DNA of 64,000 bases from Klenkia brasiliensis (GTDB lineage Bacteria; Actinomycetota; Actinomycetes; Mycobacteriales; Geodermatophilaceae): assembly GCF_900100695.1 (NCBI RefSeq), contig NZ_FNCF01000007.1, positions 62,001 through 126,000 on the forward strand. The letters are read 5' to 3'. Both the position numbers and the translations under genes were made by a program. Shown here piece after piece: positions 1 through 64,000 of the stretch. The notes beneath the pieces are model-generated. The model saw only the letters and a program-made list of their open reading frames with translations. It made no database searches and was not told the DNA's origin. Position 1 is the first letter of the stretch; every line of letters begins with the position of its first letter.

Positions 1-844
1 CCAGCACGCCCAGGGCGATGCCCTTGCCGCGCAGCGGCTCCAGCGTCGCCGGGTCGAGGTGGGACTGCGCGGTCTCCACCGACACCGCGTCGCAGGCGAC
101 GTCGGCGAGCTCGGGCAGGAAGGAGTAGCCGTCCGGTCGCTGCGCGACCATCGCGGCGTAGCCGAAGCACAGGTGCACGTGGGTGGTGCCCGCCGCGCCC
201 GCCAGCGCCCGGTTCAGCGCCTCGACCCCGTACTGCCGGGCGACGTCGGGCCGGGCCTGCAGCCACGGCTCGTCGAGCTGGACGACGTCGGCGCCGGCGG
301 CGAACAGGTCGGCGATCTCCAGGCGCACCACGTCGGCGTAGGCCAGCGCCAGCTCGCGGTCGCTGCCGTAGTGGTCGTCCTGGGCCTGCTGCGCCATCGT
401 GAACGGCCCCGGGACGGTGATCTTCACGGCCCGGTCGGTGTGCGCGCGCAGGAACCGGACGTCGTCGGCCTGCACCGGCCGCGGCCGGGTGATCGGGCCG
501 ACCACGCGGGGGACCGGGATGTCCAGGCCCGACCGGTTGCGCACCGTCCCCGGGTGGTCGAGGTCGATGCCCTCGAGCGCCGTGGCGAAGTGGTTGGAGT
601 AGGACTCCCGCCGGACCTCGCCGTCCCCGACGATGTCCAGGCCGGCCTCCTCCTGGGCGCGGATGGTGACCAGGGTGGCGTCGTCCTGCGCCTCGGCCAG
701 CCGGTCGGCGGGGATCCGCCACAGCTCGGCGGCCCGCACCCGGGGCGGGAACTGGTGGCCCAGCCGGTCGCGGTCGATCAGCCAGTCGGGCTGGGGCAGG
801 CTCCCGACGACGGTGGTGGGCAGCGCCGGCAGCGGACGTGGCAT
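1..844 (-). CDS. MetE-like cobalamin-independent methionine synthase C-terminal domain protein (3' end off the left edge)
   Basis: The reading frame opens at ATG 842-844 and stays open to the left edge, so about 281 N-terminal residues are visible. It begins with a TTVVGSLPQP strand. It contains the zinc-site motif HVHLCFGY, which corresponds to the His-x-Cys of MetE, and SVETAQS, which supplies the next zinc-ligand Glu. The last zinc cysteine would lie beyond the edge. The family binds homocysteine through zinc and transfers a methyl group. Short single-domain members of about 340-370 residues, as this would be, lack the MetE N-terminal half. They may use other methyl donors or run different thiol chemistry, so the substrate is not certain. 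An AGGA lies about 10 bases before the start. Confidence 0.8.
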   Translation of the reverse strand, partial: MPRPLPALPTTVVGSLPQPDWLIDRDRLGHQFPPRVRAAELWRIPADRLAEAQDDATLVTIRAQEEAGLDIVGDGEVRRESYSNHFATALEGIDLDHPGTVRNRSGLDIPVPRVVGPITRPRPVQADDVRFLRAHTDRAVKITVPGPFTMAQQAQDDHYGSDRELALAYADVVRLEIADLFAAGADVVQLDEPWLQARPDVARQYGVEALNRALAGAAGTTHVHLCFGYAAMVAQRPDGYSFLPELADVACDAVSVETAQSHLDPATLEPLRGKGIALGVL

Positions 845-868
845 GCCGGTGATCCTGCCGCAGGGACG

Positions 869-2299
869 TCAGGCCGGGCGCGGCGAGCGGCGACCGGCGG
901 GGGTGACGGCGGGGAGCTCGGTGGTCAGCAGGCGGACGTGCCGGCGCCGGCCGGGACGGCGGGCGGCCAGGAAGTCCAGCGCGATCGCCGCCGTCCAGGA
1001 CTGGTCCTTGGAGCCGAGCTGCTCGCCGGTCAGCGGCTCGTAGTACTCGGCGAAGTCGCAGTCGACCAGCTGCGCGAGCCCGGCCAGCCGCAGCGCGTTG
1101 GCCGCCTCCTGCTCCCCGGACCGGTTCAGCGCCCAGGCCATCAGCCAGTTGAGCACCGGCCACTGCGGCCCGCGCCAGTACGTGCGCTCGCGGAACGCCG
1201 GCGAGGCCGGGGACACCGAGGGGACGACGGGCCAGCGCAGCCGGGAGTGCCCGCACCAGCGGGGGCCCAGCAGCAGGTCGCGCTGACGGCGCAGCAGCGC
1301 CTCGTCGCCCCCGCAGACCAGCGGGGCGAAGCCGGCCGCGGAGTCCACCGACAGGTACTCACCGGTCCGCAGGTCGAGGTCGCGGGCGAGGTCGGTGGCC
1401 GGGTCGACCGAGCGCAGCACGCCGGTGCGGAACCGCCGGGCGATGGCGCGGGACTCCTCGATGCCGGCCGGGTCGGCGCCGAGCTCGGTGCCCATGTCGG
1501 CCAGCAGGTCCGACGCCGCCGCCAGCAGCGCCGACACCAGGACGTCGCCGACCACGAAGTCCCCGGTGGCCCGGTACGCGGCGTCGTCGTAGCGGGCGCG
1601 CACCTTCTGCTCGACCAGCCAGAGGTAGCGGGCGTACTCCGCGTCGCTGGGCCGCTGGGAGGGGTCGGACACGTGCGCGAGGTCCCGGCGCACGAACGGC
1701 GGCATCGGACCGGGCACCACCCGCGAGTAGGGGGAGTCCCAGCGCGGGGAGTCGTCCATCCCGGACTCCCACCCGTGGTGGATCTCCACCAGGCCGTGGC
1801 GGTGCGGGTCGCGGGCGGTGGCCAGGTAGCGGTGCCAGGCCAGCCAGCGGGGGAAGGTCTCGACGACGAAGGCCTCGCACAGCTCCTGGTCCACGCCGCC
1901 CCGTCGGCGGGCGTCGTGCAGGATCCGGGAGAGCGCGATGACGTGGATCGGCGGCTGGGTGATGCCGCTGGTCGGCACCCCGACCGGCCGGGCGGCCGCG
2001 ACCTGGGTGCGCCAGCGGTCCGGGTCGGGGAAGTAGTCGCTGGGGGAGTGGAACATGATGTGCGGGATCATCCCGGTCGTCCACTGCCCGCTCAGCAGCG
2101 TGCGCAGCTCGTCCAGGGCCCGCGGCACCGAGACCGTGGCGATGCCGAGCGCGACGAACCCGGCGTCCCAGCTCCACATGTGCGGGTAGAGCGTGGGCGA
2201 GGCGACGGTGAACCGGCCGCGGTCGTTGGCCCTGAGCACGTAGCCCGCCCGCCCGGCCATGAGCGCGATGTCGACCGGGGTGGGGTGCTGGACGGCCAT
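869..2299 (-). CDS. GH63-type glycoside hydrolase, glucosylglycerate/mannosylglycerate hydrolase-like
   Basis: This is a 476-residue protein without a signal peptide, so it is probably cytosolic. It has the alpha/alpha-toroid signature of trehalase-like and GH63 enzymes. PHMWSWDAGF near residue 40 carries the catalytic-region Asp, HHGWESGMDDSPRWDSP lies mid-protein, and YWRGPQWPVLNWLM and a Trp-rich end are typical of the family. The closest family I recognise is the actinobacterial glucosylglycerate hydrolase, which releases glucose from the compatible solute glucosylglycerate. Amylo-glucosidase or trehalase-type activity cannot be excluded. The start has GAGGA about 8 bases upstream. The stop lies 24 bases from the start of the MetE-like gene on the same strand, so the two could be co-transcribed. 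Confidence 0.7.
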   Translation of the reverse strand: MAVQHPTPVDIALMAGRAGYVLRANDRGRFTVASPTLYPHMWSWDAGFVALGIATVSVPRALDELRTLLSGQWTTGMIPHIMFHSPSDYFPDPDRWRTQVAAARPVGVPTSGITQPPIHVIALSRILHDARRRGGVDQELCEAFVVETFPRWLAWHRYLATARDPHRHGLVEIHHGWESGMDDSPRWDSPYSRVVPGPMPPFVRRDLAHVSDPSQRPSDAEYARYLWLVEQKVRARYDDAAYRATGDFVVGDVLVSALLAAASDLLADMGTELGADPAGIEESRAIARRFRTGVLRSVDPATDLARDLDLRTGEYLSVDSAAGFAPLVCGGDEALLRRQRDLLLGPRWCGHSRLRWPVVPSVSPASPAFRERTYWRGPQWPVLNWLMAWALNRSGEQEAANALRLAGLAQLVDCDFAEYYEPLTGEQLGSKDQSWTAAIALDFLAARRPGRRRHVRLLTTELPAVTPAGRRSPRPA

Positions 2300-2457
2300 G
2301 ACCCATCCTCACCGGCGGGCCCGCCCGGCGGTAGAGGTGCGCGTCACCACCCGGGCGGGGCGGGTGGGCTGGTGCGCGGGGGCCCCGCCGGGCACCGTGT
2401 GCCGGTGCGCAGTGTCCCCGGGCCCGGTCGCTCGTTGACCCGTGCTGTGAGGGCTGC

Positions 2458-4011
2458 TTGATCACCACCGTGCTGCGGGGCGTGCGCGCGCTGCCGCCGG
2501 CGCTGCTGCGCGTCGTCGTCCCGGGGATCCGCCGGGTGGTGCCCGCCGACCGGGTGGTCGCCCCCGGCATCGCGCTGCTGGTGGTGGCGGCCAACGTCGT
2601 CGGTGCCGGAGTGGTCACCGTGCTGCTGCTGGGCGTCAACGGCGGCAGCGACGCGGAGTCCCCGACCGGCCGGCTGGTCACCGGCATCGTCGGCGCGGGC
2701 TACCTGCTGCTGGCGATCCCGGTCGGCGTCGTCCTCGGCCTGCACAAGCACCGCCGCACCAACCGGTGGCTGTGGGCCGGGCGCGCCCCCACCCCCGAGG
2801 AGGTCGTGCTGGCCCTGCGGATGCCCGGGGACGTCGCGAAGCTGGTGGCCTGGGTCTGGGCGGTGGCCGCGGTCGGGCTGGGCGTGGTGTCGGCCGCGGT
2901 CTACCCGCAGGCGCTGGTCGGGCTGCGGATCGGCATCTCCGTCGTCCTCGGCGGGGTGGTCACCGCCGGCGTCACCTACCTGCTGGTCGCCCGGGCCGCC
3001 CGGCACGTCACCGCCCGCGCGCTGGCCGCCCAGCCGCCCGACCAGCCCCGCACGCTCAGCGTCCGCCGCCGCCTGCTGCTCACCTGGGGCCTGACCAGCG
3101 GCGTGCCGATGCTGGGCCTGATCCTGCTGGTCATCGACCCGACCGGCCAGGGCACCCCGGGCCGCTTCACCGCCATCTTCCTGCCCGGCGTGGCGCTGGT
3201 CGTCGGCCTGCTCGCCACGCTGCTGCTGGCCCGCGGCGTCGGCACGCCGCTGCGCGAGCTGCGCCGCGCGGTGCAGCGCATCGGCGAGGGCGAGACCGAC
3301 GTCCGGGTGGTCGTCGACGACGCCGGGGAGATCGGGCTGCTGCAGAACGGCGTCAACACCATGGCCAGCGGGCTGGCCGAGCGGGAGCGGCTGCGCGACC
3401 TCTTCGGCCGGCACGTCGGCGCCGACGTCGCCGCCCGCGCCCTGTCCGACGGCGTCGAGCTGGGCGGGGAGACCCGCACGGTGGCCGCGCTGTTCGTCGA
3501 CGTCGCCGGCTCCACCGGGCTGGCCGAGCGGCTGGGCCCGCAGGAGATGGTCGGGCTGCTCAACCGGTTCTTCGCCGTCGTCGTCGACGCCACCTCCGCC
3601 GAGGGCGGGCTGGTCAACAAGTTCGAGGGCGATGCCGCGCTGTGCGTGTTCGGCGCGCCGCAGCCGCTGCCCGACGCGGCCGGTGCCGCGCTGCGGGCGG
3701 CGCGGGCGATCTGCACCGCGGTCGCCGCGGCCGGCGAGGTGGAGGTCGGCGTCGGGGTGGCGTGGGGGGACGTCGTCGCCGGCCAGATCGGGGCGGACAG
3801 CCGCTCGGAGTACACCGTCATCGGCGACGCGGTGAACACCGCCGCCCGGCTGACCGAGCTGGCCAAGGACCACGCCGGCCGTGCGGTGGCCAGCGACGCC
3901 GCCGTGCAGGCCGCCGACGCCGGCGAGCGCGTGCACTGGGTGGCCGGCGAGGAGGTCGTGCTGCGCGGCCGCTCCGAGCCGACCCGGCTGTGGGTGCTCG
4001 CCGGGGGATGA
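2458..4011 (+). CDS. Membrane-bound class III adenylate cyclase with HAMP domain
   Basis: A TTG start is chosen because GAGGG lies 4 bases upstream; an in-frame GTG at 2470 is the alternative. The N-terminal ~255 residues hold about six hydrophobic segments. A HAMP linker follows (GTPLRELRRAVQRIGEGE, about residues 258-310), then a class III catalytic domain from about 335 to 510. Metal-binding Asp residues are in ALFVDVAGSTG and NKFEGDAALCVFG. The transition-state Asn and Arg are in GDAVNTAARL. This six-helix-HAMP-cyclase layout matches the Rv3645/Rv1318c-type cyclases of mycobacteria. It should make cAMP from ATP at the inner membrane face. Its stop is 7 bases before the next gene, which suggests an operon. 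Confidence 0.88.
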   Translation: MITTVLRGVRALPPALLRVVVPGIRRVVPADRVVAPGIALLVVAANVVGAGVVTVLLLGVNGGSDAESPTGRLVTGIVGAGYLLLAIPVGVVLGLHKHRRTNRWLWAGRAPTPEEVVLALRMPGDVAKLVAWVWAVAAVGLGVVSAAVYPQALVGLRIGISVVLGGVVTAGVTYLLVARAARHVTARALAAQPPDQPRTLSVRRRLLLTWGLTSGVPMLGLILLVIDPTGQGTPGRFTAIFLPGVALVVGLLATLLLARGVGTPLRELRRAVQRIGEGETDVRVVVDDAGEIGLLQNGVNTMASGLAERERLRDLFGRHVGADVAARALSDGVELGGETRTVAALFVDVAGSTGLAERLGPQEMVGLLNRFFAVVVDATSAEGGLVNKFEGDAALCVFGAPQPLPDAAGAALRAARAICTAVAAAGEVEVGVGVAWGDVVAGQIGADSRSEYTVIGDAVNTAARLTELAKDHAGRAVASDAAVQAADAGERVHWVAGEEVVLRGRSEPTRLWVLAGG

Positions 4012-4018
4012 TCGACCC

Positions 4019-6808
4019 GTGCCGGGCTTCGAGGACGACCTGCGGGCCCGGTTCGGCGACCTCGCGCGGGACGACGGCCTGGCCCGCGCGGTCTTCTCCA
4101 CCGACGCCTCGAACTACCGGGTGCCCCCGCGCGCGGTGCTGCAGCCCCGCACCCGCGCCGACGTCGTCGACGCCGTCGCGCTGGCCGCCGCGCACGGCGT
4201 CCCGGTCACCCCGCGGGGCGGTGGCACCTCCTGCGCCGGCAACGCCGTCGGCCCCGGCCTGGTCCTCGACTGCTCCCGGTACCTGGACCGGGTGCTGGCG
4301 GTGGACCCGGTGGCCCGCACCGCCACCGTGCAGCCAGGCGTCGTGCTCACCGACCTGCAGGCCGCCGCCGCGCCGCACGGTCTGCGCTTCGGCCCCGACC
4401 CCTCCACCGCCTCCCGCGCCACCCTCGGCGGACTGATCGGCAACAACGCGTGCGGCCCGCACGGGCTGTCCTACGGCCGCACCGCCGACAACGTCGTGGA
4501 GCTGACCTGGCTCACCGGCGACGGCCGGGTCGTCACCGCGGGCTCGGGCCCCGGCGCGCTGGACGCCGTCCCCGGGCTGGCCGGCTTCGTCCGCGACCAC
4601 CTCGGCGTCGTCCGCACCGAGTTCGGCCGCTTCGCCCGGCAGATCTCGGGCTACTCCCTGGAGCACCTGCTGCCGGAGAACGGGTCGTCGCTGGCCGCCG
4701 CGCTGGTGGGCACCGAGGGTACCTGCGGGGTGCTGCTGGAGGCCGTCGTCCGCCTGGTGCCGCGGGCGCCGGCCCCCGCGCTGGCGGTGCTGGCCTACCC
4801 CGACATGGCCGCGGCCGCCGACGACGTCCCCGCGCTGCTGCCGCTGGCCCCGCTGGCGCTGGAGGGCCTGGACGCCCGGCTGGTCGACGTCGTCCGGCGG
4901 GCGCACGGCCGCGTGCCCGACCTGCCCGCGGGCGGCGGCTGGCTGATGGCCGAGCTGGGCGGGGAGACCGCGCAGGAGGCCGTGGACGCCGCGCACCGGT
5001 TCGCCGCCGCGTCCGCGGCCCGCGACGTGCGGGTGCTGCCCGCCGGCCCCGCGGCCACCCGGCTGTGGCAGATCCGGGCCGACGGAGCGGGCCTGGCCGG
5101 GCGCACCCCGGCCGGCACCCAGGCCTGGCCGGGGTGGGAGGACTCCGCGGTGCCGCCGGAGCGGCTGGGGGACTACCTGCGCGGCCTGGAGGCGCTGATG
5201 GCCGACGAGGACGTCACCGGCCTGGCCTACGGCCACTTCGGCGACGGCTGCGTGCACGTGCGGATCGACTTCCCGCTGCACCTCGGCGGCGGGCCCATGC
5301 GCCGGTTCCTGGAGCGCGCGGCGGAGCTGGCCACCGCGCACGGGGGGTCGCTGTCCGGCGAGCACGGCGACGGCCGGGCCCGCTCGGAGCTGCTGCGCAC
5401 CATGTACTCGGAGCAGGCGCTGGGCGCGATGGCCCGGTTCAAGGGCCTGCTCGACCCGCAGGACCGGATGAACCCCGGTGTCGTCGTCCGGCCCGCCCCG
5501 CTGGACGCCGACCTGCGCCGCCCCCGCGCCCTGCCGGTGGTGGCCGCCGACGGGTTCGCGTTCACCGCCGACGGCGGCGACGTCACCGCGGCGCTGCACC
5601 GCTGCACCGGCGTGGGCGCCTGCCGGGCCGACCTGCGCGGGCAGGGCGCGTTCATGTGCCCGTCCTCCCTGGCCACCCGGGAGGAGCAGGACTCCACCCG
5701 CGGCCGCGCCCGGGCGCTGCAGGAGATGCTGGCCGGCGGGGTCGAGGGCGGCTGGGCGGCCCCGGAGGTGCACGAGGCGCTGGACCTCTGCCTGAGCTGC
5801 AAGGCGTGCGCGAGCGACTGCCCGACCGGCACCGACATGGCCACCTACAAGGCCGAGACCCTGCACCGCACCTGGGCCGGGCGGGTCCGCCCGCGGGCGC
5901 ACTACACGTTCGGCCGGCTCCCGCGGTGGCTGCGGCTGGCCGCCCCGTTCGCCGGTCCGCTGCGGCTGGCCGCGCGGGTCGGCCCGCTGCGCCGCGCGGG
6001 GCTGCGGGCGATGGGCGCCGACCCCCGCAGGTCGCTGCCCGACCTGCCGCTGCGGCCCTTCCGCTGGACCCGCACGGCCCGCCGGCGCCGCGCGCCCGCC
6101 GGCACCGGGACGCCGGTGCTGCTGTGGGTGGACTCCTTCTCCGACGGCCTCGAGCCCGCGGTCGCGCGCGACGCCGTCGCCGTGCTGGAGGCGGCCGGCT
6201 GCGACGTCGTGGTCGCCGAGCCCGGTGCCTGCTGCGGGCTGACGCTGGTGACCACCGGCCAGCTGACCGCCGCCCGCGCCCGGATGCGGCGCACCCTCGC
6301 CGTCCTCAACCCGCACGTGCGGGCCGGCCGCGTCGTCGTCGGCCTGGAGCCCAGCTGCACCGCGACGCTGCGCTCGGACCTGGTGGAGCTCCTGCCCGAC
6401 GACCCGCGGGCCGCCGCGGTGGCCGCCGCCGTCCGCACCGTCGCCGAGCTGCTCACCGAGCTGGACTGGACCCCGCCGGCCGGCGCGGGGGAGCGGCTGC
6501 TGGTGCAGCCGCACTGCCACCACCACGCGGTGCTGGGCTTCGACGCCGACCGCGCCCTGCTGGACCGGATGGGCTGCGACGTCGAGCTCTCGGTGGGGTG
6601 CTGCGGGCTGGCCGGCAGCTTCGGCATGGAGCACGGCCACCACGACCTGTCGGTGGCCATCGCCCGCGACGGCGTCCTCGCCCGGGCCGCCGAGCACCCC
6701 GACCGGGCGCTGCTGGCCGACGGGTTCTCCTGCCGCACCCAGGTGCGCGACCTGGCCGGGCTGCCGGCCCGGCACCTGGTGCAGCTGCTGGCCGACCGGC
6801 TGCGCTGA
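4019..6808 (+). CDS. FAD/4Fe-4S D-lactate or D-2-hydroxyacid dehydrogenase (Dld-II/YdiJ type)
   Basis: GTG 4019 is taken as start because the protein then begins directly before the FAD-linked oxidase fold and GGGG lies about 12 bases upstream. The 929 residues hold an FAD-PCMH domain (about 40-235, with VTPRGGGTSCAGNAVGP), an FAD-oxidase C-terminal domain (about 270-490, with SGEHGDGRARSE), and a ferredoxin-like 4Fe-4S part (CTGVGACRADL and CLSCKACASDCPTG). Two CCG-type domains follow (GACCGLTLV and SVGCCGLAGSFGMEHGHH). This single-chain arrangement matches Pseudomonas D-lactate dehydrogenase Dld-II and E. coli YdiJ, which pass electrons from D-lactate or D-2-hydroxyglutarate to quinone or another carrier. 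Substrate cannot be settled from sequence. It is probably co-transcribed with the cyclase. Confidence 0.85.
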   Translation: MPGFEDDLRARFGDLARDDGLARAVFSTDASNYRVPPRAVLQPRTRADVVDAVALAAAHGVPVTPRGGGTSCAGNAVGPGLVLDCSRYLDRVLAVDPVARTATVQPGVVLTDLQAAAAPHGLRFGPDPSTASRATLGGLIGNNACGPHGLSYGRTADNVVELTWLTGDGRVVTAGSGPGALDAVPGLAGFVRDHLGVVRTEFGRFARQISGYSLEHLLPENGSSLAAALVGTEGTCGVLLEAVVRLVPRAPAPALAVLAYPDMAAAADDVPALLPLAPLALEGLDARLVDVVRRAHGRVPDLPAGGGWLMAELGGETAQEAVDAAHRFAAASAARDVRVLPAGPAATRLWQIRADGAGLAGRTPAGTQAWPGWEDSAVPPERLGDYLRGLEALMADEDVTGLAYGHFGDGCVHVRIDFPLHLGGGPMRRFLERAAELATAHGGSLSGEHGDGRARSELLRTMYSEQALGAMARFKGLLDPQDRMNPGVVVRPAPLDADLRRPRALPVVAADGFAFTADGGDVTAALHRCTGVGACRADLRGQGAFMCPSSLATREEQDSTRGRARALQEMLAGGVEGGWAAPEVHEALDLCLSCKACASDCPTGTDMATYKAETLHRTWAGRVRPRAHYTFGRLPRWLRLAAPFAGPLRLAARVGPLRRAGLRAMGADPRRSLPDLPLRPFRWTRTARRRRAPAGTGTPVLLWVDSFSDGLEPAVARDAVAVLEAAGCDVVVAEPGACCGLTLVTTGQLTAARARMRRTLAVLNPHVRAGRVVVGLEPSCTATLRSDLVELLPDDPRAAAVAAAVRTVAELLTELDWTPPAGAGERLLVQPHCHHHAVLGFDADRALLDRMGCDVELSVGCCGLAGSFGMEHGHHDLSVAIARDGVLARAAEHPDRALLADGFSCRTQVRDLAGLPARHLVQLLADRLR

Positions 6809-6820
6809 GCCGGACCGCGG

Positions 6821-7828
6821 TCAGCCGTTCGAGCGGACGACGACCAGCACGTCCTCGCTCTGCAGGGTGCCGATCGCCGGGTCGTCGAAGCGCAGCGTGC
6901 GCCCACCCCGGGTCACCGACAGCACCACGTCGCGCAGCTGCCGTGCGCCCATGCCGACCTCGGCGCTGGTGACCGTGCGCTGCGCGAGGTCCAGGCCGTG
7001 CCCGGCGGTGAGCAGGTCCTCGACCGCGGCGACCACGCGCGGGGCGTCGGTGGCCAGGCCGAGCAGTCGGCCGGAGGTGGAGGAGGAGGTGATGACCGAG
7101 TCGGCCCCGGACTGCCGCAGCAGGCTGGCGTTCTCCTCCTCCCGCACCGAGGCGGTGATCGGCACCGTGGGCGAGAGCTGCCGCACGGTGAGGGTGATGA
7201 GGACGGCGGTGTCGTCGCGGTTGGCGGCCACCACCACCGCCCGGGCCTTCTCGATCGAGGTGCGGCGCAGCACGTCGGCGCGGCCGGCGTCGCCGACGAT
7301 GCCGGTCAGGCCGATGGAGTTGGCCTCGTCGATCGCCGCGGGGCTGGGGTCGACGACGACGATGTGCTCCTTGTCCGTGCCGGCGGCGATGAGGGCGCGG
7401 ATGGCGCTGCGGCCCTTGGTGCCGTAGCCGCACACGACGACGTGCTGGCGCACGGAGGACCTCCAACGACGGACCCGGAACTCCTCGCGGGAGCGCGCGG
7501 TGAGCGCCTCCAGCGTGGTCCCGATGAGGATGAGCAGGAAGAGCACGCGCAGCGGCGTGATGATCAGGATGTTGACCAGCCGGGCGCCGGCGGTGACCGG
7601 CGTGATGTCGCCGTAGCCGGTGGTGGAGAGGCTGACCGTGGCGTAGTAGGTCGCGTCCAGCAGCGACAGCTCGCCGCCGTTGTTGTCGCGGTACCCGTCG
7701 CGGTCGAAGTACACGATGAGCACGGTCGCCACGAGCACGACCGTGGCGATGACGACCCGCTTGCCGACCTGGCGGACCGGGGACTCCTCGGTGTGCGCGA
7801 GCTGCACACCGCCGTGGTCGCTCAGCAT
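6821..7828 (-). CDS. Two-helix potassium channel with RCK (TrkA-N/TrkA-C) domains
   Basis: This 335-residue protein has TM1 at about residues 24-42, a pore loop with the selectivity filter TTGYGD near residue 70, and TM2 at about 87-107. A Rossmann-type RCK-N domain starts at HVVVCGYGTKG and continues through DDTAVLITLTVRQL. An RCK-C domain ends in LQSEDVLVVVRS. The layout is that of MthK/Kch-like ligand-gated K+ channels, which work as tetramers in the membrane. The gene converges on the dehydrogenase, leaving 12 bases between the stops. A TAGTGT -10-like box lies about 17 bases before the ATG. Direction of K+ flow and ligand (nucleotide, Ca2+ or c-di-AMP) are unknown. Confidence 0.9.
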   Translation of the reverse strand: MLSDHGGVQLAHTEESPVRQVGKRVVIATVVLVATVLIVYFDRDGYRDNNGGELSLLDATYYATVSLSTTGYGDITPVTAGARLVNILIITPLRVLFLLILIGTTLEALTARSREEFRVRRWRSSVRQHVVVCGYGTKGRSAIRALIAAGTDKEHIVVVDPSPAAIDEANSIGLTGIVGDAGRADVLRRTSIEKARAVVVAANRDDTAVLITLTVRQLSPTVPITASVREEENASLLRQSGADSVITSSSTSGRLLGLATDAPRVVAAVEDLLTAGHGLDLAQRTVTSAEVGMGARQLRDVVLSVTRGGRTLRFDDPAIGTLQSEDVLVVVRSNG

Positions 7829-7895
7829 GCGGGGATCACGGCAGCGACACTACGCAGCCGCAGGTCAGCGGGCGGGTCGGACACCCCCGTCCGGG

Positions 7896-9602
7896 TCAGC
7901 CCGCCGCCGCCCGCTCCCGGTCGGCCAGCACCCGCTTGAGCACCTTGCCGGCGGGGGAGACCGGGATCGCGTCGGTGAACACGACGGCGCGGACCCGCTT
8001 GTACGGCGTCACCCGGTCGTTGACCGCGGCCATGACCGACTCCTCGGTGAGCGCCGAGCCGGCCGCGTCGTCCCGCCGCACCACGTAGGCCACCGGCAGC
8101 TCGCCGGCCACCGGGTCCGGCCGGCCGACCACCGCGACCCCGGCCACCCCGGGCACGCCCACCAGGATCTCCTCCAGCTCGCGGGGGAACACGTTGTAGC
8201 CCTTGTGCAGCAGCATGTCCTTGGTGCGGTCGACGACGGCCAGGTAGCCGTCCTCGTCCAGCACGCCGACGTCGCCGGAGTGGAACCAGCCCTCGGCGTC
8301 GATCGACTGCGCGGTGGCGTCGGGCCGGCCGGCGTAGCCGCGCATCACCTGCGGGCCGCGGATGCACACCTCGCCGCGCTCGCCGACCGGCAGCTCCTCG
8401 CCGGTGTCCAGTGCCCGGATGCTGATCTCGGTGTCGGGGACCGGGAGGCCCACCGTGCCCGCTTTGCGCACCGCGGACCGGGCCACCGGGTTGCCGGTGG
8501 CCTGCATGGTCACCTCGGTCAGCCCGTAGCCCTCGCCGATGACGGCGCCGGGGAACAGCGCCCGCAGCCGCTCGATGAGCGGGACGGCGAGCGGTGCGGC
8601 CCCGCTGGACAGCCCGCGCACGCTGGACAGGTCGGCCTGGTCGATGCCCGGCACCTGCAGCAGCGCCGCGAACACCGGCGGGGCACCGCCGATCGAGGTG
8701 ACCCGGTGGGCCTCGGCGTCCCGGACGTAGGCGACCGGGTCGAACCGGTCGTGGATGACCACGGTCGCGCCGCTGACCACCTGGCCGTTGAGGTAGCCGA
8801 TCACGCCCATCGCGTGGAACCACGGCGTCAGGTTGATCGCGCACCCGGTGCCCAGCCGGACCGGGTACTCCTCCAGGTCGCCGACCTGCTCGACGGTGAC
8901 GTCCCCGTGCCCGTCGCGTGCCGGCACCGACCCCGAGGCCCAGCAGGTCGACTGCAGCACGTTGGTGACCACCTGCCGGTGCGGCAGCTCCACGCCCTTG
9001 CTCACCCCGGTGGTGCCGCCGGTGTAGGCCAGGTGCGCCAGGGCGGTGACCGGGTCCAGGGCGGCGTCGCGGTGCGCGTCGGCCGGGTCGGCGTCCAGCA
9101 GATCGGCCAGGTCGACGGCGCCCTCGAGCAGCTCGACCGGTGCGTGCGGGTCGGCGACCTGGGCGGGACCGGTGACGACGACGGTGCGCACCGCGGTGTC
9201 CCCGAGCGCGGCCCGCACCGCCGGCAGGCAGGCCTCCCAGGTGACGAGCACCCGGGCACCGGAGTCGGTCAGCTGGTGGGCCAGCTCCGTCGGGGTCAGC
9301 AGCGGGTTGGTGGGGGAGAAGGTCGCCCCGGCCAGCAGCACGCCGTAGTACACGGGCGGGTACTGCAGGCAGTTGGGCAGGTGCACCGCGACCACGTCGC
9401 CGGGCCCGACCCCCTGCCCGGCCAGCCCGGCGGCCACGGCGTTCGCCCGCCGGCCCAGCTCGGCGTAGGTCAGCTCGGTGCCATGGTGCACGAACGCCGT
9501 CCGGTTCCCCCAGCGGCGGACCGCTGCACGCAGCAGCGAGCCCACGGGGGCGGTCGGGTAGTCGAGGCTGCGGGGGACGCCGGCGGGCCACAGGTCGCTC
9601 AC
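7896..9602 (-). CDS. Acyl-CoA synthetase (long-chain fatty-acid-CoA ligase, FadD family)
   Basis: The protein has about 568 residues from GTG 9602; in-frame starts at 9620 and 9671 are possible. ANL-superfamily motifs are complete: LAYTGGTTGVSKG (P-loop), GYGLTEVTMQ (A5), GWFHSGDVGVLDEDGYL (A7), RTKDMLLHKGYNVFP (hinge) and PVSPAGKVLK (A10, catalytic Lys). It should activate a carboxylic acid to its acyl-CoA via the adenylate. Chain-length specificity is not readable. It is transcribed alone, away from the LAxTG protein gene. The shared 232-base upstream region carries a perfect 9-bp palindrome. Confidence 0.88.
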   Translation of the reverse strand: MSDLWPAGVPRSLDYPTAPVGSLLRAAVRRWGNRTAFVHHGTELTYAELGRRANAVAAGLAGQGVGPGDVVAVHLPNCLQYPPVYYGVLLAGATFSPTNPLLTPTELAHQLTDSGARVLVTWEACLPAVRAALGDTAVRTVVVTGPAQVADPHAPVELLEGAVDLADLLDADPADAHRDAALDPVTALAHLAYTGGTTGVSKGVELPHRQVVTNVLQSTCWASGSVPARDGHGDVTVEQVGDLEEYPVRLGTGCAINLTPWFHAMGVIGYLNGQVVSGATVVIHDRFDPVAYVRDAEAHRVTSIGGAPPVFAALLQVPGIDQADLSSVRGLSSGAAPLAVPLIERLRALFPGAVIGEGYGLTEVTMQATGNPVARSAVRKAGTVGLPVPDTEISIRALDTGEELPVGERGEVCIRGPQVMRGYAGRPDATAQSIDAEGWFHSGDVGVLDEDGYLAVVDRTKDMLLHKGYNVFPRELEEILVGVPGVAGVAVVGRPDPVAGELPVAYVVRRDDAAGSALTEESVMAAVNDRVTPYKRVRAVVFTDAIPVSPAGKVLKRVLADRERAAAG

Positions 9603-9720
9603 CCGGCCAGCGTGCTCCACGTCACATCCGACGTCGACACCGACCCCGGGAGCGGGTCTCGCCACGACCACGCAGCGTCACGGCTCGCGAGCGACCGGGT
9701 GAATCTCGGGCCCGCCAGCC

Positions 9721-9740
9721 CCGGAACGGGGCCGTTCCGG
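9721..9740. promoter_or_regulatory. Perfect 20-bp palindrome in a divergent intergenic region
   Basis: CCGGAACGG and CCGTTCCGG form a 9-bp inverted repeat around GG. It lies about 120 bases before the acyl-CoA synthetase start and 95 bases before the LAxTG protein start. Its size and symmetry suit a dimeric repressor site. No regulator gene is adjacent, and the function is inferred only from symmetry and position. Confidence 0.35.
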
Positions 9741-9834
9741 TGGCTGTGATCCCGCTGTGCTGACACGTTGCGTCACCAACGGGCCGGACAGGCCCCCATC
9801 CGTGCCCCGCGAGGGGCCGACGAGAGGTGGTCCC

Positions 9835-11004
9835 GTGCGGGATCTCGCAGTCCGTTCCGTCGTCGCCGCCATGGTGGGCGCCGGCGTCCTCCTGGGCGGT
9901 GCCGGCATCGCCGTCGCCGACACCCCGGGGGCCGACGCCTCCTCCCTGAGCGCCACCTCGACGAGCACCACGACGACGGCCGTCCCGACGACGACGGAGG
10001 CGACCACGACGGAGGCGACCACCACGTCGGAGACGACCACCTCGTCCTCGTCCGCGACGGAGACCACCTCGTCGTCCACGGAGACCACCTCGTCGTCCAC
10101 GGAGACCACCTCGTCGTCGTCGTCGACGGCGACCACGACCTCGTCCCCGTCGACGACCTCGGAGCCGTCGACGACGTCGGAGCCGAGCACGACGACCGGC
10201 CCGGGCCAGTCGCCGGGGACCGCGACCGCGCAGCAGGGCTGCCTGGGCGAGGTCACCGTGGTCGTCTCGGGCACCGACATCGCCGAGGGCACCGTCGTCG
10301 CCGTCCAGCTGACCGTGGGCGACACGACCGAGACCGTGGAGTCCGAGGTCATCGGCGGCCGCATCGCGGTCCTGGCCACCCCGGAGGCGCTCGAGGGCGT
10401 CGAGACCGTCGGCGTGCTGGTGCAGGAGCCCGGCAGCGACGCCGTGTACACCTACGAGGTCCGGGTCCAGCCCCTGACCGACGTGTGCACCGCCGAGGGC
10501 AGCATCGCCCTGGCCCGCGACTGCGCCACCCCCGACTCCGTCCTCGCGACGATCGAGGCGTCCGGCCTGACCGCCGGCGGCACCTACGGCATCGCCGTGG
10601 TCGGCACCAGCCCGTCGGGCGAGGACGTCGTCCTGGCCAGCGCCGACGTGCTCTCCGAGGACGGCACCCTCGCCGGGACGCTGCCGCTGGTGAGCGCCAC
10701 CGGCACCGTCCCGCTGGACGGCTTCACCGGTCTGGCGCTGCTGGTCGACGGCCAGGTGTTCGCGTCGGTCGGCGCGACCGAGGCCGTCGTGGGCACCTGC
10801 GTGGTCCCGCAGCCGCTGCCCGTCGCCCCGGTCGCCACGGTGCACCCGGTCGCCTCGACCACCCCGGCCGCCGCGGCGCACCCGGCCCAGCCGGCCGCGC
10901 TGGCGCAGACCGGTGTGGAGGCCGGCGGCCTGCTGCTGCTGGCCGGCGCGTTCCTGGTGGTCGGTGGCCTGGCCACCCTGCTCGCACGCCGCACCGCGCG
11001 CTGA
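9835..11004 (+). CDS. LAxTG-anchored, Thr/Ser-rich cell-surface protein
   Basis: GTG 9835 has a clear GAGAGGTGG ribosome-binding site 4 bases upstream and gives a proper signal peptide, with cleavage expected after AVA near residue 28. Residues ~35-125 are almost pure Thr/Ser/Glu, likely an extended stalk through the cell wall. A globular region with four widely spaced cysteines (for example near QQGCLGEVTV and DCATPDSV) follows, about 130-325. The C-terminus reads LAQTG at residue ~356, then a hydrophobic helix and RRTAR, which is a class E sortase sorting signal of high-GC actinobacteria. The globular part matches nothing I can name. Adhesion or wall architecture is a guess. A strong hairpin follows the gene. 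Confidence 0.8.
   Translation: MRDLAVRSVVAAMVGAGVLLGGAGIAVADTPGADASSLSATSTSTTTTAVPTTTEATTTEATTTSETTTSSSSATETTSSSTETTSSSTETTSSSSSTATTTSSPSTTSEPSTTSEPSTTTGPGQSPGTATAQQGCLGEVTVVVSGTDIAEGTVVAVQLTVGDTTETVESEVIGGRIAVLATPEALEGVETVGVLVQEPGSDAVYTYEVRVQPLTDVCTAEGSIALARDCATPDSVLATIEASGLTAGGTYGIAVVGTSPSGEDVVLASADVLSEDGTLAGTLPLVSATGTVPLDGFTGLALLVDGQVFASVGATEAVVGTCVVPQPLPVAPVATVHPVASTTPAAAAHPAQPAALAQTGVEAGGLLLLAGAFLVVGGLATLLARRTAR
10060..10116 (+). repeat. 21-bp tandem repeat coding for a TETTSSS unit
   Basis: The unit that starts GAGACCACCTCGTCG is repeated exactly at 10060-10080 and 10081-10101, and partly at 10102-10116. It lies inside the Thr/Ser stalk of the LAxTG protein. The 21-base period keeps the reading frame, so copy-number changes would lengthen or shorten the stalk by seven residues. 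Confidence 0.8.
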
Positions 11005-11016
11005 TCCCGCGCTGAC

Positions 11017-11053
11017 CGACCGGCCCGGCCCCTCCTGGGGGCCGGGCCGGTCG
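11017..11053 (+). terminator. GC-rich hairpin terminator after the LAxTG protein gene
   Basis: A perfect 16-bp stem (CGACCGGCCCGGCCCC pairing with 11038-11053) closes a 5-base loop 13 bases after the stop codon. There is no U-tract, as is usual for actinobacterial intrinsic terminators. Confidence 0.7.
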
Positions 11054-11148
11054 TGCACGACGGGGTCGTGGGGCTTCGGGTCGCCGAACCCGTGGACCGG
11101 GCGCACGATCTTGCTGGTTGAGAGTTGCAACGAGACGGGACACGCACG

Positions 11149-12510
11149 ATGACCAGCACACAAGCCAGCGCCGCGCACCGGCGGGCGGTCACCAAGGCCG
11201 CCGCCCTCACCGCGGTCGGTGGCATCCTCTTCGGCTACGACACCGGTGTCATCGGGGGTGTGCTGCCGAACATCAGCAGCGACTTCACCCTCGACACCCC
11301 GTTCCTGCAGGGCACGGTGGTGTCCATCCTGCTGGTCGGCGCCGCGGTCGGGGCGCTGGTCGCGGGCCGGGTCGCCGACAGCCTCGGCCGCCGCCGGGCG
11401 ATCATCATCACCTCGCTGGTCTTCGTCGTCGGGCTGCTGCTCTCGATCGTGGCGCCCGCGTTCTGGGTGCTGCTGCTGTCGCGGTTCCTCATCGGCGTCG
11501 GGGTGGGGTCGGCGTCCTTCGTCGTCCCCGTCTACATCGGCGAGATCGCCCCGCCCGAGCGGCGCGGGGCGCTGGTCAGCCTCAACCAGCTGTCGGTGAC
11601 CATCGGCATCCTGGTCTCCCAGCTCGTCGCCTACTTCCTGGCCGGCAGCGGCGACTGGCGGATCAGCGTGGGCCTGGCTCTGCTGCCCGCCGTCGTCCTG
11701 GGCCTGGGCATGGTCCGGGAGCCCGAGAGCCCGGCCTGGCTGGTGCGGCAGGGCCGCGTCGACGAGGCCCGCGAGGTGCTGCGCACGCTGCGGGACTCCG
11801 AGGACGCGATCTCCGAGGAGATCGACGACATCCGGGGCACCGCCACCGAGGAGGAGAAGGGGGCCAAGCGCTCGCTGCTAGCGCCCAAGCTGCGCCCGGC
11901 CCTGGTGCTGGGCGTGACGCTGGCGATCGTGCAGCAGATCACCGGCGTGAACACCGTCATCTACTTCGCCCCGACCGTGCTGGAGAACGCCGGCCTCGGG
12001 TCGCAGGCCGCGCTGCTGGCGCTGCTGGTGGTCGGCCTGACCAACGTGGTCATGACGATCGTGGCCATCAAGGTCATCGACAAGGTCGGCCGGCGTGCCC
12101 TGCTCATCTGGGGCATGAGCGGCATGGTCCTGGGCCTCGCGGGTCTGGCGATCGCCTTCCTGTTCGACATCGCCGGTGCCGGCGCGATCGTCACGACCGT
12201 GGTGCTGGCCTTCTACGTCGGCTCGTTCGCGGTCAGCCTGGGCCCGGTGGTCTGGCTGCTGATCAGCGAGATCTTCCCGCTGGCGGTGCGCGGCCGGGCC
12301 TCCTCGGTGGCCACGATGGCCAACTGGGTGGCCAACTTCGTCGTCGCGGTCAGCTACCTGTCGATCATCGCCGCGATCGGGGAGACCGCCACGTTCGGCC
12401 TGTACGCGGTGGTCACCGTGCTGTCCCTGGTCTACGTGGTCAAGGCGGTGCCGGAGACCAAGAACCGCAGCCTGGCCGACATCGAGCGGGAGCTGTCCCC
12501 GGCGTCCTGA
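11149..12510 (+). CDS. Sugar-porter family MFS transporter
   Basis: The gene encodes 453 residues and about 12 membrane helices. Sugar-porter signatures are present: GGILFGYDTGVIGGVLP in TM1, the loop motif ADSLGRRRAI, EIAPPERRGALVS, PESPAWL, QQITGVNTVIYFAPT in TM7 and PETKNRSLADIE at the end. Members bring in hexoses, pentoses or myo-inositol with H+; the exact sugar cannot be read. It belongs with XylE/GalP/IolT-like proteins. A GAGACGGGA lies upstream of the ATG. The next gene starts 57 bases after the stop but has its own operator-like site, so co-transcription is doubtful. Confidence 0.88.
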   Translation: MTSTQASAAHRRAVTKAAALTAVGGILFGYDTGVIGGVLPNISSDFTLDTPFLQGTVVSILLVGAAVGALVAGRVADSLGRRRAIIITSLVFVVGLLLSIVAPAFWVLLLSRFLIGVGVGSASFVVPVYIGEIAPPERRGALVSLNQLSVTIGILVSQLVAYFLAGSGDWRISVGLALLPAVVLGLGMVREPESPAWLVRQGRVDEAREVLRTLRDSEDAISEEIDDIRGTATEEEKGAKRSLLAPKLRPALVLGVTLAIVQQITGVNTVIYFAPTVLENAGLGSQAALLALLVVGLTNVVMTIVAIKVIDKVGRRALLIWGMSGMVLGLAGLAIAFLFDIAGAGAIVTTVVLAFYVGSFAVSLGPVVWLLISEIFPLAVRGRASSVATMANWVANFVVAVSYLSIIAAIGETATFGLYAVVTVLSLVYVVKAVPETKNRSLADIERELSPAS

Positions 12511-12520
12511 CCGTGCCCTG

Positions 12521-12542
12521 ACGGTCAGGGTTGACTGCCCGG
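12521..12542. promoter_or_regulatory. Candidate TetR operator A (copy 1 of 3)
   Basis: The site reads ACG, GTCA, GGGT, TGAC, TGCCCGG: a GTCA/TGAC inverted repeat with a 4-base spacer and fixed flanks. The same flanks and half-sites recur at 15920-15941 and, on the other strand, at 17341-17362 beside a TetR gene. Its TTGACT can serve as a -35 element. An 18-base spacer then leads to AGACAT (12555-12560), and 6 bases later comes the crotonase ATG. Binding would therefore block the promoter. Confidence 0.6.
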
Positions 12543-12566
12543 GTCGCACCTGGCAGACATGGCGCC

Positions 12567-13331
12567 ATGACGGACACGGTGCTCGCAGAGGTGGCCGACG
12601 GGGTCGGCGTGATCACGCTCAACCGCCCCGAGGCGAAGAACGCGGTCGACCTGGCCACGACGGAGGCCCTGGCCGCCGCGTTCGACGACTTCGACGCCCG
12701 GGACGACGTGGCCGTCCTGGTGCTCACCGGGGCGGGCGGGGTGTTCTGCGCGGGGATGGACCTCAAGGCCTTCTCCCGCGGGGAGCGCCCCTCCCTCCCC
12801 GGGCGGGGCTTCGCCGGCCTGACGGAGGCGCCCCCGAGCAAGCCCCTGATCGCCGCGGTCGAGGGGTGGGCGCTGGCCGGCGGGTTCGAGCTCGTCCTGG
12901 CGTGCGACCTGGTGGTCGCCTCGCGGGAGGCCCGCTTCGGCATCCCCGAGGTGAAGCGCTCGCTGGTGGCGGCCGGCGGCGGGGTGCTGAGGCTGCCCAA
13001 GACGCTGCCCTACCAGCGGGCGATGGAGCTGGCGCTGACCGGCGACCCGATGTCGGCCGAGGAGGCGCACCGGTTCGGCCTGGTCAACGCCCTGACCGAG
13101 CCCGGCGGTGCGCTGGCCGGGGCGCGCGAGCTGGCCGGGCGCATCGCGGTCAACGGGCCGCTGGCGCTGCGGGCGACCAAGCAGCTGGTGGCCGGCGCCG
13201 TCCGCTGGACCGACCGCGACCTGCTCGACCACCAGGCGACGCTGACGGAGTCGGTGTTCTCCTCCGCCGACGCGCAGGAGGGCGCCCGCGCCTTCGCCGA
13301 GAAGCGCGCCCCCGTCTGGCGCGGGGTCTGA
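12567..13331 (+). CDS. Enoyl-CoA hydratase/isomerase family protein (crotonase)
   Basis: This 254-residue crotonase has the usual length. The oxyanion-hole segments are GGVFCAGMDLKAFS and EGWALAGGFELVLACDL, and the catalytic-region loop is FGIPEVKRSLVAAGGG. It should hydrate or isomerise an enoyl-CoA in the cytosol. The ATG at 12567 has no Shine-Dalgarno sequence. An AGACAT -10-like box sits 6 bases upstream, so the mRNA is probably leaderless. Candidate operator A overlaps its -35 region, tying it to the FadD/SDR/FadE genes downstream. Confidence 0.87.
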   Translation: MTDTVLAEVADGVGVITLNRPEAKNAVDLATTEALAAAFDDFDARDDVAVLVLTGAGGVFCAGMDLKAFSRGERPSLPGRGFAGLTEAPPSKPLIAAVEGWALAGGFELVLACDLVVASREARFGIPEVKRSLVAAGGGVLRLPKTLPYQRAMELALTGDPMSAEEAHRFGLVNALTEPGGALAGARELAGRIAVNGPLALRATKQLVAGAVRWTDRDLLDHQATLTESVFSSADAQEGARAFAEKRAPVWRGV

Positions 13332-13392
13332 CCACTCGACGGTTGTCCACAGGTCTCGCCCGCGCCGCCCTGATCCCGGGCAGGCTGCGGCT

Positions 13393-14271
13393 GTGCCCCG
13401 ACCTCGACGTCCACCCTCGCTGGTGGGTCGGTGGTTCCGCGGCAGCGACGTCGTCGCGAGGGGCCTGCTCACCGCAGGGGAGCTGCGCGGACCGGCGTGG
13501 CGGCGGGTGTTCCCGGACGTCTACATCGATGCCGACTGCGAGGTCGACCATGCGCTGCTCGCCCGGATCGCCGCCACGACCGTGGCGCCGGGTGCTGTGG
13601 TGACCGGGGTCAGCGCAGCCGTGCTGTGGGGCCTGACCGACCTCGCCGGCGTCGACGACCCGGTCGAGCTCACGGTCGCACCCGGCGCCCGGCGTCCCGC
13701 CTGCCCGGGCGTCGTCGTCCGTCGGCGGCCGCTGTCCAGCGCGAGCTCGGTCCGCCGGGGCCAGGTCCTGGTGGCGACGCCCGAGGCGGCGGCGCTCGAG
13801 CTGGCCGGTCGGCTCGACCCGGTGGAGGCCGTCGTCCTGCTGGACCGGTGCGTGGCCGAGCGCGTCAGCACGCTGACTGCGCTGCGCCACGCGGCGGCGG
13901 AGCTGGTCGGGCGGGGGTGCCGGCGAGCACGCGCAGCCGTCGACCGCGCCGACGGGCTGGCCGGGTCACCCCAGGAGACACGGCTCCGACTGCTCGTCGT
14001 CGAGGCGGGGTTGCCCCCGCCGGTGGCGCAGTTCACCGTCCGGGTGGAGGGCAGGTTCGTTGCGCGGGTCGACTTCGCGTGGCCGGACCACCGCGTCGCG
14101 CTGGAGTACGAGGGCGCCTGGCACACGACGCAGATCGCTGCCGATCGCCGGCGCATCGAGGCGCTGCAGGCGGCCGGGTGGCGCGTCCTGTTCGTGACGG
14201 CCGCCGACCTGCACCACCCGCACACGCTCATCGCCCGGATCCGGGCGGCGCTCGCGTCGAGTGACAGCTGA
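13393..14271 (+). CDS. DUF559-type protein with PD-(D/E)XK-like nuclease fold at the C-terminus
   Basis: The protein has 292 residues. The N-terminal half resembles the AbiEi-like winged-helix region often seen in actinobacterial DUF559 proteins (LLTAGELRGPAWRRVFPDVYI). The C-terminal ~95 residues match the Vsr-like DUF559 fold, with FVARVDFAWPDHRVALEYEG (Asp and Glu of the metal site), WHTTQIAADRRRIEAL and GWRVLFVTAADL. No partner toxin or methylase lies next to it, and such genes are common singletons in actinobacteria. A biological role should not be assumed. It sits as an isolated gene inside the acyl-CoA island and ends in a convergent arrangement with fadD. Confidence 0.7.
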   Translation: MPRPRRPPSLVGRWFRGSDVVARGLLTAGELRGPAWRRVFPDVYIDADCEVDHALLARIAATTVAPGAVVTGVSAAVLWGLTDLAGVDDPVELTVAPGARRPACPGVVVRRRPLSSASSVRRGQVLVATPEAAALELAGRLDPVEAVVLLDRCVAERVSTLTALRHAAAELVGRGCRRARAAVDRADGLAGSPQETRLRLLVVEAGLPPPVAQFTVRVEGRFVARVDFAWPDHRVALEYEGAWHTTQIAADRRRIEALQAAGWRVLFVTAADLHHPHTLIARIRAALASSDS

Positions 14272-14310
14272 GAGCTGTGCAGGCGCGGCCGGTACAGCGC
14301 TGAGCTGTCA
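14262..14310. terminator. Possible bidirectional terminator between convergent genes
   Basis: TGACAGCT at 14262-14269 pairs with AGCTGTCA at 14303-14310. Smaller nested ACAGC/GCTGT hairpins lie between them. The element spans the junction of the DUF559 gene stop and the 3' side of the minus-strand acyl-CoA synthetase. Confidence 0.35.
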
Positions 14311-14321
14311 GTCGGTGGGGG

Positions 14322-15854
14322 TCAGGCCCCGTGGTCCTTGCGGAGCTCGGTCTTGAGGACCTTGCCGCTGGGGTTGCGGGGGAGCGCGCCCACGACGTGG
14401 AACTCCCGCGGGCACTTGTAGTGCGCCATCCGCTCCCGGCACCAGGCGGTCAGCTCGGCGGCGGTGGGCGGGGCGGCGGGGTCGCGGGCGGCCAGGACGG
14501 CGAGCGGCGCCTCGCCCCAGCGGTCGTCGGGGACGCCGATCAGGGCCACCTCCGCGACGCCGGGGTGCGCGGCCAGCACGTCCTCGACCTCGGCGCAGTA
14601 GATGTTCTCCCCGCCGCTGATGATGATGTCCTTCTTGCGGTCGACGACGTAGAAGTAGCCCTCGTCGTCCTGGCGCACCAGGTCGCCGGAGTGGAACCAG
14701 CCGCCCTCGAACGCCGCGGCGGTCTCGGCGGGCTTGCCCCAGTACTCGCGCATGACCATGGGGGAGCGGTACACGATCTCGCCGACCTCGCCCCGCGGCA
14801 CGTCGCGCATCGCCTCGTCGACCACCCGCACCTCGACGTTGAGCATCGGCGTCCCGACCGACCCGATCTTGCGGACGGCGTCCGGACCGCGCAGGAAGCA
14901 GGTCACCGGCGAGCACTCGGTCTGCCCGAACGCCGTCACCAGCTCCGCCTGCGGGAAGAGGTCCAGCATCCGCTGCAGCAGCGTGGTCGACGCCGGCGCC
15001 GCGCCCCACGAGATGCGCCGCAGCCGGGACAGGTCGCGCTCGGCCAGGTCGGGGACGTCGACGACCGCCTGCCACGCCGCGGGCACGAAGAAGCACGAGG
15101 ACACCCGCTCGGCCACGATCTCGTCCAGGGTCTCCGCCGGGTCGAAGGAGCCCGAGCGCGTGATCACGAAGGTGCCACCGAGCAGCAGGTTCGGCAGCAT
15201 CCCGGCGACCGCGGCGATGTGGAACAGCGGGGCGCCGTACAGGGTGACCCGGTCGTCGGGCGCCCAGCCCAGGTGCGTGACGTGGCTGAACGCGTGCATG
15301 AGCAGATTCCGGTGGGTGAGCACCGCGCCCTTGGGTCGACCCGTCGTCCCCGAGGTGTACATGAGGAACGCCGCGTCGGTGTCGCCGACCTCGTGCTCGA
15401 CCGGGGTGGGGTCGGCGGCGGCCAGCGCCGCCTCGTAGTCGGGTCCGACGGTGAGCACGTGCTCGGGCGGGCCGGCCTGCTGCGCGGTCGCCGCGGTGGC
15501 GGGGTCGACGACCAGCACCCGGGCGCCGGAGTCGGCCAGCACGTAGGCGACCTCGGCCGGGGCCAGCCGGAAGTTCACCGGGACGGCGACCGCCCCGATG
15601 CGTGCCGCTGCCAGGAAGCACTCCACGACCTCGAGCCCGTTGAGGGCCAGCACCGCCACCCGGTCGCCGTGCCGCACGCCCCACCCGGTGAGGACGGCGG
15701 CCAGCCGGGTCACCCGCTCGTCGACCTCCGCGTAGCTGCGGCCGGTGCCGGCGAACCGGTAGGCGGCGTCGTCGGGGGTGGTGCGCGCGTGCCGGGCGAG
15801 CTGGTCGGCGATGGTCATGCCGCGCCAGCCGCTGTCGTGCCGGGTCTGCTGCAC
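14322..15854 (-). CDS. Acyl-CoA synthetase (FadD family)
   Basis: GTG 15854 is chosen because a perfect AGGAG lies 5 bases before it; an in-frame ATG at 15818 is the alternative. The 510 residues include FLMYTSGTTGRPKGAV (P-loop), FGQTECSPVT (A5), GGWFHSGDLVRQDDEGYF (A7), RKKDIIISGGENIYCAEVE and PRNPSGKVLKTELRK (catalytic Lys). It activates a free acid for the neighbouring oxidation genes. It diverges from the SDR gene, and candidate operator B lies between them. On this strand the operator supplies a TTGACC -35 element. Confidence 0.9.
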   Translation of the reverse strand: MQQTRHDSGWRGMTIADQLARHARTTPDDAAYRFAGTGRSYAEVDERVTRLAAVLTGWGVRHGDRVAVLALNGLEVVECFLAAARIGAVAVPVNFRLAPAEVAYVLADSGARVLVVDPATAATAQQAGPPEHVLTVGPDYEAALAAADPTPVEHEVGDTDAAFLMYTSGTTGRPKGAVLTHRNLLMHAFSHVTHLGWAPDDRVTLYGAPLFHIAAVAGMLPNLLLGGTFVITRSGSFDPAETLDEIVAERVSSCFFVPAAWQAVVDVPDLAERDLSRLRRISWGAAPASTTLLQRMLDLFPQAELVTAFGQTECSPVTCFLRGPDAVRKIGSVGTPMLNVEVRVVDEAMRDVPRGEVGEIVYRSPMVMREYWGKPAETAAAFEGGWFHSGDLVRQDDEGYFYVVDRKKDIIISGGENIYCAEVEDVLAAHPGVAEVALIGVPDDRWGEAPLAVLAARDPAAPPTAAELTAWCRERMAHYKCPREFHVVGALPRNPSGKVLKTELRKDHGA

Positions 15855-15919
15855 TGCGACTCCTGGAGGGCTCCTCGGACCGGGTGTGGTCGGCGTCATG
15901 CTGGCCCGGCCCGTCGGTT

Positions 15920-15941
15920 ACGGTCAACCCTGACTGCCCGG
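15920..15941. promoter_or_regulatory. Candidate TetR operator B (copy 2 of 3)
   Basis: The site reads ACG, GTCA, ACCC, TGAC, TGCCCGG. Read on the minus strand it is identical over 22 bases to site C beside the TetR gene. It sits between the divergent fadD (-) and SDR (+) genes, so one bound repressor could silence both. Confidence 0.65.
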
Positions 15942-15972
15942 GCTCGCCACGAGCACCGACCGAAGGAGAAGC

Positions 15973-16728
15973 ATGGACGTCACCGACGCCGTCGCCGTCG
16001 TCACCGGGGGCGCTTCCGGCCTCGGTCTGGCCACCGCCCGCCGGCTGCGCGAGGCCGGCGCCCAGGTGGTGCTGCTGGACCTGCCCACCTCGGCCGGGGA
16101 GTCCGTCGCCGCCGAGATCGGCGCGCACTTCGCCGCCGCCGACGTCACCTCCGAGGAGCAGGTGACCGCCGCGCTGGACCTGGCCACCGAGCTCGGCCCG
16201 CTGCGGGTCGCGGTGAACTGCGCGGGCATCGGGAACGGCATCAAGACCGCCGGCAAGAAGGGCGCCTTCCCCCTCGACGCGTTCCAGAAGGTCATCCAGG
16301 TCAACCTGGTCGGCACCTTCAACGTCATCCGGCTGGCCGCCCAGCGGATGCTGTCGGTGGAGCTGCAGGGCGAGGAGCGCGGCGTCGTCGTCAACACCGC
16401 CTCGGTCGCGGCCTTCGACGGCCAGATCGGGCAGGCGGCCTACTCGGCGTCCAAGGGCGGCATCGTCGGCATGACGCTGCCGATCGCCCGCGACCTGGCC
16501 GGCGAGGCCATCCGGGTGGTCACGATCGCTCCAGGTCTGTTCAACACCCCGCTGCTGGCCGGGTTGCCCGAGGAGGCCAAGGCCTCCCTCGGCGCCCAGG
16601 TGCCGCACCCGGCGCGGCTCGGCGAGCCCGACGAGTACGGCCAGCTGGTGGCGCACGTCGTGGCCAACCCGATGCTCAACGGCGAGGTCATCCGCCTCGA
16701 CGGCGCCATCCGGATGGCACCCCGCTAA
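15973..16728 (+). CDS. Short-chain dehydrogenase, 3-hydroxyacyl-CoA dehydrogenase type-2-like
   Basis: The product has 251 residues with a strong AAGGAGA site upstream. The NAD-binding TGGASGLG is at residues ~11-18, NCAGIGNG near 80, the catalytic Ser in [10 protein letters not shown], and YSASK supplies Tyr and Lys. The sequence and the [25 protein letters not shown]-like stretch follow human HSD17B10 and bacterial relatives, which oxidise 3-hydroxyacyl-CoA (and some steroids or alcohols) with NAD. In this island it fits the third beta-oxidation step after the FadE pair and crotonase. Its stop overlaps the tetR stop on the other strand by two bases. Confidence 0.87.
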
Positions 16729-17324
16729 CCGAGCATCTGGCGGGCCAGGTCCTTCCAGATGGCCAGGTGCGGGTCGGTGGCGGCGGGGCGGTCCTCGAAG
16801 GAGTAGGCGATCGCCACGCCGCGCATGGAGGTGAACAGCAGCTCGCGCAGCACCGGGTAGCGCGGGGACGCGACCGCGGCCGGCCCCCAGATCCGGTCGG
16901 CCGCGGCGCGGATCGCCTGGTTGATCCGGCGCTCCTCGGGGGCCAGCGCCGCGCGCAGCGCCTGGTCGGTGCGGGCGGCGTTCCACAGCTCCATCGCGGC
17001 CCAGAACGGCGGCTTCTGGAACAGCGCCCAGTTCAGCTCCACGCACCGCTCGACCCGCTCGACCGGGTCGGCGACGTCGAGCTGCTCGGCCTGGTCGGCG
17101 GCCTCGGCCAGCATCTCGTTGACCAGGTGCGAGGCAGCGGCGACCAGCAGCTCCTCCCGGCTGGGGAAGTGGTGCAGCAGCCGGCCGCGGGACACCCCGG
17201 CCCGCGCCTGCACCGCCAGCGTCGAGGCCCCGGCGTACCCGTCGGACACCAGGCAGGCGACCGCGGCGTCCAGGATCAGCGCGCGGCTGTCGGCGGTGCG
17301 TTCGCTCCGGCTGCGGGTCTCCAC
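16725..17324 (-). CDS. TetR-family transcriptional regulator of the acyl-CoA island
   Basis: The protein has 199 residues. The HTH lies at about residues 17-62, with [16 protein letters not shown], then [19 protein letters not shown]. The helical C-terminal ligand domain differs from named regulators. It starts with GTG and has no Shine-Dalgarno. A TAGGCT box ends 6 bases before the GTG, so the transcript is probably leaderless. Candidate operator C begins 17 bases upstream of the start, so autoregulation is likely. The ligand is probably an acyl-CoA or pathway acid (inference from the genes around it). Confidence 0.88.
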
Positions 17325-17330
17325 GGGACG

Positions 17331-17336
17331 AGCCTA
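17331..17336 (-). promoter_or_regulatory. -10 element of the tetR promoter (leaderless)
   Basis: TAGGCT on the minus strand fits the actinobacterial TAnnnT consensus. Exactly six bases separate it from the GTG start at 17324, placing the transcription start at the start codon. The spacer and -35 region run into operator C. Confidence 0.5.
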
Positions 17337-17340
17337 GCCG

Positions 17341-17362
17341 CCGGGCAGTCAGGGTTGACCGT
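17341..17362. promoter_or_regulatory. Candidate TetR operator C (copy 3 of 3), divergent tetR/fadE control region
   Basis: The 22 bases are the exact reverse complement of site B. The core is GTCAGGGTTGAC at 17348-17359. TTGACC inside it can be the -35 of the FadE operon, with GAGGAT 17 bases on as a weak -10. On the other strand it covers the -35/spacer region of tetR. Being next to the only TetR gene of the island is the main argument for who binds it. Confidence 0.65.
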
Positions 17363-17420
17363 TCGTGCACCCGACCGGAGGATGCGGACGACCACCCTCA
17401 CCGACGAGAGGTGCCACCCC

Positions 17421-18653
17421 GTGGACTTCGACGACACCCCCGACGAGGCCGCCTACCGGGCCCGCGTGCGGGCCGCGCTGGCCGAGCACGCCGACGAGCT
17501 CGTGCACCTCGACGCCGGGGAGGAGGCCGCCGACCCGCGCGAGCAGGAGCAGGCGCTGCGCCGCACCCAGCGCGTGCTGGCCGAGGCGGGTCTCGTCGGG
17601 GTCGCGTGGGCCGCCGAGCACGGCGGGCAGGGCGGCAGCCTCGCCCAGCAGGCGATCGTCGGGCAGGAGCTGGCCCGCGCCCGGGTGCCCAGCCTGATCA
17701 ACCACATCGGCATCGGCATGTGCGGACCCACCGTCATCGCGCACGGCACCCCCGAGCAGCACGAGAGGTACCTGGCGCGGCTGCTGCGCGCCGACGACGT
17801 GTGGTGCCAGCTGTTCAGCGAGCCGGCCAGCGGCTCGGACCTCGCCGCGCTGCGCACCACCGCCGTGCGCGACGGCGAGGACTGGGTGGTCAACGGCCAG
17901 AAGGTCTGGACGACGCTGGCTCACGTCGCCGACTTCGGCATCCTGCTGGCCCGCACCGACCCCGGGCGGCCCAAGCACGCCGGGCTGACCATGTTCGTCC
18001 TCGACATGCACGCCCCCGGGGTGACGGTGCGGCCGTTGCGCCAGATGGGTGGCCAGTCGGACTTCAACGAGGTGTTCCTCGACGACGTCCGCATCCCCGA
18101 CGGCGAGCGGCTCGGCGAGCCCGGCGAGGGCTGGCGGGTCGCGCTGACCACCCTGCTCAACGAGCGGGTCGCGGTCGGCGGCGGCGGCAACGACCTCGGC
18201 CTGTCGGTCGAGGCGCTGGCCCGGCTGGCCGCCGACCGGCTCCCCGGGCTGCCCGCCGACCGGCAGGTGCTGGCCCGGCAGGCGCTGGGCCGGGCCGCCG
18301 TCGCCGCGCTGGCCAACCGGTACACCGGCTACCGCCGGCTCACCGCGATCAGCCAAGGCGGCCTGCCCGGGCCCGAGGCCAGCGCCGGCAAGCTCGCCGG
18401 CACGGCCGCGGCGAAGCTCGTCGCCGACGCCGGGGTCCGGCTGCTCGGGGACGACGCCGTCTTCGCCGTCGGCCCGGGGGACGACGACGCCGGCCGGTGG
18501 CAGCGCAACCAGGCCTGGCTGCCGGGCATCGCGATCGCCGGCGGCACCGACGAGGTGCTGCGCAACATCGTCGGCGAGCGGGTGCTCGGCCTGCCGCCGG
18601 AGCCCCGCGAGGACAAGCACCGCCCCTTCCACGCCACCGGGAGCCGGGCGTGA
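17421..18653 (+). CDS. Acyl-CoA dehydrogenase, large partner of a FadE pair
   Basis: The protein has 410 residues from GTG 17421, with GAGAGG 9 bases upstream. Acyl-CoA dehydrogenase motifs are clear: QLFSEPASGSDLAAL (FAD/substrate loop), NGQKVWTTLAHVADFGILLARTD, QSDFNEVFLDDVRIP, and AGGTDEVLRNIVGERVLGLP at the C-terminal FAD-binding end. It introduces the alpha,beta double bond into an acyl-CoA. The next gene is a shorter dehydrogenase with a 4-base overlap. That layout is like the heterotetrameric FadE pairs of mycobacterial sterol catabolism (FadE26/27, FadE28/29, FadE17/18), so the two probably form one enzyme. Confidence 0.9.
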   Translation: MDFDDTPDEAAYRARVRAALAEHADELVHLDAGEEAADPREQEQALRRTQRVLAEAGLVGVAWAAEHGGQGGSLAQQAIVGQELARARVPSLINHIGIGMCGPTVIAHGTPEQHERYLARLLRADDVWCQLFSEPASGSDLAALRTTAVRDGEDWVVNGQKVWTTLAHVADFGILLARTDPGRPKHAGLTMFVLDMHAPGVTVRPLRQMGGQSDFNEVFLDDVRIPDGERLGEPGEGWRVALTTLLNERVAVGGGGNDLGLSVEALARLAADRLPGLPADRQVLARQALGRAAVAALANRYTGYRRLTAISQGGLPGPEASAGKLAGTAAAKLVADAGVRLLGDDAVFAVGPGDDDAGRWQRNQAWLPGIAIAGGTDEVLRNIVGERVLGLPPEPREDKHRPFHATGSRA

Positions 18654-19627
18654 ACTTCGACCTCGACACCGACCAGCTCGACGCCGCCGCCGGCGCCCGG
18701 CAGTTCTTCGACGGCGAGGCGGGCCCGGCCCGGGCCCGTGCCGCGCTGGAGGGCGGGCCGCTGGCCCCCGGCCGGCCGGCGCTGGCGGGCATCGGCTTCC
18801 TCGGCATCACCGTCCCCGAGGCCGCGGGCGGGGCGGGCGGGTCGGTGCTCGACCTGGCCGTGGTCGCCGAGCAGGCCGGCGCCGTCCTCGCCGGGCCGTC
18901 GCTGGTCACCGCCGCCCGGGCCGCCGTCCTGCTCGCCGACCAGCCCGACCTGGCCGCGGCGCTGGCCGACGGGTCGCGCGCGTTCTGCGTCGTCGACGGC
19001 GACCACCCCGCCCTGGACGCCGTCGGGGCCGACACCTTCCTCGCCCTGGTCGACGGCGACCTGGTGGTGGGCGGGGGCGACGTGGTCACCGGCCAGCCGA
19101 TGGACGCCACCCGGGGCCTCGGCGTGGTCACCCTGACCGGCACCCGGGTGCTCGTGCCCGACGCGGCCGAGCGCTGGGCGCGGGCCCGGGACGTCGCCGT
19201 CGTCGCGCTGGCCGCCGAGGACCTCGGCACCGCCGCCCGGGCCGTCGAGGTCGGGGTCGGCTACGCCCGGGAACGGGAGGCCTTCGGCCGGGCGATCGGC
19301 TCCTACCAGGCGGTCAAGCACGCCCTGGTCGACGCCTGGGTCGGCGTCGAGCAGCTGCGGTCGCTGGTCTGGTGGGCGGCCTGGGCCGCCGATGCCGCTC
19401 CGGGCGAGCTGCCGCTGGCCGCCGCGTCGGCCGGCGCGTTCGCCGCCGAGACCCTCGAGCGGGCCGCCGAGACCTGCATCCAGGTGCACGGCGGCACCGG
19501 GTTCACCTGGGAGCACGACGCGCACCTGTACTGGCGGCGGGCCAAGGTCGACCGGCTGCTGCTGGGCGACACCGCCGAGCACCAGGACGTCGTCGCCGGG
19601 CTCGTGCTCGCCGGGGCGCTGTCGTGA
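18650..19627 (+). CDS. Acyl-CoA dehydrogenase, small partner of a FadE pair
   Basis: The gene encodes 325 residues, shorter than a normal acyl-CoA dehydrogenase (about 380). The start GTG overlaps the previous stop (GTGA), so translation is coupled. The typical REAFGRAIGSYQAVKHAL and CIQVHGGTGFTWEHDAHLYW segments are present, while the N-terminal domain is reduced. In known alpha2beta2 FadE enzymes one subunit carries most catalytic residues and the other completes the FAD site. This small chain is the likely second subunit. Family membership is certain; hetero-oligomer formation is inference. Confidence 0.87.
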   Translation: MNFDLDTDQLDAAAGARQFFDGEAGPARARAALEGGPLAPGRPALAGIGFLGITVPEAAGGAGGSVLDLAVVAEQAGAVLAGPSLVTAARAAVLLADQPDLAAALADGSRAFCVVDGDHPALDAVGADTFLALVDGDLVVGGGDVVTGQPMDATRGLGVVTLTGTRVLVPDAAERWARARDVAVVALAAEDLGTAARAVEVGVGYAREREAFGRAIGSYQAVKHALVDAWVGVEQLRSLVWWAAWAADAAPGELPLAAASAGAFAAETLERAAETCIQVHGGTGFTWEHDAHLYWRRAKVDRLLLGDTAEHQDVVAGLVLAGALS

Positions 19628-20484
19628 GCGACTGGCAGCAGGTCTCCTACGCCGTGGACGGCGGGGTCGCGACGCTGACCCTGGACCGCCCGGAGCGCCG
19701 CAACGCCTACACCACGGTGATGGCGCGCGAGCTGGCCGAGGTCGCCGCGGTGGCCGACGCCGACGACGCCGTCCGGGTGCTGGTGGTGACCGGCGCGGGC
19801 AAGGACTTCTGCGTCGGCGCCGACCTCGCCGGTGCGGGCACCTTCGACCGCAGCGCGCAGGCCGCCGACGCCGGCACCATCGACGGGGTGGCCCGCGACT
19901 GGGGCGCCATCGGCGCGCTGCCCTTCGCGGCGCTGCGCAAGCCGGTGATCGCCGCGATCCGGGGTGCGGCGGTCGGCATCGGCGCCACGATGACCCTGCC
20001 GATGGACATCCGGATCGCCTCGGACACCGCCCGGTTCGGGTTCGTCTTCACCCGCCGCGGCATCGTCCCGGAGGCCGCGTCCAGCTGGTTCCTGCCGCGG
20101 GTGGTCGGCATCAGCCAGGCGATGGAGTGGGTGGCCACCGGCCGGGTGTTCGGTGCCGAGGAGGCGCTGCGCGGCCGGTTGGTGTCCCGCGTCGTCCCCG
20201 ACGACGAGCTGCTGGGCACCGCCTACGGCATCGCGCACGAGATCGCCGACCACACGTCGGGGGTCTCGGTGGCCACCAGCCGGCAGCTGCTCTGGTCGAT
20301 GCTGTCGGCGCCCAGCCCCTGGGACGCGCACCGCGCCGAGTCCCGCGCCCTGGTCGAGCTGGGGTCCGGGCCGGACGCCGCCGAGGGCGTCGCGTCGTTC
20401 CTGGAGAAGCGGCCGGCGGACTTCCGCGCCCCGCTGGACGGCGTGGGCCTCGGCTGGCCCGCGCCCCCGGAGGACCTCGCCTAG
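19624..20484 (+). CDS. Enoyl-CoA hydratase/isomerase family protein
   Basis: A 286-residue crotonase that overlaps the FadE gene by four bases. The oxyanion-hole motifs are GKDFCVGADLAG and RGAAVGIGATMTLPMDIRIA, and a substrate loop is FVFTRRGIVPEAASSWFLPR. Order FadE-FadE-EchA resembles the Rv1933c-Rv1935c group of M. tuberculosis. It should hydrate the double bond made by the FadE pair. The next gene begins 36 bases downstream with no operator-like site between. Confidence 0.88.
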   Translation: MSDWQQVSYAVDGGVATLTLDRPERRNAYTTVMARELAEVAAVADADDAVRVLVVTGAGKDFCVGADLAGAGTFDRSAQAADAGTIDGVARDWGAIGALPFAALRKPVIAAIRGAAVGIGATMTLPMDIRIASDTARFGFVFTRRGIVPEAASSWFLPRVVGISQAMEWVATGRVFGAEEALRGRLVSRVVPDDELLGTAYGIAHEIADHTSGVSVATSRQLLWSMLSAPSPWDAHRAESRALVELGSGPDAAEGVASFLEKRPADFRAPLDGVGLGWPAPPEDLA

Positions 20485-20520
20485 GGGTTGGCGACGCGTC
20501 GCGCGGGGCAACGACCCGTT

Positions 20521-21042
20521 GTGGACCACCAGATCACCCTCCAGGTCGACGGCGAGCGCTCGGCGCTCACCGTGGACACCCGCACCTCGTTGCTCGACGC
20601 GCTGCGCGAGCGGCTGGGCACCACCAGCGCCAAGAAGGGCTGCGACCACGGCCAGTGCGGCGCCTGCACCGTGCTGCTGGACGGGCGGCGGGTGAACAGC
20701 TGCCTGGTGCTGGCGGTGACCGCCGAGGACCAGGAGGTGACCACGTCGGACGGGCTGGCCGCCGACGGGCCGCACGCCCTGCACGAGGCCTTCGTCGACC
20801 ACGACGCCTACCAGTGCGGCTACTGCACCCCCGGCCAGATCACCTCCGCCGCGGGCGTGCTGGCCGAGGCCGCGCAGGGCTGGCCGAGCGCGGTCACCGA
20901 GGACCTCACCGCCGAGCGCACCGAGCTCACCGACGCCGAGATCCGGGAGCGGATGAGCGGCAACCTGTGCCGCTGCGCCGCCTACGCGAACATCGTCCCC
21001 GCGGTCGCCGACGTCGCCGCGGCGCAGGGGGTCCGGGCGTGA
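20521..21042 (+). CDS. Molybdenum hydroxylase, 2Fe-2S subunit (PaoA/YagT-like)
   Basis: The protein has 173 residues from GTG 20521. The plant-type 2Fe-2S cysteines are at about 41, 46, 49 and 61 (GCDHGQCGACTV). The second cluster cysteines are at about 99, 102, 150 and 152 (QCGYCTPGQ and NLCRCAAY). It carries electrons between the molybdenum and FAD subunits of xanthine-oxidase-family enzymes. It has no Tat signal, unlike periplasmic PaoA, so the complex here is probably cytosolic. It is coupled to the FAD subunit by a GTGA overlap and likely shares the FadE transcript. Confidence 0.9.
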   Translation: MDHQITLQVDGERSALTVDTRTSLLDALRERLGTTSAKKGCDHGQCGACTVLLDGRRVNSCLVLAVTAEDQEVTTSDGLAADGPHALHEAFVDHDAYQCGYCTPGQITSAAGVLAEAAQGWPSAVTEDLTAERTELTDAEIRERMSGNLCRCAAYANIVPAVADVAAAQGVRA

Positions 21043-22052
21043 GGGAGTTCCGGTACGAGAAGGCCACCGACCCGGCCGGCGCGGTCGCGCTGCTCGCCGA
21101 CGCGCCCGAGGGCGCCTACCTGGGCGGCGGCACCAACCTGGTCGACCTGATGCGCCTCGGGGTGGCCACCCCCGACGTGCTCGTCGACGTCCGCCGGCTG
21201 ACCTCGGACCAGGTCGAGGAGCTGCCCGACGGCGGCCTGCGGATCGGTGCCGCGGTGCCCAACGCCGACCTCGCCGCCGACCTGCGGGTGCGGCAGCGCT
21301 ACCCGCTGCTGGCCCAGGCGCTGCTGGCCGGCGCCTCCGGGCAGCTGCGCAACCGCGCCACCACCGGGGGCAACCTGCTGCAGCGCACCCGCTGCACCTA
21401 CTTCACCGACACCACCCAGCCCTGCAACAAGCGCGCCCCCGGCTCGGGCTGCGGCGCGGTCACCGGGCTGCACCGCAACCACGCCGTCCTCGGCGCCACC
21501 GACGAGGGTCCGGACTCCCCGCACACCTGCGTGGCCACCCACCCCTCCGACCTGGCCGTCGCGCTGCGCGCGCTGGACGCCGAGGTGCGGGTGCTCGGGC
21601 GCGACGGCGAGCGCACCGTGGCGATGGCCGACCTGCACCGGCTCCCCGGCGAGGACCCCGCGCGGGACACCACCCTGGCCCACGGCGAGCTGATCACCGC
21701 GATCGACGTCCCCGGCCTGCCGTGGGCGGTGCGCTCCCGCTACCGCAAGGTCCGCGACCGGGCCTCCTACGCCTTCGCACTGATCAGCGTCGCCGCCGCG
21801 ATGGACCTGGACGGCTCGACCGTCCGCGACGTCCGCATCGCGCTGGGCGGCGTGGCGCACGCGCCGTGGCGGGCCACCGTCGCCGAGGACGCGCTGCGCG
21901 GTGGCCCGGCCACCGAGGAGGCGTTCACCGCCGCCGCCGAGGCGGAGCTCGCCGCGGCCCACCCGCTGCCCGACAACGCCTTCAAGGTCCCGATGGCCAC
22001 CAGCACCCTCGTCCGCACGCTGCTCCAGATCTCCGCGGAGGCCCGCGCATGA
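21039..22052 (+). CDS. Molybdenum hydroxylase, FAD subunit with 4Fe-4S insert (PaoB/YagS-like)
   Basis: The protein has 337 residues. The FAD pyrophosphate motifs are YLGGGTNLVDLM and RNRATTGGNLLQRTRC. Cysteines at about 119, 129, 138 and 164 (RCTYFTDTTQPCNKRAPGSGC, then PHTC) match the extra 4Fe-4S cluster of E. coli PaoB and 4-hydroxybenzoyl-CoA reductase-type FAD subunits. This insert is absent from ordinary xanthine dehydrogenases. That places the complex in the PaoABC subgroup. Start and stop overlap with both neighbours, so the three subunits are made together. Confidence 0.9.
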   Translation: MREFRYEKATDPAGAVALLADAPEGAYLGGGTNLVDLMRLGVATPDVLVDVRRLTSDQVEELPDGGLRIGAAVPNADLAADLRVRQRYPLLAQALLAGASGQLRNRATTGGNLLQRTRCTYFTDTTQPCNKRAPGSGCGAVTGLHRNHAVLGATDEGPDSPHTCVATHPSDLAVALRALDAEVRVLGRDGERTVAMADLHRLPGEDPARDTTLAHGELITAIDVPGLPWAVRSRYRKVRDRASYAFALISVAAAMDLDGSTVRDVRIALGGVAHAPWRATVAEDALRGGPATEEAFTAAAEAELAAAHPLPDNAFKVPMATSTLVRTLLQISAEARA

Positions 22053-24124
22053 CCACCACCGAGCGCGCCGTCGGGTCCGACGTCCGCCGCATCGACGGCC
22101 CGGACAAGGTCCGCGGCCGCGTCCCCTACGCCTACGAGCACGAGCTGGGCGCCCAGTCGGTCTTCGTCGCGATCGTGCAGTCGCCGGTCGCCCGCGGCCG
22201 GGTCACCTCGATCGACGCGTCGGCGGCCGAGGCCGTGCCCGGGGTCCTCGCCGTCCTCACGCACGAGAACGCACCCCGGCTCGGTGACGTCGCCGAGGAG
22301 ATCCTGGTGCTGCAGTCGCCGGTCGTGCAGTACGCCGGCGAGCCGGTGGCCGTCGTGGTCGCCGAGACCTCGGAGGTCGCCCGGGACGCCGTCGGCCGGG
22401 TGCGGGTGGACTACGAGTCGGCCGACCCGGACGTCGTCCTGTCGGTCGACCGCGACGACCTGTACCCGCCGGAGCAGCTGATGGCCGGGTTCGAGACCGA
22501 CTCGGTGATCGGGGACGTCGACGCGGCCCTGGCCGAGGCGCCCGTGACGGTCGACGTCGTCTACGAGACGCCCAACCAGCACAACAACCCGATCGAGATG
22601 CACGCGACGGTGGCCCGGTGGGACGGCGACGTGCTGCGCATGTGGGACGCCAACCAGGGCCCGCACAACCTGGTGCCGGTGATCACCGAGGCGTTCGGGA
22701 TCACCGAGGACCAGCTGCACATCACCTCGCCCTACGTCGGCGGGGCCTTCGGGTCGAAGGCCTACACCCACGTGCACCAGCTGCTGGCCGGGATGGCGGC
22801 CAAGGTCACCGGGCGCACGGTGAAGCTCGAGCTCACCCGGCAGCAGATGTTCAGCCTGGTCGGCCACCGCACGCCGACCATCCAGCGGCTGCGGCTGGGG
22901 GCGCGGCCCGACGGCACGCTGACCGCGATCAGCCACGAGGTCGTGGAGCACACCTCGCAGAACGCCGAGTTCGCCGAGCAGACGGCCACGGCCACCCGGC
23001 TGATGTACTCCGCGCCCGCCCGCCGGACCACGCACCGGCTGGCCAAGCTCGACGTCCCCGCGCCGACGATCATGCGGGCGCCGGGGGAGGCGCCGGGCAT
23101 GTACGCGCTGGAGTCGGCGATGGACGAGCTGGCGGCCGAGCTGGGCATGGACCCGGTAGAGCTGCGGCTGCGCAACGAGCCCGACCGCGACCCCGAGCGC
23201 GACGTCCCGTGGAGCACCCGCAACCTGGTGGCCTGCCTGACGCAGGGCGCGGAGCGCTTCGGCTGGGCCGGCCGCGACCACCGCCCCGGCGTCCGGGAGG
23301 ACGGCCGCTGGCTGGTCGGCACCGGGGTGGCCGCGGCGACCTACCCGACCCGCCGCCGTCCCTCGCAGGCCCGGATCGAGGCCGTCGCCGGCAAGCCCTA
23401 CGTCGTGTCCATCGACGCCTCCGACATCGGCACCGGCGCCTGGACCACGCTGACCCAGATCGCCGCCGACGCCCTCGGCGTGCCGATGGACCAGGTGCGG
23501 CTGCGGATCGGCGACAGCCGGCTGCCCCAGGCCTCGGGCGCGGGCGGGTCCACCGGCATCACGTCCTGGGGCCCGGCGATCATGGCCGCGGCGCAGGAGC
23601 TGCACGACCGGTTCGGCGGCCAGGTGCCGGCCGACGGCGTCACCGTCACCGGCTCCTCGGGCCCCGGCGACGAGGCCGAGCAGCTGTCCAGCCACGCCTT
23701 CGGCGCGCACTTCGCCGAGGTCCGGGTCGACCGCGACACCGGCGAGGTCCGGGTGCCCCGGATGACCGGGGTGTTCGCGGTCGGCCGGGTCATCAACACG
23801 GTGACGGCGCGCTCGCAGCTGCTCGGCGGGATGACCATGGGCCTGTCGATGGCGCTGCACGAGGAGTCCGTGCTCGACGAGCGCCGGGGGCACTACGCCA
23901 ACCACGACCTGGCCGAGTACCACATCGCGGCCAACGCCGACGTCGGCGAGGTGGACATCGCCTGGGTGGACGAGGTCGACGACGCGCACAACCCGCTGGG
24001 CGCCAAGGGCATCGGCGAGATCGGCATCGTGGGGTCGGCCGCGGCCATCGGCAACGCCTACTGGCACGCCACCGGGCGGCGGGTGCGCGACCTGCCGATC
24101 ACGCCCGACAAGTGGTTCCGCTAG
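22049..24124 (+). CDS. Molybdenum hydroxylase, molybdopterin-binding catalytic subunit (PaoC/YagR-like)
   Basis: The protein has 691 residues from an ATG overlapping the previous stop. Family segments are PYVGGAFGSK, IMRAPGEAPG, DIGTGAWTTLTQIAAD and GAKGIGEIGIVG. The last carries the catalytic Glu at about residue 657. It binds Mo-MCD/MPT and hydroxylates or oxidises its substrate with water as oxygen donor. PaoC acts on aldehydes, but the location behind a FadE pair and crotonase suggests a pathway-specific aldehyde, acid or CoA-ester substrate. No maturation (MocA/XdhC) gene is in the window. Confidence 0.9.
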   Translation: MTTTERAVGSDVRRIDGPDKVRGRVPYAYEHELGAQSVFVAIVQSPVARGRVTSIDASAAEAVPGVLAVLTHENAPRLGDVAEEILVLQSPVVQYAGEPVAVVVAETSEVARDAVGRVRVDYESADPDVVLSVDRDDLYPPEQLMAGFETDSVIGDVDAALAEAPVTVDVVYETPNQHNNPIEMHATVARWDGDVLRMWDANQGPHNLVPVITEAFGITEDQLHITSPYVGGAFGSKAYTHVHQLLAGMAAKVTGRTVKLELTRQQMFSLVGHRTPTIQRLRLGARPDGTLTAISHEVVEHTSQNAEFAEQTATATRLMYSAPARRTTHRLAKLDVPAPTIMRAPGEAPGMYALESAMDELAAELGMDPVELRLRNEPDRDPERDVPWSTRNLVACLTQGAERFGWAGRDHRPGVREDGRWLVGTGVAAATYPTRRRPSQARIEAVAGKPYVVSIDASDIGTGAWTTLTQIAADALGVPMDQVRLRIGDSRLPQASGAGGSTGITSWGPAIMAAAQELHDRFGGQVPADGVTVTGSSGPGDEAEQLSSHAFGAHFAEVRVDRDTGEVRVPRMTGVFAVGRVINTVTARSQLLGGMTMGLSMALHEESVLDERRGHYANHDLAEYHIAANADVGEVDIAWVDEVDDAHNPLGAKGIGEIGIVGSAAAIGNAYWHATGRRVRDLPITPDKWFR

Positions 24125-24127
24125 GGG

Positions 24128-24610
24128 TCAGCGCGGCGGGGAGAGGTGCGCCTGCAGGGTCTGGCCGATGTCCTGCAGGGCGCGCACCTGCTCGGGGGTG
24201 AGCTGGTCGAACAGGTGGGTGCGCACGCTCTCCACGTGCACCGGAGCGGCCTGCTCGAGGGCGGCGAACCCCTCGTCGGTGAGGACGGCGAGCTGGCCGC
24301 GGCCGTCGTCCTCGCAGACCTGCCGGCGCACCCAGCCGCGCTCCTCCAGGCGGGAGACCGCGTGGGAGAGCCGGCTGCGGGAGGACAGGCAGCGGTCGGC
24401 GAGGTCGCTCATCCGCAGCGCCCGGCCAGGGGTCTCCGAGAGCTGCACCAGGATCTCGTAGTAGGCATGGGAGATGCCGGTGGCCCGGGTGAGGTCCCGG
24501 TCGAGGCGGTCCTGCAGGAGGAGGGTGCTGTAGAGCCAGGCCCGCCAGGCATGCTGCTCCTCGGCGGAGAGCCAGCGGGTCGGCTGCGGCACGGATTCCT
24601 GCTCGGACAT
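24128..24610 (-). CDS. MarR-family transcriptional regulator
   Basis: The product has 160 residues. The winged helix spans about 45-115: ISHAYYEILVQL, RMSDLADRCLSSRSRLSHAVSRLEERGWV, then DGRGQLAVLTDEG in the wing. It diverges from a YceI-family gene, and the 90-base space between them holds a 13-base direct repeat. MarR-YceI pairs of this kind are common in actinobacteria and suggest local control. The signal is unknown. Its stop lies 3 bases from the molybdenum-subunit stop (convergent). Confidence 0.88.
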   Translation of the reverse strand: MSEQESVPQPTRWLSAEEQHAWRAWLYSTLLLQDRLDRDLTRATGISHAYYEILVQLSETPGRALRMSDLADRCLSSRSRLSHAVSRLEERGWVRRQVCEDDGRGQLAVLTDEGFAALEQAAPVHVESVRTHLFDQLTPEQVRALQDIGQTLQAHLSPPR

Positions 24611-24635
24611 GCCCAGAAGGGTACTAGCGGAATGC

Positions 24636-24684
24636 TCAAGCCTTCAACTACGCTACGGTCCAGCGCAGCAGTCAAGCGTTCAAC
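24636..24684. promoter_or_regulatory. Direct repeat in the marR/yceI divergent promoter region
   Basis: TCAAGCCTTCAAC (24636-24648) and TCAAGCGTTCAAC (24672-24684) are 13-base repeats with one difference and 36 bases between their starts. They lie between the divergent starts of the MarR and YceI genes, a natural place for MarR binding. Confidence 0.5.
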
Positions 24685-24700
24685 GACTTCGGAGGTCACC

Positions 24701-25255
24701 ATGACCAGCACGCAGATCCCCGGCTACCTGGCCGGCACCTGGGACATCGACGCCGCCCACTCGACGGTCGGGTTCTCCGTCCGCCACATGATGGTCAGCA
24801 AGGTGCGCGGGTACTTCACCAAGTTCGAGGGCGTGCTCGTCACGGCCGAGAACCCGGCCGAGTCCACCGTCGAGGCCACCATCGACATGGACTCGATCGA
24901 CACCCGCCAGGAGCAGCGCGACGCCCACATCAAGAGCGCCGACTTCTTCGACACCGGCAACCACACGGTCATGACCTTCCGCTCCACCGCCATCAAGGCC
25001 AAGGGCGACGACTGGACCGTCGAGGGCGACCTCACCATCAAGGGCATCACCAAGCCCACCACCCTGGAGCTGGAGCTCAACGGCTTCGGGCCGGACGCCT
25101 ACGGCGGCACCCGCGCGGGCTTCTCGGCCAAGACCGACATCTCCCGCAAGGAGTTCGGCGTCGACATCGACATGCCGATGGACGGCGGCGGCGTCGTCGT
25201 CGGCGACAAGATCTCCGTCGAGCTCGAGATCGAGGCCGTGCTCCGCACCGCCTGA
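24701..25255 (+). CDS. YceI-family lipocalin-like protein
   Basis: The protein has 184 residues with a perfect GGAGG site 5 bases before ATG. The YceI hallmark is at the start (WDIDAAHSTVGFSVRHMMVSKVRG); DMDSIDTRQEQRDAHIKS and DLTIKGITKPTTLEL follow. The fold is a beta-barrel that binds long polyisoprenoid or amide ligands. No signal peptide is present, so this member is cytosolic. The role in actinobacteria is unclear; a stress or lipid-carrier role is only an idea. A strong terminator follows. Confidence 0.88.
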   Translation: MTSTQIPGYLAGTWDIDAAHSTVGFSVRHMMVSKVRGYFTKFEGVLVTAENPAESTVEATIDMDSIDTRQEQRDAHIKSADFFDTGNHTVMTFRSTAIKAKGDDWTVEGDLTIKGITKPTTLELELNGFGPDAYGGTRAGFSAKTDISRKEFGVDIDMPMDGGGVVVGDKISVELEIEAVLRTA

Positions 25256-25266
25256 TCCGCACTCCC

Positions 25267-25304
25267 CAGGAGCCCCGGTACCCGAAGCGGTACCGGGGCT
25301 CCTG
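25267..25304 (+). terminator. Hairpin terminator after yceI
   Basis: CAGGAGCCCCGGTACC pairs perfectly with 25289-25304 over 16 bp around a 6-base loop, 11 bases after the stop. No U-tract is present. Confidence 0.75.
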
Positions 25305-25317
25305 TGCGTCGGGCACG

Positions 25318-26091
25318 ATGCGCGGCGTGACCGTCGACCTCGCCACCACCACGGAGGGCTCCGGCCCCCCGCTCGTCCTGCTGCACGGCATCACCGAGGA
25401 CGCCTCGTTCTGGGCGCCGGTGGTCCCGCTGCTCACCCCGTGGGCCACGGTCACCACCGTCGACCTGCGCGGCCACGGCGCCTCGCCGGACGGCGGGGGC
25501 TACGACCTCGAGGACATGGCCGACGACGTCGCCGCCACCTTCGGGGACGAGCCGCCGCTGGTGGTCGGGCACTCCCTCGGCGGCCTGCTCGCGGTGGTCG
25601 TCGCCGCCCGGCACACCACCCGCGGCGTCGTCGACGTCGACCAGCCGCTGGCCCTGGGCGGGCTGCAGGCCGGCGTGCAGCAGGCCGCGCCGCTGCTGCG
25701 CGGGTCGGGTGCGGAGTTCGAGGGCTTCATGACGGCGATGTTCGCCTCCATGCAGGGCGGCACGCCCGACGTCGAGGCCGCCGCGCTCGCCGTGCGCCGC
25801 CGTCCCCGGCAGGACGTCGTGACCGGCATCTGGACCCCGCTGCTGGACTGGTCGCCGGCCGAGCTGGACGCCTTCGTCGAGCGGACGGCGGCCGCGGTCA
25901 CCGTGCCGGTGCTGTCGCTGCACGGCCTGGACCCGGGCCCGGACTACGCCGCCTGGCTGACCGCCCGCGTCCCCACCGCGACCGTCGAGCACTGGACCGA
26001 CGACGACGGCGCCGACCTCGGCCACCACCCGCACCTGCGCCGGCCGGAGCGGTTCGCAGCCCGCGTCCGGGAGTTCGCCAGCGGACTCTGA
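25318..26091 (+). CDS. Alpha/beta-fold hydrolase
   Basis: The product has 257 residues. The oxyanion motif is LLHGITEDASFW, the nucleophile elbow GHSLGG (Ser about residue 84), followed by a short cap region. A late Asp (HGLDPGPDY) and His (LGHHPHLRRPERF) complete the triad. It is an esterase/lactonase/haloperoxidase-like enzyme of unknown substrate in the cytosol. It starts 13 bases after the yceI terminator and appears to be a single gene. Confidence 0.82.
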   Translation: MRGVTVDLATTTEGSGPPLVLLHGITEDASFWAPVVPLLTPWATVTTVDLRGHGASPDGGGYDLEDMADDVAATFGDEPPLVVGHSLGGLLAVVVAARHTTRGVVDVDQPLALGGLQAGVQQAAPLLRGSGAEFEGFMTAMFASMQGGTPDVEAAALAVRRRPRQDVVTGIWTPLLDWSPAELDAFVERTAAAVTVPVLSLHGLDPGPDYAAWLTARVPTATVEHWTDDDGADLGHHPHLRRPERFAARVREFASGL

Positions 26092-26137
26092 GCCCGTTCC
26101 CAGGAACTCCGGGGGGTCCGCGGACGACAGTGCCCCC

Positions 26138-26611
26138 GTGCGGTCCGACGAGGTGCGCCCCTGGCTGGCGACGGCCGCCCGGCTGCTGCTGGGCGGCGTC
26201 CTCGTCGTGGCCGGCGCGCTGAAGTTCCCCGACCCGGCCGCCGCCGTGCGCGCGGTTCGCGCCTACCAGCTGCTGCCCGAGCCGCTCGTCGCGCCGGTGG
26301 CCTTCGGGCTGCCCGCGGTCGAGGTGGTCGTCGGGCTGGCGCTGCTGGCCGGCGTGCTGGTGCGCGCGGCCGCGGTGGCCACCGCGGTGCTGATGGTGGT
26401 CTTCCTCGTCGGCATCGTGTCGGCCTGGGCCCGTGGCCTGCAGATCGACTGCGGCTGCTTCGGCGGCGGTGGCCAGGTGGCCGCGGGGGAGACCCGCTAC
26501 CTGTCGGAGACCCTCCGCGACACCGCGCTGCTGCTGGTCGCCCTCGCGCTGGCCCGGTGGCCGCACTCCCGTCTCGCCCTCGCCTCCCGTCTGGAGCCCG
26601 CCACCCCATGA
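26138..26611 (+). CDS. MauE/DoxX-like membrane protein with a DCGCFG motif
   Basis: The protein has 157 residues with four membrane helices: about 10-30, 50-70, 75-100 and 125-145. The MauE signature QIDCGCFGGGG lies in the loop before the last helix. MauE proteins are thought to support disulfide formation in periplasmic partners. The adjacent cysteines resemble the redox site of VKOR/DsbB-like oxidases. The stop overlaps the next start, which encodes a DsbA-type thioredoxin. That pairing suggests MauE re-oxidises the DsbA here (inference). Confidence 0.8.
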   Translation: MRSDEVRPWLATAARLLLGGVLVVAGALKFPDPAAAVRAVRAYQLLPEPLVAPVAFGLPAVEVVVGLALLAGVLVRAAAVATAVLMVVFLVGIVSAWARGLQIDCGCFGGGGQVAAGETRYLSETLRDTALLLVALALARWPHSRLALASRLEPATP

Positions 26612-27369
26612 GCACGTCGACGAAGAAGGAAGCCGCCCGGCAGCGGATCGCCGCCAAGCGCGCCGCGGAGGCCGCCGCCCGGGCCGCCGAGCAGCGCCGC
26701 CGCCGCACCGTCGTCGGCGGGGTGGTGGCCGCGGTGGTCGTGGTGGTGGCCGTCGTCGTGGCGATCGTGGTGCAGACCGGCCGGACGTCGACCGCCGCCG
26801 ACGCGGCCAGCCCGGGCAACCTGTCGGCCGGCGGCAACGGCTACACGTTCTCCGTGGGCACCGGCCCGGTCACCGTGGACGTCTACGAGGACTTCCAGTG
26901 CCCCAACTGCAAGGCCTTCGAGGACGCGGCGGGCTCGACGCTGGAGCAGCTGCAGCAGTCCGGCGCCGTGACGATCGTCTACCACGGCATGGCGTTCCTG
27001 GACTCCTCGCGCAACGACGACTACTCCACCCGCGCGCTCAACGCCGCGGCCGTGGTCGCCTCCGACGCGGGGACGGCGGCCTACCAGCAGTTCCACGACC
27101 TGCTCTACGCCAACCAGCCCGACGAGCAGACCGGCAGCGGGCTCACCGACGACCAGCTGGTCTCCTACGCCGAGCAGGCCGGGGCCACCGGCGAGGACGT
27201 CGCCACCGACATCCGCGACCTGGTCTACGGCGACTGGGTCAAGGACGCCACCGACCAGGCCTCGAAGGACGGCGTGACCGGCACCCCCACCGTCTTCGTC
27301 GACGGCACGCAGCTGTCCGACCTGTCCGCCGACGGCCTGCGCACGGCCGTCGAGGACGCGGCCGGCTGA
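26608..27369 (+). CDS. Membrane-anchored DsbA-like thioredoxin-fold protein
   Basis: The product has 253 residues. A basic, Ala/Arg-rich cytoplasmic stretch (1-33) is followed by one membrane anchor (about 34-55). A DsbA-type domain follows outside the membrane, with active site FQCPNCKAF and cis-Pro motif GTPTVFVDG. It should oxidise cysteines of exported proteins. It is translationally coupled to MauE through ATGA. The CPNC dipeptide is less usual than CPHC of E. coli DsbA and may shift the redox potential. Confidence 0.85.
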   Translation: MSTSTKKEAARQRIAAKRAAEAAARAAEQRRRRTVVGGVVAAVVVVVAVVVAIVVQTGRTSTAADAASPGNLSAGGNGYTFSVGTGPVTVDVYEDFQCPNCKAFEDAAGSTLEQLQQSGAVTIVYHGMAFLDSSRNDDYSTRALNAAAVVASDAGTAAYQQFHDLLYANQPDEQTGSGLTDDQLVSYAEQAGATGEDVATDIRDLVYGDWVKDATDQASKDGVTGTPTVFVDGTQLSDLSADGLRTAVEDAAG

Positions 27370-27387
27370 TCCGGGGACACTGGAGCC

Positions 27388-27711
27388 ATGACGACGTCCA
27401 CCCCGGTCCGCACCTCCCTGCCCAGCGCGCTGCCGGTCGCCGTCGGCCTGGCCGCCGGTTTCGCGATCGCGCAGGGCACCGGCGTCCGGGCCCTGGGCGG
27501 CGCGGTGTTCGTCGCCGGCGGCGTGGCCGCCGGCTGGCTGTGGCGCCGCCGCCGCGGCTGGGCCGTCACCGCCGGGCTGGCCGCGGTCTACCTGGTGGCG
27601 TTCGTGCTCGCGCACGTGCTGGCCATCGGCGTGGGCTGGCCCGCGTGGCTGGCCGTGGGCACCGTGACGGTGGTGGCCGCGGCGATCACCTACGGCGTCG
27701 CCGACCGCTGA
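27388..27711 (+). CDS. Small integral membrane protein of unknown function
   Basis: The protein has 107 residues with three to four hydrophobic segments (about 15-30, 35-50, 58-78, 82-102) and a WRRRRGW turn facing the cytoplasm. It starts 18 bases after the DsbA gene on the same strand, so it may belong to that operon. No family is recognised and no metal, redox or catalytic motif is visible. Confidence 0.65.
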   Translation: MTTSTPVRTSLPSALPVAVGLAAGFAIAQGTGVRALGGAVFVAGGVAAGWLWRRRRGWAVTAGLAAVYLVAFVLAHVLAIGVGWPAWLAVGTVTVVAAAITYGVADR

Positions 27712-27791
27712 GCCCCGCCGTCCCGGTCGCCGGGGACCCCGCGCGGGGGAGGGGTGACCGCGCACACGCCGGGGGAGGTCGCCGGAGCGCC

Positions 27792-27820
27792 TACCATGGG
27801 AAGGTCGCCGGTCGGCGACC
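27792..27820 (+). promoter_or_regulatory. Likely typA promoter -10 and 5'-UTR palindrome
   Basis: TACCAT (27792-27797) fits the TAnnnT -10 consensus and is followed at 27803 by GGTCGCCG-gt-CGGCGACC, an 8-bp palindrome. Both lie in the 160-base gap before typA. The palindrome would fall at the transcript start. It may be an operator or a 5' hairpin. Confidence 0.35.
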
Positions 27821-27871
27821 CCGCGGCGTGAGGCGCTGCGACATCCCCGAGCTCCTGAGGTGCTGTTCCGC

Positions 27872-29767
27872 ATGCCCACCCGCAACGACCTGCGCAACGT
27901 GGCGATCGTCGCCCACGTCGACCACGGCAAGACGACCCTCGTGGACGCGCTGCTCCGGCAGGCCGGCGCACTCGGCCGCGCCAAGGGCGAGGGCACCGAC
28001 AACGACTCCACGCAGGACCGGGTCATGGACTCCATGGACCTGGAGCGCGAGCGCGGGATCACCATCCTCGCCAAGAACACCGCCATCCGGCTGGCCGACG
28101 CCGACGGCAACCCCGTCGTGGTCAACATCGTCGACACCCCCGGCCACGCCGACTTCGGCGGGGAGGTCGAGCGCGGCCTGTCGATGGTCGACGGCGTCGT
28201 GCTGCTGGTGGACGCCTCCGAGGGCCCGCTGCCGCAGACCCGCTTCGTGCTGCGCAAGGCGCTGGGCAAGGGGATGCCGGTCATCCTCGCGGTCAACAAG
28301 ACCGACCGCGCCGACGCCCGCATCGAGGAGGTCGTCGACGAGTGCTACGAGCTGTTCATGGAGCTGCTCGAGGACGCCGGCCTGCCCGCGGAGACCCTCG
28401 AGTTCCCGATCGTCTACTGCAACGGCCGCACCGGCCAGGCCTCGCTGACCAAGCCCGAGAACGGCACCGTCCCCGACAGCCCGGACCTCGGCCCGCTGGT
28501 CACCACCCTGCTGGACACCATCCCGGCCCCGACCTACGACGCCGAGGAGCCCCTGCGCGCGCAGGTCACCAACCTCGACGCCTCGCCGTTCCTCGGCCGC
28601 CTGGCGCTGCTGCGCATCCACTCCGGTGAGATGAAGCGCGGCCAGCAGGTCGCCTGGTGCAAGGTCGACGGCACCATCACCCGGGTCAAGATCACCGAGC
28701 TGCTGGTGACCGAGGGCCTCACCCGCACCCCGGCCGACAGCGCCGGCCCCGGCGACCTGGTCGCCATCGCCGGCATCGAGGACATCGGCATCGGCGACAC
28801 CCTGGCCGACCCCGAGGACCCCCGCCCGCTGCCGGCCCTGACCGTCGACGAGCCCTCCATCTCGATCACCATCGGGATCAACACCTCGCCGCTGTCGGGC
28901 AAGTCGGGCAAGAAGGTCACCGCCCGCCTGATCAAGAACCGGCTGGACCAGGAGCTGGTCGGCAACGTCTCGGTGCGCATGCTGCCCACCGAGCGCCCCG
29001 ACACCTGGGAGATGCAGGGCCGCGGCGAGCTGGCGCTGGCGATCCTGGTCGAGCAGCTGCGCCGCGAGGACTTCGAGCTCACGGTCGGCCGTCCGCAGGT
29101 GGTCACCAAGATGATCGACGGCAAGCTGCACGAGCCGGTCGAGCGGGTCACCATCGACACCCCCGGCGAGTACGTCGGCACGCTGACCCAGGCGCTGGCC
29201 ATCCGCAAGGGCCGGCTGGAGAACCTGGTGCACCACGACACCGGCTGGGCGCGGATGGAGTACGTCGCCCCCTCGCGCGGGCTGATCGGGTTCCGCACCG
29301 AGTTCCTGACCGAGACCCGCGGCACCGGCGTGTTCAACCACGTGCTCGAGGGCTACGAGCCGTGGCTGGGCGAGATGCGTGCCCGGCCCACCGGCTCGCT
29401 GGTCGCCGACCGCGCCGGCGTGGCGACCACCTACTCGATGTTCTCCCTGCAGGAGCGCGGCCAGATGATGGTCGAGCCGGGCTCGGAGGTCTACGAGGGC
29501 ATGCTGGTCGGTGAGAACTCCCGTCCCGACGACATGGACGTGAACATCACCAAGGAGAAGAAGCTCACCAACATGCGCAAGTCCACCTCCGAGGAGCTCG
29601 AGCGGCTGATCCCGCCGCGCGTGCTCAACCTGGAGCAGGCGCTGGAGTTCTGCGCCGAGGACGAGTGCGTCGAGGTCACGCCCACCGTCGTCCGCATCCG
29701 CAAGGTCGAGCTCGACCAGACCGTCCGCGGCCGCCAGCGGAACAAGAAGCCCAAGGTCGGCGAGTAA
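27872..29767 (+). CDS. typA: Translational GTPase TypA/BipA
   Basis: The product has 631 residues from ATG 27872, where GAGG is about 11 bases upstream; GTG 27860 is a less suited alternative. G motifs are AHVDHGKTT (G1), DTPGHADFGGEVER (G3) and NKTDRADAR (G4). The EF-G-like domains and the BipA-specific C-terminal part follow (STSEELERLIPP, then TPTVVRIRKVELDQ). It binds 70S ribosomes, helps large-subunit assembly, and matters in cold and stress. Length fits the family (about 605-640). Two hairpins follow the stop. Confidence 0.95.
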   Translation: MPTRNDLRNVAIVAHVDHGKTTLVDALLRQAGALGRAKGEGTDNDSTQDRVMDSMDLERERGITILAKNTAIRLADADGNPVVVNIVDTPGHADFGGEVERGLSMVDGVVLLVDASEGPLPQTRFVLRKALGKGMPVILAVNKTDRADARIEEVVDECYELFMELLEDAGLPAETLEFPIVYCNGRTGQASLTKPENGTVPDSPDLGPLVTTLLDTIPAPTYDAEEPLRAQVTNLDASPFLGRLALLRIHSGEMKRGQQVAWCKVDGTITRVKITELLVTEGLTRTPADSAGPGDLVAIAGIEDIGIGDTLADPEDPRPLPALTVDEPSISITIGINTSPLSGKSGKKVTARLIKNRLDQELVGNVSVRMLPTERPDTWEMQGRGELALAILVEQLRREDFELTVGRPQVVTKMIDGKLHEPVERVTIDTPGEYVGTLTQALAIRKGRLENLVHHDTGWARMEYVAPSRGLIGFRTEFLTETRGTGVFNHVLEGYEPWLGEMRARPTGSLVADRAGVATTYSMFSLQERGQMMVEPGSEVYEGMLVGENSRPDDMDVNITKEKKLTNMRKSTSEELERLIPPRVLNLEQALEFCAEDECVEVTPTVVRIRKVELDQTVRGRQRNKKPKVGE

Positions 29768-29779
29768 CCACCGCCCCCC

Positions 29780-29841
29780 GACGGCCCCGCGCGGCCGTCA
29801 CCCGACGCCCAGGGCCCACTCCCGACCGGGAGTGGGCCCTG
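29780..29841 (+). terminator. Tandem hairpin terminator after typA
   Basis: The first stem is GACGGCC/GGCCGTC (29780-29799). The second and stronger stem is CAGGGCCCACTCCC pairing with 29828-29841 over 14 bp around GACC. Confidence 0.7.
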
Positions 29842-30022
29842 CGCGTCGTCCGACGCCGAGCACAGGAAGCGGGTGCAGGCGCGGGGTCACGCACGGTGAG
29901 GGCTGGCCGTGGGGCGCGCGGGGCCGGTGGGGCGCCGCGTGTCCGCGCCGGGTGCACAGGCGGCGGTCCTAGCGTTCACCCGTCGGGGGATCGACACGGG
30001 GTTCGAGCGAGGGGTGGTGCCG

Positions 30023-30520
30023 GTGGCCGACCGGGCGGCGTGGATCGGGGAGCAGGAGCTCCCGGGGTTCCGCGGAGGCATCGACGCGCGGGTCAGCCTG
30101 CGCACGGACGCCGGTCCCGGCCTGCACGGCGCGTGGTGGCCCCGCTCGACCGACCTCGCCGTCGAGCTGCCCGAGCTGGTCGCCGCGCTCGCCCGCCGGG
30201 GCGTGCACGTCACCCGCTTCACCTACCCCTTCGCCACCTGGCACGCCGTCCCGCGCAAGCTCGCCGTGGGTGACCGGCTGGTGCGGGTGGGCGGGTTCGC
30301 CACCGGTGACCCGCAGCTGGTCTGGCTGACCTGTGCACCCGACGACCTGCACCTGGAGCTGCTCGTCGTCCCGCCGGGCACCGAGGCGCTGTTCAGCGCC
30401 CGGGCGATGCGGATGGCGTCGGTGCCGGGGGCGGCCCGCAGCGCCCGCGCGGTCCTCGCCGCCGCCGGCCGGCACCCGGCACTGCGCACCGGGGAGATCC
30501 CGGTCCAGACCGCCGGCTGA
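30023..30520 (+). CDS. DUF5994 family protein
   Basis: The start at GTG 30023 gives 165 residues and has GAGGGG 8 bases upstream. The frame is open further upstream (GTG 29909), so the N-terminus is uncertain. The family core is LHGAWWPRSTDLAVELPELV, then RLVRVGGFATGDPQ and LELLVVPPGTE. DUF5994 proteins are widespread in actinobacteria, soluble and without assigned function. No neighbour gives a clue. Confidence 0.65.
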   Translation: MADRAAWIGEQELPGFRGGIDARVSLRTDAGPGLHGAWWPRSTDLAVELPELVAALARRGVHVTRFTYPFATWHAVPRKLAVGDRLVRVGGFATGDPQLVWLTCAPDDLHLELLVVPPGTEALFSARAMRMASVPGAARSARAVLAAAGRHPALRTGEIPVQTAG

Positions 30521-30555
30521 GGACTACCCGGCGCCCCGGTGTGGTTGTGCAGGCC

Positions 30556-31395
30556 ATGACCAGCACCCTGCAGCAGACCTTCGCCGACGAGTGGGCCGCC
30601 TGGCACCGGGACCGCGAGGAGCGGCTCACCGACCCGCACGGCTTCCTCGCCGTCACCTCGCTGACCTGGCTGGGCGAGCAGCCCGTCACCGCCCCCGGCG
30701 CCCCCGGTCGCTGGTCGGCCGACGCCCGCGGCGTCGTGGTCGACCTCGCCGACGGCGAGACGCTCCTGGTCGAGGGCGCCCCCGTGCAGGGCGAGCACGT
30801 CATCGGCGAGCTGGGGCTGCGGGAGAGCCGGCTGCTGCTGGCCGGCGAGGTGGGCGTCGAGGTCGCCGAGCGCGGCGGCCGCTACGTCGTCCGGGTGCGC
30901 GACCCCCGCTCCCCGCTGCTGGCCGCCCACCCCGGCACCCCCGCCTTCCCGGCCGACCCGCGCTGGTCGGTGCCCGGCCGGTTCGTGCCCTTCGAGGCGC
31001 CGCAGCCGACCACGGTCCCCGGCGTCCTGGAGGGCGTGGAGCACGTCTACGACGCCCCCGGCACCGTGGAGTTCACCCTCGACGGCACCGACTACGCGCT
31101 GCGCGCCTTCCCGGGCCACGGCGACGGCGACCTGACCGTGCTGTTCTCCGACGCGACGTCGGGGGACACCACGTACCCCTTCCGGTCGCTGCACCTGGTG
31201 CCCGGGGCCGACGGCGGCGTGCAGGTCGACCTCAACCGGGCGGTCAACCTGCCCTGCGCCTACACCGACCTGGCCACCTGCCCGACCCCGCCGGCGGAGA
31301 ACCGGTTGCCGATCGCGGTCGAGGCGGGGGAGCGGACGCCGACCGTGCGCGGCTCCGCCCGCCCCACCGACGACGGGGCGGTGCTCGCCGGTTAG
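30556..31395 (+). CDS. DUF1684 domain protein
   Basis: The product has 279 residues. The family pattern is visible as WHRDREERLTDPHGFLAVTSLTWL near the start, YALRAFPGHGDGDLTVLFSDAT mid-protein, then VDLNRAVNLPCAYT and CPTPPAENRLPIAVEAGE at the end. DUF1684 proteins are soluble, and no catalytic role is established. The stop overlaps the stop of the convergent SDR gene by two bases. Confidence 0.8.
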   Translation: MTSTLQQTFADEWAAWHRDREERLTDPHGFLAVTSLTWLGEQPVTAPGAPGRWSADARGVVVDLADGETLLVEGAPVQGEHVIGELGLRESRLLLAGEVGVEVAERGGRYVVRVRDPRSPLLAAHPGTPAFPADPRWSVPGRFVPFEAPQPTTVPGVLEGVEHVYDAPGTVEFTLDGTDYALRAFPGHGDGDLTVLFSDATSGDTTYPFRSLHLVPGADGGVQVDLNRAVNLPCAYTDLATCPTPPAENRLPIAVEAGERTPTVRGSARPTDDGAVLAG

Positions 31396-32063
31396 TCGGA
31401 GCCCTCGACCTGGAAGCGGAAGTCGCTGCGGCCGGTGTGCAGGTCCCACAGGTGGCCGGCCATCACGTCGGGGCCCTTCACCGGGTCGCCGTCGACCATC
31501 GCGCCGGGGATGACCAGCTGCGCGACGTGGATGCCCTCGTCGGCCAGCACCTCGTGCAGCATCTGCGCGTAGGCGGTCAGCCCGGCGAAGGCCACGCTGG
31601 TCCCGGCGACGCCGGCGTTGGGCACGACGGCCGAGCCGCCGTTGACGAACAGGATCGAGGGCTTCGCGCCGTCGGGCAGGTAGCGCATGCCCGGGAGCAC
31701 CTGCCGGACGGCGGCCACCGGCCCGTAGATCGAGAACTCCACCGGCCCGACCAGGTCGGCAGCGGTGGTCTCCAGCAGCGGGCGCAGGAAGGTCTTGTCC
31801 GGCAGCGGGCTGTACTGCAGCACCTCGATCGGCCCCATGGCCTGGCTGACCGTGTCCAGGGTGTGGGTGATCGAGTCGGGGTCGCGGACGTCGGCGACGA
31901 ACCCGCCCGCGGTGATCCCCTCGCCCGACAGCTCGGACGCGAGGTCGGTCACCCGCTGCTGGTTGCGGGCCACGAGCGCGATGTCGTAGCCCTCCTTGCC
32001 GAACCTGCGGGCGGTCTCCGCGCCCAGCCCGCGTCCTGCTCCGATGATGGCCATGACCGGCAT
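31392..32063 (-). CDS. SDR-family oxidoreductase (atypical)
   Basis: The protein has 223 residues from ATG 32063, chosen for AGGAAGAGG about 6 bases upstream. The cofactor motif is IIGAGRGLG rather than the classical TGxxxGIG, and LVARNQQR follows beta2, which suggests NADP. The expected YxxxK active site is not visible in the usual place (SVAFAGLTAYAQMLHEV), so this may be a non-classical or non-catalytic SDR. It diverges from the epimerase-like gene with a 122-base space. Confidence 0.75.
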   Translation of the reverse strand: MPVMAIIGAGRGLGAETARRFGKEGYDIALVARNQQRVTDLASELSGEGITAGGFVADVRDPDSITHTLDTVSQAMGPIEVLQYSPLPDKTFLRPLLETTAADLVGPVEFSIYGPVAAVRQVLPGMRYLPDGAKPSILFVNGGSAVVPNAGVAGTSVAFAGLTAYAQMLHEVLADEGIHVAQLVIPGAMVDGDPVKGPDVMAGHLWDLHTGRSDFRFQVEGSD

Positions 32064-32185
32064 GCCGGACCTCTTCCTGGTGGGGTGCACGTCGGAGGAG
32101 CCCCTACCCGTTCGGTCGCGCGCAACGCATCGGCTGTCGGCGAACCGGCTGGACGCCGGCCCGGGGGCGCCCGGAGGGTGGGGGC

Positions 32186-33142
32186 ATGCGACTGCTCGTG
32201 CTCGGCGGCACCCACTTCCTCGGCCGGCACGTGGTGGACGCGGCCCGCGCGGCCGGCCACGACGTCGCCGTTCTGACCCGCGGTGTCTCCGGGCACCCGC
32301 CGGACGGCGTCCGGGCCCTCCGGGCCGACCGGGACGACCCGCTGCCGGCCGACGTGCTGGCGTGGGCGCCCGACCTCGTGGTCGACACCTCGTGCCAGAC
32401 CCGCGCGGCCGCCGAGCACGCCACCGCGCTGGACCCCCGCGGGTACGCCTTCGTGTCCAGCCTCAACGCCTACCGGGGCTGGCCGCCGGGGCCGCTGCGC
32501 GGGGAGGACGAGCCGACCTGGGACACCGACGACGACGAGTACGGCCCGGTCAAGGCGCACGCCGAGCGCGTGCTCGGCGCGGCGTTCGGCGACCGGTTCC
32601 TGACCGCCCGCGCGGGGCTGGTGGCCGGCCCGCACGACCGGCTGCACCGGCTGGGCTGGTGGCTCGAGCGGATCGCCGCGGGCGGGCCGGTCGTCGTCCC
32701 CGACGCGCTCGACCAGCCGATCGCGCTGGTCGACGCCCGCGACCTGGCCGGCTGGCTGGTCGAGGTGTGCGGGCAGGCGTCGGGGTCGGTGAACACCACC
32801 GGGCCGGCCGGGATGACCACCCTCGGCGGGCTGCTGGACACCTGCCGGGAGGTCACCGGCGGCGACGCGGAGTGGGTCGTCGTCGATGAGGCCGCGCTGC
32901 TGGACGCCGGCGTGCAGCCCTGGCTGCACCTGCCGTTCTGGCTGCCGGCCGACGTCGCCGTCACCGCCTGGGACGTCGACACCGCGCGGGCGCGGCAGCT
33001 CGGGCTGCCCAGCCGGCCGCTGCACGACACGGTGGCCGACACCTGGGCGTGGCAGCAGCAGGCCGTCCGCCCGGCCCCTCCGCCCGGTCGCGACCTCCCC
33101 GGCCTGCCCCCCGAGCTGGAGGCCCGCCTGCTCGCTGGTTGA
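32186..33142 (+). CDS. NAD(P)-binding epimerase/reductase-like protein (extended SDR)
   Basis: The product has 318 residues starting directly with the Rossmann motif LVLGGTHFLGRHV. FVSSLNAYRGW supplies a Ser/Tyr pair, and DEYGPVKAHAER the expected Tyr-x3-Lys-like region (YGPVK). GLVAGPHDRLHR fits the substrate side of sugar-nucleotide epimerase-type proteins. Actinobacterial members with GGTxFLGRH are usually annotated as NAD-dependent epimerases or reductases without a known substrate. A GGAGGGTGGGGG region precedes the ATG. Confidence 0.78.
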   Translation: MRLLVLGGTHFLGRHVVDAARAAGHDVAVLTRGVSGHPPDGVRALRADRDDPLPADVLAWAPDLVVDTSCQTRAAAEHATALDPRGYAFVSSLNAYRGWPPGPLRGEDEPTWDTDDDEYGPVKAHAERVLGAAFGDRFLTARAGLVAGPHDRLHRLGWWLERIAAGGPVVVPDALDQPIALVDARDLAGWLVEVCGQASGSVNTTGPAGMTTLGGLLDTCREVTGGDAEWVVVDEAALLDAGVQPWLHLPFWLPADVAVTAWDVDTARARQLGLPSRPLHDTVADTWAWQQQAVRPAPPPGRDLPGLPPELEARLLAG

Positions 33143-33214
33143 CCCGCGCGAGCGCCACCTGGTCCATGCCATGACGCGGACACACGGGCGCCGGCGCGGG
33201 TCAACCCGGTTGAC
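33137..33214. repeat. Nested GTCAAC/GTTGAC inverted repeats between epimerase-like gene and GNAT gene
   Basis: GGTTGACCCGCGC (33137-33149, covering the epimerase stop) pairs perfectly with GCGCGGGTCAACC (33194-33206). The second arm is also half of a tight palindrome, GTCAACC-c-GGTTGAC (33200-33214), that ends 20 bases before the GNAT start. It could be a terminator, an operator, or both. Confidence 0.4.
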
Positions 33215-33234
33215 GAGCGCGCTGGGATGGAGCC

Positions 33235-34086
33235 GTGGCGACTCTGCACCGCCCTGCGGTGGACGACCTGTCCGACGTGCTGGCGGCGATGGTCGGGTGG
33301 CCGCGGGCCGGGCAGCCGGTGCCGCTGCACGTCGGGGACCTCGGCTGAGCCTGGCGGCTCGGGCCCGACGCCGTGGCGGCCGCGGTGCGCACCTGGCGGC
33401 GGGACGGCGTGGTGGTGGCCGTCGGGTTCCACGACGGGCCGGAGGTGGTCCGGTTGGCGGTCGACCCGGCCGCGGCGGAGGACGCCGAGCTCGCCGGGGC
33501 CGTGCACGCCTACCTGCGCACGGACGCGGCCCCGGCCGACGTCGAGGTGCGCGCCTGGCCGGTGCTGCACGACCGGCTGACCGGTGCCGGGTGGACGCCG
33601 GGCGAGCCGTGGACGCCGCTGGTCCTCGACCTGGCCGACCCGGTCCCGGACCCGGGCATCGACGTGGAGGTGGTCACGGCCGACCGCGCCGAGGCCTGGA
33701 CCGCTGTCCACCAGGCCGCCTTCGGGATGGCCGGGGCACCGAGGACCGACCGCTGGACGACGATGGCCGCAGGTCCCGCGTGGGAGCGCGCCACCTGCCT
33801 GCTCGGGCACGATGCCTCGGGCAGCGCGGTGGCCGGTGCCGTCGTGTGGGCTGCCGACCCGGGACTCCCCGGGCTGGTCGAGCCGCTGGGCGCCCACCCC
33901 GACCACCGGGGTCACGGGTACGGCGTGGCGATCACCCGGGCGGCCGCGGCGGCGCTGCGGTCCGCGGGGTCGTCGCAGGCCTGGGTGGCCACGCCCGCGG
34001 CCAACACCGGCGGCGTCGCCGCCTACGCCTCGGCCGGGTTCACCCGCCTGCCCGACGTCCGCGACCTCTCCCGCCCCCGGACGTGA
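33235..34086 (+). pseudogene. GNAT-family acetyltransferase interrupted by an in-frame TGA
   Basis: From GTG 33235 the frame reads MATLHRPAVDDLSDVLAAMV and on to HVGDLG, then a TGA at 33346-33348. It continues in the same frame with AWRLGPDAVAAAVRTW to the natural stop at 34086. The parts together would give a two-domain GNAT of about 283 residues. The acetyl-CoA loop is in the C-terminal half (LGAHPDHRGHGYGVAITRA, then PAANTGGVAAYASAGF). The stop is one base from TGG (Trp), so a recent nonsense mutation or a sequencing error is likely. GTG 33373 could restart translation and make a C-terminal protein of about 237 residues that still holds the full catalytic fold. Confidence 0.75.
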
Positions 34087-34151
34087 TCATGGGGTTGTCG
34101 CTCGGGGACACGCCGGCCAGCGGCGGGTCACCGGCGACAACCCCATGATCA
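34084..34151. repeat. Long palindromic element with 18-bp arms
   Basis: TGATCATGGGGTTGTCGC (34084-34101) is the exact reverse complement of 34134-34151, with a 32-base GC-rich loop. It begins on the GNAT stop codon and lies between convergent genes. It could act as a bidirectional terminator, but the long AT-tipped arms look more like a dispersed REP/MITE-type element. Confidence 0.6.
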
Positions 34152-34177
34152 ACAGGTGTCCGCTGCGGGCAGCGGCG

Positions 34178-35161
34178 TCAGTCGCGGGGGTCCCGGGGGC
34201 GGCCGGCGCGCACGCCGTCCTCGTGGTGGCGCGAGGCCTCGCGGACGAGCTCCTCGCGGCGCTCGGCCTCCAGGCGCTGCGCGGCCTCGACGGACTCGGC
34301 GGCGGTGTCGGCGCGGTACTGCTTCCACGACCAGGCCACCGCGGCGACCCAGCCGGCGACGACCACGGCGTAGACCGGCCAGCGCACCGCGTCGGGGACG
34401 TCGGAGGCGCTGAACAGCGACCGGGTGTTGGTGAACACGATGATCCCGCCGACCGCCGAGCCGAGCAGCCGCGGCGGCACGTGCCGGACGAGCCACGCCG
34501 CGATCGGGGCGGCGACCAGGCCACCGATGAGCAGGCCGGCGACCCAGACCGCGTCGATGCCCTGGGTGCCCAGCGACAACAGGAAGCCCAGGGACGCCGA
34601 CACCGCGATGAGGAACTCGGAGGTGTCGATCGAGCCGATCACCTTGCGGGGCTCCATCCGGCCGCTGGCCAGGATGGCGGGCGTGCCCACCGGGCCCCAG
34701 CCACCACCGCCCGTGGCGTCGACGAAGCCGGCCACCAGCCCAAGCGGCCCGAGGAAGCGCTTGCGCATCGGCCGGCCGAGGTTCTGCCTGTTCAGCCCGC
34801 GGAAGGTGAAGCGCAGCAGCACGTAGAGGCCCAGCACGAGCAGGATGGCGCTCATCAGGGGGGCGGCGACCGAGGTGTCCAGGGCGGACAGGAAGGTCGC
34901 ACCGGCGAAGGCACCGACCGCGCCGGGCAGGCCGATCTTCGCCACGACCTTCCAGTCGACGTTGCCGAACCTCCAGTGCGACAGGCCCGAGGCCAGCGTG
35001 GTGCCGATCTCGGCCAGGTGCACGGTGGCCGACGCGGCGGCCGGGCTGGCGCCGACGACGAGCAGCAGGGTCGTGGAGGTGACGCCGTAGGCCATGCCGA
35101 GGCTGCCGTCGACGAGCTGGGCGCCGAGGCCCACCAGGGCGAACAGGACGAGGGTGCGCAC
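34178..35161 (-). CDS. TauE/SafE-family sulfite/organosulfonate exporter
   Basis: The protein has 327 residues from GTG 35161, with GGAG 7 bases upstream. There are eight or nine membrane helices: two TauE/SafE repeats with conserved starts (GLGAQLVDGSLGMAYGV and GPLGLVAGFVDATGGGGWGP). A charged cytoplasmic tail of about 50 residues (VEAAQRLEAERREELVREA) probably forms a helix. The family moves sulfite, sulfoacetate or related anions out of the cell. The upstream cysteine-containing leader peptide supports a link to sulfur or cysteine status. Confidence 0.85.
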   Translation of the reverse strand: MRTLVLFALVGLGAQLVDGSLGMAYGVTSTTLLLVVGASPAAASATVHLAEIGTTLASGLSHWRFGNVDWKVVAKIGLPGAVGAFAGATFLSALDTSVAAPLMSAILLVLGLYVLLRFTFRGLNRQNLGRPMRKRFLGPLGLVAGFVDATGGGGWGPVGTPAILASGRMEPRKVIGSIDTSEFLIAVSASLGFLLSLGTQGIDAVWVAGLLIGGLVAAPIAAWLVRHVPPRLLGSAVGGIIVFTNTRSLFSASDVPDAVRWPVYAVVVAGWVAAVAWSWKQYRADTAAESVEAAQRLEAERREELVREASRHHEDGVRAGRPRDPRD

Positions 35162-35213
35162 GAGCGGTCTCCAGGGTGGGGGAGGGGTGGAGGGTCCCCG
35201 GCCGCGCCGAGGT

Positions 35214-35231
35214 CAGGGCGGCGAGGCCCTG
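35214..35231 (-). terminator. Hairpin between leader peptide and exporter gene (possible attenuator)
   Basis: CAGGGC and GCCCTG form a 6-bp stem with a 6-base loop. The stem begins 8 bases after the leader stop codon and ends about 50 bases before the tauE/safE start. It is short but in the position where an attenuator structure would form. No alternative antiterminator pairing was worked out. Confidence 0.3.
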
Positions 35232-35238
35232 GCGGAGG

Positions 35239-35334
35239 TCAGCGGGCGCAGCAGGCCGCGGCGGTGACGCGTGCGAGGTCGACGTGGATGCGGCCCACCA
35301 GGTAGTCACCCGGGAGCAGGCAGGACGTCGGCAC
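35239..35334 (-). CDS. Cysteine-containing leader peptide upstream of the sulfite exporter
   Basis: GTG 35334 opens a 31-codon frame ending in HVDLARVTAAACCAR. This is the signature of the short leader peptides that precede sulfur-metabolism genes in actinobacteria, with an H-(I/V)-D-L-x-R core and a Cys cluster just before the stop. Cysteines are at 5, 28 and 29. Mycobacterial examples act as cysteine-responsive attenuators in which ribosome stalling or progress at Cys codons decides downstream expression. A GACAAT -10 box sits six bases before the GTG, so the mRNA would be leaderless, as in the mycobacterial cases. A shorter form from GTG 35298 (19 residues) is possible. Confidence 0.75.
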   Translation of the reverse strand: MPTSCLLPGDYLVGRIHVDLARVTAAACCAR

Positions 35335-35340
35335 GGGCCC

Positions 35341-35346
35341 ATTGTC
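35341..35346 (-). promoter_or_regulatory. -10 element for the leader peptide/exporter transcript
   Basis: GACAAT on the minus strand lies exactly six bases before GTG 35334, placing transcription start on the start codon. The -35 region falls within the last codons of the upstream MFS gene and is weak. Confidence 0.45.
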
Positions 35347-35361
35347 CACCAAGGCGATGGA

Positions 35362-36759
35362 CTAAGGGGCAGTGCTTCCCACCAGGTGGGACGGGCGCAG
35401 GGAGACCAGGGACACGAGCCCCCCGGTGACCAGCAGGACGGCGCACAACCGCAGGGCCAGCGCGTAGCCGTCGGTGAACGTCTCCGGCCGGGGGTGGTCG
35501 TCGCCGGAGAGCCCCACCGCCAGGGGCAGCGCGGCCACGGCGAGCAGCTGGGCGGCCCGCGCGACGGCGTTGTTCACCCCGCTGGCCACCCCGGCCAGCC
35601 GGTCCGGGGCGGCGTCGAGCACGGTGGCCGTCAGCGGCGCCACGGTCAGCGCCATCCCGAGGCCGAACAGCACCGACCCGGGCAGCACCGCGGTCACCCA
35701 CCGCGACCCGGCGTCCACGAAGGACAGGTAGGCCACCCCGGTCGCGGCGACGAACGGGCCGACCGTCATCGGCAGCCGCGGGCCCGTGCGGGCGGCCAGC
35801 GCCCCGGCCCGGGAGGACAGCAGCGAGATGATCAGGATCGAGGGGACGACGGCCGCCCCGGCGGACAGCGCGTCGTAGCCCAGCACGGTCTGCAGCTGCA
35901 GCACCAGGAAGAACGACATCCCACCCATCGCGCCGTAGACGGCCAGCGTGGTCAGGTTGGCGCCGCTGAACCGGCGGTCGGCGAACACGCCCAGCGGCAG
36001 CATCGGGTCCGCCGCCGTCCGCTCCCGGACCACGAAGCCCGCGGCCGCGGCCAGGCCGACCGCCAGCGCGACCCAGGTGCCGGGTCCGCTGCCGGCGTCG
36101 ATGAGGGCGTAGGTGGTGCCGCCCAGCGCGAGGGCGGCCAGGGCCGAGCCGGCGACGTCGAACCGGCCGTGGTGGCCCTCGTCGCGGCTCTCGGGCACGT
36201 GCCGCAGCGAGACCAGGACGACGGCGACCGCCAGCGGCACGTTGAGCAGGAACACCCACCGCCAGCTCACCGCGTCGACGAGGAACCCGGCCAGGAACGG
36301 CCCGCCGAGCCCGGCGATGCCGCCGAGCCCGGACCACAGCCCGATGGCGCGGCCGCGGTCGGCGTGCGCGAACGAGGACTGGATGATCGACAGCGACCCC
36401 GGCACCAGCAGGGCCCCGCCGATGCCCTGCAGCACCCGGGCGGCGACCAACAGCCCCGTCGAGGGCGCCAGGCCGCACAGCAGCGAGGCGGCGGCGAACC
36501 ACACCACGCCGACCAGGAAGACCCGCCGACGGCCGTACCGGTCGCCGAGCGCGCCGCCCAGCAGGATCAGCGCGGCCAGGGCCAGCGTGTAGCCGGTGAC
36601 CGTCCACTGCAGGCCCGACAACGACGAGCCGAGGTCGCGGCCGATGGTGGGCAGCGCGACGTTGACCGCGGTGGCGTCCAGGAACGCCATCGCCGAGGCC
36701 AGCACGGTGGCCAGCAGCGTCCACCGGGCCGGTGCCGTGCCCAACCGGAGCTCGGGCAC
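35362..36759 (-). CDS. DHA2-family MFS transporter (EmrB/QacA-like)
   Basis: GTG 36759 is chosen because AGGAGAG lies about 4 bases upstream. The 465 residues form about 14 helices. Motif A is LGDRYGRRRVFLVG; motif C-like glycine-rich helices include GLGGIAGLGGPFLAGFLVDAVSWRWVF. The N-terminal signature LDATAVNVALPTIGRDL is typical of H+-driven drug exporters. Substrate unknown. The start is 10 bases after the Pit gene stop, so it should ride on the phosphate-controlled transcript, an unusual partner for a drug-efflux-type pump. Confidence 0.87.
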   Translation of the reverse strand: MPELRLGTAPARWTLLATVLASAMAFLDATAVNVALPTIGRDLGSSLSGLQWTVTGYTLALAALILLGGALGDRYGRRRVFLVGVVWFAAASLLCGLAPSTGLLVAARVLQGIGGALLVPGSLSIIQSSFAHADRGRAIGLWSGLGGIAGLGGPFLAGFLVDAVSWRWVFLLNVPLAVAVVLVSLRHVPESRDEGHHGRFDVAGSALAALALGGTTYALIDAGSGPGTWVALAVGLAAAAGFVVRERTAADPMLPLGVFADRRFSGANLTTLAVYGAMGGMSFFLVLQLQTVLGYDALSAGAAVVPSILIISLLSSRAGALAARTGPRLPMTVGPFVAATGVAYLSFVDAGSRWVTAVLPGSVLFGLGMALTVAPLTATVLDAAPDRLAGVASGVNNAVARAAQLLAVAALPLAVGLSGDDHPRPETFTDGYALALRLCAVLLVTGGLVSLVSLRPSHLVGSTAP

Positions 36760-36769
36760 GTCTCTCCTG

Positions 36770-37771
36770 TCAGCCGACGACCGCGTGCACCACGTAGTAG
36801 ACACCCGCCGCGACCGCCCCGGCGGCGGGCAGGGTGAGCACCCAGGCGACCACGATGTTCCCGGCCACGCCCCAGCGCACCGCCGACAGCCGGCGGGTGG
36901 CGCCCACGCCCATGATCGAGGTGGTCGTGATGTGCGTGGTGGACACCGGGACGGCGAACACCGTCGCCGTGGTGACCATGACCGCCGAGGCGACGGTCTG
37001 CGCGGAGAACCCGCCCGCCGGGGTGAGCTGGATGATCCGCCGGCCGAGGGTGCGCATGATCCGGAAGCCGCCGGCGTAGGTGCCGGCGCTGATCGCCAGC
37101 GCCGCCGCCAGGATCACCCACAGCGGCACCTCGAAGGTGTCGATCTGCCCGGAGGTGACCAGCGCGAGGGTGATGATGCCCATCGTCTTCTGCGCGTCCT
37201 GCAGGCCGTGGCCCAGCGCCATCGTCGCGGAGCTGACGATCTGGGCGTACCGGAAACCGCGGTTGGCCCGGGTCACGTTGGCGCCCCGGAAGGACCACAG
37301 GATGGCCAGCATGAACAGGTAGCCCAGCCCGAAACCGACCAGCGGCGACAGCACCATCGGGACGACGACCTTCTCCACGATCCCCATCCACTGCACCGAG
37401 TGGACGGCGGCCAGCGCGGCCCCGACCAGCCCGCCGATGAGCGCGTGGGACGAGGAGCTGGGCAGCCCGAAGTACCAGGTGATGAGGTTCCAGGTGATCG
37501 CGCCCATGAGCGCGGCGAACACGATCTGCAGCCCGCCGGCGCCGCTGGGCGTGTCGATGATCCCCGCGCCCACGGTCTTGGCGACCTCGGTGGAGATCAG
37601 CGCACCGACCAGGTTCATCACCGCGGCCAGCGCCAGCGCGACCCGGGGGGTCAGCGCCTTGGTGGAGACGGCGACGGCGATCGAGTTGGCGGCGTCGTGG
37701 AAGCCGTTGGTGTAGTCGAAGGCCAGCGCGACGACGACGATGACGACCATCGCCAGGAAGAGCCCGTCCAC
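36770..37771 (-). CDS. pit: Low-affinity inorganic phosphate transporter (PiT family)
   Basis: The protein has 333 residues and about ten membrane helices. Both PiT signatures are present: FDYTNGFHDAANSIA near the N-terminus and GLPSSSSHALIGG, with a second-half copy at VPVSTTHITTTSIMGVG. It imports metal-phosphate with H+. It starts 7 bases after the DUF47 gene, the usual PhoU-like partner. A PHO box upstream of DUF47 suggests phosphate-starvation control. Confidence 0.92.
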   Translation of the reverse strand: MDGLFLAMVVIVVVALAFDYTNGFHDAANSIAVAVSTKALTPRVALALAAVMNLVGALISTEVAKTVGAGIIDTPSGAGGLQIVFAALMGAITWNLITWYFGLPSSSSHALIGGLVGAALAAVHSVQWMGIVEKVVVPMVLSPLVGFGLGYLFMLAILWSFRGANVTRANRGFRYAQIVSSATMALGHGLQDAQKTMGIITLALVTSGQIDTFEVPLWVILAAALAISAGTYAGGFRIMRTLGRRIIQLTPAGGFSAQTVASAVMVTTATVFAVPVSTTHITTTSIMGVGATRRLSAVRWGVAGNIVVAWVLTLPAAGAVAAGVYYVVHAVVG

Positions 37772-37778
37772 GGCGGGG

Positions 37779-38396
37779 TCAGGACTCCTTGACCGCGATG
37801 GTCTCGACGACGTTGGCCACGTGCTCGAAGGCGTCGGCGGCCTCCTCGAGCTGGTCGGCCACCTCCTTGAGCTTGAGGATCTCCAGCGCGTCGAACTCCC
37901 CGGAGTACAGCCGGGAGAGCAGCCGGCGGTAGAGCTTGTCCGCCTCGTTCTCCAGGCTGTTGACCTCGATCCAGTAGTCCGACAGGCCCTTCATCGCCTT
38001 CAGCCGGGGCATCGCGTCGGCGGTGACCTGGGCGCAGCGCTGCAGCAGGGCGACCTGCTGGCCCATCTCGGGGGGCAGCGTGCCCAGCCCGGTGAGGACG
38101 ACGAGGTCGGCGGCGGCCTCGATGGCGTCCATGACGTCGTCCAGGTCGCTGGCCAGGTTGTAGATGTCCTCCCGGTCGAACGGGGTGACGAAGCTGGAGT
38201 TCAGCTGGCGGAAGACCGCGTGCGTGGCGTTGTCGCCCTTGTGCTCGAGGTCGCGCAGCGTGCGGGCGAGCTCCGCGCGGCGGAGGTGGTCGTGCACGAA
38301 GTCGCCGAGGACCCCGGTCGCCTCGACGAGGTTGACCGCCGAGGCGGTGAACATGTCGTAGAAGCTCGAGTCCTTGGGCGTCAGGCTGAAGGGCAC
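37779..38396 (-). CDS. DUF47/PhoU-like Pit accessory protein
   Basis: The product has 205 residues, all helical. Family motifs are LRDLEHKGDNATHAVFRQLNSSFVTPFDREDIY (early), DLDDVMDAIEAAADL, and EVNSLENEADKLYRRLL. The E/D-x3-D metal-binding bundles resemble PhoU. DUF47 proteins regulate the linked Pit transporter. There is no Shine-Dalgarno. A TAGGCT -10 box ends six bases before the GTG, so translation is probably leaderless. Confidence 0.9.
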   Translation of the reverse strand: MPFSLTPKDSSFYDMFTASAVNLVEATGVLGDFVHDHLRRAELARTLRDLEHKGDNATHAVFRQLNSSFVTPFDREDIYNLASDLDDVMDAIEAAADLVVLTGLGTLPPEMGQQVALLQRCAQVTADAMPRLKAMKGLSDYWIEVNSLENEADKLYRRLLSRLYSGEFDALEILKLKEVADQLEEAADAFEHVANVVETIAVKES

Positions 38397-38402
38397 GCCA
38401 GG

Positions 38403-38408
38403 AGCCTA
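38403..38408 (-). promoter_or_regulatory. -10 element of the DUF47-pit operon (leaderless)
   Basis: TAGGCT on the minus strand fits TAnnnT and lies six bases before the GTG at 38396. With a 17-base spacer the -35 falls at about 38426-38431, inside the PHO box. Confidence 0.5.
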
Positions 38409-38419
38409 GAGCCCCCTTG

Positions 38420-38452
38420 CGTACACCAACCGTTCACCTGCGCGTCACCTAG
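38420..38452. promoter_or_regulatory. PHO box: three 11-bp direct repeats upstream of DUF47-pit
   Basis: Units CGTACACCAAC (38420-38430), CGTTCACCTGC (38431-38441) and GCGTCACCTAG (38442-38452) follow each other without a gap. Streptomyces-type PHO boxes bound by PhoP consist of 11-nt direct repeats related to GTTCACC, and the middle unit matches that core exactly. The array overlaps the -35 region of the DUF47-pit promoter and the last codons of the sigma gene. PhoP binding is inference; phoPR is not in the window. Confidence 0.7.
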
Positions 38453-39026
38453 CCCGCGCGCCGCCGGCCCGTCCGTCGTCGGCCTGCTCGTCGGCCTGCT
38501 CGTCGGCCAGGGCGTCGACGAGGTCGCCGCGGGCCCGGGCGACCCGGGAGCGGATGGTGCCCACCGGCACCCCGGCGACCTCGGCCGCCTCCGCGTAGGG
38601 CAGCCCCATCAGCTGGGTCAGCACGAACGCCTCGCGCCGGTCGGGGTGCAGCCGGGCCAGCAGGTCGTCGACGGCGGCGCCCTCGCCGGTGCGGTCGGCG
38701 CCGTCGGTGCGCTCCAGCAGCTCGTCGTCGCCGACCAGCACCAGCCGGCGCCGCCGCCGCGAGCGGATGGCGTCGGCGCAGGTGCGGCGGGCGATCGACA
38801 GCAGCCAGGTGCGCACGGTCGACCGGCCGGCGAACCGGTGCAGCGAGCCGAACGCCCGCAGGTAGGTCTCCTGGGTGAGGTCGTCGGCGGACTGCCGGTC
38901 GCCCAGGTGCGCGCACAGCCGCCAGACGTCGGCCTGGGTGGCGCGCACCAGCGCCGCGGCGGCCAGCGGGTCCCCGTCGGCGGCGTCCCGGGCGACCCGG
39001 GCCAGCTCGTCGACGGGTTCGCTCAC
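38445..39026 (-). CDS. ECF RNA polymerase sigma factor, SigC-like
   Basis: The protein has 193 residues. Region 2 reads TQADVWRLCAHLGDRQSADDLTQETYLRAFGSL, region 4 LPYAEAAEVAGVPVGTIRSRVARARGDL. The string QxDVWR, the SADDLTQET box and the VGTIRSRVARAR end are close to M. tuberculosis SigC as I remember it. It diverges from a zinc-finger anti-sigma gene followed by CopCD, YcnI and Sco1. The C-terminal tail is Glu/Asp/Ala-rich (DEQADEQADDGRAGG). It likely controls the copper block and itself. Confidence 0.88.
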   Translation of the reverse strand: MSEPVDELARVARDAADGDPLAAAALVRATQADVWRLCAHLGDRQSADDLTQETYLRAFGSLHRFAGRSTVRTWLLSIARRTCADAIRSRRRRRLVLVGDDELLERTDGADRTGEGAAVDDLLARLHPDRREAFVLTQLMGLPYAEAAEVAGVPVGTIRSRVARARGDLVDALADEQADEQADDGRAGGARAR

Positions 39027-39103
39027 GCACCCCAGTCTGACCTGTGACCGCGGCCATGCCGACCCCCGGGAACTGGGGGCCCTTCCCCGGCGACCACCAG
39101 TCC

Positions 39104-39748
39104 ATGCACTGCGAGCGTTTCCGCGAGGCGGCGTCGGCCCGGATGGACGGCGAGGGCTCCCCGGTCCCCGCCGCGGCCCTCGACGCGCACCTCGATGCCT
39201 GCACCTCGTGCTCCCGGTGGGTGGCCACCGCCGGCACGCTCACCCGCCGCGCCCGGCTGGCCCCCGCGCCCGCCGTCCCCGACCTGACCGCCGCGGTGCT
39301 CGCCGCGCTGCCCGACCGGCTGCCCGGCGCCGCGGCGGCCGCCCGGTCGCGGCTGGTCACCACCGCGCTGCGGCTGGCCCTGCTGGCCGTGGGCGTGGCG
39401 CAGATCGGCCTGGCCACCCCGTCGCTGCTGGACGGCGCCGGAGCGATGAGCGCCCCTGTGCACATGGCGCACGAGACCGGCGCGTGGAACCTCGGCCTGG
39501 CGGTCGCCTTCCTCGCCTGCGCCGCCGCCCCCCGGCTGGCCCCCGGTGCGCTGCCCTTCCTGGTCACCTTCACCGTGGTGCTCACCGTGACCACCGTCGC
39601 CGACCTGGAGTCCGGCCACGTGCACGCCGACCGGGCGGTCGGGCACCTGCTGCTGCTCGTCGGGCTGCTGCTCACCGCCGCGCTGGCCTGGCGCGGGCGC
39701 CGGCGGCGGACCGCCGGCGCCGCCGCCGGGGTGCGGGTGCTCGCGTGA
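39104..39748 (+). CDS. Zinc-finger (ZAS) anti-sigma factor with multi-helix, His-containing membrane domain
   Basis: ATG 39104 gives the usual anti-sigma start MHCERFREAASARMDGE; earlier in-frame starts (39044, 39056) exist. The H-x3-C-x2-C zinc motif is in LDAHLDACTSCSRW. After a linker come about four membrane helices, from residue ~83. The helix regions carry clustered histidines (PVHMAHETG and SGHVHADRAVGH), unusual for a plain anti-sigma and suited to metal sensing. It should hold the divergent SigC-like factor inactive at the membrane. It overlaps the CopCD gene by four bases, tying it to copper handling (inference). Confidence 0.8.
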   Translation: MHCERFREAASARMDGEGSPVPAAALDAHLDACTSCSRWVATAGTLTRRARLAPAPAVPDLTAAVLAALPDRLPGAAAAARSRLVTTALRLALLAVGVAQIGLATPSLLDGAGAMSAPVHMAHETGAWNLGLAVAFLACAAAPRLAPGALPFLVTFTVVLTVTTVADLESGHVHADRAVGHLLLLVGLLLTAALAWRGRRRRTAGAAAGVRVLA

Positions 39749-41460
39749 GGCGGCTGGTCCTGGTCCTGCTGGGCGGGGTCGCGGTGCTGCTGGGCACCGC
39801 GGGCCCGGCCAGCGCGCACGCCACCCTGGTGACCTCCTCGCCGGCCGACGGCGCCCGGGTGGACGCCGCCCCCGGCGAGGTGACCCTGGAGTTCGACGAG
39901 TCGGTGTCGCTGGGCGCCGGCTACGCCCGGGTGCTCGGTGCCGACGGCGAGCGGGTGGACACCGGCGCCGCCTCGGTCACCGACGACGTGCTGACCATCC
40001 CGCTGCGCGACGGGCTGCCCGACGCCAGCTACGTCGTCACCTGGCGGGTCGTGTCCGCCGACTCCCACCCGGTCTCGGGCGCCTACGCCTTCGTCGTCGG
40101 GGACGGCGAGCTGGTGCCGGCCACCGACGTCGAGGCCGGCACCGACGTCGACCCGGTCGTGGCGACCCTGCTGCCCGTCGCCCGCTGGCTCGGCTTCGGC
40201 GGCCTGGCCCTCGGGCTGGGCATCACGGTCGTGCTGGCGTTGTGCTGGCCGGCCGGCTGGGCCTCCCGGCGGGCGCGGTCGCTCACCGTCGCCGGGCTCG
40301 GCGCGGTCGGGGCGGGGGCGTTGCTGTCGTTCCTGCTGCAGGGGCCCTACGCCGCGGCGACCGGGCTGTCCGGCGCGGTCGACCCGCAGCTGCTGGGCAC
40401 CACGCTGGGCTCGGCCTACGGGACCACCCTGCTCGTGCGGGTCGTCCTCGTCGCCGCCCTCGCCGCGCTGGTCGTCCTGCGGCCGGCGGCCGGTCCACCC
40501 GGTCGGCCGTGGCTGGCCGTCGCCGGTCTGCTCGGGCTGGGCCTGGTGGTGAGCACCGCCGCGGTCGGCCACCCGGTCGCCGGTGCGCTCCCCGGGCTGG
40601 CGGTCGTCGTGACCACCGTGCACGTGGCCGCGATGACCGTCTGGCTGGGCGGGCTGGTGCTGCTGCTGGCCGTCGTGCTGCGGCCCGGGGTGCCGGCCGG
40701 CGAGCTGGGCTCCGCACTGCCCCGGTACAGCCGGCTGGCCGCGGGGTCGGTGGCCGCGCTGGTGGTCAGCGGGGTGGTGCAGTCCGTCCGCGAGGTCGGC
40801 TCACCCGCCGCGCTGGTGTCCACCACGTACGGCTGGCTGCTGGTCGCCAAGCTCGGCCTGGTCCTCGCGCTGCTGGCCGCCGCCGGGGTCAGCCGGGTGT
40901 GGGTGCAGCAGCGCCTGGGCGCCCCGCGCCCGGGCGGGCGCCGGGTCGTCGCGCACGCGTACAGCGCCGAGGAGGAGGCCGCCGCGGCGCAGCGCACGCA
41001 GACCGCGGTGGCCGACGTCGCGCCCTTCCGGCGGTCGGTGCTCCTCGAGGTGGCGGTCGCCGCCGTCGTCCTGGCCCTGTCCGCGGTGCTGGTGGGCACC
41101 CCGCCGGCGAAGGCCGCGCTGGCCCAGCCGGTCGACGTCACGCTGCCGCTGCAGTCGGCGACCGGCACCGACGGCAGCGTGCAGCTGTCCCTGGACCCGG
41201 CCCGGCCGGGCAGCAACGCGCTGCACGTCTACCTCTTCGACGCGCAGGGGCAGCTCGCCCAGCCCCGGTCGCTGAGCGTCACGCTCACCGAGCCGGAGCA
41301 GCAGATCGGCCCGCTGGAGGTCGACCTGCAGCCCGCCGGACCCGGCCACTCCACCGGCGACGCCGCCATCCCCACCGCCGGCACCTGGACGGTCACCGTC
41401 GCCGTCCGGCTCGACGAGTTCACCGCGCTCACCGCGCAGACCACGTTCCCCGTCCGCTGA
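39745..41460 (+). CDS. CopC-CopD fusion copper protein (YcnJ-like) with C-terminal extracytoplasmic domain
   Basis: The product has 571 residues. The signal peptide ends at PASA, leaving His as the first mature residue (HATLVTSSP), and DSHPVSGAY supplies more copper ligands of CopC (about 25-125). About eight helices of the CopD domain follow (about 140-450). A last soluble domain of about 110 residues resembles YtkA-like domains. B. subtilis YcnJ has the same CopC-CopD order and imports copper under starvation. Start overlaps the anti-sigma stop. Confidence 0.88.
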   Translation: MRRLVLVLLGGVAVLLGTAGPASAHATLVTSSPADGARVDAAPGEVTLEFDESVSLGAGYARVLGADGERVDTGAASVTDDVLTIPLRDGLPDASYVVTWRVVSADSHPVSGAYAFVVGDGELVPATDVEAGTDVDPVVATLLPVARWLGFGGLALGLGITVVLALCWPAGWASRRARSLTVAGLGAVGAGALLSFLLQGPYAAATGLSGAVDPQLLGTTLGSAYGTTLLVRVVLVAALAALVVLRPAAGPPGRPWLAVAGLLGLGLVVSTAAVGHPVAGALPGLAVVVTTVHVAAMTVWLGGLVLLLAVVLRPGVPAGELGSALPRYSRLAAGSVAALVVSGVVQSVREVGSPAALVSTTYGWLLVAKLGLVLALLAAAGVSRVWVQQRLGAPRPGGRRVVAHAYSAEEEAAAAQRTQTAVADVAPFRRSVLLEVAVAAVVLALSAVLVGTPPAKAALAQPVDVTLPLQSATGTDGSVQLSLDPARPGSNALHVYLFDAQGQLAQPRSLSVTLTEPEQQIGPLEVDLQPAGPGHSTGDAAIPTAGTWTVTVAVRLDEFTALTAQTTFPVR

Positions 41461-41488
41461 CGCGGGCGACCCCCACCGAAGGAGAAGC

Positions 41489-42226
41489 ATGTCCCGCACC
41501 CTCCGCCGCGCCGCCGTCCTGGCCGTGGCGACCGCCGCCACCCTGGTGGCCGGCACCGGCATCGCCTCGGCGCACGTCCGGGTGTCCTCCGACGACGCCG
41601 TCCCCGGCGGCTACGGCGTGATGACCTTCCGGGTGCCCAACGAGAGCGACACCGCCAGCACGGTGTCGCTGCGCATCCAGCTGCCCACCGACAGCCCGCT
41701 CACCTTCGTGCAGGCCGAGCCGGTGCCGGGCTGGACGATCACCCAGACCACCACCCAGCTCGACCCGCCGGTCGAGGCCGACGGCGACACCGTCACCGAG
41801 GCGGTCAGCGTCGTGCAGTTCAGCGCCGCCGACGGCGGCGGCATCGCGCCGGGGCAGTTCCAGGAGTTCCGGCTGCTCGGCGGGCCCTTCCCGGACGCCG
41901 ACAGCCTGACCCTGCCCGTCGTGCAGACCTACAGCGACGGCACCGAGGCGGCCTGGATCGAGCCGACCGTCGAGGGCCAGGACGAGCCGCAGAGCCCGGC
42001 CCCGGTGCTGAGCCTGACCGGCGGGACGGGCGAGGCGGCCGCCGACGCCCACGGCTCGGGGGACACCGACACCGACACCGACACCGCCTCCTCGGCGACC
42101 CCGGCCGGCGACGACGGCGACGGGCTGGCCGTGACCGCGCTGGTCCTGGGCGGGCTCGGGCTGCTCGCCGGGGTCGCCGGGCTCGTCCTGGGCCTGTCGG
42201 CACGCCGACGTACCGTGGGGCAGTGA
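41489..42226 (+). CDS. YcnI-family (DUF1775) copper-binding membrane protein
   Basis: The protein has 245 residues with a strong GAAGGAGAAG site. The signal peptide ends at IASA, then HVRVSSDDAVPGG, so the N-terminal His is ready to bind copper as in B. subtilis YcnI. The DUF1775 core runs to about residue 165, followed by an Asp/Thr-rich linker (GSGDTDTDTDTASS) and one C-terminal membrane anchor. It probably hands copper to or from CopCD. It overlaps the Sco1 gene by four bases. Confidence 0.88.
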   Translation: MSRTLRRAAVLAVATAATLVAGTGIASAHVRVSSDDAVPGGYGVMTFRVPNESDTASTVSLRIQLPTDSPLTFVQAEPVPGWTITQTTTQLDPPVEADGDTVTEAVSVVQFSAADGGGIAPGQFQEFRLLGGPFPDADSLTLPVVQTYSDGTEAAWIEPTVEGQDEPQSPAPVLSLTGGTGEAAADAHGSGDTDTDTDTASSATPAGDDGDGLAVTALVLGGLGLLAGVAGLVLGLSARRRTVGQ

Positions 42227-42885
42227 CCACCCGACGACGGGCCCGACGGGCAGTGGCGCCGGCGCTGCTGGCCGCGGGTCTCCTGCTGGCCGGCTGCGGC
42301 GGCACCGCCGAGGCCGACGCGGGCCACGACCACGCCGCCGGCGAGGCCCCGGCCACGGTGTCGGGCCCGAGCAACCCCTACGACGGCCTGTACCTGCAGA
42401 GCCCGTACCAGAAGCCGGAGTTCACCCTCACCGACCAGTCGGGTGCGGCCTACGACTTCCAGGCGCAGACCGCCGACGGGCCCACCCTGCTGTTCTTCGG
42501 CTACACGAACTGCCCCGACATCTGCCCCACGACGATGGCCGACGTCGCCGTCGCGCTGCAGACCGTCGACCCGGCGGTGGCGGAGAGGACGCACGTCGTC
42601 TTCGTGACCACCGACCCGACCCGGGACAGCCCGGAGGTGCTGGGGGAGTACCTGGCGCGCTTCGGCACCGGCGTCGCCCCGGCCATCGTCGGGCTCACCG
42701 GTGACCAGTCGCAGATCGACGCCGCGCAGCTGGCCGCCGGGGTCCCGCTGGCCGAGGACATGGGCCAGCAGCACTCCTCCCTGCTGCTGCTCTACGGGAC
42801 CGACGGCGAGGCCAGCGTGGCCTTCGACGCCGGCAACACCTCCCGCGACATCGCCCACGACCTGGCCCTCGTCGCCGCGGAGTGA
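42223..42885 (+). CDS. SCO1/SenC-family copper chaperone lipoprotein
   Basis: The product has 220 residues. The lipobox LLAGC places the lipidated Cys at about residue 25, followed by a His-containing GHDHAAGE stretch. The SCO core has FFGYTNCPDICPTTMADV, giving the CxxxC copper site, and QHSSLLLLYG, which carries the conserved distal His. SCO proteins metallate the CuA site of cytochrome c oxidase on the outer face of the membrane. The gene shares 4-base overlaps on both sides. Confidence 0.9.
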   Translation: MTTRRRARRAVAPALLAAGLLLAGCGGTAEADAGHDHAAGEAPATVSGPSNPYDGLYLQSPYQKPEFTLTDQSGAAYDFQAQTADGPTLLFFGYTNCPDICPTTMADVAVALQTVDPAVAERTHVVFVTTDPTRDSPEVLGEYLARFGTGVAPAIVGLTGDQSQIDAAQLAAGVPLAEDMGQQHSSLLLLYGTDGEASVAFDAGNTSRDIAHDLALVAAE

Positions 42886-43925
42886 GCGTGCTGCGCGCCC
42901 GGGTGCTCGCCGTCCTGGTCGGGGTGGTGGGGGTCCTGGCGCTGGCCGGGCCGGCGTCGGCGCACGTCGGCGACGGCCGGGCCGGCAGCGACTTCGACGG
43001 CCGCGTCCTCGCGGTGACCCCGGCGCTGCCCGGGGTCACCGTGCGGGTGCTGCAGTTCGGCGACGAGCTCGAGGTGGTCAACCCGACCGGCACCGAGCTC
43101 GCCGTCCCCGGGTACTCCGGGGAGCCCTACCTGCGCATCGGGCCCGACGGCGTCTGGCGCAACCGGCTCAGCCCGGCGACCACGATCAACCTCGACCGGT
43201 ACGGGCGCACCCCGCTGCCGGCCGACGCCGACCCGCTGGCCGCCCCCGACTGGGTGCAGGTCAGCACCCAGCCGTCCTACACCTGGCACGACCACCGCAC
43301 GCACTGGATGAGCGAGGGCCAGCTGCCCCCGACGGTGGCCGCCGACCCCACCCGCGACCACGAGGTCCTCGCCTGGACCGTCCCGATGGCCTACGGCGGC
43401 ACCGACGTCGCCGTCACCGGCGAGCTGACCTGGTCGCCCCCGCCGCCGGGCTGGCTGGTCTGGCCGCTCTACGCCGCCCTGCTCGTCGCGGTGGTGGCGG
43501 CCGGCGTGCGCGGGCCGGCACCGCTGGCCGGTGCGCTGGGCCTGGGTGCGGGCGCCTCGCTGTGGCACGCGCTGGCCACCCCGGTGCCGGCGGTGACCCA
43601 GAGCTCGCACACCGGGGCGCTGCTGTCGGCCCTGCTGCCCGCGCTGCTGGTCACCGCGGTGGCCGTGCTCGGCATCCGCGCCGCGCGCCGCGGGCGGGCC
43701 GGGCTGACCGGGGTGCTGGCCGTGGTGGCCGGCTGGCTGCTGCTCGTGCAGGGCCTGCCCGACGTCGACGTGCTCTGGACGGCGAACGTGCTGGCCACCG
43801 GGCCGGCGCTGCTCGCCCGGGCCGCGGTGGCGGTGCTGCTGGCCGGCGGGCTGGGCCTGGTCGTCGGCGGCGCGCTGGCCGCCCGCCGGGCCCGCCGGGT
43901 CGAGACCGAGCCGCTGCCGGCCTGA
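42882..43925 (+). CDS. Copper-cluster membrane protein with His-rich extracytoplasmic domain
   Basis: The protein has 347 residues. A signal peptide ends at PASA before HVGDG. A beta-rich domain follows to about residue 185, with THWM-type motifs in SYTWHDHRTHWMSEGQLPP and the acidic TRDHEVLAW. Five or six membrane helices make up the rest. Such proteins accompany CopCD/YcnI/Sco genes in actinobacteria but have no assigned name. The TWHDHRTHWM segment is a plausible copper site. It is the last gene of the coupled run; a hairpin follows. Confidence 0.7.
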   Translation: MSVLRARVLAVLVGVVGVLALAGPASAHVGDGRAGSDFDGRVLAVTPALPGVTVRVLQFGDELEVVNPTGTELAVPGYSGEPYLRIGPDGVWRNRLSPATTINLDRYGRTPLPADADPLAAPDWVQVSTQPSYTWHDHRTHWMSEGQLPPTVAADPTRDHEVLAWTVPMAYGGTDVAVTGELTWSPPPPGWLVWPLYAALLVAVVAAGVRGPAPLAGALGLGAGASLWHALATPVPAVTQSSHTGALLSALLPALLVTAVAVLGIRAARRGRAGLTGVLAVVAGWLLLVQGLPDVDVLWTANVLATGPALLARAAVAVLLAGGLGLVVGGALAARRARRVETEPLPA

Positions 43926-43926
43926 G

Positions 43927-43955
43927 CGCGCGCCCCGGCCGACGCCGGGCGCGCG
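43927..43955 (+). terminator. Hairpin terminator after the copper gene run
   Basis: CGCGCG-c-CCCGGC pairs with GCCGGG-CGCGCG around a CGAC loop: 12 bp with one bulged base. It starts two bases after the stop. Confidence 0.6.
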
Positions 43956-43975
43956 GTCGTGGCAGGCTCGCAGCC

Positions 43976-44947
43976 GTGCGCGACGTCGTGGAGGTCCTGG
44001 CCGCAGCCGGGCCGCACCGCGGGGGATCGCCGAACCTGGCGCTCTCGGTGCTGCTCGCCCTGCTCTCGGCGTGCGCGTTCGCGGTGTCCACCGTGGTGCA
44101 GCACCGCGCGGCCACCGTCGCCGGGCAGGACCTGCCGCAGGGCGCGGTGCTGCGGCTGGTCGGCAAGCTGGTGCGCAACAAGGCCTGGATCGGCGGCCAG
44201 GCCGCGGCGCTGAGCGGGTTCTGCCTGCACGCCGCGGCGCTGAAGTTCGGCCCGGTCGTGGTGGTGCAGCCCCTGCTCTCCGGTGGGCTGGTCATCTCCC
44301 TGGCCCTGGGTGCGCTGGTCGACCGCCGGCACCCCGACCGGCTGCTGCCGGAGAAGGGCCAGTGGATCGCCGCCGGCGTGGTGGCGGTGACCCTCGGCCT
44401 GTTCGTCGTCTCGGCCCGGCCCGACCACGGCGGGGCCTTCGCCCGGCCCGGCCCGCTGCTGGTCTGCGTGGGCGCCGCGGCCGCGACGATGCTGGTGGCG
44501 GCGCTGTGGGCGCTGCGACCCGGGGCGCCGCACAAGGCGCTGGCGCTGGGCCTGGGGGCGGGGTTCGGCTTCGGCATCACCGGCCTGCTGCTCAAGGACG
44601 TCGTCGCCCACCCGCCGGGCGACCTGCTGACCAGCTGGACCACCTACCTGCTGCTCGCCTCGGGCGCGGCGTCGATCACCTTCGCGCAGTGGGCCTACCA
44701 GTCCGGCCAGCTCATCGAGTGCCTGCCGGTGATGGCCATCCTCGAGCCGCTGGTCGCCGTCGGGCTGGCCGCGCCGGTGTACGGCGAACGGCTCGCACCC
44801 GGGTTCCTCGCCACCACCGGGCAGGTGGTCGGCGTCGTCGGGCTGGTGGCCGGCGTCGCCGTGCTGGCCCGCCGCACGGCCGCCCGGGAGACCACGGGGG
44901 TGCCCCTCGCGGTGCCCGCACCGGCACCTGCGCCTCCGCCCACCTGA
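43976..44947 (+). CDS. DMT-superfamily (EamA/NIPA-like) membrane transporter
   Basis: The product has 323 residues from GTG 43976 and about nine or ten helices. The pattern AVSTVVQHRAAT in the first helix, GPVVVVQPLLSGGLVISLALGALVDRR, and QWAYQSGQLIECLPVMAILEPLVAVGLA near the end match the actinobacterial DMT group related to NIPA-like Mg2+ transporters. Substrate unknown. A Pro/Ala tail ends the protein. It follows the copper terminator, so it is probably independent. Confidence 0.78.
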   Translation: MRDVVEVLAAAGPHRGGSPNLALSVLLALLSACAFAVSTVVQHRAATVAGQDLPQGAVLRLVGKLVRNKAWIGGQAAALSGFCLHAAALKFGPVVVVQPLLSGGLVISLALGALVDRRHPDRLLPEKGQWIAAGVVAVTLGLFVVSARPDHGGAFARPGPLLVCVGAAAATMLVAALWALRPGAPHKALALGLGAGFGFGITGLLLKDVVAHPPGDLLTSWTTYLLLASGAASITFAQWAYQSGQLIECLPVMAILEPLVAVGLAAPVYGERLAPGFLATTGQVVGVVGLVAGVAVLARRTAARETTGVPLAVPAPAPAPPPT

Positions 44948-45009
44948 GCCCGAATTACACCGATGTCATTTTCCTGGCGGCGTGTCGAGGGCGACGCGCC
45001 GTACAGGGG

Positions 45010-45038
45010 GTCACAGACGGGTCACGGCTCGTTACGTT
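45010..45038 (+). promoter_or_regulatory. MtrA-like direct repeats and -10 box before the M23 peptidase
   Basis: GTCAC (45010), GTCAC (45021) and GTTAC (45031) are spaced 11 and 10 bases, one helical turn each. TACGTT at 45033-45038 fits a -10 box, which places GTCACA of the first repeat at -35. MtrA of actinobacteria binds GTCAC/GTAAC-type repeats at genes for wall hydrolases. That identification is inference. Confidence 0.45.
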
Positions 45039-45076
45039 GCGGGCGACGGATGTGGCGGTGACGAGGGGGACGCAGG

Positions 45077-45784
45077 ATGGCGGGTCGGGACGCGGTGGGC
45101 CGGGGACGCAGCGGTCGGGGGCGCCGTCCGGCCGCCCTGCTGGTCGCGTTGGCCCTGGGCGGCGTCCTGGCCGGGGTGCTGGGTCTGCCGGGCACCGCGC
45201 CCGCCGGGGCCACCGAGGACGTCGCGGTCGCCGAGGCGCTCGCCGCGTCGGAGAACTCGGCGTTCGAGGCCGACACCATGCCGCAGATGGCGATCACCGA
45301 GGCGCAGGCGCAGCAGCGGCTGGCCGAGGTCGCCGCCTCCCGCGCCCAGCGCGACGCCGAGGCCGCGGCCGCCGCCGAGGCCGCCCGCCCGAAGGCGGTG
45401 CTGCCCGTCGACGGCGCCCGGATGACCACCTGCTTCTGCATGCGCTGGGGCCAGATGCACTACGGCATCGACCTGGCCGCCCCGATGCTGACCCCGGAGT
45501 ACGCGGCCGAGGACGGCGTGGTCATCCGCGCCGGTGCCGCCAGCGGCTACGGCCAGGCCGTCTACATCCTGGGCGTGAGCGGCGACGTGACCATCTACGG
45601 GCACATGGAGGAGATCGAGGTCTCCGCCGGCGACGCGGTCGAGGCCGGGCAGACCATCGCCCTGCTGGGCAGCCGCGGCCAGTCCACCGGCCCGCACCTG
45701 CACTTCGAGGTGCACTCGGGGGGGCTGGACGGCGAGCCGGTCGACCCGGTGGAGTGGCTGCGCGACCGCGGCGTCGAGGTCTGA
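45077..45784 (+). CDS. M23 (LytM) family metallopeptidase
   Basis: The protein has 235 residues. A twin-Arg-like basic N-terminus (GRSGRGRRPAA) leads into a signal segment ending near AGATE, then an Ala/Glu coiled region (EAQAQQRLAEVAASRAQRDAEAAAAAEA, about 75-105). The LytM domain holds the zinc ligands in HYGIDLAAP (His, Asp) and GPHLHFEVH (HxH). It cuts or binds peptidoglycan cross-links outside the membrane. Two cysteines (TTCFCMRW) just before the active site are uncommon and may form a disulfide with nothing else in the domain. Confidence 0.87.
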   Translation: MAGRDAVGRGRSGRGRRPAALLVALALGGVLAGVLGLPGTAPAGATEDVAVAEALAASENSAFEADTMPQMAITEAQAQQRLAEVAASRAQRDAEAAAAAEAARPKAVLPVDGARMTTCFCMRWGQMHYGIDLAAPMLTPEYAAEDGVVIRAGAASGYGQAVYILGVSGDVTIYGHMEEIEVSAGDAVEAGQTIALLGSRGQSTGPHLHFEVHSGGLDGEPVDPVEWLRDRGVEV

Positions 45785-45788
45785 GACC

Positions 45789-46463
45789 TCAGGGCGTGAA
45801 GCGGTAGCCCATCCCGGGCTCGGTGTGCAGGTACCGCGGGTGCGCGGGGTCGGGCTCGAGCTTGCGGCGCAGCTGGGCGGTGTAGACCCGCAGGTAGTTG
45901 GTCTCCCGCTCGTAGGCCGGGCCCCACACCGACTGCAGCAGCTGCTTCTGGCCCACCAGCCGGCCCGGCGCGCGCACCAGCTCGCTCAGCAGCGCCCACT
46001 CGGTCGGGGTCAACCGCACGGGGACGCCGTCCACGGTCACCTGCCGGGCGGCCAGGTCGACGGTGAAGTGGTCGGTGACCACCACCGGCTCGGCCGGGGC
46101 GTCGGAGCGCCGGCGCAGCAGCGACCGCAGCCGGGCCAGCAGCTCGTCCATGTCGAAGGGCTTGGTCACGTAGTCGTCGGCGCCGGCGTCGAGGGCGTCG
46201 ACCTTGTCGCGGCTGTCCGAGCGGGCCGAGAGCACCAGCACCGGCCCGGTGAACCAGGGCCGCAGCCCGGCGAGCACCTCGGTGCCGTCCAGGTCGGGCA
46301 GGCCCAGGTCCAGGACGACGACGTCGGGGTGGGCCGCCGCGGCCTCGCGCAGCGCCGCGGCGCCGTCGGGCGCGGTGACCACCTCGTGGCCGGCGGCGCG
46401 CAGGGTGATCCGCAGCGCCCGCAGGAGCTGCACGTCGTCGTCCACGACCAGCACCCGGCTCAT
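45789..46463 (-). CDS. kdpE: Two-component response regulator KdpE
   Basis: The product has 224 residues. The receiver domain has acidic pocket DDD near residue 8, phospho-Asp in VVLDLGLPDLDG (about 51) and Lys in YVTKPFDMDEL. The OmpR winged helix ends with RETNYLRVYTAQLRRKLEPDP and GMGYRF, the usual KdpE finish. It overlaps kdpD by four bases (ATGA) and faces away from the kdp structural operon. It should activate kdpFABC when K+ is low. Candidate binding repeats lie between. Confidence 0.93.
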   Translation of the reverse strand: MSRVLVVDDDVQLLRALRITLRAAGHEVVTAPDGAAALREAAAAHPDVVVLDLGLPDLDGTEVLAGLRPWFTGPVLVLSARSDSRDKVDALDAGADDYVTKPFDMDELLARLRSLLRRRSDAPAEPVVVTDHFTVDLAARQVTVDGVPVRLTPTEWALLSELVRAPGRLVGQKQLLQSVWGPAYERETNYLRVYTAQLRRKLEPDPAHPRYLHTEPGMGYRFTP

Positions 46464-48922
46464 GCCGCGACCTGCAACGACAGCACCATCGTCAGCCCGC
46501 CGCCGGGGGTGTCCTCGGCGTCCAGCGTGCCGCCCATCGCCTCGGTCAGCCCGCGGGCCACCGCCAGGCCGAGCCCGACGCCGTGCCCGGACGGCGCGTC
46601 GCCCAGCCGCTGGAAGGGTGCGAACACCCGCTCCCGGTCCGCGGCCGGCACCCCCGGTCCGCGGTCGACGACCCGCAGCTCCACCCGGTCGGGCAGGCAG
46701 CCGGCGGTGACCGCCAGCGGCCCGGCCGGGGCGTGCTTGGCGGCGTTGTCGACCAGGTTGGCCACCACCCGCTCCAGCAGGCCGGGGTCGGCCAGCACCG
46801 GCGGCAGGTCGTCGGGGGCGGTCACGGTGACCCGGGTCGGGTCCTCCAGCCAGGTCAGCGCCCGGTGCACCACGCCCACCAGGTCGGCCGGCGCGGTCAC
46901 CGGGGTGACGGCGCCGGCCTGGAGCCGGCTCATGTCCAGCAGGTTGTCCACCAGCCCGGCCAGCCGGTCGGCGGACTCGTCGACGGTCTCGACCAGCTCG
47001 GCGCGGTCGGCGTCGGTGAGCGCGAGCTGGGTGGAGCGCAGCGCGGAGGAGGCGGCCTTGATGCCGGCCAGCGGCGTGCGCAGGTCGTGGCTGACCGCGG
47101 CCAGCAGCGCCGTCCGCATGCTGTTGCCGGCGGCCAGCCGGTCGGCCTCGGCGGCCGCCGCGGCCAGCCGGCCCTGCTTGAGCGCGACGGCGGCCTGCTC
47201 GGCGAAGGCGACCAGCACCCGCCGCTCGCCGGGTGCCAGGCCGCGGCCGGTGAGCTGCAGCTGCAGGGTGTCGGTGACCGCGACCGTGTCGACGTCCCCG
47301 GTGGGTTCCCCGCAGGAGCCGACGACGGTCCCGGACTCCACCAGGGCAACCGACTGCAGCCCGAAGGCCTCCCGGACCTTCTCCAGCATCGCCTGCATGC
47401 CCCCGCCGCCGGCCAGCACCGACCGCGACAGCGACGCCAGCAGCGCGGTCTCGGCGCGCGACCGGGCCGCGGTGGTGGCCCGCTGGGCCGAGCGGTCGAC
47501 CACGGTGGCCACCGCGACCGCCACCACCAGGTAGCCCACGAGGGCGACGAGGTCGTCGAGCCGGGCGACGGTGAGCCGGCCGGTGGGCTGGGTGAAGAAC
47601 CAGTTCTCGACCAGCGCCCCGACGACGGCGGCCAGCAGCGCCGGCCAGAGCCCGCCGACCAGCGCGACGGCGACGACCAGCAGCAGGAAGACCAGCAGCA
47701 CGCTGGCCAGCGACAGCGCCGAGCCCGCGGCCAGGCACCCGAGCGTGACCGTCGGGATCCCGAGCACGGCCAGGGCCAGCCCGGCCCACCGGCGGCGCGC
47801 GGTGAGCGCACCGGTGAGCGGGGGCAGCCGCAGGCCTCGGGAGCCGGCGGCGGAGTGGGTGACGATGTGCACGTCGATCTCGCCGGACCCGGCGATGACC
47901 GCCCCGCCCACGCCGCCGCGGAACGCCCGGGCCCAGATGGTGCGGCGGGACGTGCCCACCACGAGCTGGGTGGCGTCGGCACCGCGGGCGAACTCCAGCA
48001 GCGCCGCGGCGACGTCGTCGGAGACCACCTGGTGGTAGCTGCCGCCGAGGGACTCCACCAGCGCCCGCTGCGCGCGCAGCGCGGCGGGGGAGGCGCCGGT
48101 CAGCCCGTCCGAGCGCAGCACGTGCACGGCCAGCAGGTCGCCGTCGCCCTGCCGCCGCGCCACCCGGGACGCGCGCCGGATGAGCGTCTCGCCCTCGGGC
48201 CCGCCGGTCAGCGCCACGACGACGCGCTCGCGGGTCTCCCAGACGTGGTCGATGTCGTGCTCGGCGCGGTAGCGCCGCAGGCCCTCGTCGACCCGGTCGG
48301 CCAGCCACAGCAGGGCCAGCTCGCGCAGCGCGGTCAGGTTGCCGACCCGGAACCAGTTGCCCATCGCCGCGTCCACCCGCTCGGGCGGGTAGACGTTGCC
48401 GTGGGCCAGCCGCCGGCGCAGCGCCTCGGGGGACATGTCGACCAGCTCGACCTGGTCGGCCCGGCGGACCACCTCGTCGGGCACGGTCTCGCCCTGGGTG
48501 ACCCCGGTGATCTGGGCGACGACGTCGGTGAGGCTGGCCAGGTGCTGCACGTTGACGGTGGTGACCACGCAGATGCCGGCGGCGACGAACTCCTCGACGT
48601 CCTGCCAGCGGTACTCGTTGCGCGACCCGGGGGCGTTGGAGTGGGCGAGCTCGTCGACCACCACCACCTCGGGGTGGCGGGCCAGCACGCCGTCGACGTC
48701 CAGCTCCGGCAGCGCCACGCCGCGGTGGGTGACCACGGCGCGGGGGAGGACCTCCAGGCCCTCCAGCTGGGCGGCGGTCCGGTCCCGGCCGTGGGTCTCG
48801 ACCACGCCGACGACGACGTCGGCGCCGCGCTCGGCGCGGCGGCGTGCCTCGCCCAGCGCGGCGTAGGTCTTCCCGACGCCGGGTGCGGCGCCCAGGTAGA
48901 CGCGCAACGTGCCCCGGCCCAT
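46460..48922 (-). CDS. kdpD: Osmosensitive K+ channel histidine kinase KdpD
   Basis: The protein has 820 residues from ATG 48922. The KdpD N-terminal domain has Walker A GAAPGVGKTYAAL and DELAHSNAPGS (about 10-210). A USP-like domain follows (about 220-340), four membrane helices (DUF4118, about 365-465), a GAF-like part, HisKA with SHDLRTPLAGIKAASSALR, and HATPase with DNAAKHA and GVGLGLAVARGL. It senses K+/turgor and phosphorylates KdpE. The USP domain of KdpD is a known c-di-AMP site in some bacteria; whether this one binds it is unknown. Confidence 0.93.
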   Translation of the reverse strand: MGRGTLRVYLGAAPGVGKTYAALGEARRRAERGADVVVGVVETHGRDRTAAQLEGLEVLPRAVVTHRGVALPELDVDGVLARHPEVVVVDELAHSNAPGSRNEYRWQDVEEFVAAGICVVTTVNVQHLASLTDVVAQITGVTQGETVPDEVVRRADQVELVDMSPEALRRRLAHGNVYPPERVDAAMGNWFRVGNLTALRELALLWLADRVDEGLRRYRAEHDIDHVWETRERVVVALTGGPEGETLIRRASRVARRQGDGDLLAVHVLRSDGLTGASPAALRAQRALVESLGGSYHQVVSDDVAAALLEFARGADATQLVVGTSRRTIWARAFRGGVGGAVIAGSGEIDVHIVTHSAAGSRGLRLPPLTGALTARRRWAGLALAVLGIPTVTLGCLAAGSALSLASVLLVFLLLVVAVALVGGLWPALLAAVVGALVENWFFTQPTGRLTVARLDDLVALVGYLVVAVAVATVVDRSAQRATTAARSRAETALLASLSRSVLAGGGGMQAMLEKVREAFGLQSVALVESGTVVGSCGEPTGDVDTVAVTDTLQLQLTGRGLAPGERRVLVAFAEQAAVALKQGRLAAAAAEADRLAAGNSMRTALLAAVSHDLRTPLAGIKAASSALRSTQLALTDADRAELVETVDESADRLAGLVDNLLDMSRLQAGAVTPVTAPADLVGVVHRALTWLEDPTRVTVTAPDDLPPVLADPGLLERVVANLVDNAAKHAPAGPLAVTAGCLPDRVELRVVDRGPGVPAADRERVFAPFQRLGDAPSGHGVGLGLAVARGLTEAMGGTLDAEDTPGGGLTMVLSLQVAA

Positions 48923-48967
48923 GCCCCCATGATCACCCCGCCCGGCCACGGGGCGGTCCAGCCGGGC

Positions 48968-49132
48968 GTCAAGGACCCGTCAGGATCGCCCGCCGGGGTG
49001 AGGACCGCCGCGCCGGCCGGCCGGTGTCCGGTGGCGGCGGTCACCGGGCATCAGGACGGCGTCAAGGGCGGCGCAGTGCGGCGTCAAGGACCCGTCAAGG
49101 CCGGGTGCGGCCGGTCCCGCCGCTCCTAGCGT
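48968..49132. promoter_or_regulatory. Helically phased GTCAAGG repeats in the kdpD/kdpF divergent region (candidate KdpE sites)
   Basis: GTCAAGG occurs at 48968, 49061, 49083 and 49094. Degenerate copies are GTCAGG at 48979 and ATCAGG at 49050. Starts within each cluster are 11 or 22 bases apart, as OmpR-family dimers need. TAGCGT (49127-49132) fits a -10, which puts the -35 at about 49104-49109, directly after the last repeat. That is the geometry of activator binding next to -35. Confidence 0.55.
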
Positions 49133-49189
49133 CGCCGTCCGCAGGTGACCGGTGCCGTGCCGGTCCCGCGGACGAGAAAGGCGACAACG

Positions 49190-49273
49190 GTGACCGACGT
49201 GGTCTACGTGCTCCTCACGCTGGCGGTCTTCGGGCTGCTGGCCCTGGCCGTGCGCGGGGTGGAGCGGCTGTGA
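49190..49273 (+). CDS. 27-residue membrane peptide at the head of the kdp operon
   Basis: GTG 49190 to TGA 49273 encodes one helix followed by a charged end: [19 protein letters not shown], then VERL. AAAGG lies 7 bases upstream. The stop overlaps the kdpF start by four bases, and the reading frame directly follows the predicted promoter. The length, single helix and basic/acidic C-terminus look KdpF-like, but the LLRPERF-type ending of KdpF is in the next gene. It may be a second small Kdp subunit or a regulator of KdpA/KdpD. Function unknown. Confidence 0.7.
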
Positions 49274-49356
49274 TCGAGACCTGGATCGGTCTGGCGGTGG
49301 CGGTCGGGCTGACCGGCTACCTGCTGGCGTCCCTGCTGTTCCCGGACCGGTTCTGA
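49270..49356 (+). CDS. kdpF: K+-transporting ATPase subunit KdpF
   Basis: A 28-residue peptide from GTG 49270, with one helix ([20 protein letters not shown]) and the KdpF ending PDRF. KdpF packs between KdpA and KdpB and acts as a stabilising small subunit. Overlaps: four bases with the previous peptide and one base with kdpA (TGATG). Confidence 0.88.
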
Positions 49357-50975
49357 TGACGGGCTGGCTGCAGGTCGCCGTCCTGGTCCTCGCCCTGGGC
49401 CTGGTGCACAGGCCGCTGGGCGACTGGATGGCCCGGGTGTACACGTCGGGGGAGCACTGGCGCGTGGAGAGGCTGACCTACCGGCTGGTGGGGGTGGACG
49501 CCGACGCCGAGCAGCGCTGGCCCACCTACCTGCGCAGCATCCTGGCGTTCTCGCTGGTCGGCGTGCTGCTGCTCTACTCGTTGCAGCGACTGCAAGCACT
49601 GCTCCCGCTGGACAACGGCATGGCGTCGGTCGAGCCCTCCAGTGCCTGGAACACGGCGGTCAGCTTCGTGACCAACACGAACTGGCAGGGCTACGCGGGC
49701 GAGTCGACGATGGGCCACCTGGTCCAGATGGCCGGGCTCGCGGTGCAGAACTTCGTCTCCGCCGCCGTGGGCCTGGCCGTCCTGGTGGCCCTGGTGCGCG
49801 GGTTCGTCCGCCGCGGCACCGACCGGCTGGGCAACGCGTGGGTCGACATCACCCGCTCCGTCGTCCGGCTGCTGCTGCCCCTCGCCGTCCTGGCCACCGT
49901 GGTCCTGGTGCTCGGCGGGGTCGTGCAGAACCTGCGGTCAGGCGGCGACGTCACCACCCTGGCCGGCGGGTCGCAGTTCATCCCCGGCGGGCCGGTCGCC
50001 TCGCAGGAGGCCATCAAGGAGCTGGGCACCAACGGCGGCGGGTTCTACAACGCCAACTCCGCGCACCCCTTCGAGGGGCCGACCGCGTGGGTGTCGCTGT
50101 TCCAGGTCTTCCTCATGCTGGTCATCCCGTTCTCGCTGCCGCGCACCTTCGGGCGGATGGTCGGGGACCGCAAGCAGGGCCTGGCGATCCTCGGGGTGAT
50201 GGGCCTGCTGGCCGGGATCTCCCTGGCGCTGATCAGCAGCTTCCAGGCCGGCGCGCTGCCGGAGGGCCAGGAGGTCCGCTTCGGGGGGCCGCTGTCCTCG
50301 CTGTTCGCCGCCTCGACCACGCTCACCTCGACCGGGGCGATCAACACCCAGCACGACTCGCTCACCCCGCTGGGCGGCATGGTGACGCTGTTCAACATGA
50401 TGCTCGGCGAGGTCGCGCCGGGCGGGGTCGGCTCGGGCCTGTACGGGATGCTCGTGCTCGCCGTCGTCGCGGTCTTCGTCGCCGGCCTCATGGTCGGCCG
50501 GACGCCGGAGTACCTGGGCAAGAAGCTCGGCCGTCGGGAGATGACCCTGGCCAGCCTCTACATCCTGACCACGCCGGCGATCGTGCTGATCGGCACAGCG
50601 GTGGCGATCGCCGTGCCGGCCGGGCAGGCCGGGATGCTCAACAGCGGCCCGCACGGGCTCTCCGAGGTGCTCTACGCGTTCACCTCCGCCGGCAACAACA
50701 ACGGCTCGGCGTTCGCCGGCCTGAGCGCGAACACGCCCTTCTACAACACCGCGCTGGGCCTGGCGATGGTGCTCGGCCGGTTCGTGCCGATCGTGCTGGT
50801 CGTCGCGCTGGCCGGGAAGCTCGCCGCGCAGGGGAAGGTCCCGGTCACCTCCGGCACCCTGCCCACCCACCGCCCGCTGTTCGCCGGGCTGCTCACCGCC
50901 GTCGTCCTCGTGGTCGTCGGGCTCACCTACTTCCCGGTGCTCGCACTCGGGCCTCTCGCCGAAGGGCTGTCATGA
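49356..50975 (+). CDS. kdpA: K+-transporting ATPase subunit KdpA
   Basis: The protein has 539 residues and ten helices. The pore-loop motifs of the SKT superfamily are visible: [49 protein letters not shown] and [14 protein letters not shown]. KdpA is the K+-selective channel-like subunit that takes up extracellular K+ with micromolar affinity. Length is slightly under the E. coli protein (557). Confidence 0.95.
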
Positions 50976-52999
50976 CCACCCCCGTGCTCGACCGGGCACC
51001 CGCCCCGGAGACCGCGAAGCCCACCATCGCGTGGGCGCCGGCGTTCGCCGGCGCGGTCCGCAAGCTCGACCCGCGCGGGCTGGTGCGCCAGCCCGTCGTG
51101 TTCACCGTCTGGGTCGGCTCGGTGTTCTCCACCGTGCTGGCCGTGCTGCACCCGTCGGTCTTCGGCTGGTCGATCGCGGTCTGGCTGTGGCTGACCGTGC
51201 TGTTCGCCAACGTCGCCGAGGCCGTCGCCGAGGGCCGCGGCAAGGCGCAGGCCGCCTCGCTGCGCAAGGCCAAGACCACCGCCGTCGCGGTGCGGGAGGA
51301 CGGCCGCGAGGTGCCGGCCGCCGACCTGCGGCCCGGTGACCGGGTCGTCGTGGTCGCCGGGCAGGTGATCCCCGGGGACGGCGACGTCGTCGAGGGCATC
51401 GCCAGCGTCGACGAGTCGGCCATCACCGGTGAGTCGGCACCGGTCATCCGGGAGTCCGGCGGCGACCGGTGCGCCGTCACCGGCGGGACGACGGTGCTGT
51501 CGGACCGCATCGTCGTGGTCATCACCAGCAAGCCGGGCGAGACCTTCGTCGACCGGATGATCGCGCTGGTCGAGGGCGCCTCGCGGCAGAAGACGCCGAA
51601 CGAGGTGGCGCTGGACATCCTGCTGTCCTCGCTGACCATCGTGTTCCTGCTGGCCGTCGTCACCCTGGCACCCGTCGCCGCGTGGTCGGGTGCGGGCCAG
51701 TCGACCACCGTGCTCATCGCGCTGGTGGTCTGCCTGATCCCCACCACCATCGGCGCGCTGCTGAGCGCGATCGGCATCGCCGGCATGGACCGGTTGGTGC
51801 AGCGCAACGTGCTGGCCATGAGCGGCCGGGCCGTCGAGGCCGCCGGCGACGTCGGCACCCTGCTGCTGGACAAGACCGGCACCATCACGCTGGGCAACCG
51901 GCAGGCCGCCCGCTTCGTGCCGGTCGGGGGCGCCTCGGCCGAGGAGGTGTCGCAGGCCGCCGTCCTCGCGTCGCTGGCCGACGAGACGCCGGAGGGCCGG
52001 TCGGTCGTCGTCCTCGGCGGGGGAGCGGTCGACCGCCCCGCGGGTGCCGCGTTCGTGGAGTTCACCGCGCAGACCCGGATGAGCGGGGTCGACCTGCCCG
52101 GCGGCCGGCAGCTGCGCAAGGGCGCCGCCGGCGCCGTGCAGGCGTGGGTGCGCGGGCTGTCCGGTGCGGTGGCCCCGGAGACGGGGTCGCGGGTCGCGGA
52201 CATCTCCGAGGCCGGCGGGACGCCGCTGCTGCTGGCGGAGAAGGGGCCGGACGGCGCCCGGGTGCTCGGGGTCATCGAGCTGAAGGACGTCGTCAAGCCG
52301 GGGATGCGCGATCGCTTCGACGAGCTGCGCCGGATGGGCATCCGCACCGTGATGATCACCGGCGACAACGAGGCGACCGCCCGGGCCATCGCCGCCGAGG
52401 CCGGGGTGGACGACGTCCTGGCCGAGGCGACGCCGGAGGACAAGCTCGCGCTGATCGCGAAGGAGCAGGAGGGCGGCCGGCTGGTCGCGATGACCGGGGA
52501 CGGCACGAACGACGCCCCGGCGCTCGCCCAGGCCGACGTCGGCGTCGCGATGAACACCGGGACGTCGGCGGCGAAGGAGGCCGGCAACATGGTCGACCTC
52601 GACTCCGACCCCACGAAGCTGATCGAGATCGTGGCCATCGGCAAGCAGCTGCTCATCACCCGCGGCTCGCTGACCACGTTCTCCATCGCCAACGACCTGG
52701 CCAAGTACTTCGCGATCCTGCCGGCGATGTTCGCCCCGGTCTTCCCGGGTCTGGACGCGCTCAACGTGATGCGGCTGCACTCGCCGGAGTCCGCAATCCT
52801 CTCCGCGGTCATCTTCAACGCGCTGATCATCGTGGCGCTGGTGCCGCTGGCGCTGAAGGGCGTGCGGTACCGCCCCGGGACGGCCTCGGCCCTGCTGTCC
52901 CGCAACCTCCTGGTCTACGGCGTCGGCGGCGTGGTGCTGCCGTTCATCGGGATCAAGGCCATCGACCTGCTCGTGTCGCTCATCCCCGGGATCTCGTGA
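50972..52999 (+). CDS. kdpB: K+-transporting P-type ATPase subunit KdpB
   Basis: The product has 675 residues, the normal length. P-type ATPase motifs are ITGESAPV (actuator), [16 protein letters not shown] (phosphorylated Asp), and [21 protein letters not shown] (hinge). It hydrolyses ATP to drive K+ from KdpA to the cytoplasm. The TGES Ser region, which is phosphorylated in E. coli under high K+, is conserved as TGESAP. It overlaps kdpA and kdpC by 4 and 1 bases. Confidence 0.95.
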
Positions 53000-53586
53000 T
53001 GACTCGTCAACTGCTCGCCTCGGTCCGTGCCCTGCTGCTGGCCACGGTGGTGCTGGGCCTGGCCTACCCGCTGCTGCTGACCGGGTTGGCCCAGGTCGCC
53101 GTCCCCGGCCGGGCCGACGGGTCCCTCGTGTCCTCGGCCGACGGCACGGTGGTCGGCTCGTCGCTGCTCGGCCAGGGGTTCGTGGACTCCTCCGGCGACC
53201 CGCTGCCGCAGTACTTCCAGTCCCGGCCGTCGGCTGGGGACTGGGACGGCGCGGCGTCGGGCGGGTCGAACCTGGGGCCCTCCTCGCCCGAGCTCGCCGA
53301 GGCCGTGGGCTCCCGGCGGGCCGAGGTGGCGTCGTTCAACGGGGTGCCGGAGTCGCAGGTGCCCGACGACGCGGTGACGACGTCGGCGTCCGGCCTGGAC
53401 CCGGACATCTCGCCGGCCTACGCCGCCATCCAGGTCGACCGGGTCGCCGCCGCGCGGGGGGTGTCCGCCGACGAGGTGTCGGCGCTGGTCGCGCAGGCCA
53501 CGCACGGCCGGGACCTCGGGTTCATCGGGGCGCCGGGCGTCGACGTCCTGGACCTCAACCTGGCCCTGGACCGCGCCTTCGGGTGA
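52999..53586 (+). CDS. kdpC: K+-transporting ATPase subunit KdpC
   Basis: The protein has 195 residues. One N-terminal membrane helix (VRALLLATVVLGLAYPLLLTG) is followed by the extracytoplasmic domain. Conserved motifs are YFQSRPSAGDW, SGSNLGP-like SGGSNLGPSSPEL, SASGLDPDISPAYAAIQVDRVA, and VLDLNLALD at the end. KdpC helps substrate binding and complex stability. This is the last gene of the operon. A tRNA gene follows after 112 bases with no obvious hairpin. Confidence 0.93.
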   Translation: MTRQLLASVRALLLATVVLGLAYPLLLTGLAQVAVPGRADGSLVSSADGTVVGSSLLGQGFVDSSGDPLPQYFQSRPSAGDWDGAASGGSNLGPSSPELAEAVGSRRAEVASFNGVPESQVPDDAVTTSASGLDPDISPAYAAIQVDRVAAARGVSADEVSALVAQATHGRDLGFIGAPGVDVLDLNLALDRAFG

Positions 53587-53698
53587 CCCCGCGGCGGGGG
53601 TGCCGGCCGACACGCCGGTGACCGGCACCCCCCTGCGGAGGGCCCTCCCGGGGACTGTATGGTTGTCGACGGCTCGGACACACCAGACCGGGTCGCAA

Positions 53699-53771
53699 GG
53701 GGCTGTGGCGCAGCTGGTAGCGCACCACACTGGCAGTGTGGGGGTCAGGGGTTCGAGTCCCCTCAGCTCCA
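53699..53771 (+). tRNA. tRNA-Ala (anticodon GGC)
   Basis: The acceptor arm GGGGCTG pairs with CAGCTCC and includes a G3:U70 wobble, the identity mark of tRNA-Ala. The anticodon stem CCACA/TGTGG encloses CTGGCAG, which gives GGC and reads GCC. The T-arm is AGGGG-TTCGAGT-CCCCT. The 3' CCA is not encoded (ACCC follows). Confidence 0.95.
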
Positions 53772-53848
53772 CCCGATCGACCAGGCCGTCCTCCTCCCGG
53801 AGGGCGGCCTTCGTCGTCTCCGGAGGTCCATCGGCCGGAGCGCCCGGC

Positions 53849-53874
53849 CCTGCTGTCAACAGCAGGGTTGACAG
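53849..53874. promoter_or_regulatory. Overlapping palindromes before the MBL-fold hydrolase (operator D)
   Basis: CTGTCAAC-agcagg-GTTGACAG is a perfect 8-bp inverted repeat (53853-53874). Overlapping it, CCTGCTGT-ca-ACAGCAGG is another (53849-53866). The GTCAAC-N6-GTTGAC core recurs with the same spacing at 61818-61835. The site lies immediately before the GGAGG ribosome-binding site. Confidence 0.55.
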
Positions 53875-53892
53875 CGGAGGCACGATGGGGCG

Positions 53893-54831
53893 GTGAGCTC
53901 CACCGCAGCTGACCCGGTCCTGCCGCCCCCGGTCCTGACCGAGGTCGCCGACGGGGTGTTCGCCTACGTCCAGCCCGACGGCACCTGGTGGGTCAACAAC
54001 ACCGGTCTGCTGGTCGGCGCGCGGGGGGCCGCGGTGGTCGACACCTGCTCCACCGAGAAGCGCACCCGGGCGTTCCGGGACACGGTCGCCACGGTCACCG
54101 ACCAGCCGGTGCGCACCCTGGTCAACATCCACCACCACGGCGACCACACCCACGGCAACTGGCTGTTCGACGGTGCCACCGTGGTCGGTCACGAGGCCAC
54201 CCGCGACGGCGTGCTGGCCGCCGGGATCCCCGGCGAGCAGCCGTTCTGGACGCCGTTCGACATCGGGCGGGTCGTCCTGGAGCCGCCGTTCCTCACCTAC
54301 ACCGAGGGCGTCACGCTGTGGGTCGACGACCGGCGCTGCGAGGTCACCCACGTCGGCACGCCGGCGCACACCACGAACGACTCCGTGGTCTGGCTGCCCG
54401 AGCAGCGCACGCTGTTCGCCGGCGACCTGCTCTTCGCCGGCGGCACCCCGTTCCTGGTGATGGGTTCGCTGGCCGGGGCGATCGAGGTCCTCGAGGAGGT
54501 CGTCACCCCCCTCGGCGCGGAGACCGTCGTGCCCGGCCACGGCCCGGTGTCCGGCCCGGAGCTGGTCGACGACGTGCTGGGCTACCTGCGCTGGCTGGAC
54601 GGGGTCGCGCGCGACTCGCACGCCGCCGGGGTGTCACCCCTGGAAGCTGCGCGCAGCACCGACCTGGGGCCGTACGCCGGGTGGTCCGACGCGGAGCGCA
54701 TCGTCGGCAACCTGCACCGCGCGCACGCCGAGCTGTCCGGTGGCGAGCGCGGCTGCCAGATCGACGTCCGGGCGGCACTGGCCGACATGGTGACCTACAA
54801 CGGCGGTCACCCGCTGACCTGCATCGCCTGA
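53893..54831 (+). CDS. Metallo-beta-lactamase-fold hydrolase
   Basis: The product has 312 residues from GTG 53893, with GGAGG 12 bases upstream; ATG 53884 gives only three codons. The zinc ligands are in HHHGDHTHGN, GTPAHTTND, FAGDLLF and VPGHGPVSG, so both metal sites look complete. No signal peptide is visible. Members of this group hydrolyse thioesters, lactones or glutathione-type esters. In this catabolic island an ester- or lactone-opening role is plausible (inference). Operator D lies just upstream. Confidence 0.85.
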   Translation: MSSTAADPVLPPPVLTEVADGVFAYVQPDGTWWVNNTGLLVGARGAAVVDTCSTEKRTRAFRDTVATVTDQPVRTLVNIHHHGDHTHGNWLFDGATVVGHEATRDGVLAAGIPGEQPFWTPFDIGRVVLEPPFLTYTEGVTLWVDDRRCEVTHVGTPAHTTNDSVVWLPEQRTLFAGDLLFAGGTPFLVMGSLAGAIEVLEEVVTPLGAETVVPGHGPVSGPELVDDVLGYLRWLDGVARDSHAAGVSPLEAARSTDLGPYAGWSDAERIVGNLHRAHAELSGGERGCQIDVRAALADMVTYNGGHPLTCIA

Positions 54832-54917
54832 TTCCGTGCAGATGTCCCCGACCGTCCCGGTCAGGGCTGTTACCCCGGCCGGCACCGCTGCCGGCGCCCA
54901 GTGAGAGGAGTCGCCAG

Positions 54918-56060
54918 ATGCGCGACGCAGTGATCGTCGAAGCCGTGCGCACCCCCGTCGGCAAGCGCAACGGTGGCCTGTCCGGTGTCCACCCCGTCAC
55001 CCTGTCCGCGCACGTGCTGCGCGAGCTGGTGGCCCGTGCCGGGGTCGACCCCGCGCTGGTCGACGACGTGGTGTGGGGGTGCGTCTCCCAGATCGGTGAG
55101 CAGACCTACGACGTCGCCCGCAACGCGGTGCTGTCGGCCGGCTGGCCCGAGAGCGTCCCCGGCACCACCGTCGACCGGCAGTGCGGCTCATCCCAGCAGG
55201 CCGTGCACTTCGCCGCCGCGGGCCTGGTGGCCGGGCACTACGACGTCGTCGTCGCCGGCGGCGTGGAGTCGATGAGCCGGGTGCCCATGGGCTCCTCCGT
55301 CGCCGGTCAGAGCCCGCTGGACCAGGACTACCTGGACCGCTACGACGGCGTGGCCCCCAACCAGGGCGTGGGCGCCGAGCTGATCGCCGAGCACTGGGGC
55401 CTGTCGCGCACCCAGCTCGACGAGTTCGCGCTGCGTTCGCACGAGCGCGCCGCCGCTGCCCAGGACGAAGGCCGCTTCGAAGCCCAGCTCGCCCCGGTCG
55501 ACACCCCCGACGGCCGGGTCGCCGTCGACGAGGGCGTGCGGCGGGGTGGCACCGTGGAGGGCCTGGCCGGGCTGAAGACCCCGTTCAAGGCCGACGGTGT
55601 GGTGTCGGCCGGGAACGCCAGTCAGATCTCCGACGGCTCGGCCGCCCTGCTGATGATGACCAGCGAGAAGGCCGCGGCCCTCGGCCTGACCCCGATCGCC
55701 CGCGTGCACAGCGTCGCCCTGGCCGGCGACGACCCGGTCAAGATGCTCACCGCGCCCATCCCGGCCACCAAGAAGGTGCTCGACCGCTCCGGCCTGCGGC
55801 TGGACGAGATCGGCGTCTTCGAGATCAACGAGGCCTTCGCCCCCGTGCCGCTGGCCTGGCAGGCCGAGATCGGCGGTGACGAGAAGCTGCTCAACCCGGT
55901 GGGCGGGGCCATCGCGCTGGGTCACCCGCTGGGCGGCTCCGGCGCCCGCATCATGACCACGATGGTCCACCACATGCGCGACAACGGGATCCGCTACGGC
56001 CTGCAGTCGATGTGCGAGGGCGGCGGCCAGGCCAACGCCACCATCCTCGAGCTGCTCTAG
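54918..56060 (+). CDS. Acetyl-CoA C-acyltransferase (thiolase)
   Basis: The protein has 380 residues with GAGAGGAG before the ATG. The nucleophilic Cys is in DRQCGSSQQAV (about residue 90), followed by NPVGGAIALGHPLGGSGAR with the catalytic His and CEGGGQAN with the second Cys. It cleaves 3-ketoacyl-CoA to acetyl-CoA plus a shortened acyl-CoA, and the sequence style matches degradative thiolases. Its stop overlaps that of the convergent ligase-esterase gene. It probably shares the transcript of the MBL gene, 86 bases upstream. Confidence 0.92.
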   Translation: MRDAVIVEAVRTPVGKRNGGLSGVHPVTLSAHVLRELVARAGVDPALVDDVVWGCVSQIGEQTYDVARNAVLSAGWPESVPGTTVDRQCGSSQQAVHFAAAGLVAGHYDVVVAGGVESMSRVPMGSSVAGQSPLDQDYLDRYDGVAPNQGVGAELIAEHWGLSRTQLDEFALRSHERAAAAQDEGRFEAQLAPVDTPDGRVAVDEGVRRGGTVEGLAGLKTPFKADGVVSAGNASQISDGSAALLMMTSEKAAALGLTPIARVHSVALAGDDPVKMLTAPIPATKKVLDRSGLRLDEIGVFEINEAFAPVPLAWQAEIGGDEKLLNPVGGAIALGHPLGGSGARIMTTMVHHMRDNGIRYGLQSMCEGGGQANATILELL

Positions 56061-58480
56061 CGCTGCACCCGGCGGGCCAGGTCGGCGGTGAGCTCGTCGG
56101 CCTGGCCCAGGGCCCTGGACAGCCACCAGAAACCGTGGACGGCGCCCGGGTACTCGACCAGCTCGACCGGTACCCCGGCCTCGCGCAGCCGCGCCGCGTA
56201 GGCCCTGCCCTCGTCGCGCAGCGGGTCGAGCTCGGCGACCACGACCGTGGTCGGCGGCAGGCCGGCCAGGTCGTCGGCCAGCAGCGGTGCGGACAGCGGG
56301 CCCGGCTCGGCGCCGGCCAGGTAGAGGTCCCAGAACCAGTCGAGCTCGCGGCGGGTCATGAACGGTCCGTCCGCCCGCGCGAGCATCGACGGGGTGTCCG
56401 TGGGCGGTGCGAGCGTCGGGTAGACGAGCAGCTGCGCGGCCGGCAGCGTTCCCCCGTCGTCCCGGAGCAGCGTGGAGACGGCTGCGGCCAGGGCCCCACC
56501 GGCGGAGTCCCCGAGCAGCACCAGCCGGTCCCCGAGGTCCCGCGCCCACCGGACGGCGGCCAGGCAGTCGTGCACGGGGCCCGGGAACGGCGACTCCGGG
56601 GCGAGCCGGTAGGCGACCGAGACCACGGTCGCACCCGAGGCGGCGGCCAGCGCCCGGCAGGGGCGGTCCACGACCTCGAGGTCACCGAGGACGAACCCGC
56701 CGCCGTGCAGGTAGACCAGCACGGTGCCGGTGGTCCCCGGGTAGACCCGGGCCGGGAAGCCGAGGTCGACGTCGTAGGTGCCGGCCACGTCCGGGGCGGG
56801 CCGTTGCAGGCGGATGGCGCCGCGCACCTGGTCGCGGGCCGCGGCCACCCCCACCCGGTCGTATGTCTGCACCCCGGCGGTGGCGAACTTCTCGACCAGG
56901 GCCTGCACGTCGGGGCGCAGCCGCACCTGCTGCCGCAGCACGTTCTTCTGCACCTTGCCGGTCGGCGTGCGCGGCAGGTCCCCGACCAGCACCAACGACT
57001 CCGGGTACTTCTGCTTCGCGATCCCGAGCCCGTCCAGGAACGCCGTCAGCGACTCCAGGGTCACGGTGGCACCGGGCCGGGGGACGACGACCGCGCAGCC
57101 ACGTTCGGTCAGCACCGGGTCGGGCACCGCCACCACGGCGACGTCGGCGACGTCCGGGTGCCGGTAGAGGTGGTCCTCGACCTCCTTCGCGCTGATGTTC
57201 TCCCCGCCGCGCAGGATGAGGTCCTTGCTGCGGCCGGTGACGGTCAGGAACCCGGCGTCGTCGACCCGGCCCAGGTCGCCGGTGGCGAACCAGCCCTCGG
57301 CATCCACCACGTCCCGGTCCAGCCCGTGGTAGCCCAGGAACATCTCCGGTGCCCGGGCCCGCAGGTGACCCACCGTGCCCGGCGGCACCTCGCGCTCCTC
57401 GTCGTCGACGACCCGCAGCTCCCCGAGACCGACCACCCGGCCGTCGGTGTCGGCGCGCAGGTCGGCCGGGTCGTCGGCGTGGCCGGCGGTGACGGTCGGG
57501 ATCTCGGTCGACCCGTAGACCCGGACCACGGTGCAGTCCAGCTCCCGGGTGGCCTCGCGGACCAGCTCGGGCGGGACGTCGGCGCCCCCGCAGCCGAACA
57601 CCCGCAGCGTCGAGGTGGCCGGCCGGGCGGGCGAGTGGGTGAGCCCGTGCAGGAACGGGGTCGCCGCGACGGTGACCGTGCACCCCTCCGCCGTGATCAG
57701 CGACCAGCCGCGCTCGGGCGACCAGACGTCGCAGAACACGACGGCGGTGCCCAGCAGCGAGGCCAGGTGGAAGCCGTAGAGCACCCCGGTGACGTGCGCG
57801 ACCGGAGAGGCCGACAGCACGACGTCGGAGGCGGTGAGCTGCAGGTGGGTCACCATGCTGCGGTCCTCGTGGCCGAGCGTGTCGTGGCTGTGCACCGCGC
57901 CCTTGGGGTCGCTCTCCGTGCCCGAGGTGTAGAGGAGGCACACCGGGTCCCCGCTGCTGCGCCCGGGTTCCGCGTGCCCGCCGTCGGCGGTGGAGAGCAG
58001 GTCGTCGAAGTCGCCACCGCGAGCCACGACGACGTGCTCGAGAGCTGGGCAGACCGGCCGCAGCCGCTCGGCGAGGGCCGTGTGGTCGTGTCCACGGAAC
58101 ACCCCGGGGACGACGAGGACCCGCGCACCGCCCGAGCGCAGCGCGAACGTCATCTCCGCATCGCGCAGGATCGGCATGAGCGGGTTGCTCACCGCACCCA
58201 GCCGGATGGTGGCCAGGTGCACGACCAGCGCCTCCCACCAGTTGGGCAGCTGCTGGGCCACCACGTCGCCGGGGCCCACGCCGAGCCGGCGCAGACCCGC
58301 CGTGCAGCGGACCACCCGGTCGGCCAGCTCGGCGTAGGTGAGCCGGACATCGGCGTCGACCACGGCCAGCCGGGCGGGGTCGGCGGCGTCCACCCAGGCG
58401 TCGAGCAGGGTGCCGTCCCAGGCGCCGGCGGCCGTCCACCGCTCCCGCGCGGCGGGGGTGGCCTGCGGGAACGCCGTCAC
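56057..58480 (-). CDS. Fusion protein: acyl/acid-CoA ligase plus HSL-family esterase
   Basis: One uninterrupted frame of 807 residues carries two complete enzymes. Residues 1-~515 are an ANL-family ligase with P-loop LLYTSGTESDPKG (184-194), RVYGSTEIPT, GWFATGDLGRVDDAGFL, RSKDLILRGGENISAKEVED and catalytic Lys ~509 in RTPTGK. After a linker, residues ~560-807 are a hormone-sensitive-lipase-type hydrolase: YLHGGGF (about 591-597), nucleophile Ser ~659 in GDSAGG, Asp ~752 in ELDPLRDEG and His ~782 in GAVHGF. Both active sites look intact. In a BVMO operon the likely work is ester or lactone opening and CoA activation of the freed acid. Start ATG overlaps the upstream ligase stop. Confidence 0.88.
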   Translation of the reverse strand: MTAFPQATPAARERWTAAGAWDGTLLDAWVDAADPARLAVVDADVRLTYAELADRVVRCTAGLRRLGVGPGDVVAQQLPNWWEALVVHLATIRLGAVSNPLMPILRDAEMTFALRSGGARVLVVPGVFRGHDHTALAERLRPVCPALEHVVVARGGDFDDLLSTADGGHAEPGRSSGDPVCLLYTSGTESDPKGAVHSHDTLGHEDRSMVTHLQLTASDVVLSASPVAHVTGVLYGFHLASLLGTAVVFCDVWSPERGWSLITAEGCTVTVAATPFLHGLTHSPARPATSTLRVFGCGGADVPPELVREATRELDCTVVRVYGSTEIPTVTAGHADDPADLRADTDGRVVGLGELRVVDDEEREVPPGTVGHLRARAPEMFLGYHGLDRDVVDAEGWFATGDLGRVDDAGFLTVTGRSKDLILRGGENISAKEVEDHLYRHPDVADVAVVAVPDPVLTERGCAVVVPRPGATVTLESLTAFLDGLGIAKQKYPESLVLVGDLPRTPTGKVQKNVLRQQVRLRPDVQALVEKFATAGVQTYDRVGVAAARDQVRGAIRLQRPAPDVAGTYDVDLGFPARVYPGTTGTVLVYLHGGGFVLGDLEVVDRPCRALAAASGATVVSVAYRLAPESPFPGPVHDCLAAVRWARDLGDRLVLLGDSAGGALAAAVSTLLRDDGGTLPAAQLLVYPTLAPPTDTPSMLARADGPFMTRRELDWFWDLYLAGAEPGPLSAPLLADDLAGLPPTTVVVAELDPLRDEGRAYAARLREAGVPVELVEYPGAVHGFWWLSRALGQADELTADLARRVQR

Positions 58481-60195
58481 GACGGGAGCAGGGTCTGCCG
58501 GGCGCGCTCGGCGAGCAGGAACTTGCGGGGCCGACCGGACGGCGTCAGCGGGATCTGGGCCGGGTCGATGGCCAGCACGTGCCGGGGCACCTTGAACCGG
58601 GCCAGCTGCGGGGCCGCCCAGGCCAGCACCTGCGCGGCATCCAGCTCTGCGCCGGGGGCGAGCACGACCCAGGCCACCCCGACCTCGCCCATCCGCTCGT
58701 CGGGCAACGGGACGACGTGGGCCTGCGCGATCGACGGGTGCGCGGCCAGCACCACCTCGACGTCCCCGGGCACGACCTGCTCGCCGCCGCAGCGGTAGCA
58801 GTCCTTCACCCGGCCGGCCAGCCGCAGCCAGCCGTCGGCGTCGACCGAGCCCAGGTCACCGGTGCGCAGCCAGCCGTCGGCGGTGAAGGTGGTGGCGTCG
58901 GCGGCAGGGTTCTCGAAGTATCCGTCGATGACGCCCGGCCCGCGGGCCAGCAGTTCGCCCACGGCGCCGGGCTCGAGCGCCGCACCGGTGACGGGGTCGG
59001 CGGTCCGGTAGACCACCAGCTGGCGGTCGAGGTCGGGGTCACCGGCGATGCCGGCGTCCCGGACCCGGCCGTTCGTCGTGCGGCGCCGGTCCGGGTCGTC
59101 CTCCGGGCGGGTGCAGGTGGTCGAGGCCGTGGTCTCGCTCTGCCCGTAGCCGGTGACCACCTCGACCCCGCCGCAGACCGCACCGAACACGTCGTCGATC
59201 GCGTCCCAGATGCCGGCGGGGGACACCCCTCCCGAGGAGAACAGGTGGGTGAGCGAGGAGAGGTCGTGCTCGTGGGCCCGCAGCTCGGCCAGCACCCCCA
59301 GGGTCATGGTGGGGATCAGCAGCGCGTCGGTGCAGCGGTGCGCCTGGATCGCGACCACCGTGGCGGCCGGGTCGAAGACCAGCTGCGGCACGATCGCCCC
59401 GCCGACGAACGGCACGGTGAGCAGGCCCTCGACGAAGCCGTAGACGTGGTACATCGGCAGCGAGAACGTGATCCGGTGCCCGTCGGCGAAGGCCCGGCCG
59501 AGCACGCTGGAGTACGCCGCCCGCAGCAGCATGTCGTGGGTCAGCGGCACACCCTTCGGCTCGCCGGTGGTGCCCGAGGTGAACAGCAGCACGGCGGGCG
59601 CGTGCGGGTCGCCGACGGGCTCGTCGACCAGCGGGTCGAGGTCGGCGAGCGCGGCCAGCGTCGTCGTCCCCGGGCGGGCCGGGGCCTGCCCGGTCTCCAC
59701 GACCACCACCGAGCGCAGCTCGGGCAGGGCCTCGCCCCCGCCGGCGGTCTCCCACCCCGGCGCCAGCTCGTCGAGCACCGCCAGGTGGTCGGTGCCGCGG
59801 AACGCGTCCATCACCACGAGGGCGACCGCGTGCGAGCGGCGCAGGATGAACCCCAGCTCCGCCGTCCGGACCAGGAAGTTCACCGGCACCGCAGTGGCGC
59901 CCAGCCGGCTGAGCGCGTACGTGACCACGGGGAACTCGGCGTAGTTGGCCAGCAGGACGGCCACGTGGTCCCCGGCGCGCACCCCCAGCCCACGCAGGCC
60001 GGCAGCCAACCGGCGGGAGCGGTCGACGGTCTCGCCGTAGCTCCAGGACGCCCGGTCGGTGATGACCAAGGGACGTTCGGGGAAGGACCCGGCCGCGTGG
60101 TCGACCGCTCCGGACAGCGTGCGCGGTACCCAGACCGGGTGCCGTTGCTCCAGCAGGGCCCGCCGGGCAGCGGGGGCGAGCGGGTGGGCGGTCAC
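58477..60195 (-). CDS. Acyl-CoA synthetase (FadD family)
   Basis: The product has 572 residues from GTG 60195, which overlaps the monooxygenase stop (GTGA). Motifs are VLLFTSGTTGEPKGVPLTHD, VVTGYGQSETTAS, GWLRTGDLGSVDADGWL, RVKDCYRCGGEQVVPGDVE and TPSGRPRKFLL. The last has Arg-Pro-Arg-Lys where most FadD proteins have GKxxK; the first Lys of the A10 motif is replaced by Arg and a later Lys (RKFLL) is present. Whether the adenylation step is normal deserves attention. It lies between BVMO and the ligase-esterase fusion in one coupled operon. Confidence 0.87.
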   Translation of the reverse strand: MTAHPLAPAARRALLEQRHPVWVPRTLSGAVDHAAGSFPERPLVITDRASWSYGETVDRSRRLAAGLRGLGVRAGDHVAVLLANYAEFPVVTYALSRLGATAVPVNFLVRTAELGFILRRSHAVALVVMDAFRGTDHLAVLDELAPGWETAGGGEALPELRSVVVVETGQAPARPGTTTLAALADLDPLVDEPVGDPHAPAVLLFTSGTTGEPKGVPLTHDMLLRAAYSSVLGRAFADGHRITFSLPMYHVYGFVEGLLTVPFVGGAIVPQLVFDPAATVVAIQAHRCTDALLIPTMTLGVLAELRAHEHDLSSLTHLFSSGGVSPAGIWDAIDDVFGAVCGGVEVVTGYGQSETTASTTCTRPEDDPDRRRTTNGRVRDAGIAGDPDLDRQLVVYRTADPVTGAALEPGAVGELLARGPGVIDGYFENPAADATTFTADGWLRTGDLGSVDADGWLRLAGRVKDCYRCGGEQVVPGDVEVVLAAHPSIAQAHVVPLPDERMGEVGVAWVVLAPGAELDAAQVLAWAAPQLARFKVPRHVLAIDPAQIPLTPSGRPRKFLLAERARQTLLPS

Positions 60196-61787
60196 CGGGC
60201 CGACGCCGTCATGGTGAAGCCGTCGTAGTCGTCGGCCACCACCCGCTCGAGGATGCGCTTGTAGCCCCGGACGCCGCCGACGTAGGGGGTGAACACCCGT
60301 GGCTTGCCGGGGACGTCGTCGCCCATGTAGTAGCTGCGCGCCCGCGGGTAGAGGGTGGCCTCGGCCCGTTCGTTGACGTGCGCCACCCAGCCGCTCTCGG
60401 CCTCCGGGGTCACCTGCACGACACCGGCGCCTCGGGCCGCCGCCGCGTCGAGCAGGTCGGCGATCCAGTCCACGTGCTGCTCGATGCTCAGCAGCACGTT
60501 CGACAGCAGCGACGGGCTGCCCGGACCGGCGACCAGGAACATGTTCGGGAACCCGGCGACCTGCAGGCCCAGGTAGGTGCGCGGCCCGGCGGCCCACGCC
60601 TCGCGCAGGGTCTGCCCGTCCCGGCCGACGATCTCGGGCTTGAGCAGCGCACCGGTCATCGCGTCGAACCCGGTGGCGAAGACGACGACGTCGAGCTCGA
60701 TCTCCCGCTCCGCGGTCTGCAGGCCCCGCTCGGTGAAGCCGGTGACCGGGGTGTCCCGGACGTCGACCAGCTCCACGTCGTCGCGGTTGAAGGTCTCGAA
60801 GTAGCCGGAGTCGACCGGTGGCCGTTTCGCGCCGAACGGGTAGCCCTGCGGCAGCAGGTGCGGCAGCAGCTCGGGCTTGGTCACCTTGGCGGCGATCCGC
60901 TCGCGCACGTAGTCGGCGACCGTGTCGTTGGCGCGCTCGTCCAGCATCAGGTCCCGGTAGCTGAGCAGGAACCCGAACCCGGTGGTGGGCCACTGCTCGT
61001 CGTAGTGCCGGCGCCGCTCCTCGGGGGTGACCTCCAGCGCCGACTGGCGCACGACCGGGAAGCTCAGGCCGGTCGGGGAGTTACGGGCGGCCTCCCGGCG
61101 CTCGCGGTAGACCGCCTTGACCGCGGCGTCCTCCTCGTCGTCGACCGGTGCGTTGGTGGCCGGGATGGAGAAGTTGGGCGTGCGCTGGAAGACCGTCAGG
61201 TGGGCGGCCTGCTCGGCGACGACCGGCACCAGCTGGGTGCCCGAGGAGCCGGTGCCGATGACGCCGACCCGCTGCCCGGTCAGGTCGACGCCCTCGCGCG
61301 GCCAGCGGGCGGTGTGCAGCACGGTGCCGCGGTACCGGTCCTGGCCGGGGAGCTCGGGGTCCTTGGGGATGCTCAGCTGGCCCGTGGCCATGACGACGAA
61401 CCTGGCCCGCCAGGTGCCTGCGGAGGTCTCGACGTCCCAGCCGTCGTCGGCGAAGACCATCCGGGTGACCCGGGTGCGCAGGTGGACGTCGCGAGCCAGG
61501 TCGAAGCGCTCCACGACGTGGTCGATGTAGCGCAGGATCTCCGGCTGGGTGGCGTAGCGCTCGGTCCAGCGCCACTCCTGCTCCAGGTCGGGGTCGAAGC
61601 CGTAGGAGTAGTCGTGGCTGCGCACGTCGCAGCGCGCGCCCGGGTACCGGTTCCAGTGCCACACGCCGCCGATGCCGTCCCCGGCCTCGAGCACGGCGAC
61701 GCGGTACCCGCGTCCGCGCAGGGTGTGCAGCGCCCGCAGGCCGGCGAACCCGGCCCCCACCACGACGACGTCGACCTCGGTTGCCAT
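60192..61787 (-). CDS. Flavin-containing Baeyer-Villiger monooxygenase
   Basis: The protein has 531 residues from ATG 61787, chosen because it starts at the FAD fold (VVVVGAGFAG, 7-16). The BVMO fingerprint is present as YRGTVLHTARW (152-162; Tyr replaces the usual Phe). The NADPH Rossmann motif is GTGSSG (178-183), and VVFATGFDAMTGAL fits the family. It inserts oxygen next to a ketone using NADPH and O2, yielding an ester or lactone. Length fits cyclohexanone/steroid-type class B BVMOs. It is the first gene of a coupled operon with acyl-CoA ligases. The candidate operator E overlaps its putative -10 (GACAAT at 61815-61820). Confidence 0.92.
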   Translation of the reverse strand: MATEVDVVVVGAGFAGLRALHTLRGRGYRVAVLEAGDGIGGVWHWNRYPGARCDVRSHDYSYGFDPDLEQEWRWTERYATQPEILRYIDHVVERFDLARDVHLRTRVTRMVFADDGWDVETSAGTWRARFVVMATGQLSIPKDPELPGQDRYRGTVLHTARWPREGVDLTGQRVGVIGTGSSGTQLVPVVAEQAAHLTVFQRTPNFSIPATNAPVDDEEDAAVKAVYRERREAARNSPTGLSFPVVRQSALEVTPEERRRHYDEQWPTTGFGFLLSYRDLMLDERANDTVADYVRERIAAKVTKPELLPHLLPQGYPFGAKRPPVDSGYFETFNRDDVELVDVRDTPVTGFTERGLQTAEREIELDVVVFATGFDAMTGALLKPEIVGRDGQTLREAWAAGPRTYLGLQVAGFPNMFLVAGPGSPSLLSNVLLSIEQHVDWIADLLDAAAARGAGVVQVTPEAESGWVAHVNERAEATLYPRARSYYMGDDVPGKPRVFTPYVGGVRGYKRILERVVADDYDGFTMTASAR

Positions 61788-61814
61788 GCCTCGACTGTGG
61801 TCGTGGACACAGCC

Positions 61815-61839
61815 ATTGTCAACAACTACGTTGACCAAC
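61815..61839. promoter_or_regulatory. Operator-like palindrome E between BVMO operon and crotonase gene
   Basis: GTCAAC (61818-61823), six bases, then GTTGAC (61830-61835): the same core and spacing as site D at 53855-53872. Each half is itself part of a small palindrome (TTGT-ca-ACAA and GTTG-ac-CAAC). It overlaps a GACAAT -10 candidate for the BVMO operon and lies 35 bases before the crotonase start. Confidence 0.6.
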
Positions 61840-61870
61840 GACGGGTCGACGACGACGCAGGGAGACCGCA

Positions 61871-62794
61871 ATGGGCCGCAGGGTGACCAACCCCTCGATG
61901 CTGACCTACGAGAAGGAGGGCCGGATCGCCACGATGACGCTGAACCGGCCCGACCGGGGCAACGCGTTGTGCCGCCAGCTGCGCGACGAGATGGACGACG
62001 TCCTCGACGACCTCGACTCCGACGACGACACCCGGGTGCTGATCGTGGCCAGCAACGGGAAGAACTTCTGCACCGGCTACGACCTCTCGGAGTGGGGCTA
62101 CCTCTGGGGCACCGGTGAGCCCTCGCGCCCCGAGGACAGTCGCCCGCACCGTCGCGCCCCGATCTTCAGCCGCCGCGAGTTCCACGAGTCCCGCGAGCGC
62201 TGGATGCGGCTGTGGCGCATCCGGCAGGCCACGGTCGGCGTCGTGCGCGGGGCCTGCGTGGCCGGTGGCCTGGACCTGGCCGGTGTGCTGGACGTCGTGT
62301 TCGCCGCCGACGACGCGACCTTCGGCCAGCCCGAGGCCCGCACGATGGGGGAGATCCACACCTTCGGCATGTGGCCGGTGCACCTGGGCATGCGCAAGAC
62401 CAAGGAGTGGCTGTTCACCGGCGACTCGATGACCGGCACCGAGGCCGAGCAGCTCGGCCTGGTGAACAAGGCCGTGCCGGCCGACGAGGTGATGGCGGTG
62501 GCCCGGGCGTATGCCGAGCGGATCAGCCACGTGCCGCTGGAGATGCTCTACAGCCACAAGGAGGCGACCAACCGCTGGTGGGACGCCATGGGCATCGCCT
62601 CGGCGATCGCGGCGGCCAACGACGCCGACGCGATGGCGATCGCCGGGCCCTCGATGGCCGACTTCGAGCGCATCCAGCGGGCCGACGGCGTCCGCGCGGC
62701 GGTGGAGGACCGCGACGAGCCCTTCTCCCACCACCGCACGTACTGGGAGGCCTACCAGGCCGGCCGGGCGGCGGAGCGGGCCGACCGGGGATGA
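61871..62794 (+). CDS. Enoyl-CoA hydratase/isomerase family protein
   Basis: The product has 307 residues, somewhat long for a crotonase (about 260), with AGGGAGA before the ATG. The oxyanion-hole motifs are GKNFCTGYDLSEWG and RGACVAGGLDLAGVLDVV, and GQPEARTMGEIHTFGMWPVHLGMRKTKE forms the substrate loop. The insert after residue ~75 (WGTGEPSRPEDSRPHRRAPIF-like) and the C-terminal extension account for the length. It diverges from the BVMO operon across site E and ends in a strong terminator. Confidence 0.88.
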   Translation: MGRRVTNPSMLTYEKEGRIATMTLNRPDRGNALCRQLRDEMDDVLDDLDSDDDTRVLIVASNGKNFCTGYDLSEWGYLWGTGEPSRPEDSRPHRRAPIFSRREFHESRERWMRLWRIRQATVGVVRGACVAGGLDLAGVLDVVFAADDATFGQPEARTMGEIHTFGMWPVHLGMRKTKEWLFTGDSMTGTEAEQLGLVNKAVPADEVMAVARAYAERISHVPLEMLYSHKEATNRWWDAMGIASAIAAANDADAMAIAGPSMADFERIQRADGVRAAVEDRDEPFSHHRTYWEAYQAGRAAERADRG

Positions 62795-62798
62795 CCGC

Positions 62799-62838
62799 CG
62801 CGACCGCGGCCCGGCGACGCTGCCGGGCCGCGGTCGCG
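62799..62838. terminator. Strong bidirectional hairpin between convergent genes
   Basis: CGCGACCGCGGCCCGGC pairs with 62822-62838 over 17 perfect base pairs around a 6-base loop. It lies 4 bases after the crotonase stop and 6 bases from the aldehyde dehydrogenase stop, so it can serve both. Confidence 0.75.
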
Positions 62839-62844
62839 GGGCGC

Positions 62845-64000
62845 CTACAGCTGGATGGCCTTGGTCTCCAGGAACTCCTCGATGCCCGCGGCGCCGGCCT
62901 CCCGGCCCAGGCCCGACTGCTTGTACCCACCGAACGGCGCGGCCGTATCGAACGCCCCGCCGTTGACCTGGACCTGGCCGGCCTGCAGCTGCCGAGCCAC
63001 CCGCAGCGCCCGGTCGCGGTCACCGGACCACACGGCCGCGGCCAAGCCGTAGACGGTGTCGTTGGCGATGGACACCGCCTCGGCCTCGTCGCCGTAGGGC
63101 AGGATCGCCACGACCGGCCCGAAGATCTCCTCCCGGGCGATGGTCATGTCGTTGCGGACGTCGGAGAACACCGTCGGCTGCACGAACCAGCCGGTGTCGC
63201 GACCGGTGTCCAACCCGCCCGTGACCAGCGTGGCGCCCTCGTCGATGCCGGCCTGGATGTAGCCCCGCACCTTGTCGTGCTGCACCTTGCTCACGAGCGG
63301 GCCGATGACGGTGCCTTCCTCGTCCCAGGCCCCGATCGAGTAGGTGCCGGCGATCCGGGCGGCGATCTCCTCGGCCTCCGCCAACCGGTCGGCCGGCACG
63401 AGCACGCGGGTCAGGGCGGTGCATGCCTGCCCGCAGTTCAGCCCCACCGAGTTGGCGAAACCGCCGGCGATGGCCTCCTCGAGGTCGGCGTCGTCCAGGA
63501 CCACGTTGGCCGACTTGCCGCCCAGCTCCAGCGCCACCCGCTTGACCGACCCCGCGGCCACCTCGGCGATCCGCTTCCCGGCCCGCGTGGAGCCGGTGAA
63601 GGACACCATCGCGACGTCGGGGTGGGCGACCAGCGCCTCGCCGACGACCGGACCCACGCCGCTGACCAGGTTGAACACCCCGGCGGGCAGGCCGACCTCG
63701 TCCATGACACCGGCGATGGCGTGCACCAGCAGCGGAGCGACCTCGGAGGGCTTGACCACCACGGTGCAGCCGGCCGCGAACGCCGCCGCCACCTTCAGCG
63801 CCACCTGGTGGGCCGGGAAGTTCCATGGCGTGATGCAGCCGACGACCCCGATCGGCTCCTTCACCACCAGCGAGTTGCCCACCTCCTGCCCACCGAAGTC
63901 GTAGCTGCGGGCGAGGTCGGCGTAGAAGCCGAAGTTGAAGATCGGCAGGCCCAGCTGCACGAGCTTGGAGGCCTCGACCGGGCCGCCCACGTCGCGCGAG
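62845..64000 (-). CDS. Aldehyde dehydrogenase (5' end off the right edge)
   Basis: The visible 384 C-terminal residues include [43 protein letters not shown], the general base Glu in [17 protein letters not shown], the nucleophilic Cys in [16 protein letters not shown], and [13 protein letters not shown]. These are standard NAD(P)-dependent aldehyde dehydrogenase motifs. The frame stays open to the window end, and about 90 N-terminal residues are missing. In this island it could oxidise an aldehyde made from an ester or alcohol product of the BVMO route. Confidence 0.9.

Follow-up and report, generated by a model that had tools for sequence, protein, structure and literature searches.

A CoA ligase and an HSL-type esterase joined in one protein beside a Baeyer-Villiger monooxygenase gene in two species of Klenkia

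The main finding of this work is a fusion of an acyl-CoA ligase with an esterase that is genuine and conserved, yet very local: an unusual, young bifunctional enzyme carried by two species of Klenkia, a soil bacterium, at one locus. It was identified in a window of 64,000 nucleotides from Klenkia brasiliensis (Geodermatophilaceae), the whole stretch of DNA analysed here, for which the nearest named relative found was Klenkia soli DSM 45843. The reading that we favour, with a probability of about 0.6, is that a true bifunctional fusion formed within Klenkia, most simply once, and that, as a working model, it leads from the ester made by a Baeyer-Villiger monooxygenase (BVMO) to a CoA thioester. 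Among the genomes compared, G000 is that of the window, and G002 is counted as Klenkia and taken as the same genome as K. soli.

The fusion gene and its neighbourhood

The features discussed are the following, with positions counted in the window.

56057-58480, minus strand: fusion gene, GTG start, 807 codons, stop at 56057-56059; intact orthologue in K. soli
56921-58480, minus strand: ligase part, residues 1-520; 89% and 88% identity to the 525-aa ligases that stand free in G003 and G006
57326-58387, minus strand: AMP-binding domain (PF00501), residues 32-385; Pfam score 245.5 bits, cut-off 29.9
56954-57184, minus strand: AMP-binding_C domain (PF13193), residues 433-509; Pfam score 56.9 bits, cut-off 24.5
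56918-56923, minus strand: junction Arg520/Leu521, placed by comparison with the unfused parents
56057-56920, minus strand: esterase part, residues 521-807, which retains its own N-terminal segment; 78% identity to the free esterase of G005
56126-56719, minus strand: Abhydrolase_3 domain (PF07859), residues 588-785; Pfam score 230.5 bits, cut-off 25
58477-60195, minus strand: second acyl-CoA ligase (ligase 2), 572 aa; 4-base overlap with the start of the fusion
60192-61871, minus strand: BVMO; 4-base overlap with ligase 2
61871-62794, plus strand: enoyl-CoA hydratase/isomerase family gene (ECH); accompanies the operon at both sites
62845-63990, minus strand: aldehyde dehydrogenase (ALDH), 381 residues in the window, 514 aa in all when the frame is followed past the window's edge (L060 11346-12890)
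54918-56060, plus strand: acetyl-CoA acyltransferase (thiolase), resident at the esterase's site and convergent with the end of the fusion
53893-54831, plus strand: metallo-beta-lactamase-fold (MBL) hydrolase, resident at the esterase's site

The genes for the BVMO, ligase 2 and the fusion overlap each other by four bases and are therefore read as an operon in which the fusion is the third gene. With the BVMO upstream on the same strand and the genes overlapping, the gene arrangement is that of a BVMO-esterase module for breaking down ketones, and the fusion does adjoin a BVMO gene, as an earlier, preliminary description of this DNA had it. The nearest solved relatives of the BVMO are steroid monooxygenase and phenylacetone monooxygenase. 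The aldehyde dehydrogenase adjoins the operon in G000 and is absent at this site in G002.

The frame, which the preliminary description gave without a strand, lies on the minus strand and has no stop within its 807 codons; its domain order is AMP-binding, AMP-binding_C and Abhydrolase_3, all above their Pfam cut-offs. The ligase half carries both Pfam domains, the P-loop (YTSGT from residue 184) and the C-terminal lysine (PTGK from 506, with Lys509) of the ANL acyl-CoA ligases, for which acyl-CoA formation is the predicted reaction. In the esterase half, PF07859 is accompanied by the HGGG oxyanion motif at 592 and by a Ser-Asp-His triad in GDSAGG at 657 (Ser659), DPLRDE at 752 (Asp752) and VHGF at 781 (His782), which places it with the HSL/Abhydrolase_3 hydrolases; the catalytic roles of these residues are those that we take to belong to such motifs. 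The preliminary description of a complete ANL ligase and a complete HSL-type esterase in one 807-codon frame was thus confirmed for the domains and for all the catalytic positions it had named. In NCBIfam the ligase half comes nearest to cyclohexanecarboxylate-CoA ligase (TIGR03208), at 452.1 bits against a curated cut-off of 792.3, and the esterase half to the LipP1 family of hormone-sensitive lipases (NF058653, a model of 300 positions that contains no ligase), at 273.1 bits over residues 523-804 against a cut-off of 350. Since both scores lie under the curated cut-offs, neither name should be applied to the halves, and the fusion is not a member of TIGR03208.

AlphaFold2, run on the fusion protein with 12 sequences, gave a mean pLDDT of 70.3 and a pTM of 0.54, with poor prediction at residues 531-561, at ligase residues 162-194 and in parts of the esterase. 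The 50 solved matches shown by a fold search were ANL-type or NRPS chains, the best being 5wm6 with a target TM of 0.81. The predicted structure supports the fold of the ligase half but gives no firm information on the esterase or on the domain interface.

In K. soli DSM 45843 the same full-length fusion is present at 89% identity in an intact 810-codon frame, and because of this the fusion is no sequencing slip. Nothing at the sequence level favours an assembly error or a missed stop that would leave two genes in the cell; against it, two assemblies share the frame, with proteins 89% identical, and third-position GC (GC3) is 0.97 and 1.00 through residues 514-586 of the two fusions, so that this reading is hardly tenable. 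GC3 in the window fusion was 0.95-0.98 over the five segments measured and 0.98 across residues 500-590, and for both fusions together it was 0.95-1.00 in each of five segments. A stop or frameshift near residues 520-560, which the preliminary description had named as a possible refutation, was looked for and none was found; the frameshift or assembly error was rejected, as K. soli has the same frame, and its fusion also means that the window's genome is not the sole exception. Between the two fusions, which differ by a synonymous divergence of about 0.38, dN/dS was 0.15 for residues 1-385, 0.10 for 386-513, 0.29 for 514-586 and 0.20 for 587-807. By these codon comparisons, both halves are under purifying selection.

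Unfused parents, chromosomal sites and the junction

Both parts exist as separate full-length proteins in relatives, which makes the fusion a composite ("Rosetta stone") protein. The free 525-aa ligase of G003 and G006 is the last gene of a block in the order ECH-BVMO-ligase 2-ligase, followed by an SDR gene. The free esterase of G003, G005 and G006 (59, 78 and 68% identical to the fused esterase, respectively) sits between the MBL-thiolase pair and a second BVMO (BVMO2), which is 59-60% identical to the BVMO of the window. In G000 and G002 the block stands at the MBL-thiolase site, with one BVMO match in each genome at E 1e-150, and both also have the neighbours of the other site (hydantoinase, SDR, mechanosensitive channel), there without the block. 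The position of the block thus differs between species, and the fusion is found where the block stands at the esterase's site.

The older of the two states is most likely that of separate genes, because none of the 20 ligase-bearing stretches found outside Klenkia shows an esterase match. One genome outside Klenkia (G522) has homologues of ALDH, BVMO, ligase 2 and the ligase together (84, 64, 63 and 59%), with no esterase match. At the esterase's site, the nearest flanks of G000 and G005 are 95.7% and 95.8% identical, and 90% further left; the 8.4 kb between those flanks differs in content, its matches being confined to the esterase (80%) and a BVMO (69%). The esterase of G000 is 84% identical to that of G002, against 79% to that of G005. 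Since the near flanks of G000 are closest to the unfused G005 while its esterase is closer to G002, the block may have moved between sites in one lineage or may have been exchanged between species, and either route would fit these genomes.

The unfused parents place the junction to the codon. The fusion reads LRQQVR followed directly by LRPDVQ, with no added linker; the unfused ligase ends in LRASVRNSPAG and a stop, and the free esterase of G005 starts MRPDVQ, with its ATG where Leu521 stands. The fusion therefore holds the ligase minus its five last codons and stop, and the esterase minus its start codon. The separate linker that had been supposed at residues 515-560 did not materialise in this comparison, the only sequence there besides the ligase being the esterase's own N-terminal segment. 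The ligase tail that was lost resembles, at the first site, the sequence before the SDR gene in the ligase-free G000, G002 and G004. Tentatively, from a by-eye comparison over some 20 to 40 bases, the end of the ligase at that first site may also have been borrowed from the flank.

Short loop deletions are common to the two fused esterases and absent from the four free esterases aligned, which is in line with a single origin. Each fusion has in-frame GTG codons near the join, one of them shared, at residue 514 of the window protein; this codon lies a few codons before the join, and the free ligase gene of G003 has it too. A separate esterase product made alongside the fusion from the shared GTG is possible.

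Distribution of the fusion

Full-length matches (residues 1-807) were found in two of the nine Klenkia genomes, G000 and G002; four others (G001, G004, G007 and G008) had none of any kind at E 1e-100. Those two were also the only full-length matches among 112 genomes of the family (best nine candidates per genome scored) and 397 of the order (best two), and among 396 genomes of the phylum only the window's own was found (best two); the family, order, class and phylum samples overlap. A junction query covering residues 400-700 was unbroken only in the window's own genome among the matches listed for 394 genomes of the class (best five per genome). A distant fused protein outside the scored best candidates could have escaped these searches. 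Of 72,556 plasmid records, 58 had a match and none covered 80% of the fusion protein, and when the contigs of 84,980 species were scanned for close relatives, one of the 11 loci was fused, that of K. soli. A widespread architecture was rejected, only G000 and G002/K. soli being fused in the samples searched; the many independent genomes with the same order that the preliminary description had named as support for a functional fusion came down to two of nine Klenkia at the same locus, and outside the genus no ligase-bearing stretch gave an esterase match.

That last count comes from 23 loci outside Klenkia scanned with tblastn at E 1e-8, of which 20 bore a ligase; eight of the 20 gave a BVMO match at the same loose threshold. 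These stretches give no support for a conserved ligase-esterase partnership. Esterase matches occurred in three of the 23 (L019, L088 and L023), none of them with a ligase match. L019 and L088 are apparently the same MAG contig, which runs only a short way past ligase 2 and the beginning of an SDR gene. Several ligase matches elsewhere extend beyond the end of the ligase, many across a stop. The five stretches examined past that end (G778, G654, G681, G574 and G127; G488, G632 and G676, for example, lie outside this set) gave no esterase match behind the ligase. In the literature, no report of a fusion of a CoA ligase with an esterase was found as judged by titles and abstract openings, nor was one found, on the same basis, among the papers listed for Klenkia. 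In the available part of a fusion survey (PMC4921024), the terms "CoA ligase", "CoA synthetase" and "esterase" are absent from the main text.

Possible origin and function

We propose that the catabolic block of ECH, BVMO, ligase 2 and ligase ended up immediately in front of the esterase gene at another chromosomal site, one that in other Klenkia holds a different BVMO. With the break in the terminal codons of the ligase and at the esterase's start codon, the two would have become a single reading frame. In the working model, the BVMO would put oxygen into a ketone, the esterase half would hydrolyse the ester (or lactone) so formed, and the ligase half would convert the freed carboxylic acid with ATP into its CoA thioester; the alcohol half would be oxidised and then activated by ligase 2, and both products would enter beta-oxidation through ECH and thiolase. 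The sequences show the frame, the domains and motifs, their conservation, the gene order, the unfused parents and the different site; the direction of the block's move, the single origin, the substrate and the order of the reactions we infer. Most likely, the fusion hydrolyses the ester of the neighbouring BVMO and activates the freed acid. Of the first proposal, in which an ester or lactone would be hydrolysed and the acid activated on the same chain, the support extends to two complete domains in one genuine fusion beside a BVMO gene. The lactone is only one option: an open-chain ketone that yields an acid and an alcohol would fit a module with two ligases and an aldehyde dehydrogenase at least as well. 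A Frankiales MAG (L019) has a homologue of the esterase (58%) together with ALDH (85%), BVMO (65%) and ligase 2 (60%) and with a zinc alcohol dehydrogenase. Since the neighbour of the free esterase is another BVMO, the two halves may nevertheless act on different compounds. It is rather doubtful, if conceivable, that the ligase half catches the freed acid before it can escape, a handover that one rearrangement would have created.

What counts against this bifunctional reading is that it concerns two species and one locus with no independent recurrence, and that the fused esterase shares no more than 68% and 59% identity with its free counterparts in G006 and G003. The same sparse distribution, two of nine Klenkia and no other genome sampled, fits the main rival, a neutral read-through in which the relocation joined two frames whose halves are active and selected separately, while the link itself does nothing. 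The end-to-end splice without a new linker, the block at different sites in different species and, by eye, the flank-like terminal codons of the ligase at the other site are also as a neutral join would leave them. Its retention by both carriers at a synonymous divergence of about 0.38 speaks against it, weakly, as the two genomes may share one event, and we regard neutrality as possible, though on balance unlikely.

Type II thioesterases remove wrongly activated acyl groups, and NRPS termination modules have adenylation first and an alpha/beta hydrolase last. An editing role, in which the esterase half would rid the ligase half of such groups, could be suggested by this order and by EntF and SrfA-C among the fold matches, but the hydrolase is an Abhydrolase_3 with HGGG and GDSAGG, Pfam at E 0.001 gives neither a thioesterase family nor a carrier domain in the fusion protein, and the free relatives of the hydrolase in Klenkia adjoin BVMO genes. 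Such a role is quite improbable. As an enzyme, the fusion is less surprising than was first supposed, and as an example of recent gene fusion it tells more: fused and unfused versions exist within one genus, the junction is placed to the codon and both parental sites are known. This makes it a clean test case for whether two catabolic enzymes that presumably act in succession benefit from being joined, or whether fusions of this kind start out as accidents when genes relocate, and, if the halves act in sequence, a natural template for converting BVMO-derived esters or lactones to acyl-CoA.

Pairs of a BVMO and an esterase encoded together are known. In Gordonia sp. TY-5, acmA and acmB encode an acetone BVMO and a same-operon esterase that hydrolyses the BVMO's ester; unlike the Klenkia fusion, these are two separate proteins, and the available part of the source mentions no ligase (PMC6215540). 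A proposed route for 2-ketones, as given in the part of the source at hand, runs through BVMO, esterase, alcohol and aldehyde dehydrogenases and then beta-oxidation (PMC12753306). Compared with the known BVMO-esterase pairs, the Klenkia module has two CoA ligases in addition. As in other composite metabolic proteins, enzymes that are separate in relatives form one chain here, whereas this particular domain pair was not met in the titles and abstract openings of the papers searched. Clusters on Rhodococcus plasmids contain a 50% identical ligase that is followed immediately by the gene of an SMP-30/gluconolactonase hydrolase, and one of the products of the same stretch, a flavin oxidoreductase, matches the BVMO at 36-38%; there the genes are separate and the hydrolase comes from an unrelated family.

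Apparent block remnant and candidate esterase start in other Klenkia genomes

In the Klenkia genome G004, the first site, which in the unfused genomes G003 and G006 holds the ECH-BVMO-ligase 2-ligase block beside an SDR gene, carries a ligase-2 homologue alone, joined without a gap to the SDR gene that follows it (L097, 7420-9122), and neither the ligase part nor the BVMO part found a match there. This lone homologue is apparently a remnant of the block. In the free esterase frame of G006, inspection by eye revealed no ATG or GTG among the 50 codons that precede the matched segment; a CTG in the same region (L027, about 3930-3960), also by eye, shares bases with the stop codon that ends an aldehyde dehydrogenase remnant (CTGA) and is a candidate start codon for this esterase.

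Esterase and hydrolase arrangements outside Klenkia

An esterase homologue of the Frankiales MAG RYN_157 lies behind a TetR regulator in a single frame of 571 codons:

L019, 9215-10930: TetR-esterase frame, with the domains TetR_N, TetR_C_24 and Abhydrolase_3

This frame may be another fusion, distinct from the one in Klenkia, that involves the same end of this esterase; it comes from one MAG, and an assembly indel is also a possible source. When its protein was used as query against plasmids, one record matched, through the TetR part only.

On two Rhodococcus plasmids (L070, L071), an SMP-30/gluconolactonase gene lies directly behind a 50% identical ligase, with a BVMO-like flavin oxidoreductase within the same stretch. 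The ligase-hydrolase order of the Klenkia fusion thus recurs there, although the hydrolase is unrelated.

The 3' end of the fusion gene

In the window, the convergent thiolase (+) and fusion (-) genes share 4 bases at their stops (56057-56060).
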